The notes under the pieces: model-generated | Told to the model about the DNA's origin: nothing | The model's input: only the letters and a program-made list of their open reading frames with translations | Database searches by the model: none | Position numbers and translations under genes: made by a program | In this document: positions 1-64,000 of the stretch, in pieces | Layout of the letters: each line of letters begins with the position of its first letter | How positions within the stretch are numbered: the first letter of the stretch is position 1 | Source: Bacteroides sp. | GTDB lineage: Bacteria > Bacteroidota > Bacteroidia > Bacteroidales > Muribaculaceae | Assembly (NCBI GenBank): GCA_014801585.1 | Contig: JAAVDX010000032.1 | Coordinates: 1 to 64,000 of the forward strand | DNA: 64,000 nt | Direction of reading: 5' to 3'

Positions 1-165
1 GGATGGGATTAGATTTTTTTGAACGCGGATTCGGATCGGGGCTTTGCCCCGATGGCCGGGGAGTCGCGGATTGGTGCGGATTTTTTTTGGATTTGGGATG
101 GTGCGGGTTAGCGCTGCGGATGGGAGTTGAGCGGCGCTTCGCTGGTGCGGATTGCTGCCCCTCAT
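1..165 (+). repeat. Dispersed GC-rich intergenic repeat, copy A (GCGGAT sub-repeats, GGGGCTTTGCCCC hairpin, T-run)
   Basis: gaacgcggattcggatcggggctttgccccgatggccggggagtcgcggattggtgcggattttttttgg; near-identical to segments at 340-560, 586-685 and 5563-5770. Confidence 0.85.
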
Positions 166-339
166 CTGTAGTTCTGTACCATCGTGAGTTGGTTCAGATA
201 AGTAGGTCGTGGTACTATCATATTACTAAAATTTGTAGATTTCTACATTTTTTGGTAATACAAAGTTATAAAGAATTTCTTATACTCACAAATCCTGATG
301 ATTAAATCCATATCATTGTAGGTTTGGGGGGGGGAAAAT

Positions 340-560
340 ACCCCTCCCAACAATCCATATCATCCACCGGGTCGCAAATCCGCAACAGCGAAGCGAAGCA
401 ACGCTCACCTCCCATCCGCACCACCACCAAAGATATAGTATCCATCAAGTGTTGACTCAAAAAAAATCCGCACCAATCCGCGACTCCCCGGCCATCGGGG
501 CGAAGCCCCAAGCCGGATCCGCGTTTTCCCCCCATCAAATACAATCCAAAAACACAGATC
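340..560 (-). repeat. Dispersed GC-rich intergenic repeat, copy B (long form)
   Basis: Reverse complement matches copy D over about 200 bp (GATGGATACTATRKCTTTGGTKGTGGTGCGGATGGGRGGTGAGCG...GACCCGGTGGATGAYRTGGATTGTTGGGAG). Confidence 0.85.
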
Positions 561-585
561 AAAAAATAACGACATCCCAGCAACG

Positions 586-685
586 GATGGGATAAAATTT
601 TTTCGGACGCGGATCCGGTTCGGGGCTTTACCCCGATAGCCAGGGAGCCGCGGATTGGGGCGGATTTTTCTTGATGAGTTCCTGG
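586..685 (+). repeat. Dispersed GC-rich intergenic repeat, copy C (short form)
   Basis: ggatgggataaaattttttcggacgcggatccggttcggggctttaccccgatagccagggagccgcggattggggcggattttt, parallel to the start of copy A. Confidence 0.8.
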
Positions 686-737
686 AGTGAAGGTTATTCT
701 TGTGTATGTTTTGCTTTTTTAGTAATTTTGTATTGCA

Positions 738-1748
738 ATGAATAAAGTTAAAAGTATTATAAAGGATTGGGCGCTGATATTTTCGATGCTCGCTGGAATT
801 TTCGGTTTTCTGCTGCTTGATGCGATGCATCTTCCGGCTGACGTGCGCGGGATGCTCCTGGAGTCTACCCATATTCTTCAACCTATTCTGATTTTTACTA
901 TGCTGTTTCTGACATTCTGCAAAATCTCTTTTGCTGAATTGCGTCTGACAGGATGGCATTTATGGTTGATCCTTTTTCAGGGCGGACTTTTCTTGGGAAT
1001 AGCGTTCCTGCTTATGTCAATGCCACAAAGCGGACTGCGCGTAATCCTTGAAGGGGCGATGCTCTGCCTCATCTGCCCTACCGCCACTGCCGGAGCCGTG
1101 ATCACACGGAAACTCGGAGGTAATGCTGCGTCGATCACGACTTATACCATCATCATCAATCTGCTTACCGCCCTTCTGGTCCCGGCAATGGTGCCGCTTG
1201 TGCATCCTGCCGCCGGAGTCGGTTTCGTAGAATCGGGCATCAAGATCATGTCGAAAGTATTCCCCTTGCTCTTGCTGCCACTCATTACGGCACTTATTCT
1301 CCGCCGCTTCGCACCGAAAGTGCGCGAACGACTGGCAACTAAATCCGAATGGTCGTTTTACCTATGGATTGTAGCGTTGGCTCTGGCGTTGGCGGTCACT
1401 ACTCATAGTGTGGTGCGCTCAAACGTAGATCTATGGACTCAGTTAGGACTGGTCGTCGTATCTCTCGTATGCTGCGTAGGACAGTTTGCCTTCGGCCGAC
1501 GCATGGGACGCAAATACGGTGATGCCGTGACAGCCGGTCAGTCATTAGGACAGAAAAATACCGTACTCGCCATCTGGATGGGCTACTCATTCTTCACCCC
1601 TATCACCGCCCTCGTAGGCGGTTTCTACAGCATCTGGCACAACATTATAAATTCCGCCCAGTTGTATCGCCACGATCATCCCCATCATGATCATGCGCTA
1701 CATCGCGGCAATCCTGAAATTCGGGAAGAAGGGCCTCAGGCCAGATAG
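738..1748 (+). CDS. Bile acid:sodium symporter (BASS) family transporter
   Basis: Polytopic protein; CPTATAGAVITRKLGGN and GQKNTVLAIWMGYSFFTP...GGFYSIWHNIINSAQLYR are BASS-like. Confidence 0.75.
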   Translation: MNKVKSIIKDWALIFSMLAGIFGFLLLDAMHLPADVRGMLLESTHILQPILIFTMLFLTFCKISFAELRLTGWHLWLILFQGGLFLGIAFLLMSMPQSGLRVILEGAMLCLICPTATAGAVITRKLGGNAASITTYTIIINLLTALLVPAMVPLVHPAAGVGFVESGIKIMSKVFPLLLLPLITALILRRFAPKVRERLATKSEWSFYLWIVALALALAVTTHSVVRSNVDLWTQLGLVVVSLVCCVGQFAFGRRMGRKYGDAVTAGQSLGQKNTVLAIWMGYSFFTPITALVGGFYSIWHNIINSAQLYRHDHPHHDHALHRGNPEIREEGPQAR

Positions 1749-2724
1749 CAGTTAAGGCGTCAGCCTTCTCATTGAAATTTTGCTTAAGCCGGTGCAGATT
1801 CTCTTCTGTCGGAATTATCGGACGATGCCGATAAGCCCTGTCGAGAGCCTCTCCGGCTTTTAATAATTGCCGATCGGATTCGTCAACAAAAGTTTCGATA
1901 AATCGCTCATAGATATATTCCACGGCCTGCTCCGAAGGATGGAGCATATCGGAGGCATAAAATCTGTAGTCGCGCAGATCATCAAGCAGTATCTCGTAGG
2001 CCGGGAAGTAAACGGCTTCCGGTTTCATCCCCTCTACCATCTCATCAATGGCCACTCTGAGAGTTGCCTTCGAAAGAGAGTTGCCTGCAAAACCATCCTT
2101 GATATGACGCACCGGACTAAGCGTGAAGATCAGGCGCGAATCCGGGTATCGCTCTTTTATCTCATCACTGAGGTCGATCCACTGTCGGCAGATATCTTCC
2201 ACTGACAATTTTTCACGGTTAAAGGCCACTGAGGGAATTTTATGGCAGTTGCCTACAGTGAACACCTCCGATCCACGGAGATATTCAGGCGATATAAGCC
2301 GATAGACCCAAGCCGTACCGAACGTAATTATAAGGTCGGCCCCACTCTCCATTACTTTCCGAAGACTAAGGGCAGCGGCAATGAATTTTCGCTCCACACC
2401 TTCGGGAGTAATATCCGAGAATCCCGAATCAAGATACCAGCAATGCCACAAACCTGCATTATGGAGTAGAGAATCTTTGGGTAAAGTAGGTTCTTCACCG
2501 GTCAACATAAGCCGGAGAGCCGAGATGATTGATTCCGGATTATACAATGCTCCCGTAAAATTATATGCGGGCCATAGCGCGCGGCGCAACCGCCTGCAGA
2601 TATTCTCCGAAAAACAGGATCCGGCAAACACGAGCGGTCGACGAGGAGATAGTCGCAACGGCGACGCCTGCGCCTTGCAGACGGTACGAAATTCCATGAA
2701 TCTACTTAAGTTTCGCAAGATCAA
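1645..2724 (-). CDS. GSCFA domain-containing protein
   Basis: N-terminal FAGSCFSENICRRL motif and SDMLHPSEQAVEYIYERF motif; overlaps the 3' end of the BASS gene convergently. Confidence 0.8.
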   Translation of the reverse strand: MILRNLSRFMEFRTVCKAQASPLRLSPRRPLVFAGSCFSENICRRLRRALWPAYNFTGALYNPESIISALRLMLTGEEPTLPKDSLLHNAGLWHCWYLDSGFSDITPEGVERKFIAAALSLRKVMESGADLIITFGTAWVYRLISPEYLRGSEVFTVGNCHKIPSVAFNREKLSVEDICRQWIDLSDEIKERYPDSRLIFTLSPVRHIKDGFAGNSLSKATLRVAIDEMVEGMKPEAVYFPAYEILLDDLRDYRFYASDMLHPSEQAVEYIYERFIETFVDESDRQLLKAGEALDRAYRHRPIIPTEENLHRLKQNFNEKADALTAIWPEALLPEFQDCRDVAHDHDGDDRGDTTGRNL

Positions 2725-2838
2725 CCTGCATCCAAAATTACTACTTACTATCTATAACTTATACTTTTTTAGGCTACACAAGTAAATCTACAGCGCTAAA
2801 ATTATTACTTAATACTTATTACTTGGCACAACGCGCCT
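2708..2838 (-). repeat. AAGTAAT-heptamer/GGCGC repeat, copy 1
   Basis: TTTCGCAAGATCAACCTGCATCCAAAATTACTACTTACTA ... attattacttaatacttattacttggcacaacgcgcc; directly follows the rlmD stop. Confidence 0.7.
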
Positions 2839-2839
2839 T

Positions 2840-4336
2840 TTATTTGCGCTTCACCATTCTCACTACGTTCTCGACGTGGTGGGTATGAGGGAACATATCT
2901 ACGGGCTGTACGTCGGTCACTTCGTAGAGGGAATCCATCATGGCAAGATCGCGTGCCTGAGTGGCAGGGTTGCAACTTACGTAGACGATCACTTCGGGAG
3001 CAGCATTGAGGATCGTCTTTACCACATCCTCGTGCATACCGGCTCTCGGAGGGTCGACAATCATTACGTCGGGCCGGCCATGACGGGCGATAAACTCATC
3101 AGTAAGGACATCCTTCATATCACCGGCATAAAAGAGGGTATTGTCGATTCCGTTGACTCGGGAATTAAGACGGGCATCCTCTATCGCAACTTCGACGTAT
3201 TCAATACCGATTACGCGCTCCGCACTACGGGCTACGAAATTGGCGATAGTGCCGGTACCGGTGTAGAGGTCGTAGACGAGAGGTCGCTTCTCACGCGATT
3301 CATATTCGGGAGTACCCGGTTCGAGTCCGGCAAACCTGCGGGCAACCTTATAGAGTTCGTAGGCCTGACGGGAATTGGTCTGATAGAAGGATTTGGCATT
3401 TACCCGGAAGCGCAAACCCTCCATCTCCTCTTCAATATAGTCGGGACCTTTGAAGGGGATAATTTCCTGATCGGCGAGCGAATCATTGAGTTTGAGGTTT
3501 ACGGCATATTCAAGCGAGGTTATCTCGGGGAATTCCGCGGCGATAGCCTCCATGACCCGGCGGATCAGTTCGGGTTCGTCAGCGCCGAAAGCCACAACCA
3601 CCATCTTCTCACCGGTAGAGGCGGTACGGATCATCAGCGTGCGCAGCAGACCTTCATTGTTGCGGATATCATAGAAAGAGAGGCCATTCTTTTCGGCATA
3701 GTCATAGATAAAATTACGCAGACGATTGCCGAAATCTTCCTGCAAGAGACATTCCTCGATATGCAGCACCTTATCGAACGCACCCGGGATATGAAAACCG
3801 AGACCGTTGTTGCTGTCTTCAAAATCCTTACCGGCCTTTATCTCCTCCCAAGTGCGCCATTTCTTGTTGGAGAAGGTATACTCCATCTTATTTCGGTAGC
3901 CCCAGATATCTTTCGAACCGAGAGTAGGATTGATCTCCGGAAGGGCGATCTTACCGATACGGGACAGTGCGTCGCTGACCTGCTGACGCTTCTGGTCGGT
4001 CTGGACGTCGTAAGGGATATGCTGCCACTTACAACCGCCGCAGAGACCGAAATGACGGCAACGGGGTTCGCAACGCAGATCGGAAGGTCGGACGAGATTC
4101 TCGATATGTGCTTCCGCAAAAGAGTGTTTCTTCTTATCCAATTGCAGATCGGCCACATCACCCGGAGCGGCATAAGGCACGAAGATAACGATCGGGGCCT
4201 CATCCTCCGGGCGAAGTTTCACCTTTGCGATAGCCTTGCCTTCGGCGGCCATACCTGATATTTCAACACCCTTCAGCAAGGGCAACGGTTTTTTCTTTCT
4301 TCCCATTTCTGACGTAATAATCGAAGTGAAATTCAT
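2840..4336 (-). CDS. rlmD: 23S rRNA (uracil-5-)-methyltransferase RlmD/TrmA family
   Basis: CRHFGLCGGCKWQHIPY cluster, YDLYTGTGTIANFVA, DPPRAGMHEDV, YVSCNPATQARD motifs. Confidence 0.88.
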   Translation of the reverse strand: MNFTSIITSEMGRKKKPLPLLKGVEISGMAAEGKAIAKVKLRPEDEAPIVIFVPYAAPGDVADLQLDKKKHSFAEAHIENLVRPSDLRCEPRCRHFGLCGGCKWQHIPYDVQTDQKRQQVSDALSRIGKIALPEINPTLGSKDIWGYRNKMEYTFSNKKWRTWEEIKAGKDFEDSNNGLGFHIPGAFDKVLHIEECLLQEDFGNRLRNFIYDYAEKNGLSFYDIRNNEGLLRTLMIRTASTGEKMVVVAFGADEPELIRRVMEAIAAEFPEITSLEYAVNLKLNDSLADQEIIPFKGPDYIEEEMEGLRFRVNAKSFYQTNSRQAYELYKVARRFAGLEPGTPEYESREKRPLVYDLYTGTGTIANFVARSAERVIGIEYVEVAIEDARLNSRVNGIDNTLFYAGDMKDVLTDEFIARHGRPDVMIVDPPRAGMHEDVVKTILNAAPEVIVYVSCNPATQARDLAMMDSLYEVTDVQPVDMFPHTHHVENVVRMVKRK

Positions 4337-4406
4337 CCAAATCCAACATTCCGAAAATCACGCGAAGTTAACAAAATTTTCCGACATCCACAAGTGGCGC
4401 CGGAAA

Positions 4407-4535
4407 AGTATCGGGATCAGAAATCTATTAAGATCATGTAACTGCCGTAGGGCAGAAATCGATTGAGATTCAAGGATAGCCATCTAATTAGATCCGGCTA
4501 TAGTCAGAGGGCAGAAATCTATCGAGATCAGGCTA
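4407..4535. repeat. Degenerate repeat (ggcAGAAATCtATYRAGATCA), 3 copies plus a partial
   Basis: cagaaatctattaagatca (4418), gcagaaatcgattgagatt (4452), gcagaaatctatcgagatca (4511); partial atctaattagatc about 4482. Confidence 0.6.
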
Positions 4536-4899
4536 CGCATTTGAGGCCGAGCCATACCATGAGGAGACCGAGAACGACTGTGGGGACAACGTAGCAAATG
4601 AATTTCCACCACTGGCCTTTCTGAATCATTGCAAAACTATCGTGGCTGAATGAGGAGAAAGTGGTGAAACCACCGCAGAAACCGGATATGAGGAGCGCAC
4701 TGACGAGAGAGCTCATCTCATGACGGGCAAAAATGCCTGCAAAAATACCGATGATAAAACATCCGATAACGTTGACGGCAAATGTACCGACAGGGTATTT
4801 ATCTCCAAAAAGTTTTTTTCCTGCGACACCGGTAAGGTAACGTCCGCATGTACCTGCAAACCCTCCGATACCCGCAATAAGCATATATTCAATAATCAT
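4528..4899 (-). CDS. crcB: Fluoride exporter CrcB/Fluc (second of tandem pair)
   Basis: GGFAGTCGRYL, GTFAVNVIGCFIIG, SGFCGGFTTFSSFS motifs. Confidence 0.92.
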   Translation of the reverse strand: MIIEYMLIAGIGGFAGTCGRYLTGVAGKKLFGDKYPVGTFAVNVIGCFIIGIFAGIFARHEMSSLVSALLISGFCGGFTTFSSFSHDSFAMIQKGQWWKFICYVVPTVVLGLLMVWLGLKCVA

Positions 4900-4919
4900 A
4901 ATTTCAACAGTTTTAAGGG

Positions 4920-5318
4920 TTAAGCATTCTGAGTTTTTGCAGCGGGTTTACGGATGCATGCAGCGCCGAGAGCCACCATTGCGATACCGAAGACAAGGCT
5001 CGTAACCATATAGAATACGAACATACCGCTCTGACCGCCCTGAAGAAGGGAAATCATTTCATCGGAGAAAGAGGAGAATGTGGTAAGGCCACCGCAGAAA
5101 CCTGTGATCCAAAGAAGATTGGCAGTTTTACTAAGTTTTCCCGTCTTATTCAGGTAGCCGTAAAGCATGCCAATGATGATACAACCTACCATATTAGCCA
5201 TAAACGTGCCCAAAGGGAAAGACAGGTAACATATTGCATGTCCTAACTTTTCAGAAAGGAAACGGAGACATGTTCCCAAAAAACCGCCGGCACCGGCAAT
5301 CATTGTGTTTTTAAACAT
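4920..5318 (-). CDS. crcB: Fluoride exporter CrcB/Fluc (first of tandem pair)
   Basis: GGFLGTCLRFL, GTFMANMVGCIIIG, TGFCGGLTTFSSFS motifs; 20 bp from second crcB. Confidence 0.92.
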   Translation of the reverse strand: MFKNTMIAGAGGFLGTCLRFLSEKLGHAICYLSFPLGTFMANMVGCIIIGMLYGYLNKTGKLSKTANLLWITGFCGGLTTFSSFSDEMISLLQGGQSGMFVFYMVTSLVFGIAMVALGAACIRKPAAKTQNA

Positions 5319-5408
5319 AGCAATAAATTTTAATGATTAAGGACTTTTTTACCATTAATTATACATTTGAAACACTTCCCTTTTAACTTTGGTTCACCGA
5401 ATTTAGCT

Positions 5409-5458
5409 TAAGGATTAAAGATATATAGACTAAGGATTAAAGATATATAGATTAAAGA
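5409..5458. repeat. 22-bp tandem repeat (taaggattaaagatatatagac), about 2.3 units
   Basis: Unit at 5409-5430 and 5431-5452, followed by partial taaagatt. Confidence 0.8.
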
Positions 5459-5545
5459 TTCGCAAGTTTAACCTACAGAAAAATTATTACTTACTACTTA
5501 TTACTTGGCGCAACGCGCCTGCTGCTTATTACTTGGTGCAACGCT
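5455..5545 (-). repeat. AAGTAAT-heptamer/GGCGC repeat, copy 2
   Basis: ttcgcaagtttaacctacagaaaaattattacttactacttattacttggcgcaacgcgcc. Confidence 0.8.
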
Positions 5546-5562
5546 GTAATCGGTAATTTTGG

Positions 5563-5770
5563 ATTTTATTTGATGGGGGGAACGCGGATCCGGCTTGGGG
5601 CTTCGCCCCGATGGCCGAGGGCGCGGATTGGGGCGGATTTTTTTACTTTTGAGTTAACAATTTTGATGGATACTATGGCTTTGGTTGTGGTGCGGATGGG
5701 GGGTGAGCGTCGCTTCGCTTCGCTATTGCGGATTTGCGACCCGGTGGATGACGTGGATTGTTGGGAGTAG
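5563..5770 (+). repeat. Dispersed GC-rich intergenic repeat, copy D (long form)
   Basis: Sequence match to the reverse complement of 340-560. Confidence 0.85.
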
Positions 5771-5804
5771 TATTCTTGGTACTCTGAGGGACAAATAGAA
5801 AGAG

Positions 5805-5833
5805 CTCCCGATTCGAAACTGTCGAATCGGGAG
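5805..5833 (-). terminator. Hairpin downstream of the 5907-8081 gene
   Basis: ctcccgattcga / tcgaatcgggag 12-bp stem, T-rich on the minus strand. Confidence 0.7.
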
Positions 5834-5906
5834 ACTCACTATTTTCTATTGTTGGATAACGAATGTATCGCTTTAAATGTATTATTCGTAAGGGTGTTGG
5901 AGTTGA

Positions 5907-8081
5907 TTATTTGATTACAACTTTTGTAGCCTTACCGTCGGCGACTTTCACATAGACGCCGGCTGCGGGATTTGCCACACGCACACCCTGGAGGTTATAG
6001 TACTCAGCCACACCATTCTCCGCATCGATACCTTCAACACCTGACTGCGACTTGTTGCCTGTGAAATAGAAATTACCGATCAGGAAGTTGGCGAAGTTGG
6101 GATGATTGATCGCAAACTGACCGATCTCAGTGCCATAAGCGGGATAACCGAATTCAGTCATGGCTACTTCGATATGGTTCCATTCATTACCCTTCACGAA
6201 GACAGTCTTATTGGGAGTATCACCGGTAGCGTTTTTCCATACGGGAGCTACGATGATAGAACCGTTCTCGATGTCGGCAAGGGGCATGAGATCGATGTGA
6301 AGAGTATTGCAGAAAGAGCCGAGATTAACATCGAGGTTGAGACCACCCCACTGACCTTCATAGTTGGTGAAAGAGAGGACAGACTCACCGTTGTCGGTCT
6401 TAACCGTGCCGAGTTTACCGGCCGAACCCCATGCATCGAATCCGGGGACAGCAGTAGCATTGAGAGAATAGCTGAACACAGCGACTACATCCTCCTCATT
6501 ACCGATCACGACTACGGGAGCATCAGCGATACCGAGGGTCTTCACAGTCACGGTCTGCGGCTGGCTGACGTTAAGGCCGTCGCTTGCAGTCACGGTGAAG
6601 GTGTATTCAGTGCTCATGTCAAGACCATCGATAGTATAAGTCACCTCCTCACCGGATTTACCGTCGAAGATTGCCTTCTTGTCGCCCCATGCGATAGTAT
6701 AGGTCACCATATCGTTGAGGTCGTCAGTAGCCTTCAGACTGAGAGTAGCGTTACCCTGACCGGCCTCGGCCACGATAGTTTCGAGAACGGGAGCCTTCTC
6801 ATCGCCTTCCACGTAAGACGCCGTAAAATAGATATTGCTGACGAGGACATCGCACATATCCGCTTCATTGAAACGAAGCGAATAGTTGTTGATATTCTCG
6901 ATAGAAGCGATATTGAGGTCCATATCGTTCCATTTGCCGGCGGTCAGAGAGAAATAATTGTTAACGCGGTCGCCTGCGCCTTCAAGGCAGATGTTGGCGT
7001 TGACATCCTTAGAGGGATATACCTGGAGATGGAGCATACGATATCCGTCTTCAGCAGGTGCAATCTTAGTATTCCAAGCGCCGAGAGTCGACTTATTACC
7101 GAAGAATACGCAGCGGGTAGCTGTGAAAGCCATAGCAATTTCACCGTTGGCAAACACGACATCCTCCAGACGAGTAGCACCGCCGTTGTAGCCCAGCATC
7201 AGATCAACAGTGCTGTCAAGCTGCTCATCATTGGAAAGGAAGATAGGAGTTTTATAATTACCGGGGACACCGGGAGCTTCAGAAACCACCGCTACGGTGC
7301 AGGAGAGTTCCTTATCACCCATCTTGGCCGTGATTGTGGCTTCGTTGCCTTCAGTGATTGTGAGAACACCGTCGACGAGAGTAGCATTATCCGACACTGA
7401 GAGAGTCACCTTGCTCGGATCGATAGGTTCGCCGGTCTGATCGGAGAACACCATATTTAGCGCTACGGGCGAATTGAGAGCTACAATCGAGGGAGTAGCT
7501 GAGAAAGAAGCGAGTTCAGCCACATAGGGGGCAAAAGCACTCATGGAACGGATCTTCACACCCCATCCATAGTTGGTGGCATCAGTAGGTTGGAATACGA
7601 GATAACGACCCTTGCTTCCTTCGGGAAGAATAGCCTTGTTCTCCTGATACTGACCGAGTTTCTCAGCGGAATAAGTGGGTTGGGTATTGAGGATGTCAAG
7701 GGTGGGAACGTCATTAGTGAGATACATGACATAAGCGCTTGCTGCGGCACCCTCCCAGGTAGATACGACCTGAGCGACCTCCTGCTCAGCCAGCATATCA
7801 ACGTAGAAACCCTGAATACCGATTTCCTGATTTTCGGGAGTGTTGAAACCTCCTCCTTCATAGAATAGGAATATGTTCTTAGTGTTGGTCGGGACGGCAA
7901 CGATGTCATTGAGGGTGGCTGCGTCAAAGGTGCGCTCACCGTCGGTGCCGGTCCAAGTCTTCGGAGCGCCGAGAGTGTAGATAGGCTTCTCGGCGAGCAG
8001 GTTTACAGCCTGTGCGAATGCCGATTGAGTCAGCGACATTGCAGCCACCGCAAGCGACATGCATACGAGTTGTTTTTTCAT
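5907..8081 (-). CDS. Exported protein with fibronectin-III-like domain and T9SS-like C-terminal domain
   Basis: Signal peptide MKKQLVCMSLAVAAMSLTQSAFA; C-terminus EYYNLQGVRVANPAAGVYVKVADGKATKVVIK. Confidence 0.7.
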   Translation of the reverse strand: MKKQLVCMSLAVAAMSLTQSAFAQAVNLLAEKPIYTLGAPKTWTGTDGERTFDAATLNDIVAVPTNTKNIFLFYEGGGFNTPENQEIGIQGFYVDMLAEQEVAQVVSTWEGAAASAYVMYLTNDVPTLDILNTQPTYSAEKLGQYQENKAILPEGSKGRYLVFQPTDATNYGWGVKIRSMSAFAPYVAELASFSATPSIVALNSPVALNMVFSDQTGEPIDPSKVTLSVSDNATLVDGVLTITEGNEATITAKMGDKELSCTVAVVSEAPGVPGNYKTPIFLSNDEQLDSTVDLMLGYNGGATRLEDVVFANGEIAMAFTATRCVFFGNKSTLGAWNTKIAPAEDGYRMLHLQVYPSKDVNANICLEGAGDRVNNYFSLTAGKWNDMDLNIASIENINNYSLRFNEADMCDVLVSNIYFTASYVEGDEKAPVLETIVAEAGQGNATLSLKATDDLNDMVTYTIAWGDKKAIFDGKSGEEVTYTIDGLDMSTEYTFTVTASDGLNVSQPQTVTVKTLGIADAPVVVIGNEEDVVAVFSYSLNATAVPGFDAWGSAGKLGTVKTDNGESVLSFTNYEGQWGGLNLDVNLGSFCNTLHIDLMPLADIENGSIIVAPVWKNATGDTPNKTVFVKGNEWNHIEVAMTEFGYPAYGTEIGQFAINHPNFANFLIGNFYFTGNKSQSGVEGIDAENGVAEYYNLQGVRVANPAAGVYVKVADGKATKVVIK

Positions 8082-8144
8082 GTGTTAAGCAATTTATGTA
8101 AAGTTTGTTGAAATAATATTTCAAAACGTGAAATATGACACAAA

Positions 8145-8206
8145 TTTAACTATTTATTTTTACTTTTACAAGTGCGCACTTGTAAAAGTAAAAATAAATA
8201 GTTAAA
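8145..8206. repeat. 62-bp perfect palindrome (31-bp arms, no loop)
   Basis: tttaactatttatttttacttttacaagtgc|gcacttgtaaaagtaaaaataaatagttaaa, centre 8175/8176, every pair checked. Confidence 0.97.
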
Positions 8207-8282
8207 AAGTAATAAGTATTAAGTAATAAGTAATAGGCGCGATGCGCCAAGTAATAGGTAATAAGTATTAAGTAATAGGTGA
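8203..8282 (+). repeat. AAGTAAT-heptamer/GGCGC repeat, copy 3
   Basis: aagtaataagtattaagtaataagtaataggcgcgatgcgccaagtaataggtaataagtattaagtaatagg. Confidence 0.85.
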
Positions 8283-8322
8283 GCCGTATAGGTTATGTTA
8301 TAGAGGATAATATGTTAAAGTG

Positions 8323-8363
8323 AATAAGAGGTGTGACTCCTCTTGGGAATCACACCTCTTATT
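8323..8363. terminator. Hairpin, likely transcription terminator of the 8493-10145 gene
   Basis: aataagaggtgtga / tcacacctcttatt 14-bp stem with flanking A/T tracts. Confidence 0.75.
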
Positions 8364-8492
8364 TTGTTTTGGGAATATATCGCTATGTTATCTATTGATT
8401 ACCAGATAATTAACAGCTGATTAGCAGATAATTAGCTGTTAGACTGTATTATCTATTGATTAACAGATGATTAGCTGATATATTGCTGATGG

Positions 8493-10145
8493 TTAGCGGT
8501 TGAGGATTTTCTGACCACCGGCGATGTAGATGCCTGCGGGGAGGGCGTTGAGCTCTTCGATTGTGGCGTTGCGCTTGATGATCATGCCCTGAGCATTGTA
8601 GATGTCGAAGTTGGCAGGGAGAACGATGGGCTGTGCCACGCAATCAACACCGGAAGTATCGCCTACAACATAGTCGACCATGATACCTACATAATCGCCG
8701 TCGACATTAACCGACTTCATATCGGAGAGGAAGCGATAATTACCATACATTGTCACAGGGATAGAGGGTTTGAAGACAACAGTGTTATCCACGATATTGC
8801 CCTGCGGATAGAAGAGATAGTTGGTAGTAGAGCTGCGGAAAGTAGCTGCACCCCACTCCACCTTGATCTCATCGGCATAGGGGAATTTCACTTTGATCTC
8901 CTCAATCTTACTTACCTTATCGCCCTTTGCGGGAGTGAACTCCATATCGAACAGATCGCCGTCGATTACTTCGAAATTATAAGTGAAGGAATCGATAAGC
9001 TGGAGCTGGCCGTTGATATTAACATTGTAGAGAGCTTTAGCAGTCACAAGCTGATACTGACCGGGAGTAGGACACATGCGGGTAGCCGCACCGAGTTCGT
9101 TGATAAGGAATATCTTATTGGCGCTTCCGGCAATAGGATTGCCATTAGCATCCTTGTAGTAAGACGAATTCTTGGCAGCGGCGCGATAGGAAGCCACCAT
9201 ATTACCGAGAGTACCATCCTCATTTATGGCATAGAGTTTATTCTGAGCCATATCGTTGGGGAACGAGAGTTCCTCACCATCGTGAAGAGTCAGTTCGATT
9301 ACCCCGGGGATATCGAGAACGACTGGAGCCATAGAGATCTCAGGCTTACCCATACCGGTCTTGGGAATTGCATACTGATAGAGAAGATCGGGGCTCAGAG
9401 TCTCATTGCCATCGGCATCAATGAGGGTGAATGTTCCGGAGGGTATGCCGAAATTGTAGGTGCTACCCTTAGTGATGGGGTTAGCAAGATGGAAATTGGC
9501 GACATTACCTTCGGTAGAAATCTCCACAGCGTAAACGCCGGCATCGTCACCTTCCTCATCCGAACCGCCGAACATATCCACTATTTCAGGATAATGTTCG
9601 AGATTCTCGTTGAGGCGGATGCTTGCGGCATTTCCGAAAGTGACGGTAAAGTCATTGAGCGCAGCCATAGTGGTAGACTCGGGGGGATAGATGCTGATAG
9701 GATCAACAGTCACCTTCATGTCATAGTTGAGCACCACCTTTTCATTAGGGGTCTGTTCCTCACCGATGAGGAAATAACCTGCAGGGATAGTCACTTCATA
9801 GTGGCCTCCGGCATAAGACATGGGATTGTAGTCGGGGAAGAACACGATCTGCCATACCTTATCCATGAAACTATCGAACTTCACCTGAGCGGTATTGGAA
9901 GCCGGGACGTTGCTGATTACTTCATCGTCGCGTTTCACAGTGATGAAGAGATCGGCAGAACGGTTGACATTAGTACCGGTGCCGAAATTAATAAGCATAC
10001 TCTTGAATCCACCGACCTGTGTGCTGAGATTCAAATCGCCCGTGGCAGGGCTGAGAAAAGAAAGCTGAGCAGTGCCTTCATTCTCCCATGCGAGAGCGGG
10101 AGAAACGGCCATAGCAGCCATCATCGCGAGAATAACTTGTTTCAT
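8493..10145 (-). CDS. Exported protein with T9SS-like C-terminal region
   Basis: Signal peptide MKQVILAMMAAMAVSPALA (start at 10145, not the ORF-track 10217); C-terminus FDIYNAQGMIIKRNATIEELNALPAGIYIAGGQKILNR. Confidence 0.65.
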   Translation of the reverse strand: MKQVILAMMAAMAVSPALAWENEGTAQLSFLSPATGDLNLSTQVGGFKSMLINFGTGTNVNRSADLFITVKRDDEVISNVPASNTAQVKFDSFMDKVWQIVFFPDYNPMSYAGGHYEVTIPAGYFLIGEEQTPNEKVVLNYDMKVTVDPISIYPPESTTMAALNDFTVTFGNAASIRLNENLEHYPEIVDMFGGSDEEGDDAGVYAVEISTEGNVANFHLANPITKGSTYNFGIPSGTFTLIDADGNETLSPDLLYQYAIPKTGMGKPEISMAPVVLDIPGVIELTLHDGEELSFPNDMAQNKLYAINEDGTLGNMVASYRAAAKNSSYYKDANGNPIAGSANKIFLINELGAATRMCPTPGQYQLVTAKALYNVNINGQLQLIDSFTYNFEVIDGDLFDMEFTPAKGDKVSKIEEIKVKFPYADEIKVEWGAATFRSSTTNYLFYPQGNIVDNTVVFKPSIPVTMYGNYRFLSDMKSVNVDGDYVGIMVDYVVGDTSGVDCVAQPIVLPANFDIYNAQGMIIKRNATIEELNALPAGIYIAGGQKILNR

Positions 10146-10193
10146 AAGCAAAGTTATTAAGTTAAATAAATGATTATTTTTTGCCTGTAGACT

Positions 10194-10239
10194 TTGAAGT
10201 TGTTTAAACTTCTTCATAAAGAAGTTTAAACAACTTCAA
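10194..10239. terminator. Perfect 21-bp-arm hairpin between hutH and the exported-protein gene
   Basis: ttgaagttgtttaaacttctt / cata / aagaagtttaaacaacttcaa; exact complement. Confidence 0.75.
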
Positions 10240-10245
10240 TTTAGA

Positions 10246-11751
10246 TTACGCCTCGATTACAATGTCGAAGTTATCGAGGAATTGCATAGTCTTCTTGATA
10301 TAGTCTTCCATAACGACATCCTCCTCAACGAAGGGGACATTCTCACGGAAACTCTTCATGACAGTCTCGATATAAGGGGAAGACTTAAGCGGACGACGGA
10401 AGTCGATTCCCTGAGCCGCATTCATGAGTTCGATAGCGGCAATATATTTGAGATTATCGATAATCTTATGGAGCTTGGTAGCCGAGTTTGCACCCATCGA
10501 CACGAGGTCCTCCTGACCATTGGAGCTGACGATAGAGTCGCAGCTTGCGGGCCAGGCATACATCTTATTCTGGCTCACCATCGAAGCAGCGGCATACTGC
10601 GGAATCATGAAGCCCGAGTTAAGACCGGGTTTAGCCACGAGGAATTCCGGCAGACCGCGCAGCCCGAGGATAAGCTGAGCCGTACGACGTTCGGAGATAT
10701 TGCCGAGTTCGTGGAGAGCGACACCCATATAATCGAAAGCGAGAGCGAGAGGTTCACCATGGAAATTACCGCCGGAAACGACCATATCATCATCGGGGAA
10801 GACAGTGGGGTTGTCAGTAACGGAGTTGATTTCGATATGCAGGACATCAGTGACATGATTCATGGCATCCTTAACGGCACCGTGAACCTGCGGGATGCAA
10901 CGGAAGGAATAAGGATCCTGCACGTGTTCCTTCTCTCTCTTAATAATTTCAGAGCCTTCGAGAAGCGAACGGAACACCTTGCCGGTCTGAATCTGGCCGG
11001 GGTGAGGGCGCACCTGCTGAATGCAGTCCCAGAAGGGTTCGATACGGCCGTCGAAAGCTTCGAGCGACATAGCGCCGAAGAGGTCGAAACAATTCACGAG
11101 ATGCCAGCCATCGATAAGAGCCTTGATACCATTGGCCGACATGAACTGCGTGCCGTTCAACAGAGCCAGACCCTCCTTAGATTTAAGTTTGATAGGATTC
11201 CAGCCGAATATATTGAGAGCTTCCTGACCCGAGCGACGCTTACCCTGGAACATCACTTCACCCTCACCGATGAGCGGGAGGAAGAGATTAGCGAGGGGAG
11301 CGAGGTCGCCGCTGGCGCCGAGCGAACCGCGGTCGTAGACCACCGGGAGGATATCATTATTATAGAAATCCAGAATACGCTGCACAGTCTCCACCTGCAC
11401 GCCACTGAAGCCCATTGACAAAGCATGAGCCTTAAGAAGGAGCATGAGTTTTACGACTTCCGGTGCTACGGGAGTACCGACAGAGCAAGAATGGCTCTTA
11501 ACGAGATTCTCCTGGAGAGTCGTAAGATCCTCCTGCGAGATATGCTTATTGCAGAGCGAACCGAAACCGGTAGTCACGCCATAGATAGGCACAGTATTAT
11601 TGTCGGTCTTCTTATCGAGGAAGTCGCGGCAATGTTGGATTTTAACGAGAGCATCATCAGAGAGAGTCAGCTTCGTACCATCCTTAAGGATTTTTTCTAT
11701 AAGATCATAGGTCAGCGGAGAGCTACCTATAGCATAAGTTTCCAAACGCAT
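10246..11751 (-). CDS. hutH: Histidine ammonia-lyase
   Basis: GSLGASGDLAPLAN (MIO-forming ASG), GVTTGFGSL. Confidence 0.95.
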   Translation of the reverse strand: MRLETYAIGSSPLTYDLIEKILKDGTKLTLSDDALVKIQHCRDFLDKKTDNNTVPIYGVTTGFGSLCNKHISQEDLTTLQENLVKSHSCSVGTPVAPEVVKLMLLLKAHALSMGFSGVQVETVQRILDFYNNDILPVVYDRGSLGASGDLAPLANLFLPLIGEGEVMFQGKRRSGQEALNIFGWNPIKLKSKEGLALLNGTQFMSANGIKALIDGWHLVNCFDLFGAMSLEAFDGRIEPFWDCIQQVRPHPGQIQTGKVFRSLLEGSEIIKREKEHVQDPYSFRCIPQVHGAVKDAMNHVTDVLHIEINSVTDNPTVFPDDDMVVSGGNFHGEPLALAFDYMGVALHELGNISERRTAQLILGLRGLPEFLVAKPGLNSGFMIPQYAAASMVSQNKMYAWPASCDSIVSSNGQEDLVSMGANSATKLHKIIDNLKYIAAIELMNAAQGIDFRRPLKSSPYIETVMKSFRENVPFVEEDVVMEDYIKKTMQFLDNFDIVIEA

Positions 11752-11771
11752 GATAGATTCTTGATTTAAGA

Positions 11772-13034
11772 TTAGATTTTAGGTTGGTTATCGGCAACGA
11801 TGCGACCATTATGGATAGTAGTACGGACGCAATTCATCCCGACGTAATAAGGGAGATAGTTGAGATTATCGAATTCGAGAATAGCGATATCGGCCTGCTT
11901 CCCTTTTTCGATCGATCCAACTTTATCAGCCATACCTACGGCTGCCGCGCCATTGAGGGTGAGCGCTGTAAGAGTCTCCTCGATCGACATATTCATGTGG
12001 ATGCAGGCGAGAGCGATAGTCAGCGGGATCGAACCCGAGAAGCAAGAACCGGGATTCAGATCGGTAGCGAGCGCTACTGCGGCACCGGCTTCTATGAATT
12101 TTCTTGCGGGTGCGAAAGGTTCCTTCAGAGCAAATGCAGTGAGAGGGAGCAGAGTTGCCACAACCCCTTCCTCAGCCATTCGGCGGATACCCTCATCGCT
12201 GACGTGAAGGAGATGGTCGGCGGAGACAGCATTCAGTTCAGCAGCCAGTTCGCCGCCACCGAGCGTGACGATCTCATCGGCATGAAGTTTCAGTTCGTAA
12301 CCCATCTCACGTGCGGCCAAAAGGAGGCGACGTGAATCTTCGAGTTCAAAGACATTCTTCTCGCAGAAAACGTCGCAAAACTTTGCAAGCCCCTTAAGAG
12401 CGGGCAACATATCGGAGATGATATGATCAACATACTCCGCAGTGCGGCCCTTAAATTCCGTAGGGACAGCATGGGCACCCAGGAAAGTAGGGACTACATT
12501 CAGCGGGGAGTCAGGACGCTCCTGCAGATCACGGATAGCTTCGAGCTGCATCTTCTCGGTAGGGAGATCCAATCCGTATCCGCTCTTAGCCTCGACAGTA
12601 GTCACGCCCATCTCCACCATACGGCCAACGAGCCACGCAGTCTTCTCCGAGATCTCCTCCGGGGAGGCAGAGCGGGTAGCATTGACAGTGGATTGAATAC
12701 CGCCGCCACGTTCCATAATCGACATATAGGAATCACCCTTCAGTCGCCATGAGAACTCATCGGGGCGAAAGCCACCGAAGATAAGATGGGTATGGCTGTC
12801 GACAAAACCGGGCACGGCCAGCCGCCCTCCGGCATCGGTATATTCATACGCGTGGAGAGCGAGCAATTCAGCCGGACAATCTTTTTCCGGTCCGGCATAC
12901 TCGATCACACCGTCGACGATTACTATAATGGCATCATCGACGAGATGAATCTTCCCCATCGCCTCCCCCTTAAGGGCTGTATGCCCTAAGGGAGTAGCGA
13001 TCTTCACGTTCTTAATTATTCTATTCTCTTTCAT
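11772..13034 (-). CDS. hutI: Imidazolonepropionase
   Basis: PGFVDSHTHLIFGG, EAKSGYGLD, KLHADEI, ATDLNPGSC motifs; start likely MKENRI at 13034. Confidence 0.93.
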   Translation of the reverse strand: MKENRIIKNVKIATPLGHTALKGEAMGKIHLVDDAIIVIVDGVIEYAGPEKDCPAELLALHAYEYTDAGGRLAVPGFVDSHTHLIFGGFRPDEFSWRLKGDSYMSIMERGGGIQSTVNATRSASPEEISEKTAWLVGRMVEMGVTTVEAKSGYGLDLPTEKMQLEAIRDLQERPDSPLNVVPTFLGAHAVPTEFKGRTAEYVDHIISDMLPALKGLAKFCDVFCEKNVFELEDSRRLLLAAREMGYELKLHADEIVTLGGGELAAELNAVSADHLLHVSDEGIRRMAEEGVVATLLPLTAFALKEPFAPARKFIEAGAAVALATDLNPGSCFSGSIPLTIALACIHMNMSIEETLTALTLNGAAAVGMADKVGSIEKGKQADIAILEFDNLNYLPYYVGMNCVRTTIHNGRIVADNQPKI

Positions 13035-13062
13035 TAAAGTATTTCTTACGTTCAAGAACTAC

Positions 13063-15075
13063 TTATTTCTTTGCAGCTTCGGCTACGATGGATTCTACGA
13101 GGGCTTCGTCGGCGATGAAGGGTTCGGTGATCATGAAGCCATTTTCGGCTTGTGTGTCATTCCATTCCTTCACTGTGGAGAGTGCATTCTCATTACGAGC
13201 CCAAGAGCGGCGAGCGACGCCACCCATGACATCCCAGAGCATAGCCTTTGTAAGGATTTCATCGACACGATCGCTGCCGTCGCAGACCATTCCGAAACCG
13301 CCATTGATCGACTTGCCGATACCTACGCCGCCACCATTGTGGAGAGCAACGAGACTCATGCCGCGTGCGCAATTGCCTGCGAAGCACTGGATAGCCATAT
13401 CGGCCATAACGTTCGAACCATCCTTGATATTGGAAGTTTCGCGGAAGGGGGAGTCAGTGCCGCTTACGTCGTGATGGTCGCGGCCAAGCATGATGGGTCC
13501 GACCTCCCCTTTTCTTACCATATCGTTGAATTTGAGAGCGATTTTCAGTCGGCCCATAGCATCCTGATAGAGGATACGAGCCTGAGTGCCGACAACGAGC
13601 GCATTCTTTTCAGCATCGCGAATCCAATTATAGTTATCACGATCCTGTCCGCGACGGTTGGGATCGATACATTCCATAGCCGCCTTGTCGGTCTTTACGA
13701 GATCCTCATGCTTGCCGCTGAGACAAACCCAGCGGAAGGGACCATAACCGAAGTCGAAGAGCATGGGGCCCATGATATCCTCAACGTAAGAAGGCCAGAT
13801 GAAGCCATCCTTTTCATCGATACCATTCTTGGAAATCTCCTTAACGCCGGCATCATAGATAGCCTTCATGAACGAGTTGCCATAATCGAAGAAATACGTG
13901 CCTTTAGCCACGAGAGCCTTGATAGCATCATAATGGCGGCGGAGAGTAGCATCAATTTCACTGCGGAACTTCTCCGGATCTTCATGCAGCAGGCGGGTGC
14001 GCTCCTCGAAAGTCATACCGGCCGGACAATAACCACCTTCATAGACGGCATGACATGAAGTCTGGTCGCTGAGGAGTTCGATCTTCTTATCGTGTTGGAC
14101 TGCATATTCGAGCAGATCGACCACGTTGCCATGATAAGCGATAGAGATGGGGCGTTTTTCGGCCATAGCCTCCTCGGCAAGGCGGAAAGCCTCCGGTATA
14201 GAATCAGTGACGACCTCAACCCAACCCTGATTCTTACGGGTTTCGATTCGGGAGAGATCCACTTCAGCAATAATAGAAGCGGCTCCGGCGATAAGGGCAG
14301 CCTTAGGTTGAGCACCACTCATACCTCCCAGACCGGAAGAGACGAAGAGATGACCGGCGAGATCGCCATCCTGAGGCACACCGAGTTTCATGCGTCCGGC
14401 GTTGAGGATAGTATTGAAAGTGCCGTGGACGATACCTTGCGGACCGATATACATCCAGCCGCCGGCGGTCATCTGGCCATAGTTGGCCACACCCATCTGC
14501 ATGGCCTCGTGCCAATCGTGAAGATTGTCGAACATACCGACCATCATTGCATTGGTGATGATTACGCGGGGTGCATCCGGACGCGAAGGGAAGAGACCGA
14601 GAGGGTGACCCGACTCGATGACGAGAGTCTGATTCTCGGTCAGCTCCTCAAGATATTTCTTAATGAGGTTATACTGCAGCCAATTCTGGCAGACCTGACC
14701 GGTCTCGCCATAAGTGACGAGTTCGTAGGGATAGAGGGCGATATCGAAACAGAGGTTATTATCGATCATCACCTGAAACGCTTTACCTTCGAGACACTTA
14801 CCCTTGTATTCATCAATGGGTTTTGCCTTAAGGTCGCCGGCGGGGCGCCAGCGATAAGCATAGATACGGCCGCGGGTGCGCAATTCCTCCATAAACTCCG
14901 GAGCTGCTTTAGCGTGGAGTTCCGGGGGAAGATAGCGAAGCGCATTCTTCAGAGCGGTCTTGGTTTTTTCGGGAGTGAGAGTGTATCCGCGATCAGGGGC
15001 GCGACGGATACCCTCTTTGAATTCGGGCATTTCAGGCCATTCGGCCGAAAGAAGAATTCTGTTGTTGTCCTTCAT
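13063..15075 (-). CDS. hutU: Urocanate hydratase
   Basis: GQMTAGGWMYIGPQGIVHGTFNT, LGRDHHDVSGTDSPFRETSNI, HNGGGVGIGKSINGG. Confidence 0.95.
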   Translation of the reverse strand: MKDNNRILLSAEWPEMPEFKEGIRRAPDRGYTLTPEKTKTALKNALRYLPPELHAKAAPEFMEELRTRGRIYAYRWRPAGDLKAKPIDEYKGKCLEGKAFQVMIDNNLCFDIALYPYELVTYGETGQVCQNWLQYNLIKKYLEELTENQTLVIESGHPLGLFPSRPDAPRVIITNAMMVGMFDNLHDWHEAMQMGVANYGQMTAGGWMYIGPQGIVHGTFNTILNAGRMKLGVPQDGDLAGHLFVSSGLGGMSGAQPKAALIAGAASIIAEVDLSRIETRKNQGWVEVVTDSIPEAFRLAEEAMAEKRPISIAYHGNVVDLLEYAVQHDKKIELLSDQTSCHAVYEGGYCPAGMTFEERTRLLHEDPEKFRSEIDATLRRHYDAIKALVAKGTYFFDYGNSFMKAIYDAGVKEISKNGIDEKDGFIWPSYVEDIMGPMLFDFGYGPFRWVCLSGKHEDLVKTDKAAMECIDPNRRGQDRDNYNWIRDAEKNALVVGTQARILYQDAMGRLKIALKFNDMVRKGEVGPIMLGRDHHDVSGTDSPFRETSNIKDGSNVMADMAIQCFAGNCARGMSLVALHNGGGVGIGKSINGGFGMVCDGSDRVDEILTKAMLWDVMGGVARRSWARNENALSTVKEWNDTQAENGFMITEPFIADEALVESIVAEAAKK

Positions 15076-15195
15076 GGCTGGAAAATATGATGATATGGTT
15101 TAGTTGCGAATTATTAATAATGCCTCTACGGGGCGGTGTAGGAGAGAACGATGCAGATTCTATAATTTAAGTTAGATATAAATGTAAATAAGACT

Positions 15196-15263
15196 TTTGC
15201 GTGTCACCGCAAGGATCGGGGAATTGTCGGGAAACAATCAGCCCCTACCCTACCGCAAAGGTA
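15196..15263 (-). promoter_or_regulatory. Candidate hutU promoter (-7 box TACCTTTG, 15256-15263) and structured 5' leader
   Basis: Minus strand GTTACCTTTGCGG, then GGGG..TGT/ACA..CCCC and TTGCG/CGCAA stems. Confidence 0.5.
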
Positions 15264-15294
15264 ACAAAAAAATCTCATACCGACAAAAAAAAGA

Positions 15295-15330
15295 GGAATC
15301 CGACAAAATATTTATAAGTTGTCGGATTCC
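15295..15330 (-). terminator. Rho-independent terminator downstream of trxA
   Basis: ggaatccgacaa / ttgtcggattcc stem followed by CTTTTTTTT on the minus strand. Confidence 0.88.
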
Positions 15331-15365
15331 TTATCGGTTGTCACGCTGTCAAAACCCCGGGAGGA

Positions 15366-15677
15366 TTAGAGCAGCGGCTGAAGTTTTGCTTCGAGATCAG
15401 CAAGCTTCACGAGACCAACGCTGCGATCCTTAAGTTCGCCATCCTTGAAGAAGAGGACAGTGGGGATATTGCGCACGCGATTCTCGGAAGCGATTTCGTC
15501 GTTGTCGTCGATATTGAGTTTACCAACAACAACGTCGGGATACTTTTCAGCAAGTTCTTCTACTACCGGACCGAGTTTGATGCAGGGACCGCACCAAGTA
15601 GCCCAGAAATCTACAACTACCGGCTTGCCGGATTCGATGGCCTCACGGGCCGTCTGATCAGTGAATTGTAATGCCAT
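15366..15677 (-). CDS. trxA: Thioredoxin
   Basis: VVDFWATWCGPC active site; 103 aa. Confidence 0.96.
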   Translation of the reverse strand: MALQFTDQTAREAIESGKPVVVDFWATWCGPCIKLGPVVEELAEKYPDVVVGKLNIDDNDEIASENRVRNIPTVLFFKDGELKDRSVGLVKLADLEAKLQPLL

Positions 15678-15837
15678 TTCAGATTAGATTTAATTGTTTG
15701 GTTCAAAATTAACGAAAAGTTTCCATTCCCGCAAATTTCGCGCCATCGATTTTGGTATGTATGTAATTAACAATTATATCTCCGAAAGGGTTGCACATCA
15801 TTACATATGTCTGATTATAAACACATTAACAGATAAA

Positions 15838-18800
15838 TCAGAGAGTAGTCAGGGTATTATCGACACCCCACTCCTCAAGAAACATCATAAACTCCTTATC
15901 GAGACGATATTTCTTTCGGGAATGGATCGTAAGAAACTGCTTCCTTTCCATATCGAGCAATCGCATATAGAAATCGCCCTTACGGTCGTCGTCGCTCTTC
16001 GATTCGAAATTCTTCAGAGCGTTGAGAAACTCCTGATTATTGAAGTGGCGGTCGAGAGTGATGCGGACGGCATTGGCGAGTTTACCCTTCTTGCTTTCAA
16101 GCGGAGTGATCTCGTCGAAACTCGTGTCGATATAATTAGGATTGTAGGAACTTGCCCTGCAATTCACCTTAATATATACGGCATCGCCGACTATCAGTTT
16201 GGTCTTCGCCATCTCATACGTCCTGCCGAAAAGGCGGATCTGCGCTTTACCGTTGAAATCCTCGAGAGTAAGGATACCGAACGGGCCACGCTTACCCATC
16301 TTTTCATCGAGCGCCACGACCATCCCACCGAAAGTGAGCATCGCCCCATCCTCCTGCTTCATTTCAAACTCCTCGCAGCGAGTGTTGCAGCCATAAGTCA
16401 ATTCCATATAATATGGATCGAGCGGATGAGCCGAAAGATACATCGTCACGAGATTCTTCTCAGCTTCAAGGAGTTTAAGACGATTCCAGGGTTCGAACTC
16501 CGGGAACGGAGGCCGGTTAGTCTCGATCGGTTCGAGATCGGCAAAGAGAGAAGACTGTAGAGAATTGGCATCATTCTGCACATTCTGACCATACTTCACA
16601 AGTTGATCGGCATAAGTGGAGTCAAAGACGGGCGCGACGAGCATCTCACGCGGAATACCGAAACTATCGAACGCGCCGGCCAGAGCCAGAGCCTCTATCG
16701 AGCCACGATTGCAGGCCGAAAGATTTACGCGCTCCACAAAATCGTAGATATCCGTGAACGGACCATTCTCCTTTCGCTCCTTCACGATTGCATTGACGGC
16801 CGAATCGCCCACCGACTTGATACCCGAGAGACCGAAACGGATCTCCCCCTTCTTCGTAACACTGAACTTATGGACAGATTCATTGATATCGGGTCCCTTC
16901 ACAACGATTCCCATGCGCTTACACTCATCCATGATTTTGCTGAGTTTATCAGCCGCCGACAGATTTCGGCTCAGGACGCCGGCCATATACTCAGCCGGAT
17001 AATGGGCCTTAAGATAAGCCGTCTGATAGGCCACCCAGGAATAGCACGTAGCATGACTCTTATTGAAAGCATACGAGGCAAACTTCTCCCAGTCGGCCCA
17101 TATCTTCTCAAGCACTTCAGCCTTGTGGCCGTTGGCCTGCCCCTGCTCCATAAACTTCACCTTCAGCTTGGCCATCTTATCGATCTGCTTCTTACCCATC
17201 GCCTTACGGAGCATATCGGACTCGCCACGGGTGAAATTGGCAAGCAGACGCGACAGGAGCATGACCTGTTCCTGATAGACGGTGATACCATAGGTCTCCT
17301 CCAGATACTGCTTCATGATGGGGATATCGTAAGCTATCGGTTCGCGGCCATGCTTACGCGCAATAAACGAAGGTATGTAATCCATCGGGCCCGGGCGATA
17401 CAAGGCATTCATCGCGATAAGATCCTCAAACTTCGAGGGTTGCAGTTCTCGCAGCGACTTCTGCATTCCCGGCGACTCAAACTGGAAAGTCGAGGTGGTC
17501 CGGCCGTCGCAATAGAGTTTGAAAGTCAGTTCGTCATCAAGAGGAATCTTCTCAATATCGACGTCGATGCCGCGAGCATCCTTGATATTTGCGATTGCCT
17601 CCTTAATAATAGAGAGGGTCTTCAGCCCGAGGAAGTCCATCTTGATCATACCGGTCTCCTCGATTACACTGCCTTCATACTGAGTCACGATAAGTTCCTC
17701 ATCGCCGTCGGAAGCAGTAGATACGGGTACCCAATCCGTAATATCATCACGGCCGATAATCACACCGCAGGCATGAATACCCTTACCGCGGACATTGCCC
17801 TCCAGCTGGCCGGCATACTTCATAACCTCACTAATGCGCGGGTCGGGACTATTGACGGCCCCCGCAAACTCCTTAGAATACTTCGTAAGGTTAGCGAAAT
17901 TAATCTTCGGAGACTTACCATTGACCTCGGGGAGACGATCGACCACCAATTTAGCCAATTTATTCGACTCCTGCGGAGTCATATCCATCACGCGCGCCAC
18001 ATCCTTGATTGCGGACTTAGTGGCCATAGTCTGATAGGTGATGATATGCGCCACCTTTTCCGCACCATATTTCTCCGTCACATACTTCAATACCTCATAT
18101 CGGCCGTCATCGTCGAAATCGACATCGATATCAGGGAGCGAGATACGGTCGGGGTTAAGGAATCTCTCAAAAAGCAGATCGTACTTGATCGGGTCGATCT
18201 GAGTGATGCCGAGGCAATATGCAGCGGCCGAACCGGCAGCCGAACCACGACCGGGACCGATACTCACACCGAGTTTGCGCCGACCGGTATTGATGAAATC
18301 CTGCACGATGAGGAAATAGCCCGGGAAGCCCATCGTCTTCATGATGTAAAGTTCGAAACGCAGTCGGTCCTGCACGTCATCCGGGAGAGGATCGCCGTAA
18401 CGCTCCTTCGCCCCCTCCATCGTAAGTTTCTCAAGATAGTCGGCTTCAAACTTTATCCGATAGAGTTTATCGTAGCCACCGAGCCGGGCGATTTTCTTGT
18501 CGCCCTCCTCTCGGGAGAGCACGACGTTGCCATTCTCATCCTGTGTAAACTCATCGTAAAGTTCCGCTTCAGTGATTCGGCTGCGATACTCCTCCTCCGT
18601 GCCGAAATCGGCCGGAATCTCGAAGTTAGGCATGATCGGGGCATGGTCGATGCTATAGAACTCCACCTTCTTAAGGATCTCATCCGTATTGGAGATCGCT
18701 TCCGGGATATCAGCGAAGATCGCCTTCATCTCGGCAGTAGTCTTAAGCCATTCCTGTTTCGTATAGTGCATTCGCGGTTCGGTAAACTTCTTACCGGTAG

Positions 18801-19515
18801 AGATACAGATCAGTCGGTCGTGGGCTTCGGCATCATCTTCATTGACGAAGTGGACGTCATTGGTGGCTACAAGACCTATACCCTTCTCGCGTGCAATCCT
18901 TACGAGTTCGAGATTTACCTTCTTCTGCTCTTCATAGACCTCGGTGTTGGCGTTCTCCTTGAAGGTCTGATGGCGTTGGAGTTCGAGATAGTAATCATCT
19001 CCGAAAACCGACTTATACCAATCAACCCTCTCCTCGGCACCCTTGATATCCCCCTGCATAATCAGCTGAGGAACTTCACCGCCGAGACAAGCCGAACATA
19101 TTATTAGGCCCTCGGCATGTTCTTTAAGTTCGTGGCGATCAGTGCGTGGATTGTAGTAATAGCCATCAGTCCAAGCCTTACTGACGAGTTTGATAAGATT
19201 GTGGTAGCCTTTCAGATTCTTGGCGAGGACGATGAGGTGGTCGCCGGAGCGGTCGGCCTTTGTCGACTTCTTCTGCAGGCGGTCGGCGGCGACGTACATT
19301 TCGCAACCGAGAATCGGTTTGAACTTCTCATCGTCGGCCTTACCGGAGTTCTTCTTGTTGACATAATTGAAGAACTCCTTGATTCCGAACATATTGCCAT
19401 GGTCGGTGAGGGCAATACCCGGCATACCGTCGGCGATTGCCTTATCGACGAGATCCGAGATAGCGGCTTTACCGTCGAGGAGGCTATATTGTGAGTGAAC
19501 GTGAAGATGAACCAT
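15838..19515 (-). CDS. dnaE: DNA polymerase III subunit alpha
   Basis: PHP domain HLHVHSQYSLLDG, GPGRGSAAGSAAAYCLGIT, PDIDVDFDD; 1225 aa. Confidence 0.97.
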   Translation of the reverse strand: MVHLHVHSQYSLLDGKAAISDLVDKAIADGMPGIALTDHGNMFGIKEFFNYVNKKNSGKADDEKFKPILGCEMYVAADRLQKKSTKADRSGDHLIVLAKNLKGYHNLIKLVSKAWTDGYYYNPRTDRHELKEHAEGLIICSACLGGEVPQLIMQGDIKGAEERVDWYKSVFGDDYYLELQRHQTFKENANTEVYEEQKKVNLELVRIAREKGIGLVATNDVHFVNEDDAEAHDRLICISTGKKFTEPRMHYTKQEWLKTTAEMKAIFADIPEAISNTDEILKKVEFYSIDHAPIMPNFEIPADFGTEEEYRSRITEAELYDEFTQDENGNVVLSREEGDKKIARLGGYDKLYRIKFEADYLEKLTMEGAKERYGDPLPDDVQDRLRFELYIMKTMGFPGYFLIVQDFINTGRRKLGVSIGPGRGSAAGSAAAYCLGITQIDPIKYDLLFERFLNPDRISLPDIDVDFDDDGRYEVLKYVTEKYGAEKVAHIITYQTMATKSAIKDVARVMDMTPQESNKLAKLVVDRLPEVNGKSPKINFANLTKYSKEFAGAVNSPDPRISEVMKYAGQLEGNVRGKGIHACGVIIGRDDITDWVPVSTASDGDEELIVTQYEGSVIEETGMIKMDFLGLKTLSIIKEAIANIKDARGIDVDIEKIPLDDELTFKLYCDGRTTSTFQFESPGMQKSLRELQPSKFEDLIAMNALYRPGPMDYIPSFIARKHGREPIAYDIPIMKQYLEETYGITVYQEQVMLLSRLLANFTRGESDMLRKAMGKKQIDKMAKLKVKFMEQGQANGHKAEVLEKIWADWEKFASYAFNKSHATCYSWVAYQTAYLKAHYPAEYMAGVLSRNLSAADKLSKIMDECKRMGIVVKGPDINESVHKFSVTKKGEIRFGLSGIKSVGDSAVNAIVKERKENGPFTDIYDFVERVNLSACNRGSIEALALAGAFDSFGIPREMLVAPVFDSTYADQLVKYGQNVQNDANSLQSSLFADLEPIETNRPPFPEFEPWNRLKLLEAEKNLVTMYLSAHPLDPYYMELTYGCNTRCEEFEMKQEDGAMLTFGGMVVALDEKMGKRGPFGILTLEDFNGKAQIRLFGRTYEMAKTKLIVGDAVYIKVNCRASSYNPNYIDTSFDEITPLESKKGKLANAVRITLDRHFNNQEFLNALKNFESKSDDDRKGDFYMRLLDMERKQFLTIHSRKKYRLDKEFMMFLEEWGVDNTLTTL

Positions 19516-19607
19516 CGTTGAGTTGAAGTTGAGGATTTGTTGTCTATTTTAGAGAGTGTTTGAAATTAAATTTGGATAGATTCTGAAATCATTTAAATTC
19601 AAACATC

Positions 19608-20171
19608 TCATAACCCCGGTACTCGGCCGTACATTTTGAAGGTGCGGGTATAGTATGGGGTTGTAACGTCGGAGATGCAGACACCTTTAGAGGAGGATGA
19701 ATGGATGAATCTGACGTTGTCGATCATGATACCGACGTGGGAAATCCGGTCGGGGTCGCTGCCTGTGGCAAAGAATACGAGGTCGCCGGGTTTGACGGCG
19801 CTCTTTTTGATATGTTTGCAGAACTCTGCCTGTTTGGCAGAATTGCGGGGTAGTTTGATACCCGTGGCGTCGAGATAGACGCTCAGTACCATTCCGCTGC
19901 AATCGGCACCGACACCTTTTTCGTAGCCGGCGTATTGATAGGGGGTTCCGAGCCAGTCGTGACATTCGCGAAGGATGCGACGACGGGAATCTGAGAGGTT
20001 TTCGTCGTTGATATTAACCTCGAAGGTCGGACCGGAGGTGCCGTGGTCGGGGAATTTTATTCGGCTCGATTTGCAACCGCCGGCGATGAGGAGGGGGAGC
20101 AACAGCAGGATTGCGCCCCATCGGGAAAGGAAGCGGGAGATACGGGCCACGGGATATGAAGAGTTGGTCAA
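19608..20171 (-). CDS. NlpC/P60 (C40) peptidase lipoprotein
   Basis: Lipobox LIAGGC; GADCSGMVLSVY, PGDLVFFATG...SHVGIMID. Confidence 0.88.
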   Translation of the reverse strand: MTNSSYPVARISRFLSRWGAILLLLPLLIAGGCKSSRIKFPDHGTSGPTFEVNINDENLSDSRRRILRECHDWLGTPYQYAGYEKGVGADCSGMVLSVYLDATGIKLPRNSAKQAEFCKHIKKSAVKPGDLVFFATGSDPDRISHVGIMIDNVRFIHSSSSKGVCISDVTTPYYTRTFKMYGRVPGL

Positions 20172-20255
20172 AATTGAAGAGTAGTTGTTGTGGGAGTTGA
20201 GTCCCTATATACCTATATATAAGAGGACAGATATCGCATTAAGGACAGATGTCGC

Positions 20256-20297
20256 ATTGATATAACGCTACGCGAAGTTATATATTTTTGGTTGATT
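20256..20297 (+). repeat. 42-bp direct repeat, left copy flanking the AlbA_2 gene
   Basis: attgatataacgctacgcgaagttatatatttttggttgatt; one mismatch to 21959-22000. Confidence 0.95.
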
Positions 20298-20416
20298 ATT
20301 GAATTGAATCATGGATGGTCAAATAGTGTGTAATGCAACTGTGATTTTCTGTGCAAATAAAAAATATTTGATTTTCAACGGTTTATACATAGAAGTGATT
20401 ATGATTGCAAATAAAA

Positions 20417-21856
20417 CTACGCATAGAACGGAACGTAAGTTGAGAATTTTTTTGACACACTTTCTTCGTCGACCGGCTTAATAAGTTTATCTTCCACAGC
20501 ATCCGCGAGTATTCTTGATGCAACGTAAGACTGATTTTTATTAAGTCCGAATCGTTCGCGTATTGACTGGTTATTAATAGCAACATTATCCTCAAACATG
20601 AGGCAAGCATGTTGGTAACAAGCCATAATTTTTTCGCGCTTCGTCATTTCAGATAAAGACTTCTGAGGAAAAAGAGTTACCTTCGTATAATCGTCAAGCA
20701 TTTGGAACTTTACAGGCGGCAAAAACATCTTCTCAACAGCTTCAATCGCACGATCGACACCACTACCTCTGCGCTCACAAATATTGAGAAGAAGCATTGA
20801 CTGAGCAAGTCTTTCGTTACGAGAGCGAGGGGGCAAGTCAAGAAGTCGATTTATATTATTGAGCGGTGCACCAGGATTCGTAATAACAAGTCGGTTGCTA
20901 AAAATCTCAATAGTGATAGGAGAACCATCAATCGCGAAATCCTGATGTATAAGAGCATTGGCAACAAACTCACGAATAGCCACTCTCGGATAAGTTGGCT
21001 TGATATTTCGAGAAACATCAATCACCTCATTACCGGTATTCATCATAATATAATCAATCAAGCCTTCAAACCCTACGGCATAGCCAAGCCCTCCGCGTTG
21101 TTCGTGTTGAAGTTGGCGATTGTTAGGTCCGGCATATTTACGCACCACCACTTCACGTCCGCTTAAGGAGGGGAAACTTGAAAGAGAGCGTGCGAAAAGA
21201 ATAGCACCCAAATTAGTTATAGTCCACGATCCATTCTTCTCATAGCAATACCCCATATTAGAAAGTTTGGCAAGAATGGTATCTGTGGATTTAGGAACAC
21301 TCTTATCTAAGATTTGGTATAAGGCTTGATAATCCAAAAGAGATAAGACCTGTTCTTGCGAAAGATTATCAAGAGCAGTATTTTCTTCAAAAGATATACC
21401 CATAGACTTGGCAATCAACATTTGTACTTGTTTAGCCGACATTTTCAAAGTCTGACCACCCGAACGATAATATGAAGCATAAATATCCTTGCCGCGAAGG
21501 TGCACGGGTTTCCCTTGTTCCTCCGGGATAAAGATAAATAGCAGATTCTCTCCATTATATTCCTGTACCGTGTGTTCTATCTGAATATGGTTGGACAGAT
21601 TGTTATGAGCAATGTTTCCAAGTTTTTTCACTATATCTTCAATCTGCTCTTTCCCTAAAGAAAACAAAGAGCCGTCATCGTTCACACCATATACAAGTAT
21701 TCCGCCGTACAAATGGTTGGCAAATGCAGATATATGTTGAGCGAGTCTGTCAGATTTATCAGACAAACCGCTTTTCCAGTCAATTTCGTTAAGCTCAGAA
21801 GGAACTGGTTCTAAGCTATCTTTAAGGAGTGCTAATGCACGTTCTTTCCAATCCAT
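20417..21856 (-). CDS. AlbA_2/Schlafen-type DNA-binding, ATP-binding domain protein (COG2865-like)
   Basis: N-terminal GILVYGVNDDGSLFSLG fold; VAIREFVANALIHQDFAIDGSPITIEIFSNRLVITNPG; C-terminal winged-helix-like region. Confidence 0.8.
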   Translation of the reverse strand: MDWKERALALLKDSLEPVPSELNEIDWKSGLSDKSDRLAQHISAFANHLYGGILVYGVNDDGSLFSLGKEQIEDIVKKLGNIAHNNLSNHIQIEHTVQEYNGENLLFIFIPEEQGKPVHLRGKDIYASYYRSGGQTLKMSAKQVQMLIAKSMGISFEENTALDNLSQEQVLSLLDYQALYQILDKSVPKSTDTILAKLSNMGYCYEKNGSWTITNLGAILFARSLSSFPSLSGREVVVRKYAGPNNRQLQHEQRGGLGYAVGFEGLIDYIMMNTGNEVIDVSRNIKPTYPRVAIREFVANALIHQDFAIDGSPITIEIFSNRLVITNPGAPLNNINRLLDLPPRSRNERLAQSMLLLNICERRGSGVDRAIEAVEKMFLPPVKFQMLDDYTKVTLFPQKSLSEMTKREKIMACYQHACLMFEDNVAINNQSIRERFGLNKNQSYVASRILADAVEDKLIKPVDEESVSKKFSTYVPFYA

Positions 21857-21958
21857 TTTTATAGTTCGGCAACAATGCCGTAAAGGTTAAGATATTTCCG
21901 ACTCGCGGTGCATTATGTCACTATGGCATGTGGATGCAATATTCATTTCAAAAAAGGT

Positions 21959-22000
21959 ATTGATATAATGCTACGCGAAGTTATATATTTTTGGTTGATT
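21959..22000 (+). repeat. 42-bp direct repeat, right copy flanking the AlbA_2 gene
   Basis: attgatataatgctacgcgaagttatatatttttggttgatt. Confidence 0.95.
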
Positions 22001-22304
22001 TTGCAAGTACGGGAGGTTGGAAATTGGGAGGTGGGGATTGTTAAATTTTTCATAATTTTTGTTTTGGTTTTTGATTTGTGCTGCAAAGTTAATATTAGTT
22101 GGCGGGAAAATGATGATTATTTTCCATTATGTTGATTTTTTTATTGCCGGCTTAAAACTTGCTCATCAAAAAAGGGGCTTTCGCAGGGTATATTTGTGGA
22201 TCTTTGGCTCGGGGGATTTTTTTGGCCGCGCCTGTTAGGCGCTTCACTGAACTATGCTTTTCTTGGGGGAGGGCCGGGCTGATTTTTGGGGATTCGGTTT
22301 AAAT

Positions 22305-22375
22305 TTTTCTGATGCGGATGCGGATCGGGGCAAGCCCCCATTGCAGGGGGCACGGATTGGGGATAATTTTTTTTG
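22305..22375 (+). repeat. Dispersed GC-rich intergenic repeat, copy E (diverged)
   Basis: gatgcggatgcggatcggggcaagcccccattgcagggggcacggattggggataatttttttt. Confidence 0.6.
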
Positions 22376-22450
22376 CTTTTTGTGTCACATTCGGGTATGG
22401 TTTTGCGTCTATTTATTGGGGAATGGTAGGATCGGGGGGATGTTTAACTT

Positions 22451-22954
22451 TTGAGGCTGATTGTGGAAGAGAAGGATTTTCGTAGATGGGTTATGCCGAT
22501 GCAGCGGTTGATGTATGGGTTGGCGCTCCGATTGGGTCTTTGCCCGGAGGATGCGGCTGATGCCGTGCAGGAGACTCTGTTGCGACTTTGGCGTAACCGA
22601 CTTGGGCTGCCGGATCAGCAGGAAGCTCTGAGGGCTTATTGCCTGACGGCGCTTCGGAATGAGTGCGTTTCTAAAAAGAGGCGTATCTTTCCTATGACTT
22701 CTGCGGATGAGTTGGCCGAAATTTCTGACAATCTTTCTTTTGAGGATGCCGAACAATCGGATTCCGTCCGACATATCCAACGGTTGATCGAGACTCTCCC
22801 CTCCTCTCAACAAAGGGTCTTAATCCTTAGCAGTATGTATCATCTTGATACGGCTGAAATCGCTAAGGCAACCGGATTAAGTCCGGGGAATGTGCGCCAA
22901 CTCCTATCGCGTGGCAGGAAACGACTCCGCGATCTGCTTAACAGGATAGACTGA
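22451..22954 (+). CDS. RNA polymerase ECF-type sigma factor
   Basis: DAADAVQETLLRLWR (sigma2) and HLDTAEIAKATGLSPGNVRQLLSRGRKRLRDLL (sigma4 HTH); TTG start likely. Confidence 0.88.
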   Translation: MRLIVEEKDFRRWVMPMQRLMYGLALRLGLCPEDAADAVQETLLRLWRNRLGLPDQQEALRAYCLTALRNECVSKKRRIFPMTSADELAEISDNLSFEDAEQSDSVRHIQRLIETLPSSQQRVLILSSMYHLDTAEIAKATGLSPGNVRQLLSRGRKRLRDLLNRID

Positions 22955-22993
22955 CCTCTACTCAATAAGATAATTGAATTTTGATCATTAGTT

Positions 22994-23857
22994 ATGAATT
23001 ATAATATGCCATATAAAAGTAAGACGGAACTGACGGAGATCCGACGGTTGCTTCGGAATTGGATGGAGGGTCTGATCTCTTCGGAAGATGAGGCTTACCT
23101 TTATACTCTGTTGGAAGAATGCGGGGATACGCTTCAACTTCCGGAAGATATGCGTCGGGATGCTGAGCTATTTCTTTCCATGACCTCACTCGGGAGAGAA
23201 ACTTTTGAGGATGTCCTGACAGAAGATTTTTTGGCGGAAGAGGATAACCTGTTTCCGGAAATTCCTGAAGAGTATGCCAATCGGATAAATGCGGCTTTAG
23301 AAGAGGAAATTGCACGAACGGGTGCATCGGACCGGATCAGGAGATTACGGGCCGTCAATATATTCCGTTTGGGGGCAGCCTGCGCTATAATAATTGCCCT
23401 GACTATTGGAATATTTCATATTGCTTACGACAACCCGAAAGAGGAGGCATCCAAATATTCGGCTGCCATGGCGAGGGATTCTAAAGCAGAGGCAGACAAT
23501 CATCCTACTGAGGAGAATCCTCCTTACGAGAAAATACAGATTGCCGAGGATGCACCGAGGCCCGAGAATAATTCCACAACCGGACAAAAGACTCCGGTGA
23601 GAACTTTAGTCGCGAAGAGAATGGCAGCAGCTACGACCCACCATTGCAGCGGTCATCGGGAAGATACTGCTTCAAACCGGACGACGGAAGAAGAGATGAA
23701 ACTTCAAGCCGACGGATATCAGATTGTGACAGACGAGGGGGAGGCGGAAGCGATTATGGCAACCCTGATTATGCGAATGCAAAACAATCTTGAACCGGAG
23801 ATGATGAGACTATCTGAAATCAACTCAAGATATCAGATTGAGGAGACCAACCTATGA
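22994..23857 (+). CDS. Single-pass membrane protein, probable anti-sigma-like regulator
   Basis: Follows the ECF sigma gene; TM segment RLGAACAIIIALTIGIFHIAY. Confidence 0.5.
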   Translation: MNYNMPYKSKTELTEIRRLLRNWMEGLISSEDEAYLYTLLEECGDTLQLPEDMRRDAELFLSMTSLGRETFEDVLTEDFLAEEDNLFPEIPEEYANRINAALEEEIARTGASDRIRRLRAVNIFRLGAACAIIIALTIGIFHIAYDNPKEEASKYSAAMARDSKAEADNHPTEENPPYEKIQIAEDAPRPENNSTTGQKTPVRTLVAKRMAAATTHHCSGHREDTASNRTTEEEMKLQADGYQIVTDEGEAEAIMATLIMRMQNNLEPEMMRLSEINSRYQIEETNL

Positions 23858-23877
23858 CGAATAATCAAACGAAAACT

Positions 23878-24369
23878 ATGATAAATAGACTAAAAAACAA
23901 CTTACGAGAGCATCTGCTTGCAACTCTGCTGACTATCGTGGCGGTCGCAGGAAGTTTCCTACAGGTCCGGGCGGAAGATATACTCAGCGAACTTGCCGGT
24001 ACGCCGGGGGTCAACAGCAAGTATCTTTCCGGCAGGATAGCCGACAAGGCAATGAAACATCTTGACAATACCGACCTGACGGATTTCATTCTCAGTGACG
24101 GATTTACGTCGCTCTATTCTTATGAATGTTATTTCATTGACGCGACGAATAGAGCGAGGAACATACTAAATGAATATTTAAAGAAGCATCCCGAGCTTGA
24201 GCTGATAATCAAAAAGATAGATAGTTTTGGGGAATATTGCGTATATCAGAAATACAACAAGGCCGGAGAGGTCACTCAGATGATTATTTGGAACAGCAGG
24301 ATGAGGGAATACGCGGATATTGTGGTTATTGACTGGAAGGATGGACGGAAGACAAAATCGGATAATTAG
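23878..24369 (+). CDS. Exported protein, DUF4252-like (tentative)
   Basis: N-terminal hydrophobic signal LLATLLTIVAVAGSFLQVRA; position in a sigma/anti-sigma/GIN cluster. Confidence 0.4.
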   Translation: MINRLKNNLREHLLATLLTIVAVAGSFLQVRAEDILSELAGTPGVNSKYLSGRIADKAMKHLDNTDLTDFILSDGFTSLYSYECYFIDATNRARNILNEYLKKHPELELIIKKIDSFGEYCVYQKYNKAGEVTQMIIWNSRMREYADIVVIDWKDGRKTKSDN

Positions 24370-24421
24370 CTTCCATGGTTGATGTCATTGTGAATACAAT
24401 CAAATTTAATATATCGTAATT

Positions 24422-25318
24422 ATGAAAAAAATCGTGTATCTGTCTTTGATCGGCAGTCTGACTTTGGCCGGCAGTCTGGCTTTGGCCGGGTGCTCTTCGG
24501 CTATTGATGCCAAGAAAGTCTCTGTCGAATCTTATAGGAGCGGGGAGAAGTTTACCTCCAAGACGGCTTCCAAGACTTATGCCTTGAAGTCGAAGGTGAG
24601 TGCTGTCACCAATACTACGTTTGCCGACGTAGAATATGTACGGGGTACGGCAAACGAGCTGATAGTGACAGGACCGGAAACGGAAATCGAAAATATCCTT
24701 GTCAGGACTTCCGGCAACGGGGTGATGATATCCTGCATCAAGAATTATCCCAACGGGACTCCGAAAATCAAGATCAAAGTTACGACCCCAGCCCTTGAAG
24801 ACTTCACACTTACCGGACCGGGGAACTTTACAGCCAAATCCGTGCAGTCGCCGTTGCACTTCCGGATGCGACTGACGGGAGCCGGGAAGGCGCAGATCGC
24901 GTCTATTCAGTCGCCATCGGTAGAACTCCTGTTATCGGGCGCAGGCGGATTGGAGGTGGCCGATATCGAAGGTTCGTCGACCAACATCACCCTTACGGGT
25001 GCAGGCGATGTGGAGGTAGCCTCAATCAAGACATCTGTGGCCATCCTACGGCTGCCGGGCGCCGGAGATATCGAGATTGACCATCTGAGCGCACCTTCCA
25101 CCGAGATACTCCTCAGCGGCGCCGGAGATATTGAGATCGATAAGATTGAGACAAGCACTCTTACGGCCAACTCCACAGGAGCCGGGAATATCCGGATATC
25201 CGGAGAAGCGGCCGACATGAGGCTGATCTCAACGGGGGCCGGAAACATCGATGCTACCGGGATGAAATCAGGGAGTACGTCGAAACTTCAGCGAGGAGTC
25301 GGCGTAATAAAAGACTGA
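24422..25318 (+). CDS. DUF2807/head GIN-domain lipoprotein
   Basis: Lipobox LALAGC; repeated GAGDIEID/TGAGN motifs about every 20-22 aa. Confidence 0.82.
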   Translation: MKKIVYLSLIGSLTLAGSLALAGCSSAIDAKKVSVESYRSGEKFTSKTASKTYALKSKVSAVTNTTFADVEYVRGTANELIVTGPETEIENILVRTSGNGVMISCIKNYPNGTPKIKIKVTTPALEDFTLTGPGNFTAKSVQSPLHFRMRLTGAGKAQIASIQSPSVELLLSGAGGLEVADIEGSSTNITLTGAGDVEVASIKTSVAILRLPGAGDIEIDHLSAPSTEILLSGAGDIEIDKIETSTLTANSTGAGNIRISGEAADMRLISTGAGNIDATGMKSGSTSKLQRGVGVIKD

Positions 25319-25347
25319 GAATTTTTTGCAGGGGGGGTGGAGATAAA

Positions 25348-25378
25348 AAATAGGCTGTGTCGATGACACAGCCTATTT
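25348..25378. terminator. Bidirectional terminator hairpin
   Basis: aaataggctgtgtc / gat / gacacagcctattt. Confidence 0.85.
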
Positions 25379-25418
25379 ACCTTTTATAAGAACAAAAATT
25401 CTTGCTATTTTGAACGGA

Positions 25419-26642
25419 TCAGTTCTTGATCTTTAACTTATTCCAATCGCCGTCTTCAGGATAGATCTTGTAGTAGTCCATCCTGTCGCCTAATCTGAAG
25501 TAGGAGAAAATGTCGGTAGAATAGGAGTTAAGGACGGGGGTGAAATTGTTGCAGAGCCATGCAAGGACCTGATCGGATTCCTTACCGGTCATTACTATTG
25601 CAAACTTGAACGACGGAGTCACCCATGAAATCTGCGTCTTCTCGAAGTAGAATTCCACGCTCACAGAATTGCCGAAAGGTTTGTATTCCTTCACATAATA
25701 TGTGCGACCATCATTGGGATAGACGCTTTCGCCGGAGAAGGTACAATTATATCCTGCCATCAGCTTATCGACATCCGACTCATTCGCATTGAAAGTCAAT
25801 GCTGCCAATGAGGGGAAAAGATCAGTCAGCGAACCCGCAGTGACGGTGACCATGATAAGAGTGCTATTGTTATATATGCGGGTAGTGCCTGCTTTCAGAG
25901 CCACGATCTGACCGCTGTAATATCTTGCGACATTGGAATCATCGGAACTAAACGAACCGGAAGCATCAGGCACGAGATCGCTGATGTTGCGGATTTGTCC
26001 GGATAACAGTGTCACTTCAGCCTGAGGAGTTACTGTCACAGGAATGGACCGGAGCAAAGTTCCGTTGATATAGCAGTTGATAACGGTTGACCCCGGAGCT
26101 ACGGCATTAAAAAGATCTTTTTCCTGGGAAGAATACCAATCCTGCTTGACGATAGAGGTATCCTCGATCTTCCATGTAAGCTTTGAGATGACGGGACGGG
26201 CCTCATGCTCGCTATCATCAAACACGCTGAACGACTCACCATATTTGACATCGATCTTTTCAGGGAACGGGAGGTCGAGAGTGACAGTCACGGGGATTGA
26301 ACGGACAAGTTCCTCATCGGCATTGTAGATATCAATCGTGGTAGAACCTACGCCTACAGCTTCGAAAACCTGATCATAACGATCGTAGGAGACTATCTTC
26401 GTATCGTTGATATTATATGTCATGTTGCCGACTGCGGAGGGGATGACCATCATGTCATCGTCGCCCTTGAATCGGAAGACATCGAACGTCTCACCAAACT
26501 CCACGTCGATCTTAGCCGGGATATCATAGTATTTTTCGAGGAGATGATCCTCGTCGCTCGAACAGCTCGCCACCGACATAGCTGCAGCGACGGTCATTAC
26601 GGCGTAAGCGCTGTTGCGCAATATATTTTTAAGGAATTTCAT
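25419..26642 (-). CDS. Lipoprotein with repeated Ig-like (Big-type) domains
   Basis: Lipobox SVASC; two repeats ending in RSIPVTVT. Confidence 0.55.
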   Translation of the reverse strand: MKFLKNILRNSAYAVMTVAAAMSVASCSSDEDHLLEKYYDIPAKIDVEFGETFDVFRFKGDDDMMVIPSAVGNMTYNINDTKIVSYDRYDQVFEAVGVGSTTIDIYNADEELVRSIPVTVTLDLPFPEKIDVKYGESFSVFDDSEHEARPVISKLTWKIEDTSIVKQDWYSSQEKDLFNAVAPGSTVINCYINGTLLRSIPVTVTPQAEVTLLSGQIRNISDLVPDASGSFSSDDSNVARYYSGQIVALKAGTTRIYNNSTLIMVTVTAGSLTDLFPSLAALTFNANESDVDKLMAGYNCTFSGESVYPNDGRTYYVKEYKPFGNSVSVEFYFEKTQISWVTPSFKFAIVMTGKESDQVLAWLCNNFTPVLNSYSTDIFSYFRLGDRMDYYKIYPEDGDWNKLKIKN

Positions 26643-26659
26643 TTTATTCTCTATTTCTA

Positions 26660-28132
26660 TTAGAATGTTAAACCGAGATTAACGAACACGCTGTTGCGCT
26701 TGGCACCCATGATATCGCAAGTCTGCTTCACGATCTTGTGGTCGTCGCCGAAACCGAAGGCGGGAGAATAACCTGCCTCGAGAGCGAGACGGAGAGGATA
26801 GCCGATGTTGAAGCTGAAGCGCACGCCGATAGGAACGCGGATTGAAGAACCGAGGATAGACTTAGAATTGGAATCATCGGTGTCAAAAGTTGTATTATCG
26901 AACATCATTCCGGCTTCATACTGGATGAGGAAGAAAGGCATCACGTCGAAGAAACCCACGAACGTCTTGCTCAATCCATAGCCGATACCGAAGTTGGCAA
27001 ACATAGGAGCCTTATATTCGTGGCCGGCCTTGTCGCCCGCTACTACAGTGAAGTTATCGTCGGGATGATCCGTCATGCTGAAACCGAGATCCATCAGCAT
27101 GTGATGAATGATACCTGCACGTGTGAACCCGGTCTTCATATCCATCAATACCTGACCGCCCCATACGTGAGGAGTGTAGGTAGCCATCAGACCCCAGCGG
27201 AAGTGGCTGTCAGGAGTGCGCACCACGATATCTCCGTTCTTACGATTGCCGCGTGTGCCGGCCTCGAAGTTGATCTGAGCCTCATGATCCCACACGCCGC
27301 AGACACGGGCACGGCTGATTCTCTTAGAATAGAGATTCCCCTTCTTATCGGCACGCTGGCTGTAGATGCTGACGAGGTCGCCCTTATGGATACCCTTGTC
27401 TTCACCGATTGAGATGCGAGCGGGATGACGACGGGTAAGCACACCACGAACGGCAAGACCGGGAACATGCTTCGCGATATCTTTCTCAGCCGTGTCCGGT
27501 CCAAGGCATTTATTTGCATATAGGAATTTAACCGGGAAGTTGAGCTGGTCGTATTTGTCAGTGCCAAGATTCATAACGATATCAAAAGCTTCATCCTTAT
27601 CGACCATCACCTGGAAAATGGCATAGCCATAGACACAGGTCTTTTTGCCATTCTTATCCGTCGTGCAAGCGACGTCGGTCAGTACGATATAGTTCTGACG
27701 AAGGATGGGTTCGTAGTCGTCGGCGATAAGGGTCTCCATTCCGTCGGCACCCTCACCACGAAGATGGTCGGCAGCGAACTCGATATCGTTCTGATTGGCA
27801 TTCCAGAGGGCAAGTTTCTTGAGATATGAGTCGTCATGACCGTGGCCTGTGAGAGCGTCAATGAACTTCTTACCGATTCCGGCCTGAGTCATTTCCTCTG
27901 CAAGGCGCTCACACTCGGCCTTCGTCGGAGGAACACCGTGGATAGAGAAGGGGACATTGAAAGAAGTGATACCATTCACTTTAGATTCAAAGCCGACATT
28001 CTTTAAGAAATCGGGATCACCGGCAACGTTGACGACCCAGCTCTTGGAATCGTAGAACGGTTTGTCCGCTCTCGCCGGGATTGCCATCGCGAGGAGCATG
28101 AGCAGACACGCGATATTGAAAATTCTTTTCAT
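26660..28132 (-). CDS. Exported outer-membrane-associated protein of unknown function
   Basis: Signal peptide MKRIFNIACLLMLLAMAIPARA; middle segment IHKGDLVSIYSQ...NGDIVV; aromatic/glycine beta-rich C-terminus ending NSVFVNLGLTF. Confidence 0.5.
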   Translation of the reverse strand: MKRIFNIACLLMLLAMAIPARADKPFYDSKSWVVNVAGDPDFLKNVGFESKVNGITSFNVPFSIHGVPPTKAECERLAEEMTQAGIGKKFIDALTGHGHDDSYLKKLALWNANQNDIEFAADHLRGEGADGMETLIADDYEPILRQNYIVLTDVACTTDKNGKKTCVYGYAIFQVMVDKDEAFDIVMNLGTDKYDQLNFPVKFLYANKCLGPDTAEKDIAKHVPGLAVRGVLTRRHPARISIGEDKGIHKGDLVSIYSQRADKKGNLYSKRISRARVCGVWDHEAQINFEAGTRGNRKNGDIVVRTPDSHFRWGLMATYTPHVWGGQVLMDMKTGFTRAGIIHHMLMDLGFSMTDHPDDNFTVVAGDKAGHEYKAPMFANFGIGYGLSKTFVGFFDVMPFFLIQYEAGMMFDNTTFDTDDSNSKSILGSSIRVPIGVRFSFNIGYPLRLALEAGYSPAFGFGDDHKIVKQTCDIMGAKRNSVFVNLGLTF

Positions 28133-28233
28133 GATGTTGTGTGTATGTATTTGGGTTGTTGTAAAAATTCTAAGAGGGATATGCAGGAATTATTGAGCAA
28201 TTATGCAGATTCAATATTCGTAAGGACATAAAA

Positions 28234-28282
28234 ATATCAAGAGGGTATAATCTTCGATAAGAGGCTTATACCCTCTTGATAT
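28234..28282. terminator. Strong hairpin between the 28341-29282 and 26660-28132 genes
   Basis: atatcaagagggtataa / ttataccctcttgatat 17-bp stem. Confidence 0.75.
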
Positions 28283-28340
28283 AATTCCACCTATTTGATA
28301 TCTGTTATAATTGCACGGCTATAATTGTACCCGGGGCGGT

Positions 28341-29282
28341 TTACCACCAATGGATGTGATATACGGGACGCTTTGCCTGAGCCACGGCCACTTTCGTTGC
28401 ACCGTTGATATATGCCATACGTTCGGCATGGGCGTTGGCGTCGCGTCGCTCATCGGCTGCACGCGCGGCGTCGTCGACCTTCTGCAGACGCGTAGACATC
28501 TCCTTCATCAGAGCATCTGCCTGACTGCGCATCTTCGGGCTCGCATTGCTCATTCCGGCAAGAATAGCCTGTGCTTTGGCCGCTCCGCTTTCGTCGGGAC
28601 TTGCGCTCCATGCAGCGCGTGCTTTCGCAATCACGTCGCCATTGTTGGCATCGCTCTCTTTACCCACGAGTTCGATCACCATATTCTGAGCCTGCGCATA
28701 TTGAGGGCATACGGGAGGGATACGCAAGAGGACTCCATAAGCATCGGCATAATTGCCGGCAGCCGCGAAGGCCTCAGCCTTACGGATCAGAGCGGGGCCC
28801 TGCTGCTCATAATACTGAGCGATTCTTACGCGGCCCTCATCGATAGCCGCCGTAAGCTGAGGATCATTGATGTCGATTCGCTTAAAAGCCGCAGCATAGG
28901 CGTCGTCGAGAGAGGAGCCTACTCCGCGAAGATTCATATTGCAGGTAGAGAATTGTATCCCCTCTTCGCCATTACCGATGTAGAGAGTGAGCGAGAGATC
29001 GACGGCAGTGCGTGGAGGTACGGTGGCCGTAGTCTCCTTATTGAGTTCAATCGCATGGCCTGTGATGATGAACGGGCTCTGAAGACCGCTGCTTGATCCT
29101 ACGCCATACTTAGTCACGATACGGTTGAGCTTATCGAGCAGAATCTTATCGGCCTTGGGGGTTGAGGCGTCGTGTTCGACGTAGGGAGTGAGGATCACCT
29201 GCGACGTGAGAGCCGAGTCAGCTTTAGCTACTCCCGCTCCGAGGATGACAGACAGGAGAAGGCTGAGAAATAACTTTTTCAT
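28341..29282 (-). CDS. Exported protein of unknown function
   Basis: Signal peptide MKKLFLSLLLSVILGAGVAKA; Ala-rich helical C-terminal half. Confidence 0.5.
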   Translation of the reverse strand: MKKLFLSLLLSVILGAGVAKADSALTSQVILTPYVEHDASTPKADKILLDKLNRIVTKYGVGSSSGLQSPFIITGHAIELNKETTATVPPRTAVDLSLTLYIGNGEEGIQFSTCNMNLRGVGSSLDDAYAAAFKRIDINDPQLTAAIDEGRVRIAQYYEQQGPALIRKAEAFAAAGNYADAYGVLLRIPPVCPQYAQAQNMVIELVGKESDANNGDVIAKARAAWSASPDESGAAKAQAILAGMSNASPKMRSQADALMKEMSTRLQKVDDAARAADERRDANAHAERMAYINGATKVAVAQAKRPVYHIHWW

Positions 29283-29301
29283 ATCTATAAGATTGAGGGG
29301 A

Positions 29302-30264
29302 TCAGTTGCCGCCGATTACTACGTAGGTGTAACCCTGACCGACGGGGACGGTAGTCATATTCATGCCCATCTTGCGGAGCTCGCGTTCGAGCGGACGGAT
29401 GAACGACTCCATTGTCTGAGCCTTTACCTTACCTGATTTCGAACCGAAACCACCTGCTGCTACGGCTGCGAACAGGGGGAAACGCACCTGGTCGAATACG
29501 AGAGATTCGCGGCTTTTCTGCTTACGGTTGACATTGCCGTCGACAGCGTGTTCGGAGATCCAATACTCGATGTAGTCGGCAAGTTCACCACTTTCGCCGT
29601 CGACCTCAACATCGTTTTCAAAATGTAGCGGGCAATCGTCGGCAATCTTGAAAGTGATTGAACCTTCACGGCCATTCTTTTCGATATCGGAGAAAGCGAG
29701 GTCGATTTTCTGGCAGAAATTGTCGATGAAACCGCCTACGACCTCCTTCACGAGGATGGGAGTCGGTGCGGAAGAAGCGCTTGACGTGCCGATATCTCCA
29801 TGGAGAATCTTATTGGAAGCCGCATCGATAGTCTGCGCCTTGAATTCGATAAACTGGCGGACTCCGCCCTGCTTGTTGAGACCGAGTTCGACGATAAAGT
29901 CGCAGCCGACGTTGCGGGTTACGAGGTCGCGGTCGCTTTCCTGCACCATGCCGTCATTCTTCGAAGTGACAGCCATGTTGTAGGCACCTTCGGTATGGAT
30001 CTGCTTGAGTTCCTGCTTGAGAGAGAACATCGGATAACCCATTTCAGCGAGGTAATCGCCCATTACGGCGATTGCGCCATCCATATCGGAGTCGGCAAGC
30101 GCCTTCTCATAGTCGGGAGTGTCAGTGCCCGGGAGGACGTAGCCCTTACCGCGACACCAATCGTCGGAAGGAAACACCATCAGCTTCGGCTTCTTGGCGT
30201 CGGCTGCATAGACAGATGCTGAGGCTGCGAGAAGGAGCATCAGTGAGAGAAAGATCTTTTTCAT
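29302..30264 (-). CDS. Exported DUF6175-like protein
   Basis: Signal peptide MKKIFLSLMLLLAASASVYA; KPKLMVFPSDDWCRGKGYV N-terminal motif. Confidence 0.6.
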   Translation of the reverse strand: MKKIFLSLMLLLAASASVYAADAKKPKLMVFPSDDWCRGKGYVLPGTDTPDYEKALADSDMDGAIAVMGDYLAEMGYPMFSLKQELKQIHTEGAYNMAVTSKNDGMVQESDRDLVTRNVGCDFIVELGLNKQGGVRQFIEFKAQTIDAASNKILHGDIGTSSASSAPTPILVKEVVGGFIDNFCQKIDLAFSDIEKNGREGSITFKIADDCPLHFENDVEVDGESGELADYIEYWISEHAVDGNVNRKQKSRESLVFDQVRFPLFAAVAAGGFGSKSGKVKAQTMESFIRPLERELRKMGMNMTTVPVGQGYTYVVIGGN

Positions 30265-30325
30265 TATGTCAATATTGATTTCTGAGTTAGGTTAGTTTTA
30301 GAGAGTGATTTAGCCGGCATGAGGG

Positions 30326-30853
30326 TCAGTTGCGGAAATGACCGCCGAGACCTTTGATCACACCGTTTTCTTCGAGCCAGTGGCGGAGAGCGGGATAGTC
30401 GACCACGAGATTGATGCCTACGCGGCGACCGCCGGGGCAAGCCATGTTGTTCTCACCGCTAGGATATGCGGAGTTGACCTCTCTCACATACTGAAGGAAC
30501 GTGCCCTGCTTGAAAAACTCCTGAAAGAGACCCTCATGTTCGCGATACTGATCACCGGTCACGAGCGGACGGAGATTGGAGACGCCCATGCCGTGGGTCT
30601 TTTCGTCAAAACCGATTCCGGAGAAAAGGGCGGCAGTGACAGCATCCATCTTGGCCTGCTCGATAGCCTTATCGGCACTTTTGGCTACGGCCCATGCCTT
30701 AACGAGCTGAGTATGATTCTTACCCTGACCTGTAGTATAGACTTCACAGACGTGATCGCCGTAGGTCCATTTATACTTTTTGGCGGAAGCCGGCATAACA
30801 CAGAGTAAGGCCACAATTGCAAAAATTACGGTTGCAAAACGTTTCATTTTCAA
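30326..30853 (-). CDS. Exported protein of unknown function
   Basis: Signal peptide MKRFATVIFAIVALLCVMPASA; first gene of the 30.8-25.4 kb cluster. Confidence 0.5.
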   Translation of the reverse strand: MKMKRFATVIFAIVALLCVMPASAKKYKWTYGDHVCEVYTTGQGKNHTQLVKAWAVAKSADKAIEQAKMDAVTAALFSGIGFDEKTHGMGVSNLRPLVTGDQYREHEGLFQEFFKQGTFLQYVREVNSAYPSGENNMACPGGRRVGINLVVDYPALRHWLEENGVIKGLGGHFRN

Positions 30854-31168
30854 TTAATTGATTTAGAGTTAGTTCGACAGTTTTATCAATCATGCAAAGA
30901 ATCAGGGGCATGAAAAAAACGGGGAAAGGACTGAGAGAGAGGAGAAAGAATGATTTATAGAAGAATCCATTTCCGACGGCAAAAATAGTAAAATTTTTTC
31001 AATTTTCTGCCATCCAAATTGGTTCATTTTAATCCCTTACGATAACACGTACACCTTCGACGGGCAGGAATCAGGGAAAAATAGTAAAAACGGAGGGAAT
31101 TATTGTAAGGTTGGAGAATTTTTGCTACTTTTGTAGATTGTATGATAAGGCTAACCCTACATATTAAT

Positions 31169-32077
31169 ATGCCACTTAACAGGCTGCGGCGCTTTACCGG
31201 AGTTTTGATGGCTGCGGGACTACTGCTGACACCGGCTTGCTCGGGGCGCGAACGGGAAGATTCAGCCCCACCGAGGGATTCTATGCCGGAGGATGCCATT
31301 GTGATGGTAGGAGATTCGGTTCTCACCCGCAGAGAAGTGGAGATACGGATTCCGGCCGGGACTGCTCCGGAGGATTCGGTAGCGCTTTATCATTCGATCG
31401 TCGACGGTTGGATGGAGAAGATGCTCCTGACGGAGATCGCTTCAGAGAATGTAGAGGATATGGAGGAGATCAACCGTCTCGTGGAGGATTATCGGAAGAA
31501 ACTGATAATTGCCAACTACAGGCAGAAACTGCGCGAGTCGCGTCGCGACGGGATTGCACAGAAGGCTGTAGATGATTATTACAATGCACATTCCGACGAG
31601 ATGCTTCTGGAAGCACCCGTCGTGAAGGGGCTCTACGTAAAACTGCCGGCTGACGCACAACGACTGCCGGATGTGCGCCGCTGGATGATGACCGCCACTC
31701 CGGATGCTATCGACAATCTTGAAAAATACGGATTGGCAGATGCCATAGAATACTCCTTCTTCCCCGACCGCTGGACGGACTGGTATCTGATATCCCGGCA
31801 GATTCCCTATAGATTCGGCAATGCCGATGAGTTCGTGGGCAGTCGCCGGAATTTTGAGACTACTTATCGCGGATTCACGTATCTGCTTCATATTTCCGAG
31901 TGGCTTCCGACGGGTGAAAAGATGCCGAAAGAGGTGGCTGATCCGAAAATCCGCGAACTGCTTACTACTGAGCAAGGCGACCGATATGAACACGAACTTA
32001 TCGGCCGAATCTATCAGCAGGCTATTAAAGACGGAAAACTTAGGCTAATCAATTACACGGCTTTGCCGGATAATTGA
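31169..32077 (+). CDS. SurA/PPIase-like periplasmic lipoprotein
   Basis: Lipobox LLLTPAC; parvulin-type N-domain pattern; immediately upstream of surA-like gene. Confidence 0.6.
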   Translation: MPLNRLRRFTGVLMAAGLLLTPACSGREREDSAPPRDSMPEDAIVMVGDSVLTRREVEIRIPAGTAPEDSVALYHSIVDGWMEKMLLTEIASENVEDMEEINRLVEDYRKKLIIANYRQKLRESRRDGIAQKAVDDYYNAHSDEMLLEAPVVKGLYVKLPADAQRLPDVRRWMMTATPDAIDNLEKYGLADAIEYSFFPDRWTDWYLISRQIPYRFGNADEFVGSRRNFETTYRGFTYLLHISEWLPTGEKMPKEVADPKIRELLTTEQGDRYEHELIGRIYQQAIKDGKLRLINYTALPDN

Positions 32078-32082
32078 TTAGC

Positions 32083-32190
32083 CAAGTAATAAGTAATAAA
32101 TAGTAAGTAATAAGTTAATAGGGAATTGGATTTTGGGAAAGTAATAAGTAATAAAAAGTAAATGGTAATTGGGAATTGGATTTTGGGGGG
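32083..32190 (+). repeat. AAGTAAT-heptamer repeat, copy 4, with a GGGAATTGGATTTTGGG direct repeat
   Basis: ccaagtaataagtaataaatagtaagtaataagtt...gggaattggattttggg...aagtaataagtaataaaaag...gggaattggattttggg. Confidence 0.8.
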
Positions 32191-32243
32191 ATTTGACTAA
32201 ACTTGATAAATAACTCTTTACTCTTGACAATACGTTTTATTTA

Positions 32244-33602
32244 ATGAAACTCAACAGATTATTGACAGTATCCGGCGCTTCAGCGCTCATTGGACTATCG
32301 CTGCTTGCTTCGCCGAGGAAGAATGTGGTGGATGAGGTGGCTTGGATTGTTGGCGATGAGGCCATTTTCCGTAGCGACGTGGAGGAACTGTATACTCAGA
32401 TGCGTTCGGAGGGGACGCAGATAGAAGGAGACCCTTATTGCGTGCTTCCGGAGCAGATGGCGGTGGAGAAGCTGTATCTGCATCAGGCTAAACTCGACAC
32501 AATCGAGCCGCCCGAGTCGCAGGTGCAGTCGCAAGTGGACCGCCGACTGAATTTCTTCATCACGAATCTCGGTTCGAAGGAGAAGGTGGAGCAGTATTTC
32601 CGTAAACCTCTCCCCCAGCTCCGGGAACAGCTCGTAGAGCTTATGCGGAATAATTTCATCGTGGAGCAGGTGAAATCAAATCTTACCAAGGATATCAAGG
32701 CTACTCCGCGCGACGTGCGCCGCTATTACGAATCGTTGCCGGAAGACAGCATCCCTTACGTGCCGATGCAGGTAGAGGCCCAGATCATCACTCTCAATCC
32801 GAGTGTGCAGCGTCAGGAGGTAGAGGATATTAAGGCGCGGCTTCGCGATTATGCCGATCGCGTGAATCGTGGTGACGCCGATTTCGCTACGCTCGCAATT
32901 ATGTATAGTGAGGATGGCTCGGCGATGCAGGGAGGAGAATTAGGATTCCACGGTAAAGCGGATTTCGTGCCGGAATTCTCCAATGTGGCCTTCAACCTCA
33001 ACGACCCCAAGAAGGTGTCGCGCATCGTGGAGACCGAATTCGGATTTCATATCATCCAGCTCATTGAGAAGCGCGGCGAGCAGGTGAATGTGCGCCATAT
33101 CCTGCTGCGTCCGAAGGTGTCGCAGGAGGATCTGAATAATGCTGTAGTGCGTCTTGACTCACTCGGCAATGAGATCAAAAACGGTAAATTTACATTTGAG
33201 GAGGCTGCCCGCTACGTATCGCAGGATAAGGATTCGAGAAACAATAAGGGCATCATGATGAACATGCAGACCGGCTCGACCCGCTTTGAGATGCAGGATC
33301 TTCCGCCGGAAGTGGCCACTCAGATCGAGAAGATGCAGCCCGGAGATATCTCCGCACCTTTTATCATGAAAGATCAGCAGCGCAACCGCGACGTGGCTGC
33401 AATCGTAAAACTGACTCAGCGCATTGACGGCCACAAGGCTTCTATGCAGGAAGATTACAACCGGCTGAAGAATATGTATGAGGCGCACGCTTCAGAGCAG
33501 ATTCTCCGCGACTGGGTAGAGAAGAAAATCAAAGAGACCCACGTGCGCATCGAAGACGGTTGGCTTCCCTGCGAATTTAAGTATCAGGGCTGGATAAAAT
33601 AA
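32244..33602 (+). CDS. surA: SurA-type peptidylprolyl isomerase/chaperone
   Basis: MYSEDGSAMQGGELGFHGKADFVPEFSNVAF parvulin motif, second parvulin-like domain. Confidence 0.85.
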   Translation: MKLNRLLTVSGASALIGLSLLASPRKNVVDEVAWIVGDEAIFRSDVEELYTQMRSEGTQIEGDPYCVLPEQMAVEKLYLHQAKLDTIEPPESQVQSQVDRRLNFFITNLGSKEKVEQYFRKPLPQLREQLVELMRNNFIVEQVKSNLTKDIKATPRDVRRYYESLPEDSIPYVPMQVEAQIITLNPSVQRQEVEDIKARLRDYADRVNRGDADFATLAIMYSEDGSAMQGGELGFHGKADFVPEFSNVAFNLNDPKKVSRIVETEFGFHIIQLIEKRGEQVNVRHILLRPKVSQEDLNNAVVRLDSLGNEIKNGKFTFEEAARYVSQDKDSRNNKGIMMNMQTGSTRFEMQDLPPEVATQIEKMQPGDISAPFIMKDQQRNRDVAAIVKLTQRIDGHKASMQEDYNRLKNMYEAHASEQILRDWVEKKIKETHVRIEDGWLPCEFKYQGWIK

Positions 33603-33617
33603 AGCTGTAGAAAATAG

Positions 33618-35549
33618 ATGAGCATGTTGCGTCATGATCCCCGCAGGGTGGCGGCAGGATTGCTGATGATTATCCTTCTTGCGATGGCAGGAATTGTGCG
33701 CGAGGCATCGGCTCAGTCGAAAGCCTCTCAGCCTGCCAAGCCTAAAGATGAGTATCATCGTCCGGAACCGAAGAAGCCCCTCACTCCGCAGATACCCTCG
33801 ACTCCGCGACAGAACCCGAACAAGGTGTTTCTGGAACGTGCGGATTCGATGATAAAGATACCGGTAGATTTCCGCGACCGGCAGATCGTCACGGGTAATG
33901 TGCAGTTTCGACAGATGGGGATGTGGATGTACTGCGATTCAGCCTATTACTATCCGGAGGAGAACTCTCTGGATGCGTTCGGACATGTACGCATGGAGCA
34001 GGGAGACACGCTTTTCGTATTCGCGGACAAACTGTTTTACGACGGCACCACGCGTTTCGCTCAGCTTCGCAACGGGCCGAGCCGACAGAAGGTGGAACTC
34101 CGCGACCGCAACGCGACGCTGACCACCGACAGTCTTGACTACAGTCTGATTCAGGAGCGGGGCTGGTATATGAAAGGGGGCGTGCTTAAGAATGAGGGGA
34201 ACACCTTGACGTCGATTCGCGGCTATTATTCTCCGGCTACGAAAGAGGCGGAATTTTATGAAGACGTCGTGCTGACGGGGGATGATTTCCATCTTTATTC
34301 AGACACGCTTTACTATAACACGGCATCACGAATCGCTCAGATCGTGAGTCCGACACGCATCGTAACTTCCGAGGATGAGATTCTGACGTCGGATGGCAAT
34401 TATAATACTCAGACCGGTATCGCCGAACTCCTTTCGAGGTCGACGATTCTGCATACGGATTCGCTGAATCGCACGACTACTCTGGAGGGGGATTCGATTG
34501 TGCATGATCCGGTGAGGCATATCAGCGAGGCGTTCAGATTCCGCGACCGACTGAAGCGCGGCCGACCGATGGTCATCACCGACACGGCGCGTAAGGCTAT
34601 CCTCATCGGAGGCTACGGCTATTATAATGATCTTACACGCGAAGCTTTGGCTACGGAGTATCCTCTGATGATGGAGTATTCCCGAGGAGATACTCTCTTC
34701 TTGAGAGCCGACACGATTCTGACCCGACTTCTCCCCTATCCGCCGAAGAAAGATAGCATAGCGGAGGATTCACTTGCATCCGGCCCGGACTCAATCGGAA
34801 AGGTTATCGCGCAGATCCCTCAGCACTCGCAGAGCTCGCGTAACACTCAGAACGATCAAAACACCCGGCCTTCGCAGACTCAGCAGGATTCGACGTGGCA
34901 TTTTGCGATGGCGTATCCGAGGGCCCGATTCTTCCGCACGGATGTGCAGGGAGTGGCCGATACGATTGTCTTTACGGAGCTGGATTCGATAATCCGGATG
35001 AAGAGGTTGCCTGTGGCCTGGAATGAGGAGCGGCAGGTGAGCGGAGATTCAATCATTATCCATCTTAATGACTCTACGGCCGATTGGGCGCGTATCCCGG
35101 GACATGCCCGGATGATGGAACACGTGGAGGAGGATTATTATGATCAGCTTCATTCGGATATGATGCGGATGTGGTTTGAGGACGGGGCTTTGAAACGCCT
35201 GGAGGCGGAAGGGAGCGTGGAATCCATCATGCTTCCGGAGGAGTCGGATTCTACCTATAACCGGCTGGTATACGCCGAGAGTTCGTATCTGACGATCGAT
35301 ATGGACGGGAATAATCTGAAGCGGCTGAAGATGTGGCCGGAGGTCACAGGGAATGTCACTCCGCTCTTCCTCGTGAAGAAGAGTCAGAAACTTCTTCCGG
35401 GAGCCCGCTGGCTGGATGCCATCCGACCCCGTCGGGAATGGTATGGTGGCAGAGTTCGCTGGGCCGATGACCTGGGCGAATTACCTCCGGAACTTGAAAA
35501 TTATTTTAATTCTTCAAGTTCGGATGGTAATTCGCCAAGTAATAAGTAA
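33618..35549 (+). CDS. OstA/LptA-like protein
   Basis: RQIVTGNVQFRQMGMWMYCDSAYYYPEENSLDAFGHVRMEQGDTLFVFADKLFYDG; syntenic with surA and mutL. Confidence 0.82.
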   Translation: MSMLRHDPRRVAAGLLMIILLAMAGIVREASAQSKASQPAKPKDEYHRPEPKKPLTPQIPSTPRQNPNKVFLERADSMIKIPVDFRDRQIVTGNVQFRQMGMWMYCDSAYYYPEENSLDAFGHVRMEQGDTLFVFADKLFYDGTTRFAQLRNGPSRQKVELRDRNATLTTDSLDYSLIQERGWYMKGGVLKNEGNTLTSIRGYYSPATKEAEFYEDVVLTGDDFHLYSDTLYYNTASRIAQIVSPTRIVTSEDEILTSDGNYNTQTGIAELLSRSTILHTDSLNRTTTLEGDSIVHDPVRHISEAFRFRDRLKRGRPMVITDTARKAILIGGYGYYNDLTREALATEYPLMMEYSRGDTLFLRADTILTRLLPYPPKKDSIAEDSLASGPDSIGKVIAQIPQHSQSSRNTQNDQNTRPSQTQQDSTWHFAMAYPRARFFRTDVQGVADTIVFTELDSIIRMKRLPVAWNEERQVSGDSIIIHLNDSTADWARIPGHARMMEHVEEDYYDQLHSDMMRMWFEDGALKRLEAEGSVESIMLPEESDSTYNRLVYAESSYLTIDMDGNNLKRLKMWPEVTGNVTPLFLVKKSQKLLPGARWLDAIRPRREWYGGRVRWADDLGELPPELENYFNSSSSDGNSPSNK

Positions 35550-35592
35550 TGGCTTCGCAAGTAATAAGTAATAAGGATTAAGTAATAAGTCT
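35533..35592 (+). repeat. AAGTAAT-heptamer repeat, copy 5 (overlaps the stop codon of the OstA-like CDS)
   Basis: cgccaagtaataagtaatggcttcgcaagtaataagtaataaggattaagtaataag. Confidence 0.88.
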
Positions 35593-35622
35593 AGGGGAAT
35601 AAGTATTTAGTATGTATTTAGT

Positions 35623-37557
35623 ATGAGCGACGTTATCCGACTTCTTCCTGATTCCGTGGCTAATCAGATTGCTGCGGGGGAAGTGATCCAGCGTCCGGCT
35701 TCCGTAATTAAGGAACTCGTGGAGAATGCCGTCGACGCGGGAGCTACTGATATACGCATTTATCTTAAGGATGCCGGCAGGACTCTGATTCAGGTGGTCG
35801 ACAACGGTTGCGGAATGTCGACCGTAGATGCGCGTATGGCTTTCGAACGCCATGCCACTTCGAAGATTACGCGGGCGGATGATCTTTTTCGTCTGCATAC
35901 GATGGGCTTCCGGGGAGAGGCCCTACCTTCGATATGCGCTATCTCGCAGGTAGAGGTAAAGACCCGTACGGAGGATTCGGAGATGGGCACGCAGTTGGTC
36001 ATCAACGGTTCGAAGGTGGAGAGTCAGACACCTTGCATATGCGATAAGGGGACTTCGATAAGTGTGCGCAATATTTTCTTCAACGTCCCGGCGCGACGGA
36101 AATTTCTGAAGAGCGACAATGTGGAATTGTCGAACGTGATGCGCGAATTCGAGCGACTGGCACTCGTCAATAATAATATCCGGCTTTCAATTGATACGGG
36201 CAACCGGAAGCTTGATCTTCGGTCGGCTTCGCTTCATCAGCGTATCCATGATATCTGGAAGAATAATCTGAAGATGGAGCTGCTGCCGGTGGAGGTAGAC
36301 ACGCAGTTGGTGAAGATTCACGGTTATGTCTCGCGCCCGGAATATGCGCGGCGGCGGAATGCCCTGCAGTTTCTGATAGTCAACGGGCGCAACATGCGTC
36401 ATCCTTATTTTCATAAGGCTATCATGAGTTGTTTTGAGGGACTGATATCCTCTGACACGCAACCTTGCTATTTTCTTAAATTTGAGGTGGATCCTTCGAC
36501 AATCGACGTCAATATCCATCCGACTAAGAATGAGATAAAATTTGAATATGAGGCTGAGATATGGCCTCTTATCGTAGCCGGGGTTAAGGCTTCGCTGGGG
36601 AAGAATGCGGCCGTCCCTTCGATAGATTTCACTGCGGATGCTCTTCCGGCGGCTCCACAGCTTGCCGATCAGCTCCCGACTCGGCCTACTATGGAACTAC
36701 CTCCGGATTACAATCCTTTCGATTCATATCGGGAGACGGAGGGCTTTGATGTGAACACGTCGCGCGGCCCGGCATCGCCGAGGGGAGGCTTTTCCGGCGG
36801 GGGCGGATACTCCCCTTCCCATACTTCGGGAAGAGGGCCGGAGAGAAGCAACCTTCGCAATTGGGAGCAGTTGTATTCGCAGTTTGTAGGAGACCGGCGC
36901 GCGCTGGCCGAAGCTGAGAAAGATGACTTTCCGGCTGAGCTGACGGCTTCGTTGCCCGGGATGGAGCAGGAAGGGAATGTCGGGAATCTCTGTATGCAGT
37001 TTGCTCTGAAATACATTATCACTTCCACTCGGGAGGGGATTGTGATAATCGATCAGCATCGCGCTCATCTGAAGATTCTTTTCGAACGCATAATGGCCAA
37101 GGTGTCGGCGGGAACGGGGGTGTCGCAGAGGGTTATGTTTGCCGATACGATCAATCTGGAGCCTACACTTCAGTCGGCTCTTTCAGAGGTTGAGCCGGAA
37201 CTGCGCCGAATCGGTTTTGAGCTTGAATATGATGAGGGTGAGCAATGGAAGATAACTGCTGTGCCTGCAGATCTGCGCGGCGACGCCCGGGATATCATTT
37301 TGCGTATTCTCGACAGTGTGAGTGAAGATTCCGCTAATTACGGCAGCGATCAGCGCCCCGTGGAGAGTATGCTTGAGAGGGTGGCTCTGCTTATGGCCCG
37401 CGGGGAGGCAATCACTCGTGGTCGCCGACTGACGAATGAGGAGATGGAGACGCTTATAAGCGAACTTTTCGCCCTCCCCGACCCTGCATATACCCCGGCC
37501 GGGAATAAAATCTATACTACTCTTGATGAGCAGGCCATTTTCCGGCTGCTCAACTAA
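35623..37557 (+). CDS. mutL: DNA mismatch repair protein MutL
   Basis: IAAGEVIQRPASVIKELVENAVDAGAT, FRGEALPSI. Confidence 0.97.
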   Translation: MSDVIRLLPDSVANQIAAGEVIQRPASVIKELVENAVDAGATDIRIYLKDAGRTLIQVVDNGCGMSTVDARMAFERHATSKITRADDLFRLHTMGFRGEALPSICAISQVEVKTRTEDSEMGTQLVINGSKVESQTPCICDKGTSISVRNIFFNVPARRKFLKSDNVELSNVMREFERLALVNNNIRLSIDTGNRKLDLRSASLHQRIHDIWKNNLKMELLPVEVDTQLVKIHGYVSRPEYARRRNALQFLIVNGRNMRHPYFHKAIMSCFEGLISSDTQPCYFLKFEVDPSTIDVNIHPTKNEIKFEYEAEIWPLIVAGVKASLGKNAAVPSIDFTADALPAAPQLADQLPTRPTMELPPDYNPFDSYRETEGFDVNTSRGPASPRGGFSGGGGYSPSHTSGRGPERSNLRNWEQLYSQFVGDRRALAEAEKDDFPAELTASLPGMEQEGNVGNLCMQFALKYIITSTREGIVIIDQHRAHLKILFERIMAKVSAGTGVSQRVMFADTINLEPTLQSALSEVEPELRRIGFELEYDEGEQWKITAVPADLRGDARDIILRILDSVSEDSANYGSDQRPVESMLERVALLMARGEAITRGRRLTNEEMETLISELFALPDPAYTPAGNKIYTTLDEQAIFRLLN

Positions 37558-37622
37558 AACTCCCCTCACTTCATTCTTGTAAGTCGGAGTATAATCCGAT
37601 GACATCCTATTTTAATATTTTA

Positions 37623-37673
37623 ATATCATAACCCCGCTTCTATAGAAAAGCTTTAGAAGCGGGGTTATGATAT
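37623..37673. terminator. Terminator hairpin downstream of mutL
   Basis: atatcataaccccgcttcta / tagaagcggggttatgatat. Confidence 0.88.
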
Positions 37674-37759
37674 TTGGATGAACAGAGTTGAGTTGCACAT
37701 TGTTATAATATTGCAACAGAGATAAAAATTTATTAATAAATCTTATAAAATTTAATGCT

Positions 37760-38326
37760 ATGTTACGCAGTAAAATTCTAGCGGGGATTACCCGCTATTG
37801 GTGGCTTCCGCTGGTGACGGGGCTACTTTGTGTAGGATTAGGACTTTGGGCCATTTTCAGTCCGTCAACTTCACTTCCCATTATGGCGATGGCTTTTGCT
37901 ATCGGATTGCTTGTGCTCGGAGCTTTTGATGCTGTTTGGGGTATCTCGACGGCCAAGCACAACCCGGGCTGGGGATGGGATATATGTTTTGCAATTATCG
38001 ATATCGTAGCTGGAATCTGGATGCTTACCCTCTCTCCGGCTCAGATGACTCTGGCTTTCCTTTATATCATCGGAATCTGGCTGATATTTGCGGCTTTTAA
38101 CGGTATGGGGCAGATTTTTTCGGTCTCTATGTTTAATCCGGTGGCTTCGATATTGGCAGGGATTCTGCTTGTGTTTACTCTTTTCCTCGGATTCTGGCTT
38201 ATCTTTAATCCGATCGGCCTAAGCGTGACGGCTTGGATTTGGCTGGGTATCGGGCTGGTATGCTATGGGGCTTATCGTATAGCTGTGGCTTGCCGTATCA
38301 AGCAGCTCCATAACAGGCTTAATTAA
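37760..38326 (+). CDS. HdeD-like (DUF308) membrane protein
   Basis: Polytopic small protein; YWWLPLVTGLLCVGLGLWAIFSP. Confidence 0.78.
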   Translation: MLRSKILAGITRYWWLPLVTGLLCVGLGLWAIFSPSTSLPIMAMAFAIGLLVLGAFDAVWGISTAKHNPGWGWDICFAIIDIVAGIWMLTLSPAQMTLAFLYIIGIWLIFAAFNGMGQIFSVSMFNPVASILAGILLVFTLFLGFWLIFNPIGLSVTAWIWLGIGLVCYGAYRIAVACRIKQLHNRLN

Positions 38327-38362
38327 TCTTTGCAAATATGCCGGATGACGGTAATTTATAGT

Positions 38363-38401
38363 AAAAAGGAGGATATGTCACAGTGACATATCCTCCTTTT
38401 T
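38363..38401. terminator. Terminator hairpin (bidirectional)
   Basis: aaaaaggaggatatgtca / cag / tgacatatcctccttttt. Confidence 0.9.
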
Positions 38402-38457
38402 TGTTGTAGGGATCTTTGGTCAAAGGGGCTTTGCAAAGCCTTATTGCCGACGGGAGT

Positions 38458-40380
38458 TTATTTTACGGAGTTGAGAACCTTACGGTTGATTTCTACGGGA
38501 TATTTCTTGCGTAGGGCTGCGATCCATTCCTCTTCGAGGGCCTCCTGATAGTCGCCCGTCACCTGTCCTTTTACGTCGTCGACCTCTTCCGGGGCGTTGA
38601 GAATACGACCGTCGAGGATGAAGCAAGTGGTATAATTAGAATTGGAGGGTGTCGGGTCGCCTTCGCCAAACATGAGAGCGTCGACGAGCGCGTTCTGACC
38701 TTTTGCCATAAGGATACGGTCGACAGTGGCCTCTCCTTTATATTCTTTCTTCAGACGGCTTACAGCCTCTGCCTTCGGGAGCTCTGCGTAGCGGGCGGCT
38801 ATGGCCTGAGCTATAGAGTCGTTCTTTGCCTGAACGAGGACGCCTTTTGCTCGCGGTTCGATCCATTTGTAATCGTCGCGATGGGTTTGGAAGAATTGAT
38901 CAAGCCCCTCTTTGTCTTGTCCGGCACGGTTCCAGACGTTCTTCACGCTGGTCTCGTAAAGCAGCGAACCGTTGCGATACTCATGGAGGAGATTGCGATA
39001 TTCGGGCTGGTTGGCTTCGAGCCAGTCCTCTTCAGTCTCTATAAGGTTGCGATAGAGATATGCGTCGAGAGCTTCGTTGATATATTGGAGGGCGAGAGAC
39101 TTATCGGGCTGGATAGCATCGCGCAGACCGGATTTGAAGTCTTTTACGCTATAGGGCTTCTTCTGAATGGTAAGGAGAGTTTCGGAGTCGATAGCCGCCG
39201 GGGCGTAGAATGCGGAGTCAAGACCGTTCTGCCCGATGTAAGACTTGATAGCCTCGGTAGCCTTCTTGTTGAAGACTGCCTTGTGCTTCTTCGAAAGACG
39301 CTCGATCTGATTGTCGCGAACGAGGGCGTAACGATCATCCTGAGGATTCTGGATGCGGTTGAGCTCGGTAGGCTTCATCTCAGCCAGAGAGGGAGCACCC
39401 TTCTGGTCGTACTTGTAAATAAGATGCCAGCCAAACTGAGTCTGGAAGGGTTCGCTGAGGCTCTGATTGGGGAGCGTGAAAGCTACTTCCTCAAATTCGG
39501 GCACCATCTGTCCGGCTCCAAACCAGGGAAGCATGCCGCCTTGTCGCGCCGATCCGGGGTCGTTGCTGAAATCGCGGGCCAATTGCTCAAACTTGGAGGG
39601 GTCGGCCTTTGCCACGGCATAGATGCTGTCGATACGTGCCTTGTTGGCAGCCATTGTCTCGGGATTGCCATCCTGGGGATTCATCAGGAGAATATGGGCC
39701 ACTCTGACCTGTCCCATCGCAGGACGGCGATCGGTCACTTTGATTATATGATAGCCCATACGGGTCTCTGTGATGTCGGAGACTTCTCCGGGCTGCATCG
39801 AGAATGCTACTTTCTCGAAAGAATAGGGATAGCGTCCGGCTACCATGTAGCCCAGATCGCCACCGCGCTGCGAAGTGCCGCGGTCTTCGGAATATTGCTT
39901 TGCGAGCTCGGCGAAGTCGGCTCCGCCCTTAATCTCCCGTAGAAGAGAGTCGAGTCGGGCTTTGCTCATGACATCTTCTTCGGGCTTGCCATGCTTGAAG
40001 ATCATGATGTGACTGGCCTTCACCTCTTCTCGCGCACGATCGCAGGCTTCCTGCACAAGACGATTCAGAAAGACTGAGTCGGCAAGATAGGGAGCAGCCA
40101 GATCATGACGATACTGGGCCATTTCCTGACGGAAGGAGGCTGTAGTGTCAACGCCTGAATCAATCGCGTCGGCTACTTTCAGACGATAGTTGACAAACAT
40201 CTCTACATATTCATCCAATGGCTGGGGCGCCACCTGCTGCTGAGAATTCTTGTGGTAAAGATATTCAAATTCCGATTTGGGCACGTCAACTCCGTTGACT
40301 TTCATAATCACCGGATCTTTGGCAGCCCATGCCAAGGCACAAAAGCCAAGTCCTGCTCCGAGCAGAATTTTTGTTTTCAT
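38458..40380 (-). CDS. Peptidylprolyl isomerase with two parvulin domains
   Basis: ASHIMIF...YSEDRGTSQRGGDLGYM and AHILLM...DPGSARQGGMLPWFGAGQMVPEFEEVAF. Confidence 0.88.
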   Translation of the reverse strand: MKTKILLGAGLGFCALAWAAKDPVIMKVNGVDVPKSEFEYLYHKNSQQQVAPQPLDEYVEMFVNYRLKVADAIDSGVDTTASFRQEMAQYRHDLAAPYLADSVFLNRLVQEACDRAREEVKASHIMIFKHGKPEEDVMSKARLDSLLREIKGGADFAELAKQYSEDRGTSQRGGDLGYMVAGRYPYSFEKVAFSMQPGEVSDITETRMGYHIIKVTDRRPAMGQVRVAHILLMNPQDGNPETMAANKARIDSIYAVAKADPSKFEQLARDFSNDPGSARQGGMLPWFGAGQMVPEFEEVAFTLPNQSLSEPFQTQFGWHLIYKYDQKGAPSLAEMKPTELNRIQNPQDDRYALVRDNQIERLSKKHKAVFNKKATEAIKSYIGQNGLDSAFYAPAAIDSETLLTIQKKPYSVKDFKSGLRDAIQPDKSLALQYINEALDAYLYRNLIETEEDWLEANQPEYRNLLHEYRNGSLLYETSVKNVWNRAGQDKEGLDQFFQTHRDDYKWIEPRAKGVLVQAKNDSIAQAIAARYAELPKAEAVSRLKKEYKGEATVDRILMAKGQNALVDALMFGEGDPTPSNSNYTTCFILDGRILNAPEEVDDVKGQVTGDYQEALEEEWIAALRKKYPVEINRKVLNSVK

Positions 40381-40446
40381 CGAGTTAAGGATCTCTTAAA
40401 GATAAGTATTTTTTATTCTAATTATCTAACGCAGGGGGGATGAAAA

Positions 40447-40480
40447 AATTATATCCGCCCTGGCGGGAGCGGATATAATT
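40447..40480 (-). terminator. Hairpin downstream of recQ
   Basis: aattatatccgc / gcggatataatt 12-bp stem, T-rich on the minus strand. Confidence 0.78.
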
Positions 40481-40506
40481 GGTGAAAATCTTGAGAAATA
40501 GGCTTA

Positions 40507-42690
40507 TCAGCTGCTCCATGAGGAGAGGAATTTTATTCGCATCAGGCGGATTTCCTCTTCTGTATATTCGTCGCCGAGTTCTTGAATCGCACCTTCCAGA
40601 TCGTCTTCTTCGCTGCTTCGGAAGAAGTCGAGAATCTCATCCTGGCAGTCGGGTTCAAGAATTTCATCAATGTAATAGTCGATATTGATCTTCGTGCCCT
40701 CCTCGGCAATTGCTTCGAGTTCGCAGAGCAATTCCTCGAATTCGAGCCCTTTGCCGTCGGCGAGTTCTTCGAGATCAATCTTGCGGTCGACACCCTGAAT
40801 GAGGTAGATTTTGGTCTTGTTGCGGTCGGCGACCACCCTGACTTTTATATCCTCGGGGCGAACTATCTCGTTCTCTTCGACGTATCTGGCGATGACGTCG
40901 GCAAATTCCAGTCCGAACTTCTTGGCTTTTCCGGCTCCGACTCCGGAGAGATTGGAGAGTTCTTCAATCGTGACGGGATATGTGGTAGCCATGGATTCCA
41001 ATACCGGATCCTGCACCACTACATAGGGGGGCACTCCGATTCTGCGGGCAATCGTCTTGCGCACGCCTCTGAGAATGGCGAGGAGCACATCGTCGGAGGC
41101 CGAAGAGGCGTTATGCGGGCGCATGGGGTCGTAATACCCGTCGTCGAAATCTGAGGACTCCACAATCTTAAACGACCCGTTGGGAATCTTGAGGAAGGCA
41201 TCTCCGAGGGTTGTAACACGCAGGAAACTGTAGTTGTCCATGTCGTGGCTGATATAGCCGGCGATTACGGCCTGCTGAAGCAGGGCATTGACGAATTTAT
41301 CTTCAAGGTCGGCGAAAATGCCGTAGTTCTCATGCTTTTCATGTCCGGGCACCCGCAAATCCTCACGCAGATTGCCTCCAAGGAATCCGATAATGTAATC
41401 GCCCTTGAATTGCTCTCCCATCTCTTTGACGGCCTTGAGGAGAATGGTGAGTTCGCGGCCGGCTTCGATTTTCGTCTTCGGATTGCGACAGTTGTCGCAT
41501 TGTCCGCAGTTGTCTGCTTCATAGCCTTCTCCGAAATAATTCATCAGAATCTTTCGACGGCATACGGATGATTCGGCATAATGAGCGGTCTCGGCGAGCA
41601 GCTGTCGTGCAATTTCCTGCTCTGAAGGGGTCTTGCCCTGCATGAGTTTTTCGAGTTTCTGAAGGTCTTTGTGGGAATAGAAAGCGATGCAGACTCCCTC
41701 TCCCCCATCTCGACCTCCGCGGCCGGTCTCCTGATAATAACCTTCGAGACTTTTTGGGATATCGTAGTGGATGACGTAGCGCACGTCGGGTTTGTCGATT
41801 CCCATTCCGAAGGCAATCGTAGCCACGATTACATCGACCTCCTCCATAAGGAAGTCGTCTTGATGGGCGGCGCGAGTGGCGGGGTCCATTCCGGCATGGT
41901 AAGGGTGAGCCTTGATGCCGTTGAGGCGCAGGATCTCCGCTACGTCTTCCACCTTCTTTCTCGACAGGCAGTAGACGATGCCTGACTTTCCGGGGTGGCT
42001 CTTGATATATCGGATCACCTCTTTGTCGACATCTTTTGTCTTCGGGCGTACTTCGTAATATAGGTTGGGACGGTTGAAGCTTGATTTGAACACCTTGGCA
42101 TCCATCATGCCGAGATTTTTCTGAATGTCGTGCTGCACTTTGGGGGTGGCGGTAGCAGTGAGGGCGATGATGGGCCGGCGGCAGACTTTATCCACGATCG
42201 CGCGTATACGGCGGTATTCTGGGCGGAAATCGTGGCCCCATTCGGAGATGCAATGCGCTTCATCAATAGCGTAGAAACTGATATTGATGCTTTTCAGAAA
42301 TGCTATGTTGGAGGCTTTTGTGAGGGATTCGGGAGCTACGTAGAGAAGCTTGGTCTTCCCTTCTGTCACGTCGGCCTTTACTTGCTCTGCTGCGGCCTTT
42401 CCGAGAGATGAATTCAGGAAATGGGCAATGCTGTTATCTTCGCTGTAACCTCGAATGGCGTCTACCTGATTCTTCATCAGGGCGATAAGCGGGGAGATTA
42501 CTATGGCAGTGCCTTCCGACATCAGAGCCGGGAGCTGGTAGCACAGCGATTTGCCTCCGCCCGTAGGCATGAGCACGAAGAGATCTTCTCCGTCGAGGAG
42601 CGAAGATATAATCTGCTGTTGATTGCCTTTGAAGTTATCGAATCCGAAATGCTCCTTGAGAGCCGCGCGGATTGCAGCGTCGTCTGCCAT
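40507..42690 (-). CDS. recQ: ATP-dependent DNA helicase RecQ
   Basis: MPTGGGKSLCYQLPA, DEAHCISEWGHDFRPEY, HRDC-like C-terminal part. Confidence 0.95.
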   Translation of the reverse strand: MADDAAIRAALKEHFGFDNFKGNQQQIISSLLDGEDLFVLMPTGGGKSLCYQLPALMSEGTAIVISPLIALMKNQVDAIRGYSEDNSIAHFLNSSLGKAAAEQVKADVTEGKTKLLYVAPESLTKASNIAFLKSINISFYAIDEAHCISEWGHDFRPEYRRIRAIVDKVCRRPIIALTATATPKVQHDIQKNLGMMDAKVFKSSFNRPNLYYEVRPKTKDVDKEVIRYIKSHPGKSGIVYCLSRKKVEDVAEILRLNGIKAHPYHAGMDPATRAAHQDDFLMEEVDVIVATIAFGMGIDKPDVRYVIHYDIPKSLEGYYQETGRGGRDGGEGVCIAFYSHKDLQKLEKLMQGKTPSEQEIARQLLAETAHYAESSVCRRKILMNYFGEGYEADNCGQCDNCRNPKTKIEAGRELTILLKAVKEMGEQFKGDYIIGFLGGNLREDLRVPGHEKHENYGIFADLEDKFVNALLQQAVIAGYISHDMDNYSFLRVTTLGDAFLKIPNGSFKIVESSDFDDGYYDPMRPHNASSASDDVLLAILRGVRKTIARRIGVPPYVVVQDPVLESMATTYPVTIEELSNLSGVGAGKAKKFGLEFADVIARYVEENEIVRPEDIKVRVVADRNKTKIYLIQGVDRKIDLEELADGKGLEFEELLCELEAIAEEGTKINIDYYIDEILEPDCQDEILDFFRSSEEDDLEGAIQELGDEYTEEEIRLMRIKFLSSWSS

Positions 42691-42842
42691 GATATTGGTG
42701 TTTGAGTTAACTTGTGATATTCAAAGTTAATCATTTTTTTTGAGATTTCATAATTTTGACAACGAAAAATTTGCTATTCTGTCGGATTTTCTTATAAAAT
42801 ATTCGTTTGTCTTTTTTCCTCCCATACTACTCTGAAATCGCG

Positions 42843-42937
42843 ACAAATGTAGGGACGTGCCTTTGGGCACGTGCTTATGCGGACCGAGTCGGCCCTAAAA
42901 CATTTGCACGTACCGAAGGCACGTCCCTACATTTGCG
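42843..42937. mobile_element. MITE/REP-like palindromic element with about 31-bp imperfect terminal inverted repeats
   Basis: acaaatgtagggacgtgcctttgggcacgtgc ... gcacgtaccgaaggcacgtccctacatttgcg. Confidence 0.6.
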
Positions 42938-43001
42938 GATATATCCATATCGCTACGTTTGCGGAAACATTTCCCTCCGCTTGCGATAATGCGTCCTGGC
43001 G

Positions 43002-44303
43002 TCAGTCGGCGAGTTTCACTTTGTCGAAGTTGGCCTGAGAGAGCTTTTCGTTGACGTAGTCGGCGTCGACCGTGAAGGTCTTTACCTTCATTGAGGGAAC
43101 GTCGTACATTGCATCGACCATCACTGTCTCTACGATGGAACGCAGTCCGCGCGCACCGAGTTTGTACTCTATGGCCTTGTCGACGATCGCTTCCAGAGCA
43201 TCCTGAGTGAATTCCAGATCTACGCCGTCGATTTTGAAGAGCTTCTTGTATTGGCGCACAAGGGCATTCTTCGGTTCGGTAAGGATCTTGAGGAGTGCGT
43301 CGCGGTCGAGAGGATTGAGAGCCGTGAGCACCGGGAGTCGACCGATAATCTCGGGGATGAGACCGAAGCTCTTCAGGTCTTGCGGGAGGACGTAGCGCAT
43401 GAGGTTGCCTCGCTGCTGCTTCTTCATTGCTTCGTCTTTTCCATATCCAACGCTGTGGGTGTTGAGTCGGGATGCGATCTTGCGTTCGATACCGTCAAAC
43501 GCACCGCCGCAGATGAAGAGGATGTTCTTCGTGTCGACTGCTATGAGTTTCTGTTCAGGGTGTTTGCGTCCGCCGTTGGGGGGAACGAGTACTGTAGAAC
43601 CTTCGAGGAGTTTTAGCAGACCCTGCTGCACACCTTCGCCGGAGACGTCGCGGGTGATGGAGGGGTTGTCGCTTTTGCGGGCTATCTTGTCGATCTCGTC
43701 GATAAATACGATGCCTTTTTCGGCGCGCTCCACGTCGTAATCGCAGTTCTGGAGCAGGCGTGTAAGCAATGATTCGATATCCTCACCTACGTAGCCGGCC
43801 TCTGTCAGTACGGTAGCGTCGACTACGGCGAACGGCACGTCGAGCAATCTAGCGATTGATTTGGCAAGGAGTGTCTTGCCTGTGCCTGTCGGGCCTACCA
43901 TGATGATATTCGACTTCTCGATCTCCACCTCATCGGCATCCTGCGCGGCGATAGCTTTTTTAAGCGTAGCCTTTGGGGCGTTTTTATCCTTTGCAGCTTC
44001 CTGCGCTATACGTTTGTAATGGTTGTAGACTGCTACTGAGAGATATTTCTTCGCCTCTTCCTGTCCGATTACGTACTGGTCGAGATAAGCTTTAATCTCA
44101 TGCGGGGTCGGGATGTCGGCCTGATCATGTTTTTCGGGAGCCTGCTCTTTGGGGAGCTTTTTGAGAGCCTCGTCGCGTGCGCGGTCGATATATGCGATAC
44201 AATCCGTGCAGAGCGTCAGTCCGTCGAATACCTCCACGATTGGGGCGGCCTTGGAATCCGTCGCACCACACATCATGCATCGGGCCGTAACTTTCTTTGC
44301 CAT
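43002..44303 (-). CDS. clpX: ClpX ATP-binding subunit
   Basis: [17 protein letters not shown] zinc finger, [27 protein letters not shown]. Confidence 0.97.
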
Positions 44304-44384
44304 TTATTTTATCTGCTTTATTAATCAAAAGAGCGACCCTTCAGGGAGTGAAGGGCCGGTCTTTTTGAGATGATTCGATTTAAC

Positions 44385-45092
44385 TTATTTCTTGCGGTTG
44401 TTGACAAGAATCTTGTCGATCATGCCGTATTCCTTGGCTTCGGATGCAATCATCCAGTAGTCGCGGTCGGAGTCGGCCGCTACTTTGTCGAAGGGCATGC
44501 CGCTATGGTCGGAGATGATGCGATAGAGTTCATCCTTGAGTTTGAGAATCTCGCGGGCAGTGATCTCGATATCGGATGCCTGACCTTGGATTCCGCCGAG
44601 AGGCTGATGAATCATCACGCGGGAGTGAGGGAGGGCGAAACGCTTACCCTTTTCGCCGGCTACGAGAAGCACGGCGGCCATCGATGCGGCCATACCTGTG
44701 CAGATAGTGGATACGTCGGAGTTGACGTACTGCATAGTGTCGTAGATGCCGAGACCTGCATATACACTTCCGCCGGGGGAATTGATATAGAGGGAGATAT
44801 CCTTATCGGGATCTACGGAGTCGAGATAGAGCATCTGAGCCTGGATGATGTTTGCGCTCTGGTCGGTGACCTGAGTGCCGAGGAAGATGATGCGGTCCAT
44901 CATCAGGCGTGAGAAGACGTCCATCTGAGTGACGTTGAGCTGGCGCTCTTCGAGGATATAGGGGTTGAGATAGTCGGCCTGCGGCATGGAAACGGCACCG
45001 GCCGAAGCATCTACATATTTCACATACGAATCAAGCGTGTTGGAATTTACGCCAAGATGATTCACGGCAAAATTTCTGAAATCGTTCTGCAT
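44385..45092 (-). CDS. clpP: ClpP protease subunit
   Basis: [42 protein letters not shown]. Confidence 0.96.
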
Positions 45093-45180
45093 AATTCTGA
45101 TTTTGAGTTTTTATTATTTTCATTAGTTTATCCCTCAATTATCAGATATTTATATAATCTTTGAGAGATATGTATAATCC

Positions 45181-45223
45181 CGAGCGATGCTCGGAACGGC
45201 GTCGCCCGGGATTATACTCTAAT
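45181..45223 (-). terminator. Hairpin between tig and clpP
   Basis: tataatcccgagcga ... tcgcccgggattata. Confidence 0.6.
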
Positions 45224-45266
45224 TGACGTTTTTCTTTTGCTTTCGATGAATTGCAGTCGAGTGGAA

Positions 45267-46646
45267 TTACTCTGCTGCTTCAGCCGACTCTTCAGCTGCG
45301 GGAGCGAAGAGAGCCTGGAATTCGGCTACGCTGACTTTCTTGTCGTCGAGGCTGACGTTGTCGCGCACAGCGGTAAACACCTTGAATTCCATTGCCTGAT
45401 CGGCCATGCGACGGGCAGTCTTCTCATCCTTGAGCATCTCCTGAGAATATTTCTCAAGCAGATCGTCGGGCACGTTGGCCATGCCATACTGAGCAAACTG
45501 CTGGATGACTGCCTGCTTTGCGAGGTTGACGAGATCTTCCTGCTCCACCTTGATATCAAACTGCTTTGCGATAGCGGAAGCGATGAGATCCCATTCGAGC
45601 TGGCCACGCATACCTGCGAATGCTTCGTCAACGTTCTCGGCCGTGAGCTGCTCGTTGGCCTGTACGAGATAGTCCTTAAGGATCTCTTCGGGGAGTTCGA
45701 GCTGACCTACAGCTTTCACGATGCCGTCCTTAGCGTCGATTGTGAAGCGATAGAAGGAATCGTTCTTGAGAGCGTTGGCCATCATATCTTTGAGGGCTGC
45801 ACGATATTCTTCTTCGTTGTGAACTTTATCCTTGCCGAAGAGCTGATCGAAGTATTCCTGATCGAGAGCTGCGGGTTCTACTACGATGATATCCTTGATC
45901 TCAAGGCTGAAGTCGCCCTGGTGGTCCTTAGTCTGATCCTTTTCAATGTTGAGCATTGAAGAGAGTTCGGTCTCATTACCGTTGCAGGTCTTGTAGGGGT
46001 TGAAGACTACGGTCTCACCTACTTTCTTGCCTTCGAAGAGAGCTGTCTGCTCTTTATCTTTGAAGTAAGAGGGAGCTACGATACCGTTTTCCACAACGAT
46101 ACCACCCTCTTTGGGCTGACCGTTTTCGTCGAGTTCGGTAATTACGCCCTTCACGAGTGCGTTGGGCTCGACAGTCTCACCGCTTACCTGCTTGCCGAAG
46201 CGCTGACGGAACTGCTTGCTCTCGTTGTCGATCATCTCATCGGTCACTTCGATTTCATAGAAGGGGACGTGGAGATCCTTGTTGACGTGAGTGTCGATTT
46301 CGGGAGCTACACCGACTTTGAATTTGAAGGTGAAGTCCTTGTCGGCCATGCTGAAGTCGTCGTTCTTGACGGGCACGGGATTACCGAGCACGGCGAGATT
46401 TTCCTGACGGATATAGTTGTAGACGGCTTCGCCTACCTCTTTATTGATTACGTCATACTTGACGGCTTCGCCATACTTCTTGCGAAGAAGACCCATGGGA
46501 GTGTGGCCCGGACGGAAACCGGGTTCGGGACGATGCTTGGAGATTTCCTTAAGTTGTTTCTCTACCTTGTCGGCATAGTCTTTCTCCTCGAGAGTCACGG
46601 TGATTTCACCGTTGACGTTGTCAAGTTTGTTATACGTTACGTTCAT
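45267..46646 (-). CDS. tig: Trigger factor
   Basis: RPGFRPGHTPMGLLRKKYGEAVKYDVINKEV; synteny with clpP-clpX. Confidence 0.93.
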   Translation of the reverse strand: MNVTYNKLDNVNGEITVTLEEKDYADKVEKQLKEISKHRPEPGFRPGHTPMGLLRKKYGEAVKYDVINKEVGEAVYNYIRQENLAVLGNPVPVKNDDFSMADKDFTFKFKVGVAPEIDTHVNKDLHVPFYEIEVTDEMIDNESKQFRQRFGKQVSGETVEPNALVKGVITELDENGQPKEGGIVVENGIVAPSYFKDKEQTALFEGKKVGETVVFNPYKTCNGNETELSSMLNIEKDQTKDHQGDFSLEIKDIIVVEPAALDQEYFDQLFGKDKVHNEEEYRAALKDMMANALKNDSFYRFTIDAKDGIVKAVGQLELPEEILKDYLVQANEQLTAENVDEAFAGMRGQLEWDLIASAIAKQFDIKVEQEDLVNLAKQAVIQQFAQYGMANVPDDLLEKYSQEMLKDEKTARRMADQAMEFKVFTAVRDNVSLDDKKVSVAEFQALFAPAAEESAEAAE

Positions 46647-46679
46647 TTTTCTTTTTATGATTATTTTTGATAATTAGCA

Positions 46680-46695
46680 TGCAAATATCGTGCCA
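46680..46695 (-). promoter_or_regulatory. Sigma-54-type -24/-12 promoter upstream of tig
   Basis: Minus strand TTGGCACGATATTTGCATG: TGGCAC-N5-TTGCA, about 34 nt upstream of the tig start. Confidence 0.65.
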
Positions 46696-46864
46696 ATTTT
46701 TCAAAATTTACCTCAAATCTTTCTTAAAATTCCCGGTAAATTTTTCTGATCGGCCCGATCTTCGGATCATCTCCGGCCAAAACCGACAATCCGAATTGCA
46801 AAGTTAATAATTTTTTTTCAGATTCCTATAGATTATGGTATATTACCTATATATTATAGGTGGA

Positions 46865-48256
46865 TCATACGCTGAAGAAGGTCTCGAAGACGCGTGCCGT
46901 GTCGAGATGGTCGCTGACACCTGCTGTCTCGCATGCGGAGTGCATGGCCCAGATGGCGCATCCCATGTCGACTCCGGCCAGATCAAGCTGGGAAGTGAGG
47001 ATATTGCCGAGGGTCGATCCGCCTGCCACGTCGGCATGATTCACGAAATACTGACATTTTACTCCGGCCCTTTCGCAGAGTCCGCGGAAGATAGCGTCGC
47101 CGCGCGAGTCGGTCATATATTTGCAGTTGGCATTGATCTTCACGACGGGGCCGCCTCCGATGACGGGATGATTCGTCGGGTCGTATTTTTCGTTGTAGTT
47201 GGGATGCCAGGCATGTGCGTCGTCGGCTGAAATCATAAAACTGTCGGCTATGGCACGGAGGAAGTTTTCGGAGTTTTCTTCGCCATGCAGGGCGTTGGTG
47301 ATTCGCAGCAGGATGTTGCGCAGCGTGGGGGCGGCGGCTCCCTGGCGAGTGCCGCTGCCGGTCTCTTCATTATCGAATACTGCCATTACGCGGGTAGCCG
47401 CGGTCGGGGTCTCGGCCTGCGCGAGGAGCGCCTGCAGGGAGGTGAAGGCCATTGAGAGGTCGTCGATACGCCCTGACATGAGATATTCGTTGTGGGCGCC
47501 GGCAAGTCGGGCATTATCTACGGGATAAAGCACAGCCTCCATACCGAGAATATCCTCCGGAGCTACTCCGGCTGCGTCGGCGAGCATACATTTCACTACT
47601 CCGCCCATCTTCTTGAATTCCGCATACTCCTCTTTAGTGTATTGGCCAATGACGGGTTTCATATCTTTCTGCACGGATAGCGGATTACCATCGTTGACTC
47701 CGCGATTGAAATGGATTGCAAGGTGAGGAATAAGGGCTATGGGGTCTTCAAGGTCGACTATAACGCTTTCTGGGTGCATCACGTCTTCGGAGCGAAGCAT
47801 CAGGCGGGCGGCTATCGAAAGAGGACGGTCAAACCATGTGTACATGATTCCGCCACCGTACTTCTCAACATTGAGACTGACCGTGCCGCCGTCGCCGTAA
47901 ATTTCGGGGTTGGGCTTGAGTTTGAATCCCGGGCTGTCGCTATGGGATGAGATGATATGGAATCCGGCATCCCCGGGGAGCGCTTCGCCTGCGACGAATG
48001 CGAAGAGAGCCGTGTCGTTCTGTACTACGTAATATTTTCCGCCGGGTTGAATATCCCAGGGTTCGGTAAGGGATAGCGGCTGAAAACCGTATTCTTCCAG
48101 TTCGTTGACCATTACGTTGACTGCAAGAAAATTGCATCGGCTTTCGTCGAGCCAGCCCATGAGCTGGGCTGTGCGGATCATATCGGTGGCTTCACGCAGT
48201 GTGATTGCATCTTCGGGTGACTGACCCTCGGGAGCGGTAGTATGTTGTTGTTCCAT
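46865..48256 (-). CDS. M18 family aminopeptidase
   Basis: HIISSHSDSPGFKLKPNP, DDLSMAFTSLQAL, FDNEETGSGTRQGA, NHADVAGGSTLGNI. Confidence 0.92.
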   Translation of the reverse strand: MEQQHTTAPEGQSPEDAITLREATDMIRTAQLMGWLDESRCNFLAVNVMVNELEEYGFQPLSLTEPWDIQPGGKYYVVQNDTALFAFVAGEALPGDAGFHIISSHSDSPGFKLKPNPEIYGDGGTVSLNVEKYGGGIMYTWFDRPLSIAARLMLRSEDVMHPESVIVDLEDPIALIPHLAIHFNRGVNDGNPLSVQKDMKPVIGQYTKEEYAEFKKMGGVVKCMLADAAGVAPEDILGMEAVLYPVDNARLAGAHNEYLMSGRIDDLSMAFTSLQALLAQAETPTAATRVMAVFDNEETGSGTRQGAAAPTLRNILLRITNALHGEENSENFLRAIADSFMISADDAHAWHPNYNEKYDPTNHPVIGGGPVVKINANCKYMTDSRGDAIFRGLCERAGVKCQYFVNHADVAGGSTLGNILTSQLDLAGVDMGCAIWAMHSACETAGVSDHLDTARVFETFFSV

Positions 48257-48372
48257 TGGTTGAATCGGGATTGTGGTATATATCAGGTTTGGTGTATATT
48301 GGGTTTATATATTTTTAAGCCGGACTGAGCCTTGCGACTTATGAGACAGATATGTCGAAGCCGACGGAGGGA

Positions 48373-49008
48373 TTACGCCTTATAATATATGTTGTTGAGC
48401 GCGCGCAGCACGTTACAGAGCGTCTGACTCCAATAGGCCACAAAGTTTTCGTGACATTCGCGATAGGCTCCTTCAAGTTCGTCACCGTCGGTCTCTTTTA
48501 CCACGGATATGAAATTATAGAGTGGCTGGAAGATGTCGGCCAGACATTCTGCCACGGATGCTGCTATCGGAGTGTCACTGTATTTCATATCCTCTTCGAA
48601 GGTCTCGAGAAATACGTCGTCGGGGCCGAGCAAACCTTCAATATGCCGACGCACACTTTCGTAGTAGTCTTCATCGACGTAGTTGGCATAATACGTTGAG
48701 GCCCCTTCCTCTTCGAGCGATACATAGCCGTCGAGATCAAGATCCTCATCGTCAAAACCGTCAGCTGCATCCTCTTCCCCTTCGGGAGTGAGATTATCGG
48801 AATCGTCGTTGTCGGCCACCTCGTCATCCAGAGGTTGGGAAAATTCCAGATAAAGGCGCGGAAGCAACTGTAATACCTCTTTGATGAAATCCCGTTCATC
48901 AGATTCGGCGGCATTCTCCACCGTGACACAATAGCGGGCTGCGATGGCTGTCGCTCCTAAGAGTCTGTGACGCTTTTCTTCTTTTTCCATATCGTTATTC
49001 CTTTTCAA
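48373..49008 (-). CDS. DUF5063-like protein
   Basis: Acidic 211-aa protein with SVAECLADIFQPLYNFI...WSQTLCNVLRALNNI C-terminus. Confidence 0.65.
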   Translation of the reverse strand: MKRNNDMEKEEKRHRLLGATAIAARYCVTVENAAESDERDFIKEVLQLLPRLYLEFSQPLDDEVADNDDSDNLTPEGEEDAADGFDDEDLDLDGYVSLEEEGASTYYANYVDEDYYESVRRHIEGLLGPDDVFLETFEEDMKYSDTPIAASVAECLADIFQPLYNFISVVKETDGDELEGAYRECHENFVAYWSQTLCNVLRALNNIYYKA

Positions 49009-49022
49009 TTGTTATAACGCTT

Positions 49023-49637
49023 TTAGTCGGCATAAAGGTCGGGATGAGATCCGATATATCTTATTACGGCTGCGGGGACGGGGAGATTCATCGTCAATGT
49101 GAGGTCATTTCTCCTGCCTTGGGCAATCATTCGTCTGACCTGAGTGGAAGAATATGGAAATTCTTCAACTCCTTTCAGAAGGCTGACTCCCTGGGGGAGC
49201 GGATCGGGAATAGCCGAATCGGGACGGGGATAGACTATCAAACCGAAGTCTTTCAGTATCACTTCGGGCGATTTCCAACGCTGGAGGTTAGCAAGGTTAT
49301 CCCCTCCCCCGATCCATACGAATCTGACGTCGGGATAAATCTGTGAAAGTCGCTTCAGGGTGTCTACCGTATAGGACGGCCGCGGCAGCGAAAATTCAAA
49401 ATCGCTCACCTTTATCCGCTCCTTTTCATCGTCTGTGAGCGAATCTACGGCGAGTCGGACCATTTCGAGACGTGCCGATTCGGGAGCGTGAAGCGCACCA
49501 CGTTTCAGCGGATTCTCAGGCGACACCATCAGCCACACCTCATCGAGCCCGCACTCACGCAAAGCTCCGCGGGCAACCGCCAGATGCCCTTCATGGATAG
49601 GATCAAAACTCCCGCCAAAGATTCCGATCTTACGCAT
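49023..49637 (-). CDS. nadD: Nicotinate-nucleotide adenylyltransferase
   Basis: IGIFGGSFDPIHEGHLAVA, WIGGGDNLANLQRW, YSSTQVR; start MRKIG at 49637. Confidence 0.94.
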   Translation of the reverse strand: MRKIGIFGGSFDPIHEGHLAVARGALRECGLDEVWLMVSPENPLKRGALHAPESARLEMVRLAVDSLTDDEKERIKVSDFEFSLPRPSYTVDTLKRLSQIYPDVRFVWIGGGDNLANLQRWKSPEVILKDFGLIVYPRPDSAIPDPLPQGVSLLKGVEEFPYSSTQVRRMIAQGRRNDLTLTMNLPVPAAVIRYIGSHPDLYAD

Positions 49638-49724
49638 TTCCCGTATTAGCTGAATTTCCTGCATATCCCGAAGCGCCCTGCTAAGAACAGTCAAATAAAG
49701 TCATCATTAATGTCTTTACCCCAA

Positions 49725-49796
49725 CTACTTATTCAAGTTGCGCAAGTTCAAGTCTCGAAGCAGATCTTATTACTTATTACTTATTACTTATTACTT
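49725..49796 (-). repeat. AAGTAAT-heptamer repeat, copy 6 (overlaps the stop codon of gmk)
   Basis: Minus strand GAAGTAATAAGTAATAAGTAATAAGTAATAAG. Confidence 0.9.
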
Positions 49797-50364
49797 CAGA
49801 CTTGATAAAGGCCTTTATCAAGTCTGCGACTTTCTCGGCGGCGGCATCGATATCGTCGTTTACCACCTGCTCATCATAGCTGTCGGCGAATCCGAGTTCA
49901 TATTCAGCCTTACCGAGACGGCGGGCTATCGTCTCGTCAGAATCCGTAGCCCGACCTCTGAGCCGACGTTCCAGTTCCTCAAGACTCGGAGGAAGAATGA
50001 AGATCGACAGAGCAGAATCACCGAAACAGCGCTTTACGTTGAGTCCTCCCTTCACGTCAATATCCATGATAAGATTCCGACCTTCTGACGTGACACGCTC
50101 TACTTCGCTCTTAAGAGTACCGTAGCAAGTGCCGGGATATACCTCTTCCCATTCTACAAACTCTCCGGCCTCAACCCGGTCGGAGAATTCCTGAGAAGTG
50201 AGGAAGTAATATTCCTTGCCGTGCTGCTCTTCGCCGCGCGGCGCACGGCTCGTAGCTGAGATCGAAAAACCGAGACGTAGTTCCGGTCGGTCGATGAGGC
50301 GCCGGATAATGGTGGATTTGCCTGTGCCGGAGGGGGCGGAAAGTATGATTATCTTACCTTTCAT
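49777..50364 (-). CDS. gmk: Guanylate kinase
   Basis: LSAPSGTGKSTIIRRL, SATSRAPRGEEQHGKEYYFL. Confidence 0.96.
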   Translation of the reverse strand: MKGKIIILSAPSGTGKSTIIRRLIDRPELRLGFSISATSRAPRGEEQHGKEYYFLTSQEFSDRVEAGEFVEWEEVYPGTCYGTLKSEVERVTSEGRNLIMDIDVKGGLNVKRCFGDSALSIFILPPSLEELERRLRGRATDSDETIARRLGKAEYELGFADSYDEQVVNDDIDAAAEKVADLIKAFIKSEVISNK

Positions 50365-50376
50365 CTTGCGGAGGAT

Positions 50377-51267
50377 TTACAAAACGTTAAGCACCTGTTC
50401 TTTAATCTGTTCCAGTTCATCTTTCATGCCGACTACGATCTTCTGCATGTCGGCATTATTGCTTTTCGAACCGAGAGTATTGATTTCCCGGCCCATCTCC
50501 TGGGCGATGAAACCGAGTTTCTTACCCTGACCGGCTTCAGGACGTGGCGAGTCGGCCGCTCCGAGAGTGGCAAGGAAATAGTCGAGATGCGAACGCAGAC
50601 GCAGCTTCTCTTCGCTGACGTCGAGTTTTTCTATATAAAATATGAGTTCCTGTTCGAGGCGTCCCTTATCGTAGTCGACTCCGCGCAAGGAAGCCAATTG
50701 CTCCTCCAGACGTTGACGAATTTTCTCGACGCGACTTTTCTCAAACGGTTCTACCTTCTCAAGCAAAGCGCGGATATTTGCAATCTTCTCGCAGAAGAAT
50801 TTGTAGAGCTTGGCACCCTCAGTGATGCGGAAATCTGTCAGAGCCTCAAGCGCTATGCGCAGAGCTTCAAGAAAGGCAGCTTTATCGGTGTCGGCTGCTT
50901 CTTCAGTCTTCGACTGCCACACTTCCGGCAGACGTAACAGGGAGGCATACCAATCGGAGGGTTCGGGCAGCCCAAGTTCCTCCTTCATGCGGGAAATCTG
51001 AGCCTTATAGTTGGCGAGAGTCGGAAGATTCAGAGAGAGAGTCTCGGAAGCGGCCGTATGCTCAACCTGCACAGCCATTTCGACCTTTCCGCGTTCAAGC
51101 ACTTTCGAAGCGACGTTGCGAGCCTCAATCTCCATCTCGCGGAAATAAGACGGCACGCGCATAAACAGATCCAACTGTTTGGAATTTAAAGATTTCACCT
51201 CAATGGTGATTTTCTTACTCGCAGATTCGGCGCTCCCGCGTCCGAATCCTGTCATCGACAATATCAT
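50377..51267 (-). CDS. YicC/YloC family protein
   Basis: MILSMTGFGRGSAES start; C-terminus GKKLGFIAQEMGREINTLGSKSNNADMQKIVVGMKDELEQIKEQVLNV. Confidence 0.93.
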   Translation of the reverse strand: MILSMTGFGRGSAESASKKITIEVKSLNSKQLDLFMRVPSYFREMEIEARNVASKVLERGKVEMAVQVEHTAASETLSLNLPTLANYKAQISRMKEELGLPEPSDWYASLLRLPEVWQSKTEEAADTDKAAFLEALRIALEALTDFRITEGAKLYKFFCEKIANIRALLEKVEPFEKSRVEKIRQRLEEQLASLRGVDYDKGRLEQELIFYIEKLDVSEEKLRLRSHLDYFLATLGAADSPRPEAGQGKKLGFIAQEMGREINTLGSKSNNADMQKIVVGMKDELEQIKEQVLNVL

Positions 51268-51496
51268 GGATTTATTGCTAAATAGTTTCGGGTTGTGCTG
51301 ATGAAGCCGGAGCATATAACGTGTCATATAAGCAATCGGCCTCATCCTGACTAATCACCCAACAACCAATCCTAACTAATGCAAAATTAATAAAAATCTC
51401 CATAATTTCCAAGAACTCAAATTGTACTTGCCCAAAACTGCTCTCAACATCCACCCCTATCCCATATATTTCACACGCCTATACCATATGTCTGAA

Positions 51497-52765
51497 TCAG
51501 ATGAAGTTTTCGAACTCCCACGCCGAGAGATGCCTTACTCCGTCGCGCATCTGGAAAGTGTCTTCGTCCATCGTGACGAGAATTTTTTCTCCTTCTCCCT
51601 TGATGCCTTTGAATGCACCGTATTCTCTTTCTGCAGTCGGATGGTCTTCCACACTGTATGCTACCTGCACATATAGGATTCGTCTCCCCATAGTAGCGAC
51701 AAAGTCAACTTCTGCATTGTGCAGCACACCGGTATTTACTTGATACCCTTTTCTTAACAATATCAAGTAAACTATTCCCTCCAGAGTATACCCCCTGCCA
51801 TAGGCTGCCGTTGGAAACAGATAATTATGATAAGCTTGATCGTTGGGATAGATCTTGAAATTACCTCCAAGCAGTTCTTTTCCTGAAATATTATAGCGTA
51901 CCGATTTATGCAATAAAAACGCTTCCTGAAGGTATTCTATATATGATGCGATCGTGTCGTAACTTGCTTTGCTGCCGCGTCCTTTCATATATTTGACAAT
52001 ACCTGTGACCGACACCATGCTGGATGCGTTATTGACAAGATATGAAAATATACGCTCAAGCAAGGCGACATCTTTTATGGCGTATCTCCTTACAATGTCT
52101 TTAAGCATTATTGAATCCCTGAGACCTTCCACATATCGTTGCTTTACGTCGAAATCAGGCAGATTGATGAGTTCCGGCAGTCCACCGTCTTTAAGGTATT
52201 TCAGAAAAGATGTTCTGTTTTTTTCTTCATTCATGACTCCGATATATTCTGAAAACGAGAACGGATACACCGTCATGTCGACGTATCTGCCTGACAGCAA
52301 GGTTGCCAGTTCTCCCGACAGTAGACGGGAGTTGGATCCTGATAAGAAGACTTCGGTTTCGAAAATATAATCCTGGGATAAGGAATTTACAGTCTTTTCC
52401 CATCCGTCGATGTCCTGTACTTCATCTATGAAGATATGCACTCGGCCATTGACCGCAATCTTTTTGCGATACGTCTCAATTAATTTATTTAGATCATTGT
52501 GCGTCTGTAGAAAATCAAAAGCGGATAGTTCCCTGTTGATGAATAGTATATTACGTCTCTCTACCCCCATGTCGATCAATTGCATGGCCAATTGCCGCAT
52601 GATATAGCTTTTGCCTGAACGCCGTTGCCCCGTAAGGATTTTCACCAGCCTGTTACCGGTAAATTTGATAAGTTTTTCTGTATATTCTTTCCGTGGATAA
52701 CCTATCGGGAGTATTTTCCCGTCCCAAATATTATAGGGTGCTATTTTATTGAGAATTTCGTCCAT
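51497..52765 (-). CDS. AAA ATPase with DUF4143 C-terminal domain
   Basis: ILTGQRRSGKSYIMRQLA (P-loop), VHIFIDEVQDIDGWEK, FLSGSNSRLLSGELATLLSGRYVDMTVYPFSFSEY; start MDEILNKI at 52765. Confidence 0.9.
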   Translation of the reverse strand: MDEILNKIAPYNIWDGKILPIGYPRKEYTEKLIKFTGNRLVKILTGQRRSGKSYIMRQLAMQLIDMGVERRNILFINRELSAFDFLQTHNDLNKLIETYRKKIAVNGRVHIFIDEVQDIDGWEKTVNSLSQDYIFETEVFLSGSNSRLLSGELATLLSGRYVDMTVYPFSFSEYIGVMNEEKNRTSFLKYLKDGGLPELINLPDFDVKQRYVEGLRDSIMLKDIVRRYAIKDVALLERIFSYLVNNASSMVSVTGIVKYMKGRGSKASYDTIASYIEYLQEAFLLHKSVRYNISGKELLGGNFKIYPNDQAYHNYLFPTAAYGRGYTLEGIVYLILLRKGYQVNTGVLHNAEVDFVATMGRRILYVQVAYSVEDHPTAEREYGAFKGIKGEGEKILVTMDEDTFQMRDGVRHLSAWEFENFI

Positions 52766-52910
52766 ATTCAATTTTTTTACAAATATAATAAAAAAATTCG
52801 TCCAAAGACGAATTTTTCGACATAATAAGTGATTTTTTCGAGCATGGACGAAAATTATAGTATAATGTTTGAAATTTTCGAGTACAGTCGAAAATTCCGG
52901 TGGTTTGCTT
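52751..52910. promoter_or_regulatory. Four-unit 40-bp-periodic palindromic array over the promoter and start of the AAA ATPase gene
   Basis: AATTTTCG-N8-CGAAAATT-type inverted repeats centred at 52804.5, 52844.5, 52884.5; degenerate unit centred at 52764.5; -7 box TATATTTG on minus strand at 52780-52787. Confidence 0.85.
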
Positions 52911-53016
52911 ATCAAGCCTAACTAAAAATACCCTAAAATAGGTCCTGATTTCTTTCGATCAGCAAAAAAATTGCAACTTTGTGGAAATTAAACATGATTT
53001 TTACTTTGTACCGTTG

Positions 53017-53024
53017 TATCTTTG
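53017..53024 (+). promoter_or_regulatory. Bacteroidetes-type -7 box (TATCTTTG), no long CDS immediately downstream
   Basis: ccgttgTATCTTTGcatcgg. Confidence 0.45.
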
Positions 53025-53481
53025 CATCGGATTTAGAATGTTTCATTAATTTTAGTATCTTTACTCCCCCGAATAAGCATGCCGCTGTTAGAGATGCTTT
53101 CGTAATAGAGGAGAAACATCAGGATTTTTGATTTCTTCAAATCCATTTCTATATTACATTCTCCACAGAGAAAAAGAAGAATCATCTGAATGGATGAATG
53201 GCGTATAGATAAATATAATCAATGTAGTAACTTATAGATAACAAATCGTAAATATATGGGATTTTTTGGAAAATGGAACTACGCAGGATTTTATCGTCGG
53301 GCCTTATGACAATGGGCGATCTGAATGCCGGAGGCGGCAGCGGCGGATTAAATCCGGCCGGAGCTATACCCGGGATAAATATGATTATTCTTGTAAAGGC
53401 TATCTGAAAAGCTATATGCGAAATTAGCTTAGTTAGCAATTTTTTTCTCTTTTTACAATCTGTTTTCTCACATTTTTTGTT

Positions 53482-53489
53482 ACTTTTGT
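53482..53489 (+). promoter_or_regulatory. Probable -7 box (TACTTTTG) for the phosphohexomutase gene
   Basis: tttttgtTACTTTTGtagactc about 85 nt before the ATG. Confidence 0.5.
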
Positions 53490-53573
53490 AGACTCAAACG
53501 TGCCCTCGGTGCGTTCAGCTCTCTCCCTCCCCTCTGATCAGGAACAAATTAACCCAATATATTAGATTATAAT

Positions 53574-55325
53574 ATGGAAAACGAAGCATTGCTGAAAGAA
53601 TGTGTCGAGCGCGCTCAGAAGTGGCTCGGCCCTCAGTATGATGAAGAGACCCGCAAGGAAGTGCAGGCTCTTCTCGACAATGAAGACAAGAGCGGTCTGA
53701 TCGACGCTTTCTACAAGGATCTTGAATTCGGCACAGGCGGCCTGCGCGGTATTATGGGCGCCGGCACCAACCGCATGAATATCTATACAGTAGGCGCTGC
53801 GACTCAGGGCCTGGCCAATTACCTGAAGGACTGCTTCAAAGATCTGCCTCAGATTTCCGTAGCCGTAGGCCATGACGTGCGCAACAATTCCCGCAAGTTT
53901 GCCGAAATGGTGGCTGATATCTTCTCCGCCAACGGTATCAAGGTCTACCTCTTCGATGGTTGCCGCCCCACTCCGGAAGTTTCTTTCGCCATCCGCCATC
54001 TCGGCTGCCAGAGCGGCGTCAACATCACTGCTTCCCACAACCCGAAGGAGTACAATGGCTATAAGGCATACTGGAGCGACGGCGCTCAGATGATCGCACC
54101 CCATGACGTGGAGACTATCGCCTACGTCAACGCAATCACTTCCGTCGACCAGATCAAATTCACTCCCAATAAGGATCTTATTCAGATCATCGGTAAGGAT
54201 GTCGACGAACCGTATCTGGAGGCTATCCATGGTCTGTCGCTCTCGCCTGAGATCGATGCCAAGCACGCTGACATGAAGATTGTCTACACCCCGATCCACG
54301 GCACAGGTTCTACACTGATGTATGATTCTCTCGCTCGCTGGGGATTCAAGAATATCATCCATGTGCCCGAGCAGGACGTGCAGGATGGCAATTTCTCTAC
54401 CGTAGTATCCCCCAACCCGGAGAATGCGGAAGCGATGTCGATGGGTATTGCAAAAGCCAAGGAGACAGGTGCAAGCCTCGTGCTCGCTTCCGACCCTGAC
54501 GCTGACCGAATCGGCCTCGTGGTGCGCGACAAGAACGGCAACTATCAGCTCGTCAACGGCAACCAGATCGTAATGATCTTCCTCTATTACCTCATCACCC
54601 GCAACGTTGAGCTTGGCAAGATCACCGGTAAGGAATACTGCGTGAAGACCATCGTGACTACAGAGACTATCAAGCGCATCGCTGATGCCAACAACGTAAC
54701 CTGCTACGATTGCTTCACAGGGTTCAAATGGATTGCCGACGTAATGCGCAATCTTGAAGGCGAAGCCCGATATCTCGGCGGCGGCGAAGAGAGCTACGGC
54801 TTCCTCGCTGAGACTTTCTGTCGCGATAAGGACTCTGTATCGGCTATCTCGCTGATGTGTGAGATCGCTGCATGGGCAGCAGAACGCGGTCAGGACCTCT
54901 ACGAAATGCTTATCGATATCTATGCTCAGTACGGATTCTCCCGTGAGCGTGGCGTAAGCGTAGTGCGTCCGGGCAAGACAGGTGCGGATGAAATCGTGGC
55001 TATGATGAAGAACTTCCGCGAGAATCCTCCGAAGGAGCTGGCAGGGTCGCCGGTAGTCGTAATCAAAGACTATGCCGATCTTAACTGCCGCGACCTAAAG
55101 ACAGGGGATGTAGAGAAGATGAACTTCCCTACTACTTCCAACGTACTTCAGTTCTTCACAGAGGCCGGTGACAAGGTATCAATCCGTCCTTCCGGCACCG
55201 AACCGAAGATCAAATTCTACATCGAGGTGCGCGAAGACATGCCTTCTAAGGAGGCTTACGAAGAGACCGTAGCCAAGGCTGACGCTCACATCGATCAGGT
55301 ACTCGCTGACCTCGGAGTAAAGTAA
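53574..55325 (+). CDS. Phospho-sugar mutase (phosphoglucomutase/phosphomannomutase family)
   Basis: TASHNPKEYNGYKAYWSDGAQ, DPDADRIGL, GGGEESYGFL, RPSGTEPKIKFYIEV. Confidence 0.95.
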   Translation: MENEALLKECVERAQKWLGPQYDEETRKEVQALLDNEDKSGLIDAFYKDLEFGTGGLRGIMGAGTNRMNIYTVGAATQGLANYLKDCFKDLPQISVAVGHDVRNNSRKFAEMVADIFSANGIKVYLFDGCRPTPEVSFAIRHLGCQSGVNITASHNPKEYNGYKAYWSDGAQMIAPHDVETIAYVNAITSVDQIKFTPNKDLIQIIGKDVDEPYLEAIHGLSLSPEIDAKHADMKIVYTPIHGTGSTLMYDSLARWGFKNIIHVPEQDVQDGNFSTVVSPNPENAEAMSMGIAKAKETGASLVLASDPDADRIGLVVRDKNGNYQLVNGNQIVMIFLYYLITRNVELGKITGKEYCVKTIVTTETIKRIADANNVTCYDCFTGFKWIADVMRNLEGEARYLGGGEESYGFLAETFCRDKDSVSAISLMCEIAAWAAERGQDLYEMLIDIYAQYGFSRERGVSVVRPGKTGADEIVAMMKNFRENPPKELAGSPVVVIKDYADLNCRDLKTGDVEKMNFPTTSNVLQFFTEAGDKVSIRPSGTEPKIKFYIEVREDMPSKEAYEETVAKADAHIDQVLADLGVK

Positions 55326-55384
55326 AACCAATCTTCCAACTGACTATTAGCCGGTTATAGTATCCGGCAACTCACACAAGACAG

Positions 55385-55428
55385 ATATCCCCCGGCGACT
55401 CCGCATAACGACGACCGCCGGGGGATAT
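55385..55428. terminator. Terminator hairpin downstream of the phospho-sugar mutase
   Basis: atatcccccggcg ... cgccgggggatat. Confidence 0.82.
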
Positions 55429-55484
55429 TACTACCCGTCAGGCAATAGAAGAACATCTCCCCAAAAACTCCCAACCAACCCCTC

Positions 55485-56057
55485 ATGGCTAAAACTACCT
55501 GGAAAGCCGGCACTATGGTATATCCGGCTCCGGCTGCGATCGTCACTTGTGGCGACTCACCCGAAAACTGGAATATGCTGACCGTAGCCTGGACCGGCAC
55601 CATCTGCACTAACCCTGCGATGCTCTATATCAGCGTCCGTCCCGAGCGTCATTCCTATCCCCTGCTGGTCAGCAATATGGAATTCACCCTTAATCTCACC
55701 ACCGATTCCATGGCACGTGCTACGGATTGGGTCGGAGTGCGCTCAGGCCGTGACTACGACAAATGGAAAGAGACCGGACTGACTCCCCTGCAAGGAGAAA
55801 TGGTGAAATCTCCCACAATCGAGGAATCTCCTCTCTCGATCGAATGTCGGATCAAAGAGATTCTGCATCTCGGAAGTCACGACATGATGATAGCCGACGT
55901 GCTCTGCATCCGCGCCGACGACCGATACATCAATCCCACGACCGGAGCCCTCTCCCTGAAAGACGCAGGTCTTATGGCCTACGCCCACGGAGGCTACTAC
56001 CAACTCGGCAACCTCATCGGCACATTCGGTTTCTCTGTCCGCAAAAAACCGAAATAG
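55485..56057 (+). CDS. Flavin reductase family protein
   Basis: NMLTVAWTGTICTNPAMLYISVRPERHSYPLLV...EFTLNL. Confidence 0.85.
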   Translation: MAKTTWKAGTMVYPAPAAIVTCGDSPENWNMLTVAWTGTICTNPAMLYISVRPERHSYPLLVSNMEFTLNLTTDSMARATDWVGVRSGRDYDKWKETGLTPLQGEMVKSPTIEESPLSIECRIKEILHLGSHDMMIADVLCIRADDRYINPTTGALSLKDAGLMAYAHGGYYQLGNLIGTFGFSVRKKPK

Positions 56058-56234
56058 ATTCCCACAGATTCTACCTGCAAGCGCCGGACTTTCTAAAAAA
56101 TAACTGCCGCTCTCTCTTGCGAATTTAAGAAACTCTGATTAACTTTGCCATTTGAATGAAATTCGGAAGTCGGCGCCAGGATGCTTCTGTCTCCACTCCG
56201 ACAACTCCATAATGTTTTTTTGAATTCATCTCGA

Positions 56235-58661
56235 ATGAACCTTAAAAATCTCAAAAACAACAACAAGCTTTCCTCTCAGAATAAGATAGTGAAATGGCTC
56301 TGGATCTCTTTTTTGGGATTCGGATTTATCATTGCACTGCTGCTGCTCCTTATTTATAATGGCGTAATCGGATACATGCCTCCTATTGAGGAACTTGAAG
56401 ATCCCCATGATAAACTGGCATCGGTAGTCTACGCTTCTGACGGCACGACTGAACTCGGGCGATACTTTGCCGGAGCCGGCAATCGCGTCTACAACGATTA
56501 TGACGCCGTATCACCTCACGTGATCGACGCTCTTATCGCTACGGAGGATGCTCGCTACATGCAACACTCGGGAGTCGACTTCATGGCTCTCGGCCGAACA
56601 ATGGTGAAGACCCTCCTGCTTCGCGACAAGTCATCGGGCGGAGGTTCGACAATCACCCAGCAGCTCGCCAAGCAGCTGTATTCCCGCCCGTCGAACAATA
56701 TGTTCAAGCGCGCGCTCCAGAAACCTATAGAATGGATGATTGCTATCAAGCTTGAAAGATTCTATACGAAAGATGAGATTATCAACATGTATCTCAACCG
56801 TTTTGACTTTCTCAACAACGCAGTCGGCATCAAGACTGCCGCCAACGTATATTTCGGCAAAGAGCCCGATCAGCTCACACTGACCGAAGCCGCAATGCTC
56901 GTAGGCATGCTGAAGAATCCGGCCTATTACAACCCCCTGCGCCATCCGGAGCGCACCCTCAACCGACGCAACACCGTCATTGACCAAATGGTAAAAGCCG
57001 GTTATCTGACGTCGTCGGAAGCAGCCGTCTATAAGGCTCAGCCGCTTGACCTTGACTATCACAAGGTTGACCATCGCGAAGGTGGCGCTCCCTATCTGCG
57101 CGAAGAGATCCGCCGTATGATGACGGCAAAGAAGCCCGAGCGTCCCAATAGCGCCAGCTACTCATCTCAGCTCGCATATAATATAGCCTACGGCAATTAT
57201 ACCACCGATTCTACCCTTTGGGAAGATAATCCTCTCTACGGCTGGATTCTCAAGAATCCCAAACCGGATGGCTCCTACTATGACCTTTACACAGACGGCC
57301 TTCGCATCTACTCCACTATCGACGTGACAATGCAGCAATATGCCGAAGAAGCCGTATGGCAACACCTTGGAGGCACCCTGCAGCCTGCATTCGATGCAGA
57401 ACATCGGGGTCGGGCTACGGGACCCTACACAGTCGGCACCGACCTTTCGGCCGACGGCGCCCGAAAACTTATCCGCCAGGCTATGAAGCAGACCGACCGC
57501 TGGCGCAAGATGGCAGCCGCCGGAAAGTCAGAGGCCGAGATTGAAAGCTCTTTCCGAGAGAAGTATCAGATGGATATCTTCGCATACGTCCGCGATGCCA
57601 AGGGAAAAATCGTACCGGGCACAAAGACAGTGACGATGTCGCCCTACGACTCTCTGCTCTACATGAAATCAATCCTGCGCACCGGCATGATGTCGATGGA
57701 TCCTACTACGGGCTACGTCAAAGCCTACGTCGGAGGACCGGATTTCACCTACTTCCAATATGACATGGTATCGCGCGGTAAGCGACAAGTAGGTTCGACG
57801 GCCAAGCCTTTCCTTTATGCGATGGCCTTCGAGCAGGATTATGACCCCTGCGATCTTTTCAGTAATACGCAACCTAACTTCGGAGGTTGGATGCCGAGAA
57901 GTTCAAGCGGAGGACGCGCCGGACAGATGGTAGATCTGCGATGGGCCCTGACCACATCCAACAACTGGATATCGGCCCGCCTGATCAACGAACTGAAAGT
58001 GCCCAACTTCGTCAACAAGCTTCGCATGTATGGCATATCCGGATATCTGATTCCCAACCATACGCTGTCGCTCGGCTCGTTTGACGCCTCGGTGCGTGAG
58101 ATGGTAGGCGGATATTCCACGTTTGCCAACAAAGGCATCCGCGTCGACCCGGTATTCGTCACCCGCATTGAAGACAATCAGGGCAACGTAATCTACTCCC
58201 CCACAGCCCATCGAACCGAAGCCCTTTCCGAGCTGGGATCGTACCGCATCACGGACGTACTCTTCGACGTTGTCGATAAAGGTACGGGTCGCGGTCTGCG
58301 CGGATCCTACGGAATCACTGCACAGATGGGAGGCAAGACAGGTACGACCAACTCCAACTCCGATGCATGGTTTATGGGCTTCACCCCAGATCTCGTCACG
58401 GGAGTATGGGTAGGCGGTGAAGAGCGAAACATCCGTTTCTCCAATGGAGCTATCGGTCAGGGTGCACGCGCGGCTCTCCCGATCTATGGTCTTTTCATGA
58501 AAAAAGTCTATTCCAATCCCAAACTTCCCTATCATCAGGATGCCAAATTTGAATTCCCCGACGACTTCACGCCCTGCGAAGGCGGCAGAGGCGGAGGAGG
58601 CGGAGGCCGAACCAGCCAGGCATTCGAAATGACGGAAAGCACAGAGGGAATCTTCGATTAG
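56235..58661 (+). CDS. Class A penicillin-binding protein (PBP1A-type)
   Basis: ATEDARYMQHSGVDFMALGR, GGSTITQQLAKQLY (GT51), RQVGSTAKPFLYAMAFE, GGKTGTTNSNSDAWFMGFTP. Confidence 0.95.
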   Translation: MNLKNLKNNNKLSSQNKIVKWLWISFLGFGFIIALLLLLIYNGVIGYMPPIEELEDPHDKLASVVYASDGTTELGRYFAGAGNRVYNDYDAVSPHVIDALIATEDARYMQHSGVDFMALGRTMVKTLLLRDKSSGGGSTITQQLAKQLYSRPSNNMFKRALQKPIEWMIAIKLERFYTKDEIINMYLNRFDFLNNAVGIKTAANVYFGKEPDQLTLTEAAMLVGMLKNPAYYNPLRHPERTLNRRNTVIDQMVKAGYLTSSEAAVYKAQPLDLDYHKVDHREGGAPYLREEIRRMMTAKKPERPNSASYSSQLAYNIAYGNYTTDSTLWEDNPLYGWILKNPKPDGSYYDLYTDGLRIYSTIDVTMQQYAEEAVWQHLGGTLQPAFDAEHRGRATGPYTVGTDLSADGARKLIRQAMKQTDRWRKMAAAGKSEAEIESSFREKYQMDIFAYVRDAKGKIVPGTKTVTMSPYDSLLYMKSILRTGMMSMDPTTGYVKAYVGGPDFTYFQYDMVSRGKRQVGSTAKPFLYAMAFEQDYDPCDLFSNTQPNFGGWMPRSSSGGRAGQMVDLRWALTTSNNWISARLINELKVPNFVNKLRMYGISGYLIPNHTLSLGSFDASVREMVGGYSTFANKGIRVDPVFVTRIEDNQGNVIYSPTAHRTEALSELGSYRITDVLFDVVDKGTGRGLRGSYGITAQMGGKTGTTNSNSDAWFMGFTPDLVTGVWVGGEERNIRFSNGAIGQGARAALPIYGLFMKKVYSNPKLPYHQDAKFEFPDDFTPCEGGRGGGGGGRTSQAFEMTESTEGIFD

Positions 58662-58743
58662 CAGGGTATTGACCGTTAAAAAATAGCCTCCAATCGAAAA
58701 AAAATACCGATTTTTTTCCGTATTTCAAAAAATTGATATAATT

Positions 58744-58781
58744 TAGCGTCCGAAGTGGTCAGCAGACTTCTTCGGACGCTA
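58744..58781 (+). terminator. Terminator hairpin downstream of the PBP gene
   Basis: tagcgtccgaag / cttcggacgcta, then cttttc. Confidence 0.75.
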
Positions 58782-58790
58782 CTTTTCAAA

Positions 58791-58830
58791 GTAATAAGTA
58801 GTCAGTAAAAAACTTATGCTTCGCAAGCAG
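58791..58830 (+). repeat. AAGTAAT-type repeat, copy 7 (degenerate)
   Basis: aagtaataagtagtcagtaaaaaacttatgcttcgcaag. Confidence 0.5.
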
Positions 58831-58885
58831 AACTTGCAAATCGTAAACAACTTAAATCTGATAAATCACTAACAAACACAATCAC

Positions 58886-60781
58886 ATGGAGAAAGTCCTG
58901 AAAATTCGCGACCTTACCCTTCGCGACGGTCAGCAGTCGCTGTTCGCAACCCGCATGAAGCAGGAAAACATCGACGAACTTCTTCCCCTCTATCGCGACG
59001 CACATTTCTATATCATGGAGGTATGGGGCGGCGCAGTGCCCGATTCAGTTATGCGTTATCTCGGCGAATCCCCCTGGGAGCGCCTTCGCGCATGCTCAAA
59101 GGAGATGAAGGGAATCTCACTGCTCTCCGCGCTCTCTCGCGGCCGCAATCTCTTCGGCTATGTTCCCTATCCGGATTATGTCCTCGAAGGTTTCTACAAA
59201 GAGGCGATCAAGAACGGACTAAACGTCATGCGTATATTCGATGCGCTTAATGACATCAACAATATCAAGGAATCGATCCGTATGATTAACGAGCTTGGCG
59301 GCATCGCCGATGCAGCCGTATGCTATACGGTCGATCCAAAGGAGGAGGCTCCGGCCCCGGCTCCCAAGAAGAAAGGATTTTTCGCACGCCTCTTCGGCGG
59401 CAGCGATCCCGAACCCGTAGCACCAGAGAAGATCTTCACCGACGAATATTTCGTCAATAAGGCTCGGGAGATGGAACGCATAGGCGCAAAAATGATCACT
59501 CTTAAGGATATGGCCGGTCTTGTAAATCCGTCGCGTATCTTCAGCCTTATGCCGAAACTGAAACAGGCAGTAAAAGTGCCTGTAGATTTCCATACTCACT
59601 GTACTCCCGGCTATGGCCTGGCAGCTGTGCTGACGGCAATCATCAAGGGTGTGGATATCGTCGATACCAACATCTGGTGGTTTGGCGGCGGTTCGGCAGC
59701 CCCGGCTCTCGAGCTCGTATGGATTTTCTGTCAGAAGATGGGTATCAAGGTCGACGTCAATATGGATGCGGTAGCCAAGATCCGCACAAAACTCAAAGAT
59801 GCCCGCAAGGCTCTTGCAGCATTCGACCTCAATAAAGACGCATGGCCTAAAGACTTCGACGAAGCCTATGCCAACATGCCGGCAGAAATCGATGCAGAGT
59901 TTGACCGCGCAATCAAGATGGCTACCGAAAACAACGAAGAGGCCCTGCTCAACGCCTGCCATAAGATTGAGGCTTACTTCGGTTTCCCGAAGCCCAACGA
60001 ACTCGTCAAGAATGCCGAAGTGCCCGGTGGAATGTACTCCAACATGGTGGCCAATCTTCGCCAGCTTAATGCCGAAGATGTGCTCAATGAGGCAATGGCT
60101 CTTATCCCGAAGGTACGTCGCGATGCAGGTCTGGTGCCCCTCGTCACTCCGACCAGCCAGATCGTAGGTTCGCAGGCTGTGGCGCTTGCCCTTGACCGCC
60201 GTAAAGGTGCACCCGACTATTCAAATAAGAACAATCAGTTTGTAGCACTCGTGAAGGGTGAATATGGCAAGACTCCGGTAGCCGTCGATCCTGCATTCCG
60301 CGAACAGATCACCGGTTCACCCGTCGAGACACCCTACAACGTCGACAACTATAAGAAACCCGCGAATCCCGAACTTCCCGAATTCGGAGGTGTCAAACTG
60401 GCTCAGAACGACGAAGAATATCTCCTGCTTCAGCTTCTCCCGGCGGTAGCTACAGGCTTCCTTAAAAATAAGCGTAAAGCAGAATTCGAAGCCGCTACTG
60501 CGGCAGCCGCCAAAACAGAAGAGGCAGCTGCCCCCAAGAAAGAAGAAGCACCCAAGGAGAAAATCACCGGTCCGACCCTAAATGCACCAATGGGCGGCAC
60601 AGTCATGGAGATTCTCGTAAAGCCGGGCGACAAGGTAAAATCCGGTCAGAACGTCCTCGTCTATGAAGCCATGAAGATGGAAAACGATCTCGCATCCGAG
60701 ATTGACGGCACTGTGAAACGCATCCTCGTAGGTATCAACGACGTTGTGGGCACGGATCAGCCCCTCATCGAATTCGAGTAA
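58886..60781 (+). CDS. Carboxyltransferase-biotinyl fusion (oxaloacetate decarboxylase alpha / pyruvate carboxylase subunit B type)
   Basis: LRDGQQSLFATRM, VDFHTHCTPGYG, biotinyl motif YEAMKMEND. Confidence 0.92.
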   Translation: MEKVLKIRDLTLRDGQQSLFATRMKQENIDELLPLYRDAHFYIMEVWGGAVPDSVMRYLGESPWERLRACSKEMKGISLLSALSRGRNLFGYVPYPDYVLEGFYKEAIKNGLNVMRIFDALNDINNIKESIRMINELGGIADAAVCYTVDPKEEAPAPAPKKKGFFARLFGGSDPEPVAPEKIFTDEYFVNKAREMERIGAKMITLKDMAGLVNPSRIFSLMPKLKQAVKVPVDFHTHCTPGYGLAAVLTAIIKGVDIVDTNIWWFGGGSAAPALELVWIFCQKMGIKVDVNMDAVAKIRTKLKDARKALAAFDLNKDAWPKDFDEAYANMPAEIDAEFDRAIKMATENNEEALLNACHKIEAYFGFPKPNELVKNAEVPGGMYSNMVANLRQLNAEDVLNEAMALIPKVRRDAGLVPLVTPTSQIVGSQAVALALDRRKGAPDYSNKNNQFVALVKGEYGKTPVAVDPAFREQITGSPVETPYNVDNYKKPANPELPEFGGVKLAQNDEEYLLLQLLPAVATGFLKNKRKAEFEAATAAAAKTEEAAAPKKEEAPKEKITGPTLNAPMGGTVMEILVKPGDKVKSGQNVLVYEAMKMENDLASEIDGTVKRILVGINDVVGTDQPLIEFE

Positions 60782-60788
60782 GTAAAAA

Positions 60789-60944
60789 TTTTGCAGTTTG
60801 AAGAAAATTTAGTAACTTTGCAGGCCGATTGTAGTGGGATCGCGACCTGCTACGCTATCAACAGAGCGGAAGGAGCAAGGCAGCTTCCACGCCTTACCCC
60901 TGAAACTCACAACATTAAATTAATTTTAACTGCAGAAAATTAAA
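60789..60944 (+). promoter_or_regulatory. rpmE2 promoter (TTTG-N19-TAACTTTG) and candidate structured leader
   Basis: TTTTG 60789-60793, TAACTTTG 60813-60820; 8-bp stem GTAGTGGG/CCTGCTAC (60831-60853) and GGAAG/CTTCC (60868-60888). Confidence 0.5.
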
Positions 60945-61199
60945 ATGAAAAAAGACATCCATCCCTCTAACTACCGCGAAGTGGTGTTCAAAGATATGTC
61001 AAACGACGAGATCTTCATCACTCGCTCCACAGTTGCTTCAAGGGAAACTATTGAAGTTGACGGTAAGGAATATCCCCTCGTAAAACTCGAAATTACGAGC
61101 GCTTCCCACCCATTCTTCACCGGTAAGCAGAAACTCGTCGACACCGCAGGTCGCGTCGACAAATTCCGCAGCCGCTACGGCAACCGTTCCAAGAAGTAA
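60945..61199 (+). CDS. rpmE2: Ribosomal protein L31 type B
   Basis: [30 protein letters not shown]...[26 protein letters not shown]. Confidence 0.96.
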
Positions 61200-61219
61200 T
61201 CAGCTTCATCAAGACAATA

Positions 61220-61257
61220 AAAAAAAGGATTCGCAAAATTTTGCGAATCCTTTTTTT
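61220..61257. terminator. Perfect 38-bp palindromic bidirectional terminator between rpmE2 and ddh
   Basis: aaaaaaaggattcgcaaaa|ttttgcgaatccttttttt. Confidence 0.93.
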
Positions 61258-61289
61258 ATTATCGAAGCAGCGTCTGATACCTTTTAAGA

Positions 61290-61327
61290 AACTCCCACAT
61301 TGAGTTTAAGCAACTCCCACATTGAGT
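61290..61327. repeat. Two-copy 16-bp direct repeat, 22-bp period
   Basis: aactcccacattgagt at 61290-61305 and 61312-61327. Confidence 0.9.
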
Positions 61328-61393
61328 GCCCGATAAGCGACCAAATGTAGGAATATAGCTTCGTCATGGGTAAAAGCTGCCCGAGTTGCATGC

Positions 61394-62290
61394 TCAGACA
61401 AGATGAGCTACCCAATAATCGCGGTCGCCGGGAAGAAGATCCACTACCGGAATCTCAATCATTGTATAGCAACCGGGTTGCAGACGCATTGTAGCACGCG
61501 CCACGCATACCAAAACCTGTCCCGTAAGCGCAGGATTGTTGATCTTCATGTCGAACTCAAGCATCTGATTATGGGTCTTGCCTGAGACGCCCTTTCTGAC
61601 CAGATTTACTCCATGTCCCACATCATTGAGCGCATCTACGGAATCGACCTGCATAACGTGGGTCTCGTCGCTTGAGAAGTAAGGATCGGCCTTGATGGCA
61701 GCCGCTACCTTCTCCAGTTCGTAACCGGGAAGCAGTTCGACATATACCATTCGACGGTGAATGCCCGTACCAACGGGAATAGTCATCGAAAGCGCATCCT
61801 TAACACCCTCAATAGCCTTTACAGCTACCGTATGGCCCATCGAACGCCCGGGTCCGAAGTTGGTATATGTAATACCCTTAGGAGCTATCGCCTCCATAAG
61901 AGTGCGCACTACGGAGTCGCTGCCCGGATCCCATCCGGAAGAAATGACGCTTACTTTGCCGTGCTCTTTCGCTACTTCACCAAGCGACTTGCGCAGAGCG
62001 GGAATCTGACCATGAATATCAAAACTGTCGACAGTATTGATGCCTGCTGCCAGAATCTCTTTGGCCTGCGCCTCGATTGAACGGGTTGGCCCTGCAAGGA
62101 TTGCAACATCGACATTCTCAAGATCATTTATCGAAGCGACTACGGCAATCTCAGCCGGAATACCGGCTCTATCCTCCGGATTGCGGCGCACAATGCCTGC
62201 CACTTCAAAATCGGGAGCCTCAAGGAGAGCCTCAAGGGCTGCATGGCCGATATTGCCATAGCCCACTATGGCTGCTCTAATTTTCTTCAT
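61394..62290 (-). CDS. ddh: meso-Diaminopimelate dehydrogenase
   Basis: IRAAIVGYGNIGHAALEAL, SSGWDPGSDSVVRTLMEAIAPKGITYTNFGPGRSMGHT. Confidence 0.93.
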   Translation of the reverse strand: MKKIRAAIVGYGNIGHAALEALLEAPDFEVAGIVRRNPEDRAGIPAEIAVVASINDLENVDVAILAGPTRSIEAQAKEILAAGINTVDSFDIHGQIPALRKSLGEVAKEHGKVSVISSGWDPGSDSVVRTLMEAIAPKGITYTNFGPGRSMGHTVAVKAIEGVKDALSMTIPVGTGIHRRMVYVELLPGYELEKVAAAIKADPYFSSDETHVMQVDSVDALNDVGHGVNLVRKGVSGKTHNQMLEFDMKINNPALTGQVLVCVARATMRLQPGCYTMIEIPVVDLLPGDRDYWVAHLV

Positions 62291-62546
62291 AAGATTAAGT
62301 TATTTATATTTTGGGTTAAATTTTACAGTTACAGCTAATGGTGAATGAAACCTGTAGAAGTAGCCCAAGCCTCATCTTGCCGGCGGCGCTGACAGAACTC
62401 AATATTAAGCCCGAGCCTGCAACTTCCACTGCAAATATAACAAATAATTCGCAAAAAATTACTAATTTTGCAGTCTGAATTCCTGCGGGAATTTTACTAC
62501 AGGTAAATATTTCAAACATTTCCATAAATTATTAATCTATCTGACA

Positions 62547-64000
62547 ATGGATTGGCTAATATCCCTGTTTGCGCCTTCATCGCAATCACTCGCCAATACG
62601 ATCATGCTCTATTCCTTCGTGATATTCGCGGGAATAGCATTGGGCAAGGTCAAGATATTCGGCGTGTCGTTAGGCGTAACATTCGTACTCTTCGTCGGTC
62701 TCTTAACGGGACATTTAGGCTATGGAGTGCAGGCCGATACGCTTCACTTCCTGCGCGAGTTCGGCCTTATTCTTTTCATCTTTTCTATCGGTATGCAGGT
62801 AGGTCCGGGCTTCTTTTCCTCTTTCAAAGAGGGGGGAATACGAATGAACGGTCTCGCCATGCTTGGCATCGGACTGAATGTCGTCGTGACGCTCGTTATC
62901 TTCTTCTGTCAAAAGGCTGCCGGAGGCCAGACATCTCTCTATGAGATGGTAGGCATCATGAGCGGTGCAGTCACGAATACTCCCGGTCTCGGTGCGGCAC
63001 AGCAGACAGTGCTTCAGGTAAATTCCGAGGCCTACAACATCAGCCAGCAAATGTCGATGGGCTATGCGGCGGCTTATCCGCTCGGTGTGATCGGCATTAT
63101 ACTGACGATGATCCTCATCAAGAAATTCTTCCGCATTGACGTAAACAAGGAAGTTGAAGTAATTGAAGATGACAAGAAGGCCTCACTGATGGCACCTCAT
63201 CGCGTCACTTACCGCGTGACAAACGATCTTATCGAAGGCCTGACAATCCGCAAACTTCACACTCTGATCTCCGCAGATTTTGTCTTGTCGCGCATTGAGA
63301 CCAAAGACGGCAAGGAGATTATCCCCAATGCCGACAATAAGATTGAGAAAGATGAACTCGTGCTGATTATCTGCTCTATCAAGGATGAGGAGGTGTTCAC
63401 CCGTTTCCTCGGCCCGAAGGTTGAGAAGCAGTGGGAGATGGATAAGGGTCCCATCGTATCGCGCAGAATCGTCGTCACCAAGACGGAATATAACGGTGCC
63501 AAACTCGGTTCGCTCCATATGCGCACGGCATATGGCCTTAACGTTACCCGCATCAATCGTGCCGGCGTCGACCTACTCGCCTCTCCCAACATCCGCCTTC
63601 AGATGGGCGACCGTATCACGGTAGTCGGCAAACTCGATGATATCAACTCAGTGGCTGCCAAACTCGGCAACTCTATGAAGCGCCTTAATGAGCCTAACCT
63701 CATCACAATGTTTATCGGTATCTTCCTCGGCATTTTGGTAGGTTCGATTCCCTTGCAGTTTCCGGGCATGTCAGTACCGATGAAGCTCGGTCTGGCCGGT
63801 GGTCCGCTTGTTGTGGCAATCCTTCTGAGTGCTTACGGCACCAAGATCCATTTGGTAACCTATACCAACTCCTCCGCCAATCTGCTTCTCCGCGAGATAG
63901 GTATCTGCCTCTTCCTTGCCTCTGTAGGCATTGCAGCGGGCAAAGACTTTGCGGCAACGGTATTCAACTATCAGGGCGCGCTCTGGGTAGGTTATGGATT
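62547..64000 (+). CDS. AspT/YidE-type putative transporter with TrkA_C domains (3'-truncated by window edge)
   Basis: Frame from ATG 62547: MDWLISLFAPSSQSLANTIMLYSFVIFAGIALGKVKIFGVSLGVTFVLFVGLLTGH...MSGAVTNTPGLGAAQQ; absent from the ORF track because no stop lies in the window. Confidence 0.88.
   Translation, partial: MDWLISLFAPSSQSLANTIMLYSFVIFAGIALGKVKIFGVSLGVTFVLFVGLLTGHLGYGVQADTLHFLREFGLILFIFSIGMQVGPGFFSSFKEGGIRMNGLAMLGIGLNVVVTLVIFFCQKAAGGQTSLYEMVGIMSGAVTNTPGLGAAQQTVLQVNSEAYNISQQMSMGYAAAYPLGVIGIILTMILIKKFFRIDVNKEVEVIEDDKKASLMAPHRVTYRVTNDLIEGLTIRKLHTLISADFVLSRIETKDGKEIIPNADNKIEKDELVLIICSIKDEEVFTRFLGPKVEKQWEMDKGPIVSRRIVVTKTEYNGAKLGSLHMRTAYGLNVTRINRAGVDLLASPNIRLQMGDRITVVGKLDDINSVAAKLGNSMKRLNEPNLITMFIGIFLGILVGSIPLQFPGMSVPMKLGLAGGPLVVAILLSAYGTKIHLVTYTNSSANLLLREIGICLFLASVGIAAGKDFAATVFNYQGALWVGYG

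Follow-up and report, generated by a model that had tools for sequence, protein, structure and literature searches.

The window, as we call the whole 64,000-nucleotide stretch of DNA analyzed here, carries between a YicC-like and a phosphomannomutase-like gene an ATPase gene whose promoter and start codon are overlapped by a regularly spaced array of palindromes (Table 1). The gene had been read from the sequence as coding for an AAA/DUF4143 ATPase, an assignment borne out by Pfam matches to AAA_14 (105.5 bits) and DUF4143 (44.6 bits) above their curated cut-offs (27 and 28.1 bits, respectively). The protein also matched the PADLOC model PDLC04787 for PDC-S01 (431.2 bits, residues 22-418). A search of PDB sequences and of NCBIfam gave no match. 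There was no regulator gene adjacent, as the sequence-only reading had noted: none lies between the YicC-like and the phosphomannomutase-like genes, nor is there a small antitoxin gene of the type II toxin-antitoxin kind.

Table 1. Features of the ATPase gene and of the array upstream of it (positions within the window).
Feature	Positions	Strand	Basis
AAA_14 + DUF4143 ATPase gene (422 aa), a PDC-S01 candidate and the proposed array reader	51497..52765	minus	Pfam and PADLOC matches
Winged-helix region, residues 205-307	51845..52153	minus	AlphaFold2 model, pLDDT 90.7
Turn and recognition helix, residues 265-281 (helix 269-281), with D270	51923..51973	minus	Model and alignment
C-terminal PD-(D/E)XK-like domain, residues 320-422	51500..51808	minus	Model; D354 and Q367 retained, no canonical Lys
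Operator unit 3 (distal), AATTTTCGAGTACAGTCGAAAATT	52873..52896, centre 52884.5	.	Exact palindrome, 40-bp step; present in orthologues
Operator unit 2, TTTTTTCGAGCATGGACGAAAATT	52833..52856, centre 52844.5	.	Palindrome, 40-bp step; present in orthologues
Operator unit 1 (promoter-proximal), AAAATTCGTCCAAAGACGAATTTT	52793..52816, centre 52804.5	.	Palindrome, 40-bp step
Operator unit 0 (degenerate), on the start codon (52763-52765, minus)	52753..52776, centre 52764.5	.	Full palindrome in relatives
TATATTTG, Bacteroidota-type -7 box of the ATPase promoter (assumed)	52780..52787	minus	Sequence; kept in orthologues

In the predicted fold (pLDDT 90.7), the AAA+ core is followed by a winged helix (helices 233-245, 253-262, and 269-281 plus the wing) and a PD-(D/E)XK-like domain, DUF4143 being a member of the PD-(D/E)XK clan. 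The nearest solved structures were SSO1545 (2fna) and PABY2304 (2qen), both with 16-17% identity and a TM-score of about 0.5, together with Orc1/Cdc6 on origin DNA (2qby and 2v1u), which was among the best matches with a low TM-score and has the same AAA+ plus winged-helix fold. An active PD-(D/E)XK site, with an acidic residue and an intact (E/Q)xK motif, was not found, as the lysine position is occupied by A, S, C, T, or L in the members aligned. Because the canonical lysine is absent from them, catalysis by this domain appears doubtful in the clade of the window protein, where it may be structural or non-catalytic.

The palindrome array and the ATPase promoter

The three TTCG-N8-CGAA palindromes begin at 52797, 52837, and 52877, with a step of exactly 40 bp, and their centres lie where the sequence-only reading had placed them. 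A degenerate fourth unit had also been described on the ATG. Its equivalent in several Bacteroidales (e.g., L058, L071, L089, and L120) is a full palindrome reading ATG GAC GAA, these codons making up one half of it, which validates the degenerate unit 0 in the window. Likewise present were the two promoter-like sequences, namely TATATTTG, taken as a -7 box by analogy with Bacteroidota promoters in general, and TATCTTTG at 53017-53024 on the plus strand. Unit 1 is located ca. 21 bp upstream of the -7 box and thus over the expected -33 region, in a register relative to TATATTTG that is identical in four relatives. The dyad sites overlap the promoter of the ATPase gene itself, the placement expected of an autoregulated operator. 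The additional suggestion that the array controls a diverging plus-strand transcript found no support, given that TATCTTTG lies ca. 125 bp past the last unit and the next plus-strand gene begins at 53574. The idea that a step close to four helical turns would leave bound dimers on the same side of the helix holds approximately, 40 bp being equivalent to 3.8 turns at 10.5 bp per turn.

Lone TTCGN8CGAA sites are not rare, with 2.45 expected by chance per 64 kb. When dyad symmetry and period were scored jointly, the window array reached 13.3 versus a 99th-percentile null of 6.3. Throughout the 2.2-Mb genome from which the window derives, no other TTCGN8CGAA pair at ca. 40-bp spacing was detected; the other TTCG-class site is a terminator-like hairpin and not an array, and the array is single-copy. 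A minus-strand terminator-like hairpin with a trailing T-rich run was also predicted at unit 1, which would be consistent with RNA hairpins (an attenuator or terminator) in the leader. We consider this very improbable: units 1 to 3 are upstream of the -7 box and hence outside the expected transcript, no Rfam match appeared up to an E value of 0.1, and the direct repeats found in related clades (see below) form no obvious hairpins.

Distribution of the arrays across the ATPase family

Among 111 genomes of the genus, orthologues at 79-80% identity were found in two others, with the array at the same place in both. Palindromes and spacing do persist in these close relatives that retain the gene; in the aligned upstream regions, arms, spacing, and TATATTTG box are conserved, while the spacers drift. 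This pattern bears on whether the units could be ordinary intergenic repeats (REP or MITE-like) present there by chance. Arrays that do look REP/MITE-like exist in Parabacteroides and Dysgonamonadaceae, with up to eight TTCGTA...TACGAA-type units at 41 bp (L062, L068, L072, L082, L097, L099, L100, L124, L126, and others), and we discarded them as an unrelated intergenic repeat family. They differ from the window array in motif and spacing and have no link to the ATPase. With its arms kept between drifting spacers, its fixed position relative to promoter and ATG, and its single copy in the genome, the window array is extremely unlikely to be of that nature.

The sequence-only reading had proposed looking for such palindromes upstream of DUF4143 ATPase genes in related genomes; TTCG-type arrays do lie immediately before AAA_14/DUF4143 ATPase genes across bacteria and in an archaeon. 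Scanning named genomes for TTCG pairs yielded at least 116 loci. Among the matches listed, the ATPase gene was directly downstream in 38 of the 63 loci with window-class arrays at 39-40 bp (one of them on a viral contig), versus 3 of the 54 with other TTCGN8CGAA pairs (Fisher p 1e-10). The remaining 25 of these 63 listed loci had no ATPase directly downstream, several being cut by the end of the stretch. Hosts among the matches listed included Bacteroidales, a Thermoplasmata archaeon, a MAG of the Gammaproteobacteria, and Firmicutes, for example Veillonella and Peptoniphilus. The claim of a multi-site operator at the ATPase promoter is thus well supported, since the array is kept in orthologues and across phyla and overlaps promoter and start codon. 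A viral contig (L169, IMGVR_UViG_2881051715) carries two TTCG-type palindromes 40 bp apart at 2550-2605, just upstream of an 86-aa open reading frame; they may represent a copy of the operator carried by a phage.

ATPase genes selected solely for protein homology were also preceded by repeats, but of other sequences. A self-match statistic over 87 ATPase upstream regions peaked at lags of 40 (summed Z of 22) and 41 (Z of 18), versus a Z of -0.2 at lag 40 in 344 control upstream regions of other genes, where signals elsewhere were mainly codon-related multiples of three. Most repeats are 24-26-bp dyads with a TA-rich centre, A/T-rich ends, and a half-site of roughly TA-N4-AAA (examples are TACCAAACAAAA, TAATGAAAACTT, TAACCGGAGATT, and TACTTTGCAAA; the window's class is TANTCGAAAAAT), and their sequence is specific to the ATPase clade. 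The commonest position of the last unit was centred on the ATG (17 of 105 significant arrays). Within the nearer clade, significant arrays preceded 51 of the 62 members from the genus and 12 of the 16 genes of other phyla; the corresponding figures in the next band were 0 of 16 and 7 of 20. More distant clades had periods of 33 or 23 bp, related clades carrying iteron-like direct repeats of these two lengths, and paralogues from other phyla showed 40-, 33-, and 23-bp periods by clade, the archaeon included. Along a tree of non-redundant genes, the period changed 8 times versus 30 when shuffled. The three DUF4143 ATPase genes of the window genome themselves have periods of 40, 33, and 23 bp, and paralogues with different operators coexist in other genomes too (e.g., L024, L174, and L178 in G102). 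At the level of sequence, these comparisons establish that the array is made of dyads in register with promoter and start codon, that it belongs to the ATPase family across phyla, and that both sequence and period of the array vary from one ATPase lineage to another.

Homologues were also present on plasmids and phage-like contigs. Out of ten named plasmid or phage homologues, those of P. distasonis and Peptoclostridium had clear TTCG-like dyads and that of R. albus a different dyad, the rest being weak, as were many two-unit arrays in named plasmids. Some genomes contained 18 to 29 DUF4143 ATPase matches each (G112, G121, G122, and G130), with 20 in the 1.4-Mb genome of the Thermoplasmata archaeon G112; that of G121 measures 1.2 Mb. 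A 33-bp array of about ten units (GTAAAATTTAAATCGCCATATTTTCGGCTCTCC) was seen at L378 1600-2000 (G000:C29, near 29900-30300); it resembles those before P33-type ATPases, and no DUF4143 gene was found within the 3 kb read.

The candidate reader of the array

We compared operator similarity with local protein similarity in 9-residue windows across 49 non-redundant genes, holding overall identity constant. Windows within residues 265-276 ranked first of all protein windows (partial r of 0.54; permutation maximum of 0.31). When TTCG members were removed, the helix was no longer singled out, and residues 198-211 came first, barely above the permutation level; the co-variation between helix and operator rests on the contrast of TTCG versus non-TTCG members. 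Residue D270 was found in all 51 TTCG-type ATPases and, after removing redundancy, in 30 of 30 versus 6 of 69 others, although most TTCG members in this comparison were collected by their motif. A tree built without the recognition-helix region requires operator type to have changed at least four times. D270 and the operator shift together in about 3.7 of the 4 independent pairs, which are too few to reach significance.

TTCG-type arrays also exist apart from the ATPase. Two with exact 40-bp spacing precede an ECF sigma factor/TonB-receptor operon (G079:C1:93104-93199, L049/L087, and G102:C1:62422-62517, L051/L131), and another with the same spacing is near an Rpn-type gene (G082:C8:57179-57274, L050/L083). 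Others are located before or near unrelated genes (L127 and L159, Prevotella-type; L118 and L140), each pair occupying a similar type of locus in two genomes. A search for a TTCG-type ATPase in the orphan-array genomes G079, G102, G082, and G027 found none. The arrays of G079 and G102 share 24 of 24 arm bases, with spacers 75% identical. Such orphan arrays could be remnants or co-opted operators, or another reader could target them.

The sequence-only reading had left two options for the regulator, the ATPase itself and an unlinked factor, and the evidence favours the first. A host transcription factor encoded elsewhere, binding the arrays and controlling the ATPases, would explain why TTCG-type arrays precede other genes, such as the ECF sigma operon in G079 and G102, why G082 has an array and no DUF4143 ATPase of TTCG type that we could find, and why arms and spacing are kept in the G079 and G102 arrays while spacers drift. 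However, the same factor would be needed identically in Bacteroidota, Firmicutes, and an archaeon for one motif and one gene family. This explanation is further disfavoured because ATPase paralogues of the same genome have different operators and because the window genome has no second array of the TTCG class; the operator also appears to track the ATPase's recognition helix. We regard it as unlikely. Autoregulation is favoured, in turn, since operators differ between same-genome paralogues and by ATPase clade, appear to follow the ATPase's own recognition helix, and, in the window genome, form a unique array. We consider it probable, judging from these sequence relationships, that the ATPase binds its own array and autoregulates, most plausibly as a repressor.

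In this autoregulatory scheme, the winged-helix domain, as dimers or a larger oligomer, would bind the dyads through helix 269-281, in which D270 may read the CG of TTCG. With units 0 and 1 occupied, the start region and the -33 region would be covered, keeping the gene repressed while the ATPase is bound, and cooperative contacts between dimers would set the 40-bp step. If the nucleotide or oligomer state then changed, perhaps during infection, the complex might be released and expression raised. The direction of control, repression rather than activation, is suggested by the geometry only.

The fold allows another reading, in which the array is a putative origin- or iteron-like assembly site where the Orc1/Cdc6-fold ATPase nucleates an oligomer for replication, maintenance, or storage, with promoter control being secondary. 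The resemblance to Orc1/Cdc6 bound to origin DNA, the iteron-like 23- and 33-bp direct repeats of related clades, and the homologues on plasmids and phage-like contigs are all compatible with it. Nevertheless, the units are in register with promoter and ATG, there are up to 29 copies per chromosome, and no replication genes were found in the immediate neighbourhood of the window gene, and we think such a role improbable.

Upstream repeats were also seen before ATPase_2 genes (PF01637, SSO1545-type), with short periods that differ by clade, of 15 bp (L338, L339, L346, L353, and L340) or 28 bp (L359, L347, L354, and L365), and the habit may extend past DUF4143 to this family. A much wider, speculative version of the autoregulatory scheme, to which we would give only a low probability, is that in DUF4143, and perhaps ATPase_2, whole winged-helix AAA+ families possess private phased iteron arrays (15, 23, 28, 33, or 40 bp, as set by clade) that serve as assembly sites for an ordered ATPase oligomer. 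Each array would then act both as a repressor platform and as a storage or sensing device, holding an NLR-like protein inactive on its own gene until infection disturbs the complex and releases it.

Relation to known systems

PDC-S01 (AAA_14 plus DUF4143) is a candidate phage-defence family to which the window protein belongs by profile match, its role in defence being putative. It is reported to rank fourth in frequency among prokaryotic defence systems and to have undergone cross-domain transfers (PMC12988326). The operator array adds to the family definition, of which it forms no part. PDC-S01 ranks among the commonest candidate defence genes of prokaryotes, and the literature consulted on it contained no description of a mechanism, an operator, or regulation. 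An array apparently matched to the protein suggests a role for the winged helix, and the promoter array would provide a ready readout of when the PDC-S01 system fires. Dozens of natural protein-operator pairs become available for reading the recognition code, and the array can serve as a sequence signature for locating promoters and start codons of such ATPase genes. Private operators might also explain how one cell can hold many paralogues free of cross-talk.

SSO1545 (2fna) and PABY2304 (2qen) share with the window protein an AAA+ core followed by a winged helix and a C-terminal domain, and we know of no DNA target for either; SSO1545-type ATPase_2 genes differ in their upstream periods of 15 and 28 bp. 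The likeness to Orc1/Cdc6 and origin recognition boxes lies in the matching fold and in an AAA+ protein with a winged helix reading repeated sites, archaeal origin boxes being known near the initiator gene. However, the repeats of the window family overlap promoter and start codon and occur in many copies per genome. At the autoregulated operators of toxin-antitoxin and restriction-modification systems, a defence-type gene has its promoter covered by phased palindromes that its own product reads; here, in contrast, there is one gene, and the putative reader is an AAA+ ATPase and not a small antitoxin or controller protein.

Two described regulators come close in other respects. IniR, a mycobacterial regulatory ATPase that binds a promoter as a transcription regulator, has an N-terminal AAA+ domain predicted to be SSO1545-like, but besides a MalT-like domain it is reported to carry a separate DNA-binding domain at its C terminus and to activate another operon, and the text consulted describes neither a PD-(D/E)XK-like domain nor a private array (PMC5760070). 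The RptR-controlled island, as far as its abstract shows, has defence genes controlled at palindromic sites by a separate repressor gene (PMC12255303), whereas in the window family the apparent reader is the ATPase, which is itself the putative effector. No report of such arrays was found in the literature on DUF4143, AAA_14, SSO1545, or PDC-S01 within a search that covered mainly openly accessible papers. Autoregulation through a palindromic operator is already known as a type of device. What is probably new, within the literature searched, is that a very abundant candidate defence ATPase is preceded by a clade-specific phased array of its own and probably acts as its own regulator.
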